DNA of 33,124 bases, taken from the NCBI GenBank assembly GCA_017935565.1, contig JAGBHK010000020.1, positions 1 through 33,124 of the forward strand, given 5' to 3'. The position numbers were made by a program, and so were the translations under genes. This DNA is from Lachnospiraceae bacterium (GTDB lineage: Bacteria > Bacillota > Clostridia > Lachnospirales > Lachnospiraceae). Shown one piece after another: positions 1 to 33,124 of the stretch. The first letter of the stretch is position 1. Each line of letters opens with the position of its first letter. The notes beneath the pieces were generated by a model. It saw only the letters and a list, made by a program, of their open reading frames with translations, was not told the origin of the DNA and searched no databases.

Positions 1-110
1 GTAATTATTTTTTTAAAAAAAAATTCAATTTATTTTAATTTTGTACAATCTTGTGCAAAATTTGATTATTTTTTTGGTTTTTTTGTGGGGTATGTAACAA
101 TGGAAAACTT

Positions 111-142
111 AAAAAACCTACCAGACAAATTGCCTGGTAGGT
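111..142 (-). terminator. Rho-independent terminator of xfp
   Basis: A 9-bp perfect stem (ACCTACCAG at 116-124 with CTGGTAGGT at 134-142) lies just downstream of the phosphoketolase stop. On the minus strand it is followed by a run of six T (complement of 111-116). The 110 bases to its left are AT-rich and hold no gene that I can see. Confidence 0.88.
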
Positions 143-165
143 CTTTATACTAGTTGTAAATAACC

Positions 166-2547
166 TTAGTTATTTTTCCACTGCCAATCACGAACGATTG
201 GAAGGTCTTCACCAACTTCGCCGATGTAGTTCTTGTGCTCAACAAGGATATCCTTCATCTGCTGGAGTAAGTAAGCGCCCTTGTTTCCTAACTGTGGTAA
301 GTTGTTGATTACGTCAGCAACTAAGTGGAAACGGTCGATTTCGTTCTGTACTCTCATATCGAATGGAGTTGTGATTGTACCTTCTTCCTGGTAACCATGA
401 ACATGAAGGTTTCTGTTCTCACGAAGGTATGTTAATTCGTGGATTAATGTTGGGTAACCATGGAATGCGAATACGATTGGCTTATCCTTTGTGAATAAAG
501 CGTTGTATTCTGTATCTGTTAAACCATGTGGGTGCTTAAGGTGTGATTCAAGCTTCATTAAGTCAACAACGTTGATGAATCTAACCTTAACTTCTGGTAA
601 GTTCTCTCTTAAAATCTGAACAGCAGCTAATGCTTCAAGTGTTGGTGTATCACCACAACAAGCTAATACTACGTCTGGTTCTTCACCCTGATCATTTGAT
701 GCCCAATCCCAGATTGAGATACCCTGTGTACAATGCTTAACAGCCTGATCCATTGTTAACCACTGGTAACTTGGATGCTTAGAAGCTACGATTACGTTAA
801 CGTAGTTCTTGCTGCTGATACAGTGATCGAAGCATGAAAGTAAACAGTTAGCATCTGGTGGAAGATACATACGAACAACATCTGCCTTCTTATTAGCGAT
901 GTGATCAAGGAAACCTGGATCCTGATGTGTAAATCCGTTATGATCCTGCTGCCATACATTTGATGTAAGTACAAGGTTAAGAGAAGCAATCTTCTGTCTC
1001 CATGGGAGTTCAGATGTAACCTTTAACCATTTAGCATGCTGTGCACACATAGAGTCTACAACTCTGATGAATGCTTCGTAGCTTGCGAAGAAACCGTGAC
1101 GACCTGTTAAAAGGTAACCTTCTAACCAACCTTCACACATATGCTCGCTTAAGTAACCATCCATGATACGTCCGTCAACTGACATGTTTTCGTCTGCTTC
1201 ATGGTTTTCAGCGTTCCATGCTCTCTGATCTTCGTTGAATACTTCGTAAAGTCTGTTAGACATAGTTTCGTCTGGTCCGAATACACGGAAGTTACGAGCT
1301 TCTTTGTTTAACTTAAGTACGTCACGAACGTATCCGCCAAGTACGAGCATATCCTGCTTCTTAACACAACCAGGAGCTGTTACTTCTACAGCGTAATCTC
1401 TGAAGTTAGGGAGTCTTAAGTCACGAAGTAACTTACCACCATTAGCATGTGGGTTAGCAGAAATTCTGCTGTCACCTGTAGGAGCTAAAGCCTTAAGTTC
1501 AGGGATTAATTTATAATTTTCATCGAATAATTCTTCTGGTTTGTAGCTTAATAACCATTCTTTTAATAAATCAAGGTGTTCTGGTTTTTCCATTGTTACA
1601 GGAACCTGGTGAGCTCTGAATGAACCTTCAACCTGTTCACCGTCAACTACCTTAGGACCAGTCCATCCCTTTGGAGTACGAAGAACGATCATAGGCCAGA
1701 ATGGTCTTTCCTTCTTACCGTCTTCTCTAGCTGCTCTCTGGATTTCCTTGATTTCTTCAATACACTTATCAACAGCTTCAGACATAAGCTTGTGCATTGT
1801 CATTGGGTCATCGCCTTCTACAAAGTATGGCTTCCAACCACATCCATGGAAGAAGCTTTCTACTTCATCATGAGAGATGTGTGAGAATACTGTAGGGTTT
1901 GAAATCTTGTAACCGTTTAAGTGCATGATTGGGAATACAGCACCGTCTGTAGCTGGGTTGATGAATTTGTTTACATGCCAAGCTGTTGCAAGAGGGCCTG
2001 TTTCAGCTTCACCGTCACCAACGATTACAGTAGCGATTAAGTCTGGATTATCGAAAATAGCACCAGTAGCGTGAGCGATTGAGTAACCAAGCTCGCCACC
2101 TTCATTGATTGAACCAGGTGTTTCTGGAGCAACGTGACTTGAAATACCACATGGGAATGAGAACTGCTTGCAGAGTCTCTTCATACCTTCGTAGTCTTCG
2201 CTTACGTTTGGATAAATTTCACTATAGTGACCTTCTAAGTAAGAGTTACCTACGAAGAAGTTTCCACCATGACCTGGGCCTGAGATTAAGATCATACTTA
2301 AGTCGTACTTCTTAATTGCTCTGTTCATATGAACATATACGAAGTTCTGTCCTGGAACTGTACCCCAGTGACCAACGATTTTCTTCTTAACCTGGTCTCT
2401 TGTTAATGGTTCGCGTAAAAGTGGGTTGTCTAACATATAAAGCTGAGCTGCAGCAATATAGTTTGTTGCACGCCAGTAAGCATTCATTTTCTCAAGATAT
2501 TCCTGAGTCATTGGCTGCTTTTCTGGACAATCATTAATGTTTGCCAT
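166..2547 (-). CDS. xfp: Phosphoketolase (xylulose-5-P / fructose-6-P)
   Basis: Thiamine-diphosphate enzyme that cleaves xylulose 5-phosphate (and in many members fructose 6-phosphate) with phosphate to acetyl phosphate plus a C3 or C4 sugar phosphate; cytosolic, central to pentose fermentation. The 793-residue length is normal for the family. Visible family motifs are GPGHGG (90-95), the [16 protein letters not shown] block (141-156) and the GDGEAETGP cofactor-binding segment starting near 177. The ATG at 2547 has a strong AAAGGAG site. The gene stands alone between its own terminator and the prs terminator. Codon choice looks restricted, as in a highly expressed gene. Whether it prefers xylulose-5-P or fructose-6-P cannot be read from the sequence. 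Confidence 0.97.
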
Positions 2548-2590
2548 GTTTTTGTTCTCCTTTGAGTATATTTATTAATTTATATTTAAA

Positions 2591-2668
2591 CTCGCAAAAC
2601 GCGAGATAATCTGTGTTAACGATGAAACATCGATAACCTTCGCCTAATATAATAAGCGAAAAATCGCT
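2591..2668 (-). promoter_or_regulatory. xfp leader with several small hairpins
   Basis: The roughly 200 bases upstream of xfp hold a series of inverted repeats: CTCGC/GCGAG at 2591-2605, GTTAACGATG/CATCGATAAC at 2615-2637 (9 of 10 pairs, 3-base loop) and AGCGA/TCGCT around 2655-2668. A TATTAT-like -10 at 2649-2654 is possible but has no good -35, so the promoter position is uncertain. The hairpins may stabilise or regulate the mRNA; that is inference. Confidence 0.35.
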
Positions 2669-2732
2669 ATTTTGGAAGTGGAAAATTTTTTTTCTAACTA
2701 TATGTTAAAGTTTACAAATTGATAAAGAAACT

Positions 2733-2751
2733 TTTGTGCAAAATGCACAAA
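2733..2751. promoter_or_regulatory. Perfect palindrome, possible operator
   Basis: TTTGTGCA, three A, TGCACAAA form a perfect 8+3+8 inverted repeat between xfp and prs, upstream of xfp. The shape resembles Rex-type operators (TTGTGA-N4-TCACAA) but the bases differ at a key position, so no regulator is assigned. Confidence 0.4.
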
Positions 2752-2764
2752 TAGAAGTGCCTTT

Positions 2765-2808
2765 TATAATAAGAAAAGACCAGAGTACATTTTGAAATGC
2801 ACTCTGGT
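2765..2808 (-). terminator. Rho-independent terminator of prs
   Basis: ACCAGAGT (2779-2786) pairs with ACTCTGGT (2801-2808), with further pairing inside after one mismatch. On the minus strand a T-rich stretch follows. It lies just after the prs stop codon. Confidence 0.8.
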
Positions 2809-2822
2809 TTATGTTATTTGTA

Positions 2823-4010
2823 TTAATCTGTAATCTTACCTGTTTCTTTATATTCATTAACTCTGTTATGAATTCTGTCTACAGGATTTAATAATTCGCT
2901 CATTGAACCGTCATGGTTTAATGTATCAATAATAAGTGAAATGTACTTATTCATATCACAGCTTACATACCAAGGTCTCTTTAAAAGTTCTGGAGTCTGG
3001 TAAGTAACATTTGTTGTAAGAATCTTATTGATAAGTCCTTCTTCATAAGCTTCGTCGAATTTCTCTAAACCATTTGTAAATAAACCAAATGTAGTAGCAA
3101 CGAATACCTTTCTAGCGTCGCGAGCCTTTAATTTTTTAGCAACGTCGATAACGCTGTCACCTGAAGAAATCATATCATCAATAATAACTACGTCTTTTCC
3201 TGCTACAGATGAGCCTAAAAATTCGTGAGCTACAATAGGATTCTTTCCATTTACAATCTTTGTATAATCTCTTCTCTTATAGAACATACCCATATCAAGA
3301 CCAAGTACGTTTGCGAGATATACAGCACGGCTTGTACCACCTTCATCAGGGCTGATAATCATCATATGGTCTGGGTCAATCTGTAAATCGCTTTCTGCAT
3401 GTAACAATCCTTTGATGAACTGGTATGCAGGCTGAACAGTTTCAAAACCTTTAAGAGGTATTGCATTCTGAACTCTTGGGTCGTGTGCATCAAATGTGAT
3501 GATGTTATCAACGCCCATATTTGTAAGTTCCTGAAGTGCTAATGCGCAGTCAAGGGATTCTCTGGCAGTTCTCTTATGCTGTCTACTTTCATATAAGAAA
3601 GGCATAATAACAGAAATACGTTTTGCTTTTCCTTCAACAGCGGCTATAACTCTCTTCAAATCCTGATAGTGATCATCAGGAGACATATGGTTCTCAAAAC
3701 CACATAAAGAATAAGTTTTACTATGATTTAAAACATCTACGAGGATGTATAAGTCCATACCACGAACAGATTCGTTGATAACACCTTTGGCTTCACCAGA
3801 ACCAAATCTTGGTATCTTGTGATTTACAAGGTAAGAATCTTTTAAGTATCCTGAAAATGAAATAGTATGAGGATACTGAGTAGTACGATTTTTTCTCCAG
3901 TTTGTAATATACTGGTCAACATGTTCGGCCTGGTCTTTAAAGCTATCAAGAGCAATAATTCCCAAAGGTCCAACAGGGATAGTTTCAACAAATTTTTGAT
4001 TGTTTGGCAT
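2823..4010 (-). CDS. prs: Ribose-phosphate pyrophosphokinase (PRPP synthetase), long form
   Basis: Makes PRPP from ribose 5-phosphate and ATP for purine, pyrimidine, histidine and NAD synthesis; cytosolic. Motifs: MPFLYESRQHKR (136-147, ATP/Mg region), FDAHDP (173-178), SPDEGG (220-225) and the PRPP-binding loop IIDDMISSGDS (276-286). At 395 residues it is about 80 longer than classical class I enzymes (about 315); the extra length lies in an N-terminal extension, expanded loops and the C-terminal tail. I believe this divergent form is common in Lachnospiraceae. The ATG at 4010 has GGAGGA seven bases upstream. A near-consensus promoter lies directly upstream, so it can be transcribed independently of dnaI. 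Confidence 0.94.
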   Translation of the reverse strand: MPNNQKFVETIPVGPLGIIALDSFKDQAEHVDQYITNWRKNRTTQYPHTISFSGYLKDSYLVNHKIPRFGSGEAKGVINESVRGMDLYILVDVLNHSKTYSLCGFENHMSPDDHYQDLKRVIAAVEGKAKRISVIMPFLYESRQHKRTARESLDCALALQELTNMGVDNIITFDAHDPRVQNAIPLKGFETVQPAYQFIKGLLHAESDLQIDPDHMMIISPDEGGTSRAVYLANVLGLDMGMFYKRRDYTKIVNGKNPIVAHEFLGSSVAGKDVVIIDDMISSGDSVIDVAKKLKARDARKVFVATTFGLFTNGLEKFDEAYEEGLINKILTTNVTYQTPELLKRPWYVSCDMNKYISLIIDTLNHDGSMSELLNPVDRIHNRVNEYKETGKITD

Positions 4011-4073
4011 AAATATGTCCTCCGTAGATGTGGTTAGTTGTATGTTAGTTGTAACTTATTAGATACAACAAGA

Positions 4074-4102
4074 TATATAACAATATAAAATAGTTTTGTC
4101 AA
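4074..4102 (-). promoter_or_regulatory. Sigma-A promoter of prs
   Basis: On the minus strand TTGACA (4097-4102) is followed after exactly 17 bases by TATATA (4074-4079). It lies just downstream of the dnaI stop and about 65 bases upstream of the prs start. Confidence 0.82.
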
Positions 4103-4109
4103 GTCAAAA

Positions 4110-5087
4110 TTAAAATGAAAGTCTTAAATCTTTACCAAAGATTTTCATTAATTTATAGTTACTTGCAATACGTGAAAATACACGTTCTGAATACATATCC
4201 CTAAGTTGTCCGAGGGATAAATTAGACGAAATGATAACTGATTTTCTATTTAAAAATCTTTCATTAATCAAATTGAAAAATGAAGAAGTAGTAAATGAAT
4301 TAATCATCTCTGTACCAAGGTCATCAATAACAAGCAAATCGCAATTTAATAAGTCGTTAGACTTAAAACTATAATCATTGTCCTGCTGTTTGTTGAATGC
4401 CTCTTTGGCAAGCAAGTCAAATAATTTAATAGATGACATATAGACAACGGAATGAGCTGTATCTATAAGTTCCTTGGCAATACAATTAGTAAGAAAAGTT
4501 TTGCCAACTCCAGTTTCTCCAAATATAAATAAATTCTCAAATGAAGAATCAAAGTTTTTAACAAAGTCTTTTGAAATCTCAAGTATCTCCGTAATATTCT
4601 GTCTGGCAGAAGTTTCGGTAGCATTATCAAAGTGATTTTCAGAGTAATACTCAACTTTGAAGTGGTTAAAATTTTCTTTTTGTAATTGTTCCTTTATATT
4701 AGATTGGTTATACAAGGCATCAATAATCTTTTGTTTAAGACAACTACATTTTTCGCCGTCAACAAAACCAGTATCCTTACAATGCTTACATTCGTAATCC
4801 ATTGAAAGATAATTTTTATCATAGCCTAATTCTAAAAGCATCTGTTCCTTTTCTTTTATAAGAGTAGCTAGTTGTTCCTTTATAGATGAGAGAGAAATGT
4901 CATCATTTAGAAGGAGAGTTTTGGCACTCTTTAATGAGAAGGAACTGATTTCTTCGCTAATGCTTTTTAGTTTTGGATATGTAGCGAAAAGTTTCTCTGT
5001 ACGCTCGTCCAATCTGTTTTTAGCGTCAATACGTTTTTGTTCGTACTCACGCATTATTTCATTGTATTTTTCTGTAGTGAGACTCAT
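4110..5087 (-). CDS. dnaI: DnaI/DnaC-type helicase loader ATPase
   Basis: AAA+ ATPase of the DnaC/DnaI family, expected to load the replicative helicase at origins or restart sites. The N-terminal third is charged and helical, followed by a zinc-binding cluster of four cysteines (C100, C103, C114, C116 in a CxxCxDTG...CxC pattern), as in Bacillus DnaI. The ATPase core shows Walker A GETGVGKT (190-197), Walker B LLVIDDLG (251-258), an SSN sensor-1 (287-289) and arginines near 302-306 in the arginine-finger region. The ATG at 5087 has a GGAG site that sits in the 13-base gap after the upstream dnaD-like gene, so the two are co-transcribed and probably translationally linked. Confidence 0.92.
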   Translation of the reverse strand: MSLTTEKYNEIMREYEQKRIDAKNRLDERTEKLFATYPKLKSISEEISSFSLKSAKTLLLNDDISLSSIKEQLATLIKEKEQMLLELGYDKNYLSMDYECKHCKDTGFVDGEKCSCLKQKIIDALYNQSNIKEQLQKENFNHFKVEYYSENHFDNATETSARQNITEILEISKDFVKNFDSSFENLFIFGETGVGKTFLTNCIAKELIDTAHSVVYMSSIKLFDLLAKEAFNKQQDNDYSFKSNDLLNCDLLVIDDLGTEMINSFTTSSFFNLINERFLNRKSVIISSNLSLGQLRDMYSERVFSRIASNYKLMKIFGKDLRLSF

Positions 5088-5100
5088 TTTCTACTCCGTT

Positions 5101-6168
5101 CTATCTACGTTTTAAAAGGTCGCGTTCCAATGCATCATAATCATATGTACGTTGGGTAAAATTGTTAAAATTATTCTTTGAAACCGCAACAGAAACTGAT
5201 GATTTAGCCTTCTTGCTATGTTCATCATCAATATCCTTTAAGTCATCAAGGCATTTAACGTTCTTTTTCTTCCAACGCTGCAATATAGAATCTGCATACG
5301 GAAAACTTGGTTGATGTATAGTGTTAATTGTTCTGTTACATGCATCTAAAATAATATCCATATCGAAGTTATATTCCTTAGTCCATTTAACAATGAAAGA
5401 TTTCTCAATGGCAGCAGGAGCTCTATTAGTCAAACCGAAAGCTTTGAGAACAGGATAAAAACTATTATTCATATCGGCGATATAATCCTTTGCCTGTTCA
5501 ATAGTAGTAATATCATGTTCTGCCCAATCAAGAGCAACTGTTTCGATATAATTAATTTTCTTGTGATTGTTTGAAACACAATACTCAATCAAAAACTCGA
5601 TAAGGTCTGTAGAAAACTTCAATTCATCGTACAAATAAAGGATAACATTAGTTTCTGATGGTGTTAAAGTCTTTCCTATGTATGTCTGGGCAATGTAAAG
5701 TAAATCTTTAATATCCTGATTCTGTGACAATGTCGCAAGAGTTTCTGGTGAAATAGTGCGTTTAGTCTTCCTGGATGCGTCCTCTTTTTCTATAGGTGCT
5801 TCAACCTTAGGTGTCGCAGTTTTTGTCGACTTTGTTTCAGGCACAATCTTAAAACTCATGGGTATCTCTCTTAAAATGTTTTTCAAGGATATTTCGGAAA
5901 TGTCTTTGTCACTGTCGTAAGAAAGAGCCAATAATCCAAGCTGTTCCCAATAATTTAATGCTCGAATCACATCTTTTTGTGTGATATCGAATTTATCTGC
6001 TAGGTCTTCAATAGTAAAATCTATGTTAGAACTGCCGCTACATCTTAAAATGTAAAGATAAATCTTTACAAATTCTCCGCTAGCTTTTGGCATATATTCA
6101 TCTAAAAAATAGTTAGATACTACTGTAACATCAGATAAAGAATTTTTATCTAATACTATCTTTTTCAT
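5101..6168 (-). CDS. dnaD: DnaD-family replication initiation protein
   Basis: DnaD/DnaB-like primosome protein, expected to act with DnaI in helicase loading. The N-terminal winged-helix region (about 1-95, after KKIVLDKN) resembles DnaD N domains. A linker of about 60 residues rich in K, E, T and S follows. The C-terminal half holds two DnaB_2/DDBH2-like segments in tandem (about 165-235 and 250-325, the second ending with the YADSILQRWKKK motif typical of the family). I choose ATG 6168 because GGAGGG (6173-6178) is its ribosome site; an upstream in-frame TTG at 6180 would overlap that site. The neighbouring DnaI-like gene supports the role. Confidence 0.88.
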   Translation of the reverse strand: MKKIVLDKNSLSDVTVVSNYFLDEYMPKASGEFVKIYLYILRCSGSSNIDFTIEDLADKFDITQKDVIRALNYWEQLGLLALSYDSDKDISEISLKNILREIPMSFKIVPETKSTKTATPKVEAPIEKEDASRKTKRTISPETLATLSQNQDIKDLLYIAQTYIGKTLTPSETNVILYLYDELKFSTDLIEFLIEYCVSNNHKKINYIETVALDWAEHDITTIEQAKDYIADMNNSFYPVLKAFGLTNRAPAAIEKSFIVKWTKEYNFDMDIILDACNRTINTIHQPSFPYADSILQRWKKKNVKCLDDLKDIDDEHSKKAKSSVSVAVSKNNFNNFTQRTYDYDALERDLLKRR

Positions 6169-6190
6169 ATGTCCCTCCAAAATTATGAAA

Positions 6191-6213
6191 TATATTAGTT
6201 AATAACTAATATA
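6191..6213. promoter_or_regulatory. 23-bp perfect palindrome in dnaD leader
   Basis: Two 11-base arms, TATATTAGTTA and TAACTAATATA, flank one central A. The palindrome sits between the predicted -10 box (6223-6228) and the ribosome site, so it covers the start of the transcript. It could be a repressor operator or an mRNA hairpin. Confidence 0.55.
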
Positions 6214-6222
6214 GCAATAGAT

Positions 6223-6251
6223 AATATAACACAAAATTATAAAAATGTTAA
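6223..6251 (-). promoter_or_regulatory. Promoter of dnaD-dnaI
   Basis: TTAACA (6246-6251) and TATATT (6223-6228) on the minus strand are spaced 17 bases apart in very AT-rich DNA. An alternative -10, TATTAT, lies two bases further on. Confidence 0.6.
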
Positions 6252-6298
6252 GCGAAAAATTTCGAGAAAAGCCAGTAAATATGGGGGTTTGAGCGGTG

Positions 6299-6325
6299 TG
6301 TGGAAAATGTGGAAAATGTGGATAA
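6299..6325 (-). promoter_or_regulatory. DnaA-box cluster A (three abutting 9-mers)
   Basis: Read on the minus strand this is TTATCCACA (6317-6325, an exact DnaA box) followed without spacing by TTTTCCACA (6308-6316) and TTTTCCACA (6299-6307), which fit the relaxed TTWTNCACA consensus. The cluster is about 50 bases upstream of the dnaD -35 box. Confidence 0.6.
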
Positions 6326-6380
6326 AAAATTTCAAATGTCAAAAAAAGCGACAAATATAAGGCAGATTTTAGTATAAAAA

Positions 6381-6423
6381 ATCCACATAAAATGTGTGAA
6401 AAAAAACAACATTTTATGTGGAT
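6381..6423 (-). terminator. Rho-independent terminator of murC
   Basis: A 14-bp perfect stem (6381-6394 with 6410-6423, 15-base loop) is followed on the minus strand by a T run (complement of 6376-6380). It overlaps one of the DnaA-box-like 9-mers downstream of murC. Confidence 0.82.
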
Positions 6424-6434
6424 AATGTGGATAA
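6417..6434 (-). promoter_or_regulatory. DnaA-box cluster B (two abutting exact 9-mers)
   Basis: Two exact TTATCCACA sequences on the minus strand (6426-6434 and 6417-6425) abut each other and end at the base before the murC stop codon. Their orientation is the same as cluster A, about 100 bases away. The second box is partly inside the murC terminator stem. Confidence 0.58.
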
Positions 6435-7814
6435 CTATCTTTTTAACAAATTATTTCCAATTTCTACAACATTTCCTGCACCCATAGTTATCAACAAATC
6501 ATTTTTTTGAACTTTTTTTAGTACAAAATTTTCTATCTCTTCAAAAGTTGAAAAATGATATGCTTCACAGCCTAATTTTTCAAGTTCATCAAGGATGTCT
6601 TTTGAACTAACGCCAAGGGTATCAGTCTCTCTGGCCGCATAAATATCTGCTAAAATAACTTTATCAGCAATAGAAAGGGATTTTGCGAAATCCTTAAGGA
6701 AAGCCTTTGTTCTAGTGTATGTGTGAGGTTGGAAAATGCACCAAATATCATTTACATCGCATTTCTTTGCAGTATTTAATGTGGCGGTAATTTCATCTGG
6801 ATGGTGAGCGTAATCATCAACAATAGTGAAACCGTTGAGTTCGCCCTTGATTTCAAAACGTCTACCTGTGCCCTTGTAACTTTCAATTCCTTCCTTAATG
6901 TAAGTAATATCTTCGCCGTTTGCAAAAGCGGCACCTATAGCAGCCAGTGCGTTTTCAATATTGTGAGCACCTGGAACTGCTAAATTTATGTGACAGACAT
7001 TGTTTCCGTTTATAAATAAATCAAAATCTCCGTGAGAGAAGTTGTTGTATTTAATATTACATGCGGAAATGTTAAGAGAAGTATCCTCTAAACCGTAAGT
7101 AAGTACGTTGCATTTTAAATCCTTAGTGAAATATTCATAGTTTGGAACTGTGGAATTAATTACCAAATTTCCATTATCAGGAAGGATTTCTGTGAATTTT
7201 TTAAAGCTTAATCTAATGTCATCAATGTCTTTAAAGAAGTCCATATGATCCTCGCAAACATTGAGGATTACTGCAGTTGTAGGGTAGAAAGATAGGAAAC
7301 TGTTTGTGTATTCACATGCTTCTGTAATAAGTACATCAGATTTACCTATTCTTAAATTACCATTTATTGACGCTAGCATTCCGCCCACTAATATAGTAGG
7401 ATCACTATGTGATGCAAGATATATATGTGACACCATTGAGGTGGTTGTGGTTTTGCCGTGAGTACCGGAAATCGCTATGGAAGTTGGATGTTCCTTCATT
7501 ATAAATCCCAGTAATTCTCCTCTTGTGATACAAGGAATATTTCTACCTTTTGCTGAAATTAATTCAGGATTATCCTCTTTCACAGCTGCGGTGTATACAA
7601 CTAAATCAATATCCTCGGTTATATTATCTTTTGATTGTCCATATAATACATTTGCACCGGCTTTTGCAAGGTCTTCTGTCATAGCAGATTTGGAATTATC
7701 AGAACCTGATACGCGAAAACCTCTTGACAGGAGTATCTTAGCAAGACCGCTCATACTGATACCACCTATGCCTATAAAATGTATATGTGAATAATTATTT
7801 ATATTTGAATCCAT
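6435..7814 (-). CDS. murC: UDP-N-acetylmuramate--L-alanine ligase
   Basis: Mur ligase that adds the first L-alanine to UDP-MurNAc in peptidoglycan synthesis; cytosolic, ATP-dependent. Visible: the N-terminal nucleotide-binding FIGIGGISMSG, the P-loop GTHGKTTTTSM, the central NVCEDHMDFF block, DDYAHHPDEI and the C-terminal HTYTRTKAF motif, all family signatures. The 459-residue length from ATG 7814 is normal. An upstream extension to 7865 reads through repeat-derived sequence with no support, so I start at 7814 (MDSNINN); an AAAGG-type site lies slightly far upstream. The gene has its own terminator and a predicted long structured leader. Confidence 0.95.
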   Translation of the reverse strand: MDSNINNYSHIHFIGIGGISMSGLAKILLSRGFRVSGSDNSKSAMTEDLAKAGANVLYGQSKDNITEDIDLVVYTAAVKEDNPELISAKGRNIPCITRGELLGFIMKEHPTSIAISGTHGKTTTTSMVSHIYLASHSDPTILVGGMLASINGNLRIGKSDVLITEACEYTNSFLSFYPTTAVILNVCEDHMDFFKDIDDIRLSFKKFTEILPDNGNLVINSTVPNYEYFTKDLKCNVLTYGLEDTSLNISACNIKYNNFSHGDFDLFINGNNVCHINLAVPGAHNIENALAAIGAAFANGEDITYIKEGIESYKGTGRRFEIKGELNGFTIVDDYAHHPDEITATLNTAKKCDVNDIWCIFQPHTYTRTKAFLKDFAKSLSIADKVILADIYAARETDTLGVSSKDILDELEKLGCEAYHFSTFEEIENFVLKKVQKNDLLITMGAGNVVEIGNNLLKR

Positions 7815-7876
7815 TTGATTACCAACCTTTCCAAATTCGAAAACGTAAATGAGCAATATCTGCAAAAAATGCAGAC

Positions 7877-8261
7877 GAGCAATATTCGCAAAAAAACTAC
7901 GTTTTTCCGCTCATATGTTGCTTCGCAACATACCGATTTATAAAAATAGTCTTATTCAAGCAAGCTTGTAAAGTCTATTTTATACAAATGTGCATTGCTA
8001 GATATCAGAGCAATATTCGCAAAAAAACTACGTTTTTTCGCTCATATGTTGCTTCGCAACATACCGATTTATAAAAACAGTCTTATTCAAGCGAGCTTGA
8101 TAATCCTGTTTTATATAAATGTGCATTGCTAGATATCAGAGCAATATTCGCAAAAAAACTACGTTTTTTCGCTCATATGTTGCTTCGCAACATACCAATT
8201 TGTAAAAATATCCTTTATCAAGCAAGCTTGTAAAGTCTATTTTATACAAATGTGCATTGCT
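7877..8261 (-). repeat. Three tandem copies of a 131-bp structured repeat
   Basis: Copies run 7877-8007, 8008-8138 and 8139-8261 (last slightly short), each beginning GAGCAATATTCGC and ending TGCATTGCT. A degenerate stub (GAGCAATAT) lies at 7851. Each unit can fold as a closing stem (AGCAAT/ATTGCT) with three arms: a long AT-rich arm with CAAGC/GCTTG at its tip, TATGTTGC-GAA-GCAACATA, and an A/T arm. One long-arm pair changes from AAAATAG/CTATTTT (copy 1) to AAAACAG/CTGTTTT (copy 2), a compensated change. The A/T arm is fully paired only on the minus strand, using G-U pairs. That strand is the one transcribed as the murC leader. Confidence 0.85.
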
Positions 8262-8272
8262 CTGCTTTATAC

Positions 8273-8301
8273 ATTATACTACTTGTGGGGAAAAAAATAA
8301 A
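8273..8301 (-). promoter_or_regulatory. Possible murC promoter upstream of the repeats
   Basis: On the minus strand TATAAT (8273-8278) is preceded after 17 bases by a weak TTTATT. If used, the transcript would carry all three 131-base repeats in a leader of about 450 bases before murC. Confidence 0.5.
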
Positions 8302-8402
8302 CGCATTGAGACGTTTTTTTTGTATTTTATAAAGTTTTGGATGGTTTTTTAGTGAAAATATATAAAAATGGAATAATTTGTTTTTTTTCTTTGTAAATTA
8401 TG

Positions 8403-8431
8403 TTCACTTTTTTGGGTGGATGTGCTATAAT
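8403..8431 (+). promoter_or_regulatory. Promoter of glgC-glgD
   Basis: TTCACT (8403-8408), 17 bases, TATAAT (8426-8431), with an extended -10 TG at 8423-8424. It lies about 30 bases upstream of the GTG start. Confidence 0.75.
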
Positions 8432-8462
8432 TAAATTTATCATAAAGACAAGAGGTGATAAC

Positions 8463-9734
8463 GTGATTAAAAAAGAGATGATTGCCATGTTATTGGCAGG
8501 AGGACAGGGAAGCCGATTAGGTGTTCTTACTTCTAAGGTTGCAAAACCAGCCGTATCATTTGGCGGTAAGTACAGAATAATTGATTTCCCACTTAGTAAC
8601 TGTATTAATTCAGGAATTGATACCGTAGGTGTACTGACACAATACCAGCCACTTAGACTTAATTCACATATTGGAATTGGTATACCATGGGATTTGGATA
8701 GAAATTTCGGTGGTGTAAGCGTACTTCCACCATATGAGAAGAGCTCTAATAGCGATTGGTACACAGGTACTGCTAATGCCATTTATCAGAATATTGATTA
8801 TATGGACCAGTATAATCCTGAATATGTACTTATTTTATCAGGCGACCATATCTATAAGATGGATTATGAGATTATGCTTGATTATCACAAGGCAAATGAT
8901 GCTGATATTACTATAGCAGCGATGCCTGTTCCTATGGAAGAAGCTAGTAGATTTGGTATTATGGTTACAGATTCTGAGAATCGTATTACAGAATTCCAGG
9001 AAAAACCAGCGCAGCCAAAGAGTAACCTTGCTTCTATGGGTATTTACATCTTTAAGTGGTCAGTGCTTAAGGATGCACTTATTAAGTTGAAAAACCAGAG
9101 TAATTGTGACTTTGGTAAACACATCATTCCATATTGCTTTGAAAAGGGCGATAGAGTATTTGCTTATGAATATAACGGATACTGGAAGGATGTAGGAACA
9201 TTAGGTTCATATTGGGAAGCAAATATGGAACTTATTGATATCATTCCTGTATTTAATCTCTATGAAGAATTCTGGAGAATTTATACAAAGAGTGATACAC
9301 TTCCACCACAGTTTATTGCAGATACAGCTTCTATTAATAGAAGTATTATCGGTGAGGGTTGTGATATTGCAGGTGAGGTAACTAACTCTGTTATCGGTGC
9401 AGGTGTAACTATTGAAGAAGGCGCAGTAGTAAAAGATTCTATTATTATGCAGGGTACTGTTGTTAAGGCAGGCACTAAGATTTATAAGTCTATTATTGCT
9501 GAAGATGTTCTTATTGGTGAGAACTGTGAGATTGGTGTTGGTGAAGAAAAAGAAAGCAAGTTAGACCCTAGAATTTATTCATTTGGTTTGGCTACAATTG
9601 GCGAAAAGTCAGTTATTCCAGCTAATGTAAAGATTGGTAAAAACACAGCGATTTCAGGTGAAACAACATTAGAAGATTATGCTGATGGTGTTCTTGAAAG
9701 TGGCGAATATATTGTTAAGGCAGGTGAAGAGTAA
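8463..9734 (+). CDS. glgC: Glucose-1-phosphate adenylyltransferase GlgC
   Basis: Makes ADP-glucose, the donor for glycogen synthesis. The nucleotidyltransferase signature [10 protein letters not shown] (about residues 10-19), the [19 protein letters not shown] block, the ADP-glucose region with [12 protein letters not shown], and a C-terminal left-handed beta-helix of hexapeptide repeats (from about 290) are all present. I start at GTG 8463 ([11 protein letters not shown]) because GAGGTGAT (8452-8459) precedes it and this gives 423 residues, the usual size. The stop overlaps the glgD ATG (TAATG), so the two are translationally coupled and likely form the mixed GlgC/GlgD enzyme. Confidence 0.95.
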
Positions 9735-10852
9735 TGAGAGCTATAGGAATTATTTTGGCAGGTGGAAACAACAACAAGATGAAAGAGCTTTCTTACAAAA
9801 GAGCCATTGCGGCTATGCCTATGGCAGGAAGCTACAGAGCTATTGACTTTGCTTTAAGTAATATGTCAAATTCGCACATTCAGAAGGTTGCTGTTCTTAC
9901 ACAGTATAATGCGAAATCTTTAAATGAACATTTAAGTTCATCTAAATGGTGGGATTTCGGTAGAAAACAGGGTGGTTTGTATGTATTTACACCATCTATC
10001 ACAGCAGATAACGGATTCTGGTACAGAGGTACAGCCGACAGTATTTGGCAGAATATTGATTTCTTGAAGAATAGCCATGAACCATATGTTGTTATTGCTT
10101 CTGGCGATGGTATTTACAAATTAGATTACAATGATGTTCTTGAATATCATATCAATAAAAAAGCGGACATTACAGTTGTTTGTAAAGATATCGAAGGCGA
10201 TGATGTTACAAGATTTGGTCTTGTAAAAACTGATGAAGATGGCAGAATTACAGACTTTGAAGAAAAGCCAATGGCTTCTGAAAACATAACAGTTTCAACA
10301 GGTGTATATATTATAAGAAGAAGACTTCTTATAGAACTTATTGAAAAGTGTGCAGAAGAGGAAAGATATGATTTTGTAAATGATATTCTTATCAGATACA
10401 AAAACTTAAAGAAGATTTATGCATACAAGATGGATTCATATTGGAGTAATATTTCATCAGTAGAGTCATATTACAATACAAATATGGATTTCCTTAAACC
10501 AGATATTAGAAATTATTTCTTTAAACAATATCCAGAGATTTACTCAAAGGTTGATGATATGCCACCAGCGAAGTACAATCCAGGTTCGGTTATTAAGAAC
10601 AGTTTGATTTCAAGCGGATGTATCATTAATGGACAGGTAGAGAATTCTATATTGTTTAAGAAGGCATTTATAGGAAACAATTGTATTATCAAGAATTGTA
10701 TCATTATGAATAATGTTTACATTGGAGATAATACATATCTCGAGAATTGTATCGTAGAGAGCAAAGGAACTATACGTGCAAATACAACTCATATCGGTGA
10801 AAACGGCGAGATAAAAATCGTTGTTGAACGAAATGAAAGACTTGGATTTTAA
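9734..10852 (+). CDS. glgD: GlgD, ADP-glucose pyrophosphorylase-like subunit
   Basis: Paralogue of GlgC, 372 residues, known in Firmicutes to pair with GlgC and tune its activity. The N-terminus keeps a nucleotidyltransferase fold, but the glycine-rich signature is degenerate: ILAGGNNNKMKEL in place of LAGGxGxRL, with the catalytic arginine region altered. YRAIDFALSNM and WYRGTADSIWQNIDF are retained. The C-terminus has hexapeptide beta-helix repeats. These changes suggest a regulatory rather than catalytic subunit. It overlaps glgC by one base and is followed 25 bases later by spoVG. Confidence 0.93.
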   Translation: MRAIGIILAGGNNNKMKELSYKRAIAAMPMAGSYRAIDFALSNMSNSHIQKVAVLTQYNAKSLNEHLSSSKWWDFGRKQGGLYVFTPSITADNGFWYRGTADSIWQNIDFLKNSHEPYVVIASGDGIYKLDYNDVLEYHINKKADITVVCKDIEGDDVTRFGLVKTDEDGRITDFEEKPMASENITVSTGVYIIRRRLLIELIEKCAEEERYDFVNDILIRYKNLKKIYAYKMDSYWSNISSVESYYNTNMDFLKPDIRNYFFKQYPEIYSKVDDMPPAKYNPGSVIKNSLISSGCIINGQVENSILFKKAFIGNNCIIKNCIIMNNVYIGDNTYLENCIVESKGTIRANTTHIGENGEIKIVVERNERLGF

Positions 10853-10877
10853 TTACTAGCAGAAAGGAGGCTTTTAC

Positions 10878-11132
10878 ATGATTAATATTACAGATGTAAG
10901 AGTTAGAAAAGTAGACGGAGATGGCAAACTTAGAGCAGTAGTATCTATTACAATTGATGATGTCTTTGTAGTACATGATATCAAGATTATCGATGGTGAT
11001 ACAGGCTTATTTATAGCTATGCCAAGTAAAAAAGCTACAAACGGTATGTTTAGAGATATAGCACATCCTATAAATACTGAGACAAGAGAGTTTTTAAAGA
11101 AAACAATAATTGACGCATATCATAATGCGTAA
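10878..11132 (+). CDS. spoVG: SpoVG-family RNA-binding regulator
   Basis: Small SpoVG protein (84 residues), a conserved Firmicute DNA/RNA-binding regulator originally tied to septation and sporulation. The family core is seen throughout: [11 protein letters not shown], [32 protein letters not shown] and the C-terminal [15 protein letters not shown] strong GAAAGGAGG site (10861-10869) precedes the ATG. No separate promoter is obvious in the 25-base gap after glgD, so it is probably read from the glg promoter. A strong terminator follows at once. Confidence 0.93.
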
Positions 11133-11138
11133 GATGAA

Positions 11139-11171
11139 ATGTGGAGGCTTACTCGCTGTAAGCCTCCACAT
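11139..11171 (+). terminator. Terminator of glgCD-spoVG, overlapping the end of the opposite gene
   Basis: A 14-bp perfect stem (11139-11152 with 11158-11171, loop TCGCT) is followed by CTTTTTCTG on the plus strand. The stem also encodes the last residues and the stop codon of the convergent lipoprotein gene. Confidence 0.92.
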
Positions 11172-11787
11172 CTTTTTCTGTAAAAATACATTCATTAAAT
11201 TCTATGGTATCCCAAAATTCATCATTAACATCTACCATGCTATCATTCAATAATTCATTATATAAATCTTCCTGCTTTTCGCTATCATCAGCAATTTCTA
11301 ACTTCTCATAAAGCTTGTCGATATACATTTTTCTGGTATAAATGGTTTTTAACAATTCTTTGTTTTTGCCAGTTTTGTCCGTTAGATTTTTATTGCTATT
11401 AGATACATAATTATTTACTGAATATTCTATTAATTCGTCGTCTTCTTCGCTTAATTTTATGCCCTCATCCTTAGCGTATTCACTTAAAATAACGACTTTT
11501 TTAATCTCATCTAGAACTTCTTTTTTTACAAGTTCCTCCAATGTCATATCTGAAACTTCGGCATCGTATACTTCATCCCAGTGTATTGGGCTACCGCTGG
11601 CAAGATAATATATTTCGTAGTTTGCCTGCTTATTGTATGCGTAAAACTTGGCTTCAGATGTAGATATTGTAACGCTATTTATCGTAATGGCGTAATTTTC
11701 GCTTTTTTCTTCATCTTTTTTACAGCCAAAAGCGAAAGATGCGCACATTATTATAAGCATAAATATTGATAATAATTTGTATTTCAC
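11149..11787 (-). CDS. Lipoprotein, SurA/PrsA N-domain-like
   Basis: Predicted exported lipoprotein of 212 residues. A lysine-bearing start and hydrophobic stretch lead to a lipobox ending SFAFGC, with the lipidated cysteine at 22. The body is helical and acidic with a short ITINSVTISTSEAKFYAY segment, the pattern of the N-terminal SurA/PrsA chaperone domain; no parvulin isomerase domain follows. In related Clostridia a PrsA-like isomerase often sits after mfd, which fits this position. The start is GTG 11787 with GGAG seven bases upstream. It follows mfd by 30 bases, so it is probably the third gene of pth-mfd-lipoprotein. A folding chaperone for exported proteins is inference. Confidence 0.72.
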   Translation of the reverse strand: MKYKLLSIFMLIIMCASFAFGCKKDEEKSENYAITINSVTISTSEAKFYAYNKQANYEIYYLASGSPIHWDEVYDAEVSDMTLEELVKKEVLDEIKKVVILSEYAKDEGIKLSEEDDELIEYSVNNYVSNSNKNLTDKTGKNKELLKTIYTRKMYIDKLYEKLEIADDSEKQEDLYNELLNDSMVDVNDEFWDTIEFNECIFTEKDVEAYSE

Positions 11788-11817
11788 TTAATTACTCCAA
11801 TCTATAGTTCATTTACT

Positions 11818-14800
11818 CTATTTTACTGTAAGTTCACCGATATCTGCAACTAATTTATTAAGTAATTCTATAAATTTTTTAGTGTCCGTTAGTCCTTTTA
11901 TTGCAGTGCCGTTATTTGGCAAGAACGTAAAGTAAGGATTTAAGTCTGCGGTGAATTTTAATTTATTGTCATAATTAGATAATAAACTATTGAGTTTAGC
12001 AGTGTCAACAGGAGCTTTATTATAAATCAAAAGTTTTATACTGGTTTTATTTCCTGTAATTTCTGTGATATAAGCCTTGTGGGCAGCAGCCTTCAAAAGT
12101 GAAACCTGTAAAAGATTTTCGCATGCTGTTGGGATGTCACCGAATCTGTCGATAAGTTCGTCCTGCATATCCTCGTATTCGTCCACGTTTTCAATGCCTG
12201 CAATTCGTTTGTAAATGTCTAATTTCTGCATTTCATTTTTAATGTATGTTGCAGGAATGTAGGCATCAATGTCAATGTCCAAAGAAGTATCGTAATCAGA
12301 TACCTTTTCGCCTTCGCCCTTTAATTTAAGGACGGCTTCATTTAAAAGTTTGCAATACAAGTCGTAGCCAACTAAAGACATATGGCCGTGCTGGGTTTCG
12401 CCAAGGATATTACCAGCGCCACGAATCTCCAAATCTCGCATAGCAATCTTGAATCCTGAACCTAAATCAGTAAATTCACGGATTGCCTGAAGACGTTTTT
12501 CGGCAACTTCTTTTAACATCTTATCTCTTCTATACATAAGGAAGGCATAAGAGGTTCTGTTTGAACGACCGATACGACCGCGAAGCTGATAGAGGGATGA
12601 AAGTCCCAATTGGTCAGAATCGTGGATAATCATTGTGTTTGCATTGGCAATGTCTAAGCCTGTTTCAATGATTGTGGTTGAAACAAGCACATCTATGTCG
12701 CCGTTGATAAAGTCGTACATAATTTGTTCAAGTTTTCGTTCACTCATTTGCCCGTGGGCGTATGCAACATTTGCGTCTGGAACAAGAGCAGCAATTCTTG
12801 CGGTGATTTCGTCAATACTTTGAACCTTGTTGTAAACATAGTAGACCTGTCCGCCACGGTTTAGTTCACGGTTTATGGCTTCTCGAATAATCTCGTCATT
12901 GTACTCCATTACATAAGTTTGGATAGGGATTCTGTCCACTGGCGCTTCTTCTAAAACGCTCATATCTCGTATTCCAATGAGACTCATATGGAGAGTTCTA
13001 GGAATCGGAGTTGCAGTCAATGTAAGTACATCGACGGTATCACGCATTTTCTTGATAGCCTCTTTGTGGGCAACGCCAAAACGCTGTTCCTCATCTATGA
13101 TGAGAAGACCTAAATCCTTGTATTCAATATCTTTTGACAAAAGTCTGTGAGTTCCGATAACAATATCGACAAAGCCTTTCTTAAGGTTTTCTATAGTTTT
13201 CTTGTTGGCAGCAGGAGTTCTAAATCTAGACATTAACTCAATGGTTACAGGAAAATCTTTCATTCGCTGTACAAAGTTTGAGTAATGCTGCTGTGCTAAA
13301 ATGGTCGTTGGAACAAGAAATGCAACCTGCTTACCATCAGCAATCGCTTTAAATGCAGCACGAATAGCGACTTCGGTTTTTCCAAAGCCTACATCACCAC
13401 AAATAAGTCGGTCCATTATCTTATCGCTTTCCATATCGCGCTTCGTGTCTTCAATAGCGACAATCTGGTCCTTTGTTTCCTCATAAGGAAAACTTTCTTC
13501 AAATTCCTTTTGCCATACAGTGTCAGGTTGGAATACAAAGCCTTTCTTTGATTGGCGTTTGGCATAAAGTTCCACCAAGTCCTTTGCTATTTCATCAACT
13601 GCAGATTTAACTTTAGTCTTAGTGTTATGCCATTCTTTTGTGCCTAATTTGTTGAGTTTAGGAGGCTTTGAATCTGCGCCTGCATATTTCTGAATCATAT
13701 CAAGCTGCATTGCAGGGATATAGAGATTACCCCCGCCAGCGTATTCTACCTTGATGTAATCCTTTGTAACCTTGTCTACAACAATCTTTTCGATGCCTTT
13801 ATATTTTCCAAGACCATGATTTTCGTGTACAACATAGTCACCAATGTTCAATTGAGCAAATGAACTAATTTTTTGACCGCTGTATTTTTGGCGTTTGTGC
13901 TTTTTGGTTTTATGTCCTGTAAATATATCACTTTCAGTGATTACAATAAGTTTAATATCTGAAAACTCATAGCCTTTTCTAATACTACCATAGCTGACAA
14001 CTATTTCGCCGGGAATCAATTCCTTACTTGGGCTATCAGTGTAAACCGCTGGCAAATCCATTTCGTTTAAAAGAGTATCAGCAAGACGCATTCCTCTGGT
14101 TTTGGAGCCAGAGAGAATAACAATTTTATAATCTTTCTTTTTATAATTCTTTAAATCCTTCACCAAAAGTTCCATGCTATTGTTATATGGGTTAACATTT
14201 TTCATGGAAATATTGTGTGTGCTTGAGATATCAAAACTCTTAATTTTGGTAATGAGAGTAGTGAAATGCAACACATTTAAACCAGAAAGTGCGGCTAAAA
14301 TCTTCTTGTAGTCCCACAAAACATTAGCCTGCTTTGGTAAAATGTAGCCTTTCTCCAATCGATGAATCATGCTCTCCTTAAATTCAGCAACTACAGCGCC
14401 AATATGCTCAATGCATCTGTTAGTTTCATCCATAATAAATAAAGTTTCATTTTTATCAAAATAGTCCATAAGTGAAACCTTTTCTTCTAAAAAGTAGTCA
14501 ATGTAGCTATCTAGTGATACTGAATGTCTGCTATATTCAAGCAATTCAAGGAATTCTCTAGTGGTTGTCTTTAAACGACTAGCCTCCTCAGTAAGCATTT
14601 CATCTCGAAATTTTTTCTCACATTTATCCAAATCCTTTTTGATTTTTTCAATGCCTTTTTCAATTTCTTCCTCTGTAAAAATATATTCAGTCGCAGGTAA
14701 TATCGTAATTTCATTTATGTTTTCGATGGTACGCTGGCTTTCTGGGTCGAAAAGTCGTATCGAGTCAATCTCGTCGTCCCAAAGGTCAATTCTTACAGGC

Positions 14801-15369
14801 ACATCATCAGCAAGTCCAAATATATCAATGATACTTCCCCTTGTGGCGAATTGCCCTGGCGAATCAACTTCAGCCACACGCTCGTATCCAAGTAACACCA
14901 ACTTCTTTGTCAATGCTTCGATGTTAACGATACTATCAGAATCCAAAGTAAAACAATTATCAAGAACCTTTTTAACTGGCATCAACTTATCTAAAAAACT
15001 GTCAATAGTAGTAATTAGAGTGATGTTTTCGTCATTTGCCAGTGCTTTAATAACCTTCAATCGCTCGGTAAGTGTTAATGAACCATTGACATCGGCACTG
15101 TAAAAAATAAAGTCCTTTGCAGGATAAAGAATCGAATTGTTTGCAAAAAACTTCATATCATCATAAATTTCACGAGCTCTCATAGAACTAAAAGTAATGA
15201 TTATTTTGTTTTTAAATGTGCTTCCTACATCGCTCATAAAATTAACAAGGCCTGTATCAACAAGCCCTGTAACTTGAATGTTTGCAAAACTATTTTTAAA
15301 ACTATCTTTGATTAATTCAATTTCTTTTAAATTATTTAATTGTTGGTTAATTGAATTTACACATTGCAC
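11818..15369 (-). CDS. mfd: Transcription-repair coupling factor Mfd
   Basis: DNA translocase that removes stalled RNA polymerase and recruits UvrA. Order seen (numbered from GTG 15369): UvrB-like N-terminal region to about 330, the CarD-like polymerase-interacting domain (about 500-570, with IGDYVVHENHGLGKYKG), helicase domains with Walker A GDVGFGKT (about 658-665), DEEQ (about 759-762), TLTATPIPRT and QLRGRIGRSNR, and a C-terminal TRCF domain. The total of 1183 residues is typical. I prefer GTG 15369, which has GAGGGA (15376-15381) upstream; a GTG at 15384 is also in frame but lacks a site. Either way the start lies inside the 3' end of pth, implying coupled translation. Confidence 0.94.
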   Translation of the reverse strand: MQCVNSINQQLNNLKEIELIKDSFKNSFANIQVTGLVDTGLVNFMSDVGSTFKNKIIITFSSMRAREIYDDMKFFANNSILYPAKDFIFYSADVNGSLTLTERLKVIKALANDENITLITTIDSFLDKLMPVKKVLDNCFTLDSDSIVNIEALTKKLVLLGYERVAEVDSPGQFATRGSIIDIFGLADDVPVRIDLWDDEIDSIRLFDPESQRTIENINEITILPATEYIFTEEEIEKGIEKIKKDLDKCEKKFRDEMLTEEASRLKTTTREFLELLEYSRHSVSLDSYIDYFLEEKVSLMDYFDKNETLFIMDETNRCIEHIGAVVAEFKESMIHRLEKGYILPKQANVLWDYKKILAALSGLNVLHFTTLITKIKSFDISSTHNISMKNVNPYNNSMELLVKDLKNYKKKDYKIVILSGSKTRGMRLADTLLNEMDLPAVYTDSPSKELIPGEIVVSYGSIRKGYEFSDIKLIVITESDIFTGHKTKKHKRQKYSGQKISSFAQLNIGDYVVHENHGLGKYKGIEKIVVDKVTKDYIKVEYAGGGNLYIPAMQLDMIQKYAGADSKPPKLNKLGTKEWHNTKTKVKSAVDEIAKDLVELYAKRQSKKGFVFQPDTVWQKEFEESFPYEETKDQIVAIEDTKRDMESDKIMDRLICGDVGFGKTEVAIRAAFKAIADGKQVAFLVPTTILAQQHYSNFVQRMKDFPVTIELMSRFRTPAANKKTIENLKKGFVDIVIGTHRLLSKDIEYKDLGLLIIDEEQRFGVAHKEAIKKMRDTVDVLTLTATPIPRTLHMSLIGIRDMSVLEEAPVDRIPIQTYVMEYNDEIIREAINRELNRGGQVYYVYNKVQSIDEITARIAALVPDANVAYAHGQMSERKLEQIMYDFINGDIDVLVSTTIIETGLDIANANTMIIHDSDQLGLSSLYQLRGRIGRSNRTSYAFLMYRRDKMLKEVAEKRLQAIREFTDLGSGFKIAMRDLEIRGAGNILGETQHGHMSLVGYDLYCKLLNEAVLKLKGEGEKVSDYDTSLDIDIDAYIPATYIKNEMQKLDIYKRIAGIENVDEYEDMQDELIDRFGDIPTACENLLQVSLLKAAAHKAYITEITGNKTSIKLLIYNKAPVDTAKLNSLLSNYDNKLKFTADLNPYFTFLPNNGTAIKGLTDTKKFIELLNKLVADIGELTVK

Positions 15370-15907
15370 GGTCCATTCCCTCACTAATAATGCATTCGAC
15401 GGCCTCGTCTACTTTCTCAAAAGTTTCGTTAATTATTTTTCTTTCTGCAGGTGAAAAATGTCCGAGCACATAGTCTGCTAAATCGTACTGTGCCGGCTTA
15501 TCTCCAACACCTGTTTTAATTCTCTTAAATTTATCGGAACCAATAAGGTTTATAATGCTTTTAATTCCATTGTGTCCGCCTGCACTTCCTTTTGCGCGAA
15601 GTCTTAAGCGTCCAACATCTAAACTTATATCATCGTAAATGACAATCAGTTCTTCTTCAGTATCAATTTTATAAAAATTGCAGATAGCAGCAATAGCCTC
15701 ACCGCTCAAATTCATAAATGTCTGCGGTTTTATCAAAACTACTTTGTGACCTCCAATGATTCCGGCGCCGCAAAGTGCTTTGTGCTTTGCAATATCAACC
15801 TTTATTCCATGTTTGTCTGCTATATAATCTATTGCGTCAAATCCTACATTATGACGAGTGTGTTCGTATTTTGATGAAGGATTTCCAAGTCCAGCGATAA
15901 TGTACAT
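15347..15907 (-). CDS. pth: Peptidyl-tRNA hydrolase
   Basis: Releases peptides from peptidyl-tRNA dropped by ribosomes; essential in most bacteria. The family core is complete: GLGNPSSKYEHTRHNVGF with the catalytic histidine, KPQTFMNLSG, the YDDISLDVGRLRLRAKGSAGGHNGIKSI block and FKRIKTGVG. It has 186 residues, the normal size. The start ATG 15907 has a modest AAAGG site eleven bases upstream. The coding end overlaps the mfd start, the pth-mfd order known from Bacillus. A promoter is seen upstream. Confidence 0.96.
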   Translation of the reverse strand: MYIIAGLGNPSSKYEHTRHNVGFDAIDYIADKHGIKVDIAKHKALCGAGIIGGHKVVLIKPQTFMNLSGEAIAAICNFYKIDTEEELIVIYDDISLDVGRLRLRAKGSAGGHNGIKSIINLIGSDKFKRIKTGVGDKPAQYDLADYVLGHFSPAERKIINETFEKVDEAVECIISEGMDRAMCKFN

Positions 15908-15954
15908 ATTTGTTTTACCTTTCTTTATAAGTTGCTATTTAAAGTCGTCTTTAT

Positions 15955-15984
15955 AGTATAGCATAGTTTTTGGGGGATTAGCAA
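15955..15984 (-). promoter_or_regulatory. Promoter of pth-mfd
   Basis: On the minus strand TTGCTA (15979-15984) is followed after 18 bases by TATACT (15955-15960), with an extended -10 TG just before it. It lies about 50 bases upstream of pth. Confidence 0.65.
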
Positions 15985-16051
15985 GATATTTGAGGATTGA
16001 TTTGAGGAGTGAAGGATTGATTTGAAGTGTGGTGTACAGGTGATGCTTTGC

Positions 16052-16500
16052 GGAGGGTAGAGAGGGAGAAAGGTGGTGCTATTGCCCTTAAAAGTAAAAG
16101 AGGAGGGTAGAGCGGAGAAAGAAAGAGAACTACTACCCTTAAAAACGAAAGAGGAGGGCAGAGGAATTAAAAAGATAGTGCCACTACCCTAGGTGGAGAG
16201 TGTCGGAGGGTAGAGGGGAAAAAGAAAGAGAACTACTACCCTGAAAAACGAAAGAGGAGGGTAGTGGGGGAGAAAAGATGGTACCACTACCCTGAAAAAC
16301 GAAAAAGGAGGGTAGTGGAATTAAAAAGATAGTGCCACTACCCTAGGTGGAGAGTGTCGGAGGGTAGAGAGGAGAAAGAAAGAGAACTACTACCCTGAAA
16401 ACCGAAAGAGGAGGGTAGAGGGGAAAAAGAAAGAGAACTACTACCCTTAAAAACGAAAGAGGAGGGCAGAGAGGAGAAAAAGAAGGAGCCCCTGCCCTCC
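16052..16500 (+). repeat. Array of nine hairpin units, period about 51 bp
   Basis: Units begin GGAGGG(T/C)AG at 16052, 16102, 16152, 16205, 16256, 16307, 16359, 16410 and 16461, and each closes with a (C)TACCCT-type sequence 20-25 bases later, giving a hairpin per unit. The linkers are A/G-rich (AAAACGAAAGAG). The pair changes together in the last unit: GGAGGGCAG with CTGCCCTCC. Units 3-4 and 6-7 share a long near-identical block, so part of the array duplicated as a pair. It fills most of the 740-base gap between the divergent pth and SPFH genes. No open frame of note lies in it. Confidence 0.85.
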
Positions 16501-16555
16501 ACAATCACAAAGACTACAACCTACACTCCAAAAACTAGAAAACTGTCGAAAAATA

Positions 16556-16585
16556 TTGCAAAATCTCACTTTAGTATGGTATAAT
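16556..16585 (+). promoter_or_regulatory. Promoter of the SPFH/zinc-ribbon genes
   Basis: TTGCAA (16556-16561), 18 bases, TATAAT (16580-16585), with an extended -10 TG at 16577-16578. It is just downstream of the hairpin array. Confidence 0.75.
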
Positions 16586-16649
16586 AATCTTGTGTCTGTT
16601 TTCATATTTAAGAATAGGCATAATGTTTAATGAAAAGGAGATTATAACT

Positions 16650-18008
16650 ATGGGACTTATTAAATTAGCATTTGATATTGCAAAAGGTTCTTTATCTGAT
16701 CAGTGGAAGGAGTACTTCACATGTGATTCTATTGACAATGATGTGTTAATGGTAAGGGGACAGAAGAGAACACAGAATGGAGCGAATGTAAAATCACATG
16801 ACAATGTTATTTCTAATGGTAGCGTTGTTGCTGTAGCAGATGGTCAGTGTATGCTTATCGTTGAAAATGGTAAGGTAGTTGAAGTTTGTGCTGAACCTGG
16901 TGCATTTACATATAACTCATCAACAGAACCAAGTATTTTCGCTGGTAAACTTGGAACAAGTATCTTAGATACAGTTAAGCAGGTAGGAAAGCGTTTTACA
17001 TTTGGTGGTGAAACAGCTCAGGATCAGAGAGTTTATTACATTAATATCAAGGATATCGTTGATAATAAATTCGGTACAGCTACACCTATTCCTTTTAGAG
17101 TAGTTGATAGCAGAATTGGTCTTGATGTTGACGTATCTGTTCGTTGTAATGGTATTTATACATACAAGATTGTTAACCCAGTTTTATTCTATACAAATAT
17201 TGCTGGTAACGTTGAATCTAGTTACATGAAAGATGAACTTGCTGAGACACTTAGAGCAGACCTTCTTAACGGATTAGGACCTGCCCTTGCAGAAATTTCA
17301 AATATGGAAGTTCGTCCAAATCAGTTAGTAGGTAAGAATATAGAGATTGGTAATGCTCTTAGAACAGCACTTACAGAAGAATGGGGTGCAAGAAAGGGTA
17401 TTGAACTTGTAAAAGTTGCATTTAATTCGGTTTCTGTACCAAAAGAAGACGAAGATATGATCAAGAGCTATCAGCAGACAGCTGTTCTTCGTGATCCTGG
17501 TATGGCAGCAGCTACACTTGTTGGTTCACAGGCAAGAGCTATGGAAGCTGCAGCATCTAATGAAAATGGTGCTATGATGGGCTTTATGGGAATGAATATG
17601 GCACAGATGGCAGGCGGAATGAATTCAAACAACTTATTCCAGATGGATCAGCAGAATAAAATGCAACAGCAGCAGATGGCTATGCAGCAGGCTCAGGCAG
17701 CGCAGCCAACTATGGCACCAGCTAGTCAGGCAACAGCAGATTCATGGACATGTGTATGTGGTGCAGTAGGTACAGGAAGATTCTGTATGGAATGTGGTAA
17801 GGGTAAACCAGAACCTATCGCAGGTTGGGCTTGTTCATGTGGTGCAACAAATACAGGTAAGTTCTGTCCAAACTGTGGCGCTAAGAAACCAGCTGATGCT
17901 CCAACATATGTATGTGATAAGTGCGGTTGGGTACCAGCGGATCCAAAGAATCCACCTAAATTCTGTCCAGAATGTGGAGATATCTTTGACGAAAACGATG
18001 CAAAATAA
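16650..18008 (+). CDS. SPFH-domain protein with three C-terminal zinc ribbons (YdjI-like)
   Basis: Member of the SPFH/band-7 'virion core protein' group typified by Bacillus YdjI, a membrane-associated scaffold linked to PspA-type envelope stress. The SPFH region covers about residues 20-310 (MVRGQKRTQNGANVKSHDNV start; VRCNGIYTYKIVNPVLFY inside). A methionine- and glutamine-rich linker (about 300-360) leads to three CxC/CxxC zinc ribbons at about 368-384, 395-410 and 421-446. I start at ATG 16650 (MGLIKLAFDIAKG) because AAAAGGAG (16633-16640) precedes it; the longer frame upstream has no site. Two further zinc-ribbon genes follow, as in the ydj operon. No pspA is in the window. Confidence 0.88.
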   Translation: MGLIKLAFDIAKGSLSDQWKEYFTCDSIDNDVLMVRGQKRTQNGANVKSHDNVISNGSVVAVADGQCMLIVENGKVVEVCAEPGAFTYNSSTEPSIFAGKLGTSILDTVKQVGKRFTFGGETAQDQRVYYINIKDIVDNKFGTATPIPFRVVDSRIGLDVDVSVRCNGIYTYKIVNPVLFYTNIAGNVESSYMKDELAETLRADLLNGLGPALAEISNMEVRPNQLVGKNIEIGNALRTALTEEWGARKGIELVKVAFNSVSVPKEDEDMIKSYQQTAVLRDPGMAAATLVGSQARAMEAAASNENGAMMGFMGMNMAQMAGGMNSNNLFQMDQQNKMQQQQMAMQQAQAAQPTMAPASQATADSWTCVCGAVGTGRFCMECGKGKPEPIAGWACSCGATNTGKFCPNCGAKKPADAPTYVCDKCGWVPADPKNPPKFCPECGDIFDENDAK

Positions 18009-18032
18009 AACAATAAACAAAGATTAATCAAT

Positions 18033-18065
18033 GAAAGGCTCAAATGAATTTCGTTTGGGCCTTTC
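18033..18065 (+). terminator. Hairpin between the SPFH and YdjG-like genes
   Basis: A 12-bp stem with one G-U pair (18033-18044 with 18054-18065) sits in the intergenic gap. It has no proper T run after it, so it is more likely an mRNA-stability or partial termination element than a full terminator. Confidence 0.5.
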
Positions 18066-18086
18066 TATGAATAAATGAGGGATAGA

Positions 18087-19190
18087 ATGAGTAACGAATA
18101 TTTTGATGAAAGTACAGTTGTAGAAACACTTAAGGAAACTGACAAGAAATGTCCGAATTGTGATGGTGTTATGAGTTTCGACCCAAAGACAGGCGGACTT
18201 CTTTGTCCATATTGTGGACATAAAGAAGAGGTTGTAGAAGAGGTTGAGGTTAAACTGGCAGAAGAACAGGACTTTTCTAAGATTGAAGATGAAAATAGTG
18301 GTAATTGCAACTGGGGCGTAGAGAAAAAAACAATACTTTGTAAATTTTGTGGTGGCGAGGCAATTTATGATGCATTGCAGACATCTGGTGAATGTCCATT
18401 TTGTGGCTCGAATCAGGTAATGGAAGCTGCGGCTAAAAATACATTGGCGCCAAATGGAGTAATACCATTTAAGATAGAGAAAAAATCTTGTGGCGAAAGA
18501 TTTAGCAGTTGGCTCAAGGGCAAATTGTTCTGTCCAAATGAGGCGAAGAAAAATGCGAAACCAGAGGCATTTAATGGAGTTTATTTGCCATATTGGACAT
18601 TTGATTCGGATACATTTTCGCAGTATACTGCTGAATATGGAATCAGAAGAACAGTAAGAAGTAGTAATGGAAACACAACGACCGTTACGGATTGGTATAG
18701 AACTGCAGGTACACACAAGCAATTCATTAATGACCAGCTTGTAATCGGTACTGATAGACATCAGGAATACTATATTAGAAAAATAGAACCATTTGATACA
18801 AGTAATAGTATCGAATATAAGCCTGAATACGTGGCAGGATTTGTGTCAGAAAGATACTCTGTTGGACCTAAATCTGCATGGGAAAAGGCTAAAGAATATA
18901 TTAGAACAAAATTGCGTTCAGCGATACGTTCTAAGGTAAAAGCAGAAAATCACGCTGATGATGTTAGAAGTCTTAATATGAAGACAACATTTGATAATGT
19001 TACATACAAATATTTGATGCTTCCAGTATGGATTTCATCATTTAAGTATAATGGAAAAGTATATCAATTTTATGTAAATGGGCAAACAGGAAAAGTTGGA
19101 GGAAAGTCACCTATTTCTCCTTACAAAGTTGCAATTGCAATTATTCTTGGCATAGCGCTTCTTACATTGATTTCAGTATTGTGTAATTAG
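18087..19190 (+). CDS. TFIIB-type zinc-ribbon membrane protein (YdjG-like)
   Basis: Resembles Bacillus YdjG, which works with YdjH and YdjI to bring PspA to the membrane. Two zinc ribbons at the N-terminus (C22/C25/C40/C43 and C85/C88/C103/C106), a long soluble middle with a YLPYWTFD motif, and one C-terminal transmembrane segment (about 345-365) ending the protein. I choose ATG 18087 (MSNEYF), preceded by TGAGGGA at 18076-18082; an ATG at 18075 overlaps that site. Such proteins are often mislabelled as helicases or replication factor Y because of the zinc ribbon. The third gene starts 13 bases after its stop. Confidence 0.75.
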   Translation: MSNEYFDESTVVETLKETDKKCPNCDGVMSFDPKTGGLLCPYCGHKEEVVEEVEVKLAEEQDFSKIEDENSGNCNWGVEKKTILCKFCGGEAIYDALQTSGECPFCGSNQVMEAAAKNTLAPNGVIPFKIEKKSCGERFSSWLKGKLFCPNEAKKNAKPEAFNGVYLPYWTFDSDTFSQYTAEYGIRRTVRSSNGNTTTVTDWYRTAGTHKQFINDQLVIGTDRHQEYYIRKIEPFDTSNSIEYKPEYVAGFVSERYSVGPKSAWEKAKEYIRTKLRSAIRSKVKAENHADDVRSLNMKTTFDNVTYKYLMLPVWISSFKYNGKVYQFYVNGQTGKVGGKSPISPYKVAIAIILGIALLTLISVLCN

Positions 19191-19203
19191 AATGGAGTTA
19201 ATC

Positions 19204-19812
19204 ATGGGAAATTTTGGTGGATTGTTTTTTCTTGCAGGAGTTATTATCCTAGTTGTGGCGATAAGCACTGCAGTGTACAAAGTTAAAAGAAAAGTAAGAG
19301 AGTTTTCACAGATGGCATTTGGAACGGATTCATTGATGGATGGTTTTAAGCAAAGTGAACTTGAGGCTCAACAGACGCCAAAATCATTGGCAGGTATGGA
19401 TGCAGTAGTATTGCCTATTATAAAAAAGGATTTTCCTGATTTTAATGTGGATGTTGCTAAAAATCATATACGTGGAGAGTTGAAGAAACACTTAAGTGGG
19501 AAGGATTCAGTAAAGATTCATAAAGTTGTAATTAGAGATTACAAAAAGCATAAGTATGAAAGTGTTATTACAATGCAGGCATCGGCTGAATATATTGAAA
19601 AGTCTGTAAAACAGCAGAAGAGATATGATTTCAAGTATGTGTATGCATTGGCACTATCAAAGTATGCAGATAATAGCAAGATATCGGCGGTTTGTCCTCA
19701 TTGTGGCGGTGCGGTGTCAGATATGACGCTTGGGCATTGTGAATATTGTGGTGCGCAGATGGTTGATATTATTGAAAGAAACTGGACAGTAAAAGAAATT
19801 ATTGAAAGTTAA
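19204..19812 (+). CDS. Membrane protein with Tim44-like region and zinc ribbon
   Basis: One N-terminal transmembrane helix (about 5-24), a basic stretch, a region of about 90 residues (about 60-150) with the look of a Tim44-like domain (VVLPIIKKDFPDFNVDVAKN...), and a C-terminal zinc ribbon (C164, C167, C179, C182). Function is unknown; by position it is the third partner of the SPFH module. The start ATG 19204 has GGAG at 19194-19197; an in-frame ATG at 19192 lacks a site. The Tim44 assignment is from pattern only. Confidence 0.68.
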   Translation: MGNFGGLFFLAGVIILVVAISTAVYKVKRKVREFSQMAFGTDSLMDGFKQSELEAQQTPKSLAGMDAVVLPIIKKDFPDFNVDVAKNHIRGELKKHLSGKDSVKIHKVVIRDYKKHKYESVITMQASAEYIEKSVKQQKRYDFKYVYALALSKYADNSKISAVCPHCGGAVSDMTLGHCEYCGAQMVDIIERNWTVKEIIES

Positions 19813-19818
19813 AAAAGG

Positions 19819-19842
19819 CCGGCTAGCCGTAAGGTTAGCCGG
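19819..19842. terminator. Bidirectional terminator, overlapping the MATE gene end
   Basis: CCGGCTAGCC and GGTTAGCCGG (one G-T pair) flank a GTAA loop. The minus-strand side is followed by six T (complement of 19811-19816). The stem contains the stop codon of the MATE gene (19835-19837). Confidence 0.88.
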
Positions 19843-21169
19843 TTAATTTGTATAACATCCATTTTTCACTTCTGTATCTAATAATGAAGAAAACAACTCT
19901 AACGCTCCAATCAACAAACATCGAAATCCATACGCCCACAAGCCCTACTTTTATTACTTCAACTAAGATGAAACTAAGTAAAATTCTGCAGAACCACATT
20001 GACAATATGGATACAATCATAGGGTGTTTAACATCCCCTGCCGCACGTAAGGCACTTGGAAATACAAAGGATGCAGGCCAAATGGTCATAGCGGCAAAAC
20101 TGTGCATTATAATAATTAATACAGCAAGATTTGTGGCTTCAGCCGATACATTGTTGAAAATTCCAACAATATTCTTTGCAAAAATAAGGCAGACTAAGTT
20201 AGTGCTAATCATTGCGCCATAGGCAATCTTCATTAATTTTCGAACATTATATTTTGCGCTTTCATAGTCGTTTGCGCCTACGCATTGACCTACAACGGTA
20301 ACCATTGCCAAGGAAAGCGCCTGACCTGGAATACAAGGTAATTCAACCACCGTGGTTACAATGGAATGTGCGGCAATGTGTGCGGTTGGAAGTCCAGAAA
20401 TAAAAACTTGAACTATGATTTTTCCCAACTGAAACATTGCACTTTCAAGGCCGTTTGGCACACCAATTCGCAAGATTTTCTTCATTGTATCCTTGTGAAA
20501 ACCAAATCTAAAATATTTATCAATATGAATCAAATTATCTTGATTTCTAATAAGAATCAAGATAATAAATGCAGCCACAAACCTTGAAACAAGAGTAGGT
20601 ATTGCAATGCCTTCGACACCCATTTTTAAACCATAAATTAATACTGCGTTGCCAATGATATTTATAGCGTTCATAATAAGTGAAACTTTCATTGATATAG
20701 AAGAGTTTCCCATAGCTCTAAAAAGCGCGGCTCCACCATTGTAAATGCCTAAAAAAGGAAACGACAATGCCGTGATAATAAAATATGTTTTAGCGTGTCC
20801 CATAACATCGGCGTCAACTTGGCCTATTAATAGATTTAGTATAGGCTTGTTAAATAGTAGGGCAACTCCCATAATTGTGACAGAAACAACTATGACCATT
20901 AACATTAATTGGTTTGCAACAATATTGCAGGCTGTATGATTTTTGTGGCCCAGATATTGCGAGGCTACGACAGCTCCACCTGTTGCCAATGCGCTAAAGG
21001 TTACGATTAACAAGATGTTTATGGTATTTACTAGTGAAACACCGGACATTGCGGCTTCGCCTAAAACTGATACCATCAAAACATCAATAAGCCCAACTAA
21101 AACAGCAAGCGTTTGCTCTATAATTAAGGGAATAATTAACTTTTTTAAATCTTTATTTGAAAATAACAT
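19835..21169 (-). CDS. MATE-family multidrug/sodium exporter
   Basis: Twelve-helix MATE efflux protein of about 444 residues, exchanging Na+ or H+ for drugs or metabolites. The two homologous halves are visible: N-half LIIPLIIEQTLAVLVGLIDVLMVS and the C-half counterpart ILRIGVPNGLESAMFQLGKI, with the VVASQYLGHKN and VTVVGQCVGAND motifs in matching loops. Substrate cannot be inferred. ATG 21169 sits seven bases from GGGAG; a GTG at 21172 just ahead is too close. The gene is monocistronic: its own promoter is upstream and its stop lies inside the shared terminator. Confidence 0.9.
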   Translation of the reverse strand: MLFSNKDLKKLIIPLIIEQTLAVLVGLIDVLMVSVLGEAAMSGVSLVNTINILLIVTFSALATGGAVVASQYLGHKNHTACNIVANQLMLMVIVVSVTIMGVALLFNKPILNLLIGQVDADVMGHAKTYFIITALSFPFLGIYNGGAALFRAMGNSSISMKVSLIMNAINIIGNAVLIYGLKMGVEGIAIPTLVSRFVAAFIILILIRNQDNLIHIDKYFRFGFHKDTMKKILRIGVPNGLESAMFQLGKIIVQVFISGLPTAHIAAHSIVTTVVELPCIPGQALSLAMVTVVGQCVGANDYESAKYNVRKLMKIAYGAMISTNLVCLIFAKNIVGIFNNVSAEATNLAVLIIIMHSFAAMTIWPASFVFPSALRAAGDVKHPMIVSILSMWFCRILLSFILVEVIKVGLVGVWISMFVDWSVRVVFFIIRYRSEKWMLYKLTG

Positions 21170-21212
21170 CACTATTCTCCCGTGAAATTTGTAATATATG
21201 TAAACCTATAAT

Positions 21213-21240
21213 ATTATAAAACTTGTATTTAAAAAATCAA
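21213..21240 (-). promoter_or_regulatory. Promoter of the MATE gene
   Basis: On the minus strand TTGATT (21235-21240), 16 bases, TATAAT (21213-21218), about 45 bases upstream of the start codon. Confidence 0.65.
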
Positions 21241-21263
21241 GAGATATATGTTATAATAAATAT

Positions 21264-21521
21264 AGTATTTATATATGACCGATTTTTTAATTGTTTTTTT
21301 CTATAATGTATGTGCTATTAGAAGATTATTATTTTGCTAATCAATGAAAGATAATAATGATATTAAACTTCGCATACACAAACTCGTAAGCTTTGCTTAC
21401 TCGAACAGTGTGTATACGAAGTTACATTTATTATCTTTCATTGATTGCAAAATTACATAATCTCCTAAATGCCCTTACATTATAGAAAAAAACAATCAAA
21501 AATCGGTCACAGATAAATACT
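21264..21521. repeat. 258-bp long inverted repeat (MITE-like)
   Basis: Arms of about 125 bases (21264-21391 and 21395-21521) are complementary over most of their length, from AGTATTTAT at the outer ends through TGACCGATTTTT, TTTTTTTCTATAATGTA and TCAATGAAAGATAATAA to GTAAGC-TTT-GCTTAC at the centre. I see no open frame. The size, AT-rich content and terminal inverted repeats fit a miniature transposable element, but I cannot identify a clear target duplication. It fills most of the gap between the divergent MATE and lipid-kinase genes. Confidence 0.8.
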
Positions 21522-21562
21522 TCTTTAAAATATTAATGTTATAATATATACGGAGAGATGGT

Positions 21563-22489
21563 ATGATAAATTTAATTATTAACGAAAGGTCTAGCAGTGG
21601 AAATGGAAAACTCGTAGGGCAAAAAGTTAGAGAGATTCTTGAGGAAAAGAATGTAGAATATAATGCATATGTAACTGAAAGTGTGGGACACGCCACTAGA
21701 ATTACGAAAGATTTGTGTGAACAAAATGAAGGAGAAGTAACCATAGTTGTTGTAGGCGGTGACGGTACAATCAATGAGGTTGTCAATGGAATAACAGATT
21801 TTGATAAGGTGCGTTTAGGTATTATTCCAACGGGCTCAGGCAATGATTTTGCGCGAGGTATGGGGCTTTTGAAAGGTACTACAAGTGAACACTTGGAACG
21901 CATTTTAAAAAGTGAAGGAGATTTTAGAATTGACCTTGGAAAAGTTACATATGGGGAAGAAAAAAAGACTAAATTATTTGCTATAAGTTCAGGTGTTGGG
22001 ATGGACGCACTGGTGTGTAAAAAAGTTGCAACATCTAACCTTAAAAAGACCTTGAATAAATTTCATTTAGGAAAATTTACATACATTATAATTACAGTAC
22101 AATCTTTATTTACTATGAAATGCGCAGATTCTAAATGCAGATTTGAGGGCAAGGATGATGAAAAGTATAAAAAATTAGTATTCTTAGCAGCGATGAATTT
22201 TTATGCTGAAGGTGGCGGTGTACCTATGGCGCCAAAAGCAACAGCTACAGATGGAAAGTTGTCTATTTGCAGTTGTTTTGGAGTGAGTAAGTTAGGAGCG
22301 TTTATTAGGCTTCCGTTGCTTATGATGAAAAAGCATGAAAACTTAAAATGTTTCAATGTTTTTGACACGGAAAATGGAGAAATCATATTGTCGAAGCCAA
22401 TGGCATTGCATACGGATGGAGAGTATCTTGAAGATGTGAAAAGAGTGAAATACGAATCTATTAGAGGTATACTTAGATTTATAATGTAA
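21563..22489 (+). CDS. Diacylglycerol kinase-family lipid kinase
   Basis: DagK/YegS/BmrU-type soluble lipid kinase, 308 residues, likely phosphorylating diacylglycerol or a related lipid at the membrane face. The ATP loop VVVGGDGTINEVVNG (62-76, GGDGT at 65-69) and the PTGSGNDFARG motif (89-98) are complete, and the C-terminal half has the family GGVPMAPKATATDGKLSIC segment. The ATG has CGGAGAG about five bases upstream. It lies directly after the long inverted repeat; a TATAAT at 21540 is too close to the start to be a normal promoter. Its lipid substrate is not resolvable. Confidence 0.9.
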   Translation: MINLIINERSSSGNGKLVGQKVREILEEKNVEYNAYVTESVGHATRITKDLCEQNEGEVTIVVVGGDGTINEVVNGITDFDKVRLGIIPTGSGNDFARGMGLLKGTTSEHLERILKSEGDFRIDLGKVTYGEEKKTKLFAISSGVGMDALVCKKVATSNLKKTLNKFHLGKFTYIIITVQSLFTMKCADSKCRFEGKDDEKYKKLVFLAAMNFYAEGGGVPMAPKATATDGKLSICSCFGVSKLGAFIRLPLLMMKKHENLKCFNVFDTENGEIILSKPMALHTDGEYLEDVKRVKYESIRGILRFIM

Positions 22490-22492
22490 AAA

Positions 22493-22523
22493 AAATCCGC
22501 ACGATTTAAAGTCGTGCGGATTT
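22493..22523. terminator. Bidirectional terminator between lipid kinase and GDPD genes
   Basis: A 12-bp perfect stem, AAATCCGCACGA with TCGTGCGGATTT, is preceded by a run of A (T run on the minus strand) and followed by TTTCTTTG on the plus strand. It can stop both convergent transcripts. Confidence 0.88.
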
Positions 22524-22526
22524 CTT

Positions 22527-22656
22527 TGCTATATAAGAAAGTTCTTCGAACTTCCTTATATAGCAAAAAATGCTCCGCGAGGATGCGCACTCGCGCGAAT
22601 GGAAATATGTCGCAAATGTGACCGCGCTCGGCGCGAGAATTTCGCAAGCGAAATTC
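22527..22656. repeat. Cluster of four hairpins
   Basis: In 130 bases: an 18-bp stem with one mismatch (22527-22544 with 22548-22565, loop TTC), CGCGAG/CTCGCG (22576-22595), CGCGC/GCGCG (22623-22635) and GAATTTCGC/GCGAAATTC (22637-22656). Part of it is far more GC-rich than its surroundings. It looks like a composite REP-type dispersed repeat at the 3' ends of two convergent genes. Confidence 0.7.
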
Positions 22657-22665
22657 TTTGTTCTA

Positions 22666-23472
22666 TTACAATCTACAACTATCAAATATAAATAAATCAA
22701 ATTTATCTTTTGCTTTTTCAAAGTCTTCGGCACTTCTGATAGTCCAAGCTACGCTTAAGCCACCAAAAAGTTTACAAAGTTTTCTGGAAATATTTGATGC
22801 ATCACTGTGTTTGTAAGCGATAAAATCAGGTCTGGTAGCTACATTTGATAAGAGGAAAGACATAATTAAGTAAGGGAAATTTCTGTCTTCTTTATAACGC
22901 CAAAACTGTTTTGAAAGCTGTCCTCTAACTACATCAGGACGGTTCTTTTTGTACCAAAGAAGCGCCAATGGATGAAATGATTCGATGCAATAAGGGCCAT
23001 TGTAATTTTTCAAAAGTTCATTGCTTAATCTGCAAACTTCAGTTTGAACAACATCCAATTTATATTCGACAATAATTGGAGTTTTACCGCCAATTACATT
23101 TAATGCCTCTTCAAATGTAGGAATACTTTCATTGCTATTCTTTAACTTGAATTTCTTTAATTCTTCTAAAGTGTAATCCCAAACATGTCCCTCTACATCA
23201 CACATCCTTTTTAAAGTGTCGTCGTGGAAAACCACAGGAATCTTGTCTTTACTTAACTGAACGTCAAGTTCGATTCCGTAACCATTTTCAACTGCTAATC
23301 TGAAGGCTGGCAATGAATTTTCAGGCGCGTCAGATTCGTTGTCAAATAAGCCACGATGTGCGTAATAATGATTCATCAAATGCGCTCTTGAAGGCTTTTT
23401 AAAGGTTCTTGGAAATATCAAGAAAATGTATAGTGCTACTAAAATAATTAATGCTAATAAAAAATATATCAT
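22666..23472 (-). CDS. Glycerophosphodiester phosphodiesterase, membrane-anchored
   Basis: GDPD-family enzyme that splits glycerophosphodiesters to glycerol 3-phosphate and an alcohol, here with a single N-terminal transmembrane segment (about 2-20). Catalytic features: AHRG (about 38-41), the SLPAF loop with APEN just before it, ELDVQLSKDKIPVVFHDDTLKR with acid residues and the second histidine, and VEYKLD further on. I choose ATG 23472 (MIYFLLAL); in-frame TTG 23484 and GTG 23481 further up overlap the transporter stop. It follows the MFS gene almost without a gap, so the two are co-transcribed, suggesting that the transporter handles a substrate or product of this enzyme. Confidence 0.87.
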   Translation of the reverse strand: MIYFLLALIILVALYIFLIFPRTFKKPSRAHLMNHYYAHRGLFDNESDAPENSLPAFRLAVENGYGIELDVQLSKDKIPVVFHDDTLKRMCDVEGHVWDYTLEELKKFKLKNSNESIPTFEEALNVIGGKTPIIVEYKLDVVQTEVCRLSNELLKNYNGPYCIESFHPLALLWYKKNRPDVVRGQLSKQFWRYKEDRNFPYLIMSFLLSNVATRPDFIAYKHSDASNISRKLCKLFGGLSVAWTIRSAEDFEKAKDKFDLFIFDSCRL

Positions 23473-23486
23473 ATAATTCACCAATC

Positions 23487-24755
23487 CTAATCTTCTATAT
23501 CAAAATTTTCAAGGGCGCTCTTTTTAGCCTGTGGCTTAGAATCGCCGTGTTTTACCATGCTCATTGTTATAAATGAAAGAGTTGAGAATACAACTGCATA
23601 CGGAAGAAGTATTCTATAATTTATTTTCTCAATTAAAAATCCGGAAAAAATTGGTGTAATAACCTGCGCCGCCATTGAGAAGGTGTAGTAGTAACCGGTG
23701 TATTTTCCAATGTCTCCTGCGCTACAGATATCAACCACCATTGGCAATGAGTTTACACCGATGGAAGCCCAGGCATATCCAATAATGCAGAAGAAGATAA
23801 TAATTGAAAAATGGTACTCTGAATAAAGTCCTACACAAAGGTATGAAATTGTAATCAATGCGATACCTATCATTATAGTTTTCTTTCGGCCGATTTTACT
23901 TGCAATTATACCGATAGGAATGTAACTGATGATGGCTGAAACCATTGCAATCATAAGGCAATCTGCATATCCGCCGCCTTCCATTGCCCAAACTTTAGTT
24001 GCATATCTTGAAAATGTCGAAGTTAATGCATTGTATGCAAAGAACCACAAAAACACTGATAACAATATAAATATAAGGCTCTTTTTAACATCCTTTGGCA
24101 ATTTTTTCTTTGAATTGTCAGGAGAATTGTTATCAACTTGAACGTCGTCTTCCACTGGCATTTCGGCACGCAATTTATTTTCCTTGATTGTGAAAAATAA
24201 TATTGCAATACATACTAACATAAAAATCGCGATGGAAAGGAATAGTGGATAGTATGTTGACTTACCACCTAATACCTTAATCATAATAAGTGCATATAAA
24301 CCACCGACAGCACCCATAAGGTTTATTATTGCATTTCCTTTGCTTCGCAGTGGTTTTTCGGTAAGGTCTGGCATTAAAGCAATGGCAGGTGAACGATAAA
24401 AACCTAAAGCTAACAAAAGCACAAATAATATAATAACAAATAAAAGAAGGTTTTCTTTAGCTTCAGCAAAAGGAAGTAGAGCTAAAGCGGTTGCAGAAAC
24501 CGTCGTACCAATGAGAATAAAAGGCATTCGCTTTCCGATAGGTGTATTGACCTTATCTGACAAAGTTCCAAAAAATGGAAGTAAAAATAGTGCTAAGATA
24601 TTGTCTAAAGCCATAATTACACCTGTGGCAGTTTCTTTCATTTCAAAGGTGTTATTGAGAATTAAAGGGATAATATTGTCGTACATTTGCCATACAGAGG
24701 AGATGGACAAAAATGCAAGACCAATAAGAATCGTTCTCTTATAATTTAATTTCAT
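23487..24755 (-). CDS. MFS transporter, sugar/cation symporter-like
   Basis: Twelve-helix major facilitator of 422 residues. The N-half has the signature GTLSDKVNTPIGKRMPFILIG between helices 2 and 3, and a hydrophilic loop of about 50 residues (around 190-230) separates the halves. The pattern resembles the SLC45/GPH-like sugar transporters. Substrate unknown; the neighbouring phosphodiesterase suggests a glycerol-phosphate or sugar-alcohol link, which is inference. An AAGGAG site lies twelve bases upstream of the ATG, somewhat far. Confidence 0.82.
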   Translation of the reverse strand: MKLNYKRTILIGLAFLSISSVWQMYDNIIPLILNNTFEMKETATGVIMALDNILALFLLPFFGTLSDKVNTPIGKRMPFILIGTTVSATALALLPFAEAKENLLLFVIILFVLLLALGFYRSPAIALMPDLTEKPLRSKGNAIINLMGAVGGLYALIMIKVLGGKSTYYPLFLSIAIFMLVCIAILFFTIKENKLRAEMPVEDDVQVDNNSPDNSKKKLPKDVKKSLIFILLSVFLWFFAYNALTSTFSRYATKVWAMEGGGYADCLMIAMVSAIISYIPIGIIASKIGRKKTIMIGIALITISYLCVGLYSEYHFSIIIFFCIIGYAWASIGVNSLPMVVDICSAGDIGKYTGYYYTFSMAAQVITPIFSGFLIEKINYRILLPYAVVFSTLSFITMSMVKHGDSKPQAKKSALENFDIED

Positions 24756-24790
24756 AAAATGTTGAATCTCCTTAATTTATTAATGAAATT

Positions 24791-24796
24791 ATTATA
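24791..24796 (-). promoter_or_regulatory. -10 box of the MFS-GDPD operon
   Basis: TATAAT on the minus strand with an extended TG before it; no convincing -35. It lies about 40 bases upstream of the MFS start. Confidence 0.5.
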
Positions 24797-24805
24797 ACAT
24801 AAATC

Positions 24806-24834
24806 TTGATTTTTTTTAAATTTTTTATTACAAT
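24806..24834 (+). promoter_or_regulatory. Promoter of the GGDEF-EAL operon
   Basis: TTGATT (24806-24811), 17 bases, TACAAT (24829-24834), about 50 bases upstream of the chosen start. It is divergent from the MFS promoter. Confidence 0.6.
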
Positions 24835-24883
24835 TTATTATATATGTTTAGTGATTAATTTTATAATGGAAGTGGTATATATT

Positions 24884-27088
24884 ATGCAAAAGGTGAAACT
24901 TAGAATACATCGCTTTTTGGTGTTAGGTGTTTTGGCGATATTTGCGTTAATTGCACTATTTAGTTGCATTAAAAAGGTTTCAGGGGCTCTTAATGAACAG
25001 ATTCAGGAGACTTTGAAGGATGTTGCAGAACAGAACAAAAAAATTGTAGAGAAGGATATTAAGTTGAAACTTAATTTTCTTCAGGGATATTCTAAAGATT
25101 TAACAAATTCATATAAGGATAATACAGAAGTTGTAGAACACTTAAAATCTTATGTGGATTATTTTGAGTTTAAGAGAATGGGCTATATTGACAGCGAGGG
25201 ACAAGTTCTCACAACTGATGGTAAAATTGCTAATTTTAAGGACGAAAGTTATTTTAAAGATGCTATGAATGGTAAAACTACCATAACAGGCGTAATAGGA
25301 GATGTTATCGGACATTCAGAATCTATTAATGTTCTTACGGTTCCAGTTTATTCCAAAGAGGGATATATTGAAGGAGCTTTATTTGCTGCGTATAGAACAG
25401 TGAAGTTTTCTCAAATGTTGAATGTAAGTTCTTTTGAGGGAGCTGGTTCTTCATTGCTTGTGACCAAGGATGGCGAGATATTTGCAGAGATAGGTATCAA
25501 TGCTATGGGCAATAAGATGGATATGTTTGATTATATTGCATCTATAACTAGTGATGAAGATTTAGTTGAAAAGGTAAGAGAAGAACTAAAAGAAGGCGAT
25601 ATTACAGAGATAGTATTAAAAGGCGAAGAAAATACCCATATGTATTTTGCACCTATGGATATTAAACTTGGTGATAAGAAATGCTATGTTGTTACGCTTT
25701 TACCTGAAAATGTATTGCAAGATAGAGTTGGAAATGTATGGAAGCATTTGGAGAACTTTTTGATAATCATTGTAGTGATTTTGGTTGTTGCTACTGTATT
25801 TACAATAGTTTCGTATGTAAGACAGAGTCGAAAGGTTATTGAACTGGCTTATTCTGATAAGGTTACAGGAGGCAATAATTACGCATACTTTTTGCATAAT
25901 ATGAATGCTAAAAAGGATAGAAGTGGTTTTATTGTGGCTATGGATATTGATGAGTTTAGAATTATTAACAATATTTGTGGTGTAAAGACTGGTGATGACT
26001 TACTTAAGAGAATATGGAAGGTTTTAAAGAGAAATTTAAAACTTTTAGAGAGTCATGCAAGAGTAAATGCGGACAGATATATTATGTTTATGTCCGAGGA
26101 TGATAAAGAAGTTTTAAAAGAACGTTTTGCAAAGATTACAAAAGAAATATTAAATGAAGAAGATTTGTTAGGTATACCTAAGGTTATGCCTTATTTTGGT
26201 GTGTATGCCATTGATAATAATGTTAGTATTGAAAGCGCATATGGTTATGCAAATCAGGCTAAACATATTGTGAAAGGAAATCATAAAAAGAATTTCTGTT
26301 TCTATGAAGATGGTGATTATCGCGATAGAATCGAACTTAAGAAACTGGAGGACGGTTTCGAAGGAGCTATTAAGGATAGAAGATTTGAGGTTTGGTATCA
26401 GCCAAAATATGACGCAAAGAACCCTCATGTTGTAAGTGCTGAAGCACTGGTACGATGGAGAGCAAACGATGGCTCACTTATTCCACCAGGAAAATTCATT
26501 CCGCTCTTTGAGAAAAACGGTATGATAGCTACTTTGGATGAATATGTATTCGACGAAGTTTGCAGAAGACAGAAGAAGTGGTTGGATGAAGGTAGAAGAA
26601 TTTTACCTGTATCGGTAAATATTTCCAGAGCTAGTTTATACTATGAAAATGTTGCAAAAAGATACAGACAGATTGTGGATTCTTATGGAATCAGTGTTGA
26701 GTATTTGCAACTAGAGATTACTGAAAGTGCAACCATTGAAAATGAAGATATACACAAGTTAGTTGATGAGTTCCACAAAGAGGGATTTACACTTCTTTTG
26801 GACGACTTTGGAAATGGTTACTCATCACTTGCTACACTTAATGAACTTCATTTCGATGTATTGAAATTGGATAAGAGTCTTATTGATTATATTGGTGATA
26901 AGAAGGGTGAAACATTGCTTGTTCATATAGTTGGGCTTGCTAGAAATTTAGGCCTTCTCATTACAGCAGAAGGTGTTGAAACAAAGGTTCAGTTAGACTT
27001 TTTAAGAGAAATTGAATGTAATGATATTCAGGGATATTATTTTTCTAAACCATTGCCAGTAAATGAATATGAAGCAATGTTGGCATAA
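24884..27088 (+). CDS. Membrane sensor c-di-GMP phosphodiesterase (dCACHE-GGDEF-EAL)
   Basis: Order: transmembrane helix (about 8-27), extracellular dCACHE-like sensor (about 35-275, with YFKDAMNGKT and PVYSKEGYIEGAL), second helix (about 288-312), GGDEF, then EAL domain. The GGDEF site reads NADRY, so cyclase activity is probably lost. The EAL domain keeps its catalytic set: AEALVRW, VNISRASLYY, LEITES, LLLDDFGNGYSSL, LKLDKS, AEGVE and IQGYYFSKPL, so it should hydrolyse c-di-GMP. I choose ATG 24884 (MQKVKLRIH), with GGAAGTGG upstream; ATG 24866 is an alternative. The next gene starts 19 bases on. Confidence 0.9.
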   Translation: MQKVKLRIHRFLVLGVLAIFALIALFSCIKKVSGALNEQIQETLKDVAEQNKKIVEKDIKLKLNFLQGYSKDLTNSYKDNTEVVEHLKSYVDYFEFKRMGYIDSEGQVLTTDGKIANFKDESYFKDAMNGKTTITGVIGDVIGHSESINVLTVPVYSKEGYIEGALFAAYRTVKFSQMLNVSSFEGAGSSLLVTKDGEIFAEIGINAMGNKMDMFDYIASITSDEDLVEKVREELKEGDITEIVLKGEENTHMYFAPMDIKLGDKKCYVVTLLPENVLQDRVGNVWKHLENFLIIIVVILVVATVFTIVSYVRQSRKVIELAYSDKVTGGNNYAYFLHNMNAKKDRSGFIVAMDIDEFRIINNICGVKTGDDLLKRIWKVLKRNLKLLESHARVNADRYIMFMSEDDKEVLKERFAKITKEILNEEDLLGIPKVMPYFGVYAIDNNVSIESAYGYANQAKHIVKGNHKKNFCFYEDGDYRDRIELKKLEDGFEGAIKDRRFEVWYQPKYDAKNPHVVSAEALVRWRANDGSLIPPGKFIPLFEKNGMIATLDEYVFDEVCRRQKKWLDEGRRILPVSVNISRASLYYENVAKRYRQIVDSYGISVEYLQLEITESATIENEDIHKLVDEFHKEGFTLLLDDFGNGYSSLATLNELHFDVLKLDKSLIDYIGDKKGETLLVHIVGLARNLGLLITAEGVETKVQLDFLREIECNDIQGYYFSKPLPVNEYEAMLA

Positions 27089-27107
27089 GATAGGAGTGTG
27101 ATTAAAA

Positions 27108-27869
27108 GTGAATGAATATTCAAAGAGTGTCAATGGGGGATACTTTTATTTGGTTGTGGCATTGATATTATCTTTTATTGTTGTGATGTGCGTTGTTTTT
27201 TTAGTGAAAAGCTATAAGGCAGGCATAAAACTTGGAATGGACAAAAAGGTTTTAAAAAAGACCATTATTTCTAGTGCTACATTTACATTGCTACCTTCCA
27301 TAAGTATACTGCTTGGAGTTATCGCTTTAAGTGGAACATTAGGAGTACCTTTCTCGTGGTTGAGATTGTCTGTAATAGGGGCATTGCAGTATGAATTAAA
27401 TGTGGCTGAAATTGCAGCTGGAAGTCTAGGGTTATCAGGTTTAGTGGTTTCGGAACTCACTCAGGAAGCTTTTGTGACTATTTCACTTGTTATGACGGTA
27501 GGAATTTTGGGTGGCGTTTTCTGCTGTATATTTTTCCTTAAAAAATACATGGGAAAACTTAGCAAGAAACCAAAAGCAGAGGTGGCAGAAGATAAGAAAG
27601 AAAGTAAGCCATCTTTTGGAGCACACGCTACAACTGCTATGTTTGTTGGCCTTTGCGCTGCATACATTGGTTCTTATGTTGGAAAAGCGATTCCAAGAGA
27701 AGGTTCAGATATTATGCCTTTAATAGTGGCTATTATTGCGGCTGCTTGTATGGGTGTTTTTGAATTTTTAATTCAAAAGAAAAATATGAAAGTGCTTGAG
27801 AATTTCAGTCTTGCAGCCAGTATGCTCATTGCAATGGCAGCAGCAGTGTTAATTCAGATGGTGGTATAG
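27108..27869 (+). CDS. DUF5058-like multi-pass membrane protein
   Basis: Integral membrane protein of 253 residues with about six hydrophobic segments and a charged loop (about 145-165, KYMGKLSKKPKAEVAEDKKE). The N-terminal pattern (KAGIKLGMDKKVLKKTIISS, then SISILLGVIALSGTLGVPFSWLRLS) matches what I recall of DUF5058 proteins; function is unknown. The start is GTG 27108, with GGAG eleven bases ahead. It follows the phosphodiesterase by 19 bases and is followed after 10 bases by another membrane protein, so all are probably in one operon. A transporter subunit is a guess. Confidence 0.68.
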   Translation: MNEYSKSVNGGYFYLVVALILSFIVVMCVVFLVKSYKAGIKLGMDKKVLKKTIISSATFTLLPSISILLGVIALSGTLGVPFSWLRLSVIGALQYELNVAEIAAGSLGLSGLVVSELTQEAFVTISLVMTVGILGGVFCCIFFLKKYMGKLSKKPKAEVAEDKKESKPSFGAHATTAMFVGLCAAYIGSYVGKAIPREGSDIMPLIVAIIAAACMGVFEFLIQKKNMKVLENFSLAASMLIAMAAAVLIQMVV

Positions 27870-27879
27870 GAGGTTCGTT

Positions 27880-28554
27880 ATGGAAGATAGAGAAAAGTTT
27901 TTTGAAGAATTTAATAACGGTCTCCATAGAATTGGTAGAATAATGTTGATTTTGTCAGTTATTTTATTGTTGTCTGTGCCATTTATTTATGGTGCAGTAA
28001 ATGGTGTATCTGTTGATGTAAAGGGATTTTTAAGTGGCTTTGCAAAAGTTGGGATAATCTATATTCCAGTTGCGATAGTTGAATTTATAGTTTACGCGCC
28101 AATGTTAGGTGTGGGTGGTAGTTATCTTTCATTTTTAACAGGAAATGTTACAAATATGAAGATTCCTTGCGTAATGAATTCAAAAGATATTGCAAAAACT
28201 GAGGCGGGAACTGTTGAGCATGAAATAGTGTCTACAATAAGCGTTGCAACAAGTGCTATTGTGACTACTCTTGTGGTGGTTGTGGGTGTAATTTTATTGG
28301 TACCATTGCAACCTGTGTTAAACAGTGAAACTCTTACGCCTGCATTTTCAAATGTAGTGCCAGCGCTCTTTGGTGCATTGGGGCTTAAATATTTTGCAAA
28401 GAGTCCAAAGATTGCAGCGATACCATTACTTTTGATGACACTTTTATGTGTATTTGTGCCATCAATGATTAGCCAAACAAGCGTGCTTTTGTTACCAAGT
28501 GGTGGCTTGGCATTGCTTATTGGATTTGTATTGTTTAAGAAGAATAAGTTATAA
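27880..28554 (+). CDS. Multi-pass membrane protein, partner of the DUF5058-like protein
   Basis: A 224-residue protein with about six hydrophobic segments. A conserved-looking stretch in the middle, VGGSYLSFLTGNVTNMKIPC (about 85-104), followed by an acidic-polar loop (EAGTVEHEI), could be a substrate or ion site. I do not recognise the family. The AGGAGG site overlaps the stop of the preceding gene and the M20 gene starts 13 bases after this one, so expression is tightly linked. It probably forms a complex with the DUF5058-like protein. Confidence 0.72.
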   Translation: MEDREKFFEEFNNGLHRIGRIMLILSVILLLSVPFIYGAVNGVSVDVKGFLSGFAKVGIIYIPVAIVEFIVYAPMLGVGGSYLSFLTGNVTNMKIPCVMNSKDIAKTEAGTVEHEIVSTISVATSAIVTTLVVVVGVILLVPLQPVLNSETLTPAFSNVVPALFGALGLKYFAKSPKIAAIPLLLMTLLCVFVPSMISQTSVLLLPSGGLALLIGFVLFKKNKL

Positions 28555-28567
28555 AGGAAGGCTTAGG

Positions 28568-30007
28568 ATGAAGGTGTTTTTACTAGGTTTGGGGGCAGTA
28601 TTGATATTAATAGCCGTAGTGCTTATTAGGGCAATAATGTTAAAACCTACATCTGCGCTTAATGCGAAGATTATTATGGATAATTCTAAGCGTGCGGATG
28701 AATATGGAGAAAAACTGTCGAAACTGTTGCAGGTTGAAACAGTTTCATCTAGATTTGATGATGATAGGTCAAAATTTTATGGTTTTCATAATGTTTTGGA
28801 AGAATTATATCCAAATATTCACAGAGTTTGTGAAAAACATGTTTTTGATGGAAGCCTGCTTTTTAAATGGGCTGGAAATGGCGAAGGTAAGCCGATTATG
28901 CTTATGAGCCATCATGATGTAGTTGAAGCCACGGGAGAGTGGAAGCATGAACCTTTTAGCGGCGACATTGATGATGACGGAAATATTTGGGGCAGAGGCG
29001 CAGTTGATACAAAGGCTAGCCTTAGTTGTATTTTACAGGCAGTGGAAGAATTGATAGAAAAAGGTTTTGAACCTAAGGGTGACGTGTACATTGCCAGTGG
29101 ATGTACGGAGGAATGGAGCGGACCAGGTGCTCCTGCTATTGCTAAATATCTTCAGGATAATGGAGTAAAAATAGAATTGCTTTTAGATGAAGGCGGCATG
29201 ATTATCGACGAGCCAGTAGGTGGTGTAAATGGAATTTATGCCATGATTGGTGTTGTCGAGAAAGGTTATGGTGATGTGAAATTCATTGCCAAGAGTAATG
29301 GTGGACATGCAAGCGCACCAAAAAAGAACACGCCACTTGTTAGACTTGGCAAATTTATGACACAGGCTGACAGCAAAAATCCATTTAAAGTACAACTTAC
29401 ACCTACAGTTTGTGAAATGTTTAATCGAATGGCGCCAAATATGAACTTTGGAATGAAGGTTATATTTGCTAATATGTGGTTGTTTAAACCGCTTCTATTA
29501 AAATTGCTTCCAAGCATTAGTTCTGAAGCTGGTGCAATGATAAGAACTACATTAGCATTTACAACGGCAGCAGGTTCGGACGGATTAAATGTATTGCCAC
29601 AGGAAGCTTACGTTACTGGAAATATGCGATTTATACATCATCAGGGGACGGATGAAAGTATAAAGGTTATCAGTGAAATTGCAAAGAAATACGATTTAGA
29701 CACAGAGGTAATATACAAGGATTATCCGTGCCCAGTTGTGGATTATAAAGGTGAAGCATTTAGAATTATTGAGAAAACAGTTAATGAGATATATCCTGGT
29801 GTTGGTGTTACACCATACACAATGACTGGTGGAACTGATAGTAAATATTACAAAGATGTATGTGAGAATTGCGTGAGATTTGCACCATTGTATATCAATA
29901 AACAGCAGTATAAAAGCGTACATGGCTTAAATGAAAACATTAATAAAGGTACACTTCCAATGGGCGTGGACTTTTATAAGAAAGTAATTGAAGAGTACGA
30001 AAAATAA
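28568..30007 (+). CDS. Membrane-anchored M20 peptidase (carboxypeptidase S-like)
   Basis: M20-family metallopeptidase of 479 residues with one N-terminal transmembrane helix (about 3-23). The two-zinc site is complete: H115 and D117 (SHHDVV), D147 (GRGAVDTK), E181/E182 (GCTEEWSG), D207 (LLDEGG) and H452 (SVHGLNE); the lid domain lies at about 225-345. Resembles yeast CPS1-type dipeptide/N-acyl amino acid hydrolases. ATG 28568 follows AAAGGAAG. Last gene of the operon; a terminator follows. Likely processes a peptide or N-acyl amino acid handled by the two membrane proteins, which is inference. Confidence 0.88.
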   Translation: MKVFLLGLGAVLILIAVVLIRAIMLKPTSALNAKIIMDNSKRADEYGEKLSKLLQVETVSSRFDDDRSKFYGFHNVLEELYPNIHRVCEKHVFDGSLLFKWAGNGEGKPIMLMSHHDVVEATGEWKHEPFSGDIDDDGNIWGRGAVDTKASLSCILQAVEELIEKGFEPKGDVYIASGCTEEWSGPGAPAIAKYLQDNGVKIELLLDEGGMIIDEPVGGVNGIYAMIGVVEKGYGDVKFIAKSNGGHASAPKKNTPLVRLGKFMTQADSKNPFKVQLTPTVCEMFNRMAPNMNFGMKVIFANMWLFKPLLLKLLPSISSEAGAMIRTTLAFTTAAGSDGLNVLPQEAYVTGNMRFIHHQGTDESIKVISEIAKKYDLDTEVIYKDYPCPVVDYKGEAFRIIEKTVNEIYPGVGVTPYTMTGGTDSKYYKDVCENCVRFAPLYINKQQYKSVHGLNENINKGTLPMGVDFYKKVIEEYEK

Positions 30008-30010
30008 GTT

Positions 30011-30045
30011 TTCGCCCGTAAAATCTTTGAGAATTTACGGGCGAA
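30011..30045. terminator. Terminator of the M20 operon
   Basis: A 12-bp perfect stem, TTCGCCCGTAAA with TTTACGGGCGAA, followed by TTTTTGTTTATTT on the plus strand. It may also act weakly for the opposite thioesterase gene. Confidence 0.9.
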
Positions 30046-30066
30046 TTTTTGTTTATTTCATATACA

Positions 30067-30792
30067 TTATTTAAATAATTCTATATGACAAGCAAATTTC
30101 TTATCGCCATTGTCATCAGTGCCTTTGGCATTTACAATACCATTCTCATTTTCAAAATGAATATGTAAATCAGTTCCAGACACAACTTCGTGGCTATAAT
30201 CAATCTGAAATGTTTTTATATTAACCGGTTCTTTAAAATCTAAAGCATCAAATACGTAGTTAGCATATTTTGTATTATTAACATGTCCATTTATATCGCA
30301 ATCTGAAAATGTAGTTTTGAAGCAATAAGGTTCGTTTGTTGACTCGAAGTCAGGAATTTTCTTTAACTTTTCTTCAAACATAACATCTGTCAAGAAGCCT
30401 TCTTTTATAGGAAAAATGTCGCCGGCAGCAACCATTCTTCTCTTCTCACTATGAATTACAACCCATTCAGAAGTTCCCTTTACAACAGGATTTCCTTCCA
30501 AGTCTTCAATGTAGTATTCTCTTTGGAAACATATTTTTCCAGGTTTTAAAGGCCAGGTTTTTACATGAACAGTTTCATATAATTTAGGGTTCTTCAATAC
30601 TTCAAACTTAACTTTAGTTAAAACCCAAATAGTTTTATTCGCAATCATTGCCTCGAAGCCTATACCAATGTCGTTTGCATGGCTGGCAGCAATGTCTTGA
30701 AATATGTCAAGGATGGAAGATGCTTTAAGTCTTCCAAAACGGTCAAAATCTGAAATTCTTAAATAATAGTCTTTTTCAAGGGATACGTTCAT
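30067..30792 (-). CDS. Acyl-ACP thioesterase (FatA-like)
   Basis: Double hotdog-fold thioesterase of 241 residues that releases fatty acids from acyl carrier protein. The first hotdog holds the SSILDIFQDIAASHANDIG helix; the second has the catalytic stretch D166, NGHVNN (168-173), TKYANYVFDA, as in plant FatA/FatB and bacterial relatives. Chain-length preference is not readable. The ATG 30792 has CGGAGTG upstream and a near-consensus promoter. Soluble, with no signal sequence. Confidence 0.9.
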   Translation of the reverse strand: MNVSLEKDYYLRISDFDRFGRLKASSILDIFQDIAASHANDIGIGFEAMIANKTIWVLTKVKFEVLKNPKLYETVHVKTWPLKPGKICFQREYYIEDLEGNPVVKGTSEWVVIHSEKRRMVAAGDIFPIKEGFLTDVMFEEKLKKIPDFESTNEPYCFKTTFSDCDINGHVNNTKYANYVFDALDFKEPVNIKTFQIDYSHEVVSGTDLHIHFENENGIVNAKGTDDNGDKKFACHIELFK

Positions 30793-30830
30793 AATTACAC
30801 TCCGTTCATATAGTTTGATTAACGAAGTTT

Positions 30831-30859
30831 ATTATACAACTTAAAAAAGGAAGTTGCAA
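30831..30859 (-). promoter_or_regulatory. Promoter of the acyl-ACP thioesterase
   Basis: On the minus strand TTGCAA (30854-30859), exactly 17 bases, TATAAT (30831-30836). Confidence 0.78.
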
Positions 30860-30890
30860 TGAAAAATAACTTTTATAAAAGCTTTATTTA

Positions 30891-30899
30891 TGGTAAAAT
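30891..30899 (+). promoter_or_regulatory. Extended -10 of the GH43 gene
   Basis: TGGTAAAAT is an extended -10 without a good -35; it lies about 48 bases upstream of the lipoprotein start. Confidence 0.45.
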
Positions 30900-30946
30900 T
30901 TATTCATAGGTATACGAAGTTGAATAAAATAGAAAAGAGGTAAACC

Positions 30947-32782
30947 ATGAAGAAAAGATTATTAAGTATTCTTATGCTTATCACTCTTTGCGTTATGTCA
31001 TTTAGCGCTTGCGGTAATGACTCGAAGACAGAAGAGGAAACTACAACCGAAGCAAAAAAGAGCGATAAAGACGATAAGAAAGAAAATGAAACTGATAAAA
31101 AGGACGAGCCTGTAGGGCTAATGCTACATTATGATATGACCTTGGACGAGGCTAAAAATAATACCATTGTAGATAAGTCGGGCCAGAATAATAATGGAAC
31201 AATCAAAGGTAAGTACGAGATTGAGGACAACGTTCTGTTTATTGAAGATGGTGGTTATGTTGAATTGCCAAAGGGAATGTTTGATGGCGAAAACACATTG
31301 ACAATTTCTATGTGGCTTAATAATTACACAGGAGCAGGAAATTACAGTGCGATGTTTATCGGTTCGACGGAAGATTTGCCACAGAATTATTGGTTGTTTA
31401 ATCCTTGTAATCCTTCAGGTGTTATGAAGTCAGTTATGACAAGTAGTGTAAGCGCATCGGCGCCGTACAATACTGAAGTGGGTATTTCGCCAAGTAAGAA
31501 TGCGAAAGTTACAGGTCCTTCAACAAGTATTGGTTGGGCACATTATGTTACGGTTATCACAGAAGAAAATATTACTGCATATTACAATGGTGAACTCGTT
31601 GGAAGTGTTGATATAAAGAGAACTATCAGTGATTACGGCGAAGATTTGGTTTCATATATTGGTAAATCATCTTACAATGACCCAACATATGTGGGCTTTA
31701 TTAAGGATGTAAAGGTTTATGATAAGGCGTTGACCGCCAATGAAATAAAGGCAGAATACGACCTTGTTGAACAGGCGGATAAAAATTATAGTGAATCAGA
31801 ATATGAGAATCCATTGATTGAGGAACGTGCTGATCCGTATATTATTAAAGGCAATGATGGCTATTATTATTTTACAGCCTCTTATCCTAGACGAGGTGGC
31901 AATGATAAGGAAGGTTACGACAGAGTGATTTTGCGTAGAGCGACCACATTGGAAGGTTTATCAGATGCTGAAGAAATCTGCATTTGGGATGAGAGTGAAG
32001 AAGATTCAGTGTTTAGTTATATTTGGGCTCCTGAGTTGCATTATATTGGTGGCAAATGGTATGTATATTTTGCGGGAAGCGCAAGCCGTGACAATGTTTT
32101 CGATGTAAGATGTCAGGTTCTTGTCTGCGATTCGGACGACCCATACACAGGAAATTGGACATACAAAGGGATGTTTGAAGGTATGGAAGGTGATAGTTTT
32201 TCATTTTCATTCTTCTCCCTTGATATGACATATTTTGAAAACAACGGCAAGCATTATGTAATATGGGCACAAAAACCTGGTGATTCAAATTTATATATGG
32301 CTACGATTAATCCAGATGAGCCATGGAAATTGACTAGTGAACCAATGTTATTAACAAAACCTGAATATTATTGGGAAAAGGTGCGTTATGCAGTATGTGA
32401 AGGACCTTCGGTGTTAAAGCACGACGGAAAAGTATTTGTTTGTTATTCGGCAGCAGGTACGGGACCAGAATATTGTGTAGGACTTTTAACTGCGGATGCA
32501 GATGCGGATTTGATGGACATTTCATCATGGACTAAGAGTGATAAACCGCTTTTAACATCTGAAGATTTATATCAGGAATATGGTCCGGGACACAATTCAT
32601 TTACTGTAGATGAAAATGGCGACTATGTGTTTGTATATCATGCACGCTCGCAGGAATGTTTTGATGGAGAGTGCGGATTTGAAGGAAGTGACCCATTAGT
32701 AGACCCTTGTAGACATGCAAGACTTAGAAAGGTTTTGTGGGCAGAGGATGGAACACCGATATTGAATGGTGTTTCTGAGTAA
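30947..32782 (+). CDS. Lipoprotein glycoside hydrolase, LamG plus GH43
   Basis: Exported lipoprotein of 611 residues: signal peptide with lipobox ending FSAC (C22), a low-complexity acidic/lysine linker (about 24-54), a LamG/concanavalin-type sugar-binding domain (about 57-275), then a five-bladed GH43 catalytic domain (about 287-605). The catalytic triad appears at D296 (ERADPYI), D426 (FSLDMTYF) and E485 (VCEGPSV). GH43 members act on arabinan, arabinoxylan or xylo-oligosaccharides, most likely as an alpha-L-arabinofuranosidase or beta-xylosidase here. AAGAGGT precedes the ATG. It stands alone with its own terminator, a cell-surface plant-polysaccharide enzyme. Confidence 0.9.
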   Translation: MKKRLLSILMLITLCVMSFSACGNDSKTEEETTTEAKKSDKDDKKENETDKKDEPVGLMLHYDMTLDEAKNNTIVDKSGQNNNGTIKGKYEIEDNVLFIEDGGYVELPKGMFDGENTLTISMWLNNYTGAGNYSAMFIGSTEDLPQNYWLFNPCNPSGVMKSVMTSSVSASAPYNTEVGISPSKNAKVTGPSTSIGWAHYVTVITEENITAYYNGELVGSVDIKRTISDYGEDLVSYIGKSSYNDPTYVGFIKDVKVYDKALTANEIKAEYDLVEQADKNYSESEYENPLIEERADPYIIKGNDGYYYFTASYPRRGGNDKEGYDRVILRRATTLEGLSDAEEICIWDESEEDSVFSYIWAPELHYIGGKWYVYFAGSASRDNVFDVRCQVLVCDSDDPYTGNWTYKGMFEGMEGDSFSFSFFSLDMTYFENNGKHYVIWAQKPGDSNLYMATINPDEPWKLTSEPMLLTKPEYYWEKVRYAVCEGPSVLKHDGKVFVCYSAAGTGPEYCVGLLTADADADLMDISSWTKSDKPLLTSEDLYQEYGPGHNSFTVDENGDYVFVYHARSQECFDGECGFEGSDPLVDPCRHARLRKVLWAEDGTPILNGVSE

Positions 32783-32788
32783 GTGACA

Positions 32789-32844
32789 GAAAAAGAGGTA
32801 TTTTTAAAATCACGTGCGAACGATTTTAAAAATACCTCTTTTTC
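32789..32844. terminator. Strong bidirectional terminator after the GH43 gene
   Basis: A perfect 23-bp stem (32789-32811 with 32822-32844, 10-base loop). The arms begin and end with A or T runs, so a T tail is present in either direction. Confidence 0.92.
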
Positions 32845-32854
32845 GTCTTTCTTC

Positions 32855-32883
32855 TTGCATTTTTTTCCAGGATGTAGTATAAT
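32855..32883 (+). promoter_or_regulatory. Strong promoter of the disrupted gene
   Basis: TTGCAT (32855-32860), 17 bases, TATAAT (32878-32883). The leader carries a perfect hairpin TTAAAGCG-TTG-CGCTTTAA (32901-32919) and a GGAG site at 32955-32958. Confidence 0.75.
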
Positions 32884-32969
32884 AAAAACACTTTGTTGCG
32901 TTAAAGCGTTGCGCTTTAAAGTAAATAAAGGTTTAAACAGTATATAACATCAAAGGAGTAAGTGTAAAA

Positions 32970-32987
32970 ATGGCTATTAAGATTTGA
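32970..32987 (+). pseudogene. 5' remnant of a gene cut by an insertion sequence
   Basis: An ATG with promoter, leader and ribosome site opens a frame MAIKI followed at once by TGA, where IS-like sequence begins. Five codons are too short for a functional gene, while the upstream signals are those of a well-expressed one. The original product cannot be known from five residues; glyceraldehyde-3-phosphate dehydrogenase often starts in a similar way, but that is only a guess. Confidence 0.5.
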
Positions 32988-32993
32988 TATGTA

Positions 32994-33026
32994 CCCTCTT
33001 TGCTGGACAAAATCCAGTAAGGAGGG
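32994..33026 (+). promoter_or_regulatory. Hairpin hiding the transposase ribosome site
   Basis: CCCTCTTTGCTGGA (32994-33007) pairs over 14 positions, two of them G-U, with TCCAGTAAGGAGGG (33013-33026); the loop is CAAAA. The right arm contains the AAGGAGGG ribosome site. The TTATTTTT that follows also makes it terminator-like. Confidence 0.7.
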
Positions 33027-33034
33027 TTATTTTT

Positions 33035-33124
33035 ATGAGATACTCTTATGAGTTTAAAAAAGAATGTGTTCAACTATATCGAGAAGGGAAATGGCCTGAA
33101 ACACCACCCGGAGTTAAGGAACAC
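33035..33124 (+). CDS. Transposase OrfA, N-terminal fragment
   Basis: The first 30 codons run to the window edge. The start MRYSYEFKKECVQLYREGKW resembles the helix-turn-helix N-terminus of IS3-family OrfA proteins in Lachnospiraceae. GGAGGG lies eight bases upstream of the ATG, inside the right arm of the hairpin. The remainder lies outside the window, so neither frameshift signals nor the DDE domain can be judged. Confidence 0.7.
   Translation, partial: MRYSYEFKKECVQLYREGKWPETPPGVKEH

Follow-up and report, generated by a model that had tools for sequence, protein, structure and literature searches.

What is the tandem repeat in front of murC in this Lachnospiraceae genome, and does it regulate the gene? 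The window, the whole 33,124-nt stretch that we analysed, is contig C36 of assembly G000 (2.48 Mb in 45 contigs). A sequence-only reading had described three tandem 131-nt structured units in the murC leader and offered two explanations for them, a new leader regulator of cell-wall synthesis or a mobile structured repeat.

A tandem array between murC and glgC

Tandem Repeats Finder located the repeat at 7877–8261 with a period of 131 bp, 2.9 copies, 90% matches and a score of 665, confirming the three-unit arrangement. The features of the locus are as follows.

6435..7814, minus strand: murC, downstream of the array (TIGR01082, 468 bits, E 3.4e-140)
7851..7876, minus strand: possible remnant of another copy, since deleted (GAGCAATAT...), picked out by eye
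7878..8008, minus strand (sense = minus): unit 1, apparent mosaic of units 2 and 3; outer end of the closing stem incomplete
8009..8139, minus strand: unit 2, predicted four-way junction with linker AGATATC
8019..8041, minus strand: arm 3 of unit 2, A/T hairpin between GA and GA (tandem G.A base); coordinates from the predicted fold
8044..8064, minus strand: arm 2 of unit 2, short hairpin with a GAA loop; coordinates from the predicted fold
8067..8120, minus strand: arm 1 of unit 2, long and A/T-rich with a CNNG loop; coordinates from the predicted fold
8140..8263, minus strand: unit 3, outermost, adjoining the likely murC −10 box; closing stem AGAGCAAT..ATTGCTCT retained
8273..8278, minus strand: likely murC −10 box, TATAAT (ATTATA on plus), found by eye just upstream of unit 3
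8466..9734, plus strand: glgC, divergent neighbour (TIGR02091, 469 bits, E 7.6e-141)

The earlier prediction of a murC promoter at 8273 was borne out in part: the minus-strand TATAAT is visible there, but a consensus promoter scan listed no promoter at this position. By eye, ATTATACTACTTG at the −10 region recurs in the congener G005 and ATTATACTACTAT in the congener G003. Since the TATAAT is thus shared in context with two congeners, the array probably lies within the murC leader, and its transcription in the sense direction, judged from this box seen by eye, is plausible. A consensus scan of 7780–8480 listed no terminator. No curated Rfam family reached its gathering threshold in the window, and the weak miRNA, snoRNA and sRNA names that came up there were all far below their cut-offs. 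Elsewhere in the window, an unrelated intergenic array with periods of 51, 103 and 154 and GGAGGGTAG..CTACCCT motifs occupies 16097–16479, flanked by a 186-aa ORF on the minus strand and a 472-aa ORF on the plus strand.

The murC–glgC pair was retained in all seven congener genomes, and in none of the seven was the array visible in the interval between the two genes. Between the final base matched to MurC and the match to glgC lay 235–340 bp in these congeners compared to 652 bp here; in the congeners the MurC match began at residue 4 or 11, here at residue 1. The array is therefore not specific to murC.

Fold and divergence of the units

Folded singly on the minus (murC-sense) strand, each unit was predicted to form a closing stem and three arms. 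Relative to shuffled sequences, the minus-strand folds of units 1, 2 and 3 had z-scores of −1.9, −7.0 and −7.0, compared to −1.0, −4.9 and −5.6 on the plus strand. The fold of the whole 467-nt leader was also unusually stable (MFE −154.1, z −9.5); here only the middle unit retained the four-way form, while arm 1 of the outer units paired across units. Thus, the four-stem junction attributed to every unit holds for units folded singly and, in the complete leader, for the middle unit only.

Of 125 aligned sites, 17 vary among the three units, and units 2 and 3 have compensatory changes on both sides of sense pairs 25/55, 32/48 and 33/47. The change at pair 25/55 is a genuine TA/CG compensation, in agreement with the earlier observation that the replacement of AAAATAG/CTATTTT by AAAACAG/CTGTTTT keeps the fold; the G-U pair said to complete the A/T arm on the minus strand is likewise present. 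Pairs 32/48 and 33/47 are formed in units 2 and 3 and unpaired in unit 1 because the 5′ side of unit 1 carries the letters of unit 3 and its 3′ side those of unit 2. The claim that copy 3 pairs CTTTA with TAAAG and copy 1 does not is therefore right about unit 1 and incomplete as a contrast, given that unit 2 pairs as well and unit 1 is a mosaic. The two groups of diagnostic sites split 7:0 and 1:6 (Fisher p 0.005), which indicates exchange between units. From its letters, unit 1 looks like a product of such recombination; an ancestral unit 1 followed by two independent repairs is the less likely alternative.

A dispersed family with a covarying fold

BLASTN with one unit detected two clear, diverged solo copies in the unit's own genome and nothing of length in 60 relatives. 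We then relied on two covariance models. R1 was built from five copies with a structure from RNAalifold that had a slightly unfavourable covariation term; because RNAalifold on these first five copies returned a different and poor outer stem, R2, built from seven copies, was given a hand-drawn structure. R2 matched 12 loci in G000 at E<2e-7, the three units included and five of the 12 being training rows; the region of unit 3 (8129–8271) scored E 3.5e-23, unit 3 itself being one of the seven training rows. The search of Lachnospiraceae that had been proposed as a check on the repeat thus returned dispersed copies in the same genome and, at E<=1e-4, matches in 74 of the 200 family genomes searched. 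At E<=1e-6, R2 matched 30 of 295 genomes of the order, 10 of them outside the family and spread over three families, and across the phylum it matched 5 of 398 genomes, all within the family. These genome counts are lower bounds, because stricter filters applied in searches over 40 genomes, with 7–15 candidates scored per genome, and some of the matches may be canonical Clostridiales-1 RNAs (see below).

Covariation in homologues, whose absence would have counted against the sequence-only reading, was found in two alignments. Among 92 distinct rows, double changes occurred at all 61 modelled pairs and 89.2% of cells paired, with 1099 cells showing two-sided changes compared to 297.5 in shuffles and a covariation score of 0.489 compared to 0.133 when shuffled and at most 0.074 when slid, all figures that are biased upward because related rows had been aligned so as to fit the structure. 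In a seven-row MAFFT alignment, double changes occurred at 22 of 63 pairs (0/500 shuffles), and the count of further pair types was ordinary (111/500 shuffles). Across the covariation tests, 0/500 shuffles were obtained on at least three of five measures.

The genomic contexts of the family bear on the regulatory explanation, by which three tandem aptamer-like RNAs would sense a cell-wall signal and control murC. The position of the array next to the likely murC −10 box in sense orientation, the conserved family fold, and a solo copy in the same genome lying 33 bp upstream of an ORF for a MurE-like Mur ligase (L018, 1998–2149) are what such a regulator would predict. A riboswitch or other cis-regulatory RNA is recognised by a conserved tie to one gene or pathway; the contexts here were mixed, with related elements in all four gene arrangements, antisense to their neighbours included, and the murC array was absent from all seven congeners. 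Together with a leader free of terminator-like sites and the mixing of units in the whole-leader fold, this makes a dedicated murC regulator very improbable. The proposal of a new regulator of cell-wall synthesis thus found no support, and a regulatory role of the array at murC is unsupported.

Ends, target duplications and an IS66 partner

The mobile alternative fared better. Both ends lay within 2 mismatches of GTAACTATTCAG in 102 of 146 aligned elements, and these 102 included 37 with exact 8-bp target duplications and 14 more with one mismatch, compared to none, exact or one-mismatch, in 612 shifted-flank controls. Counted against a reversed control in nine genomes, the exact 11-base end TAACTATTCAG was enriched in G133 (52 vs 0), G200 (48 vs 3), G069 (26 vs 4), G149 (14 vs 2) and G032 (7 vs 2), and not enriched in G000 itself (11 vs 10), G222 (2 vs 3), G184 (2 vs 5) or G186 (0 vs 0).

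A candidate for the autonomous partner was found in Lachnospiraceae bacterium GAM79, in which ends numbered 96 compared to 3 in the control; Hominifimenecus microfluidus is a further cultured relative in which the element is abundant. This genome carries two copies of a 1817-bp insertion sequence with the family ends, flanked by duplications ATTTTTAT and AAAAAAAC and encoding a 485-aa IS66 transposase (PF03050, E 1.2e-42; NF033517, E 4.1e-78). No match to an IS66 transposase was found in the window's own assembly (81% complete). Two other candidates in G133 were rejected: its IS66 copies, with 8-bp duplications in two of three compared, end in GTAAACGTCAAACCA, and a 3.1-kb pair of facing ends proved to belong to two MITEs flanking ordinary-looking ORFs.

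The family shares with IS66 insertion sequences and the MITEs derived from them, as described in PMC11946415, inverted ends starting with GTAA and 8-bp duplications, as well as a non-coding, multi-copy and intergenic character. It differs in its end, GTAACTATTCAG in place of a published GTAAGCG start, in an interior that forms a conserved, covarying four-way junction, and in the end-less state of the window copies. The window units had no recognisable GTAACTATTCAGAGC end (best match, 6 of 15 mismatched) and no target duplication was found around them, so their membership rests on homology, detected by R1, R2 and BLASTN. Taken together, the dispersed copies, the ends, the duplications and the GAM79 insertion sequence argue that the family is an IS66-type MITE and that the window copies are its end-decayed descendants, in line with the mobile structured repeat of the sequence-only reading.

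The same ends also occur around other interiors and in other organisms. In G133, a second interior family, CCCGCGAGGTGTTTTG..., is bounded by these ends and, as judged by eye, by 8-bp duplications (L131, L139, L140, L142, L148, L150). The smallest elements, a few tens of bases long, consist of barely more than the two ends (L133, L135, L298, L304). A gammaproteobacterial Methylovulum MAG has GC-rich palindromes with GTAACTATTCAG ends and 8-bp duplications (L209, L241, L309, L313), with 111 ends compared to 3 in the control. A scan of named records gave 119 matching stretches, for a collection in which we estimate about 120 chance 16-mer matches; 49 of the 80 listed and analysed were titled Lachnospiraceae, a count that gives no distribution because it covers 80 of the 119. 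No palindrome was seen in the matches listed from Rhodobacteraceae (L207), Pseudomonas (L184) and an archaeon (L177). Viral contigs gave two matches to the 16-mer, neither with a facing end, and none to the 17-mer; the plasmids searched for the family end gave no match, and three unannotated records matched among the phages searched.

Resemblance to the Clostridiales-1 RNA

Clostridiales-1 (RF01699, Weinberg 2010) was listed in 2010 (PMC2864571) without a function; Clostridiales-1 or RF01699 is also named in PMC3466250, PMC7302867 and PMC7682815, and the term does not occur in the searched text of PMC4081043. The RF01699 model found no match in the window array up to E 10. It did match, over its full length and in the sense strand, an element with ends from the same genome (32.9 bits, E 6.9e-6). 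Over 20 loci, 11 elements matched at E<=0.5 and nine gave no match; three exceeded the 48-bit cut-off (L307, 55.9; L113, 54.8; L111, 53.7) and eight fell below it. In L307, the element carries both ends and is flanked by the duplication TAAAATTT. Over 20 further loci, eight elements matched at E<=0.05, none above the cut-off, and 12 gave no match. The element matches listed were full-length and on the model's sense strand, with the exception of an opposite-strand match in L121 (26.1 bits). In the reverse direction R2, which was built without canonical copies, recovered a canonical Clostridiales-1 RNA in L121 at 45 bits.

Canonical Clostridiales-1 copies without the family ends were also present in congeners (L064, 139.7 bits; L059, 103; L053, 91.3). 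Separately, the window's own genome has a canonical copy without MITE ends (L042, 1502–1669, contig C33 of G000; 135 bits). The ORFs flanking six canonical copies had one match in common, an ORF overlapping the repeat. Both RNAs have a long arm with a GCUUGC loop and an arm with a UGAG/CGAA base, on the same strand; canonical copies differ in a further 3′ hairpin and the lack of GTAACTATTCAG ends, and the window units remain unmatched.

The extra hairpin, the missing ends and the failure of most elements to reach the curated 48 bits would all be expected if two hairpin-rich RNAs had merely converged. We consider convergence unlikely, given three elements above the cut-off, matches that run full-length on the model's sense strand (bar the 26.1-bit match in L121), the recovery of a canonical copy by a model trained without any, and the loop and arm base common to both in alignment. 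Common descent, although short of proof, would be the simpler reading. In the literature searched, the family ends and a mobile Clostridiales-1 RNA are undescribed and GTAACTATTCAG has no match; we found no earlier report of a link between this MITE and Clostridiales-1.

Strand asymmetry and selection on the RNA

Several unpaired features are conserved in the family. In 103 of 144 elements, the first GCNNGC along the arm-1 stretch reads GCTTGC, and arm 3 has a GA/GA internal loop at its base in 65/90 and 45/59 aligned elements. At the model pairs, G-U was commoner than A-C (195 vs 125 and 113 vs 86). In 139 of 145 distinct elements the sense strand gave the more stable fold, with a mean difference of −7.8 kcal/mol from its complement. 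Between codirectional genes, 57 elements were in sense and 26 in antisense orientation (p 0.0009), and, as a separate observation, a gene stop codon fell at the sense 5′ edge of the element, where the GTAA end supplies a TAA, in 24 sense and 4 antisense cases (p 0.0002; L074–L130, L314–L373); both p-values are too small because a simple ORF caller was used and several elements came from one genome. The better sense fold and the sense orientation suggest selection on the RNA that keeps the fold. Elements with duplications split 16:11 between sense and antisense, and those without split 41:15; this nominally higher sense share in the latter lies in the direction expected from selection.

Could the fold be a mere by-product of palindromic DNA, with compensations arising by template switching in cruciforms and no RNA function? 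The other interiors with the same ends are palindromic too, even in elements only a few tens of bases long, as are the GC-rich Methylovulum elements, and the stop-at-edge bias is already seen in elements with duplications (6 vs 1). The ends and sequences of the BOX and QMITE2 repeats differ from those of the family. Like it, they are short repeats, and PMC10969869 reports stable stem-loops in their transcripts and a suggested effect on nearby genes; stable folding is known for MITE transcripts. Against this explanation stand the strand preference of the fold (139/145), the orientation bias (57 vs 26), the conservation of the unpaired GA/GA base and GCUUGC loop, and a match to an RNA family on one strand. 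A plain MITE of this kind is a real possibility, though we would bet against it.

Origin of the array

We favour the reading of the window units as an old tandem of end-decayed IS66-type MITEs whose family core is Clostridiales-1-like, and, with their place in the murC leader included, give it a probability of roughly 0.8. The MITE would be moved in trans by IS66-family transposases recognising the GTAACTATTCAG ends, and one strand of its interior would encode a conserved four-way junction akin to the Clostridiales-1 RNA. In this lineage, one element would have inserted just downstream of the murC −10 box, lost its ends, and then been duplicated head to tail at the 131-bp period by a putative tandem mechanism, after which the units would have exchanged sequence through recombination. 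They are now probably transcribed within a murC leader of ~450 nt. Selection on the sense RNA may keep the fold, either because it makes insertions in transcripts tolerable or because it serves the element.

The further idea that Clostridiales-1 and the MITE are a single lineage, a Lachnospiraceae-wide IS66 cargo with an RNA fold serving the element, is one that we put forward tentatively. If so, the fold could keep insertions in transcripts harmless or engage a host protein. IStrons offer a parallel as an idea, an RNA domain that rides a DNA transposon and softens its insertions (PMC4227781); the group I intron is absent from our family, and the partnership of transposon and RNA would differ from theirs in kind.

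An apparent cell-wall regulator is thereby recast as a mobile element, a warning that covariation in a leader is by itself no proof of gene regulation. For an RNA class that had no assigned function when it was listed in 2010, the link proposes an origin that can be tested. Should the RNA fold be of use to the element, that would account for the base pairs that a non-coding transposon has retained across many genera.
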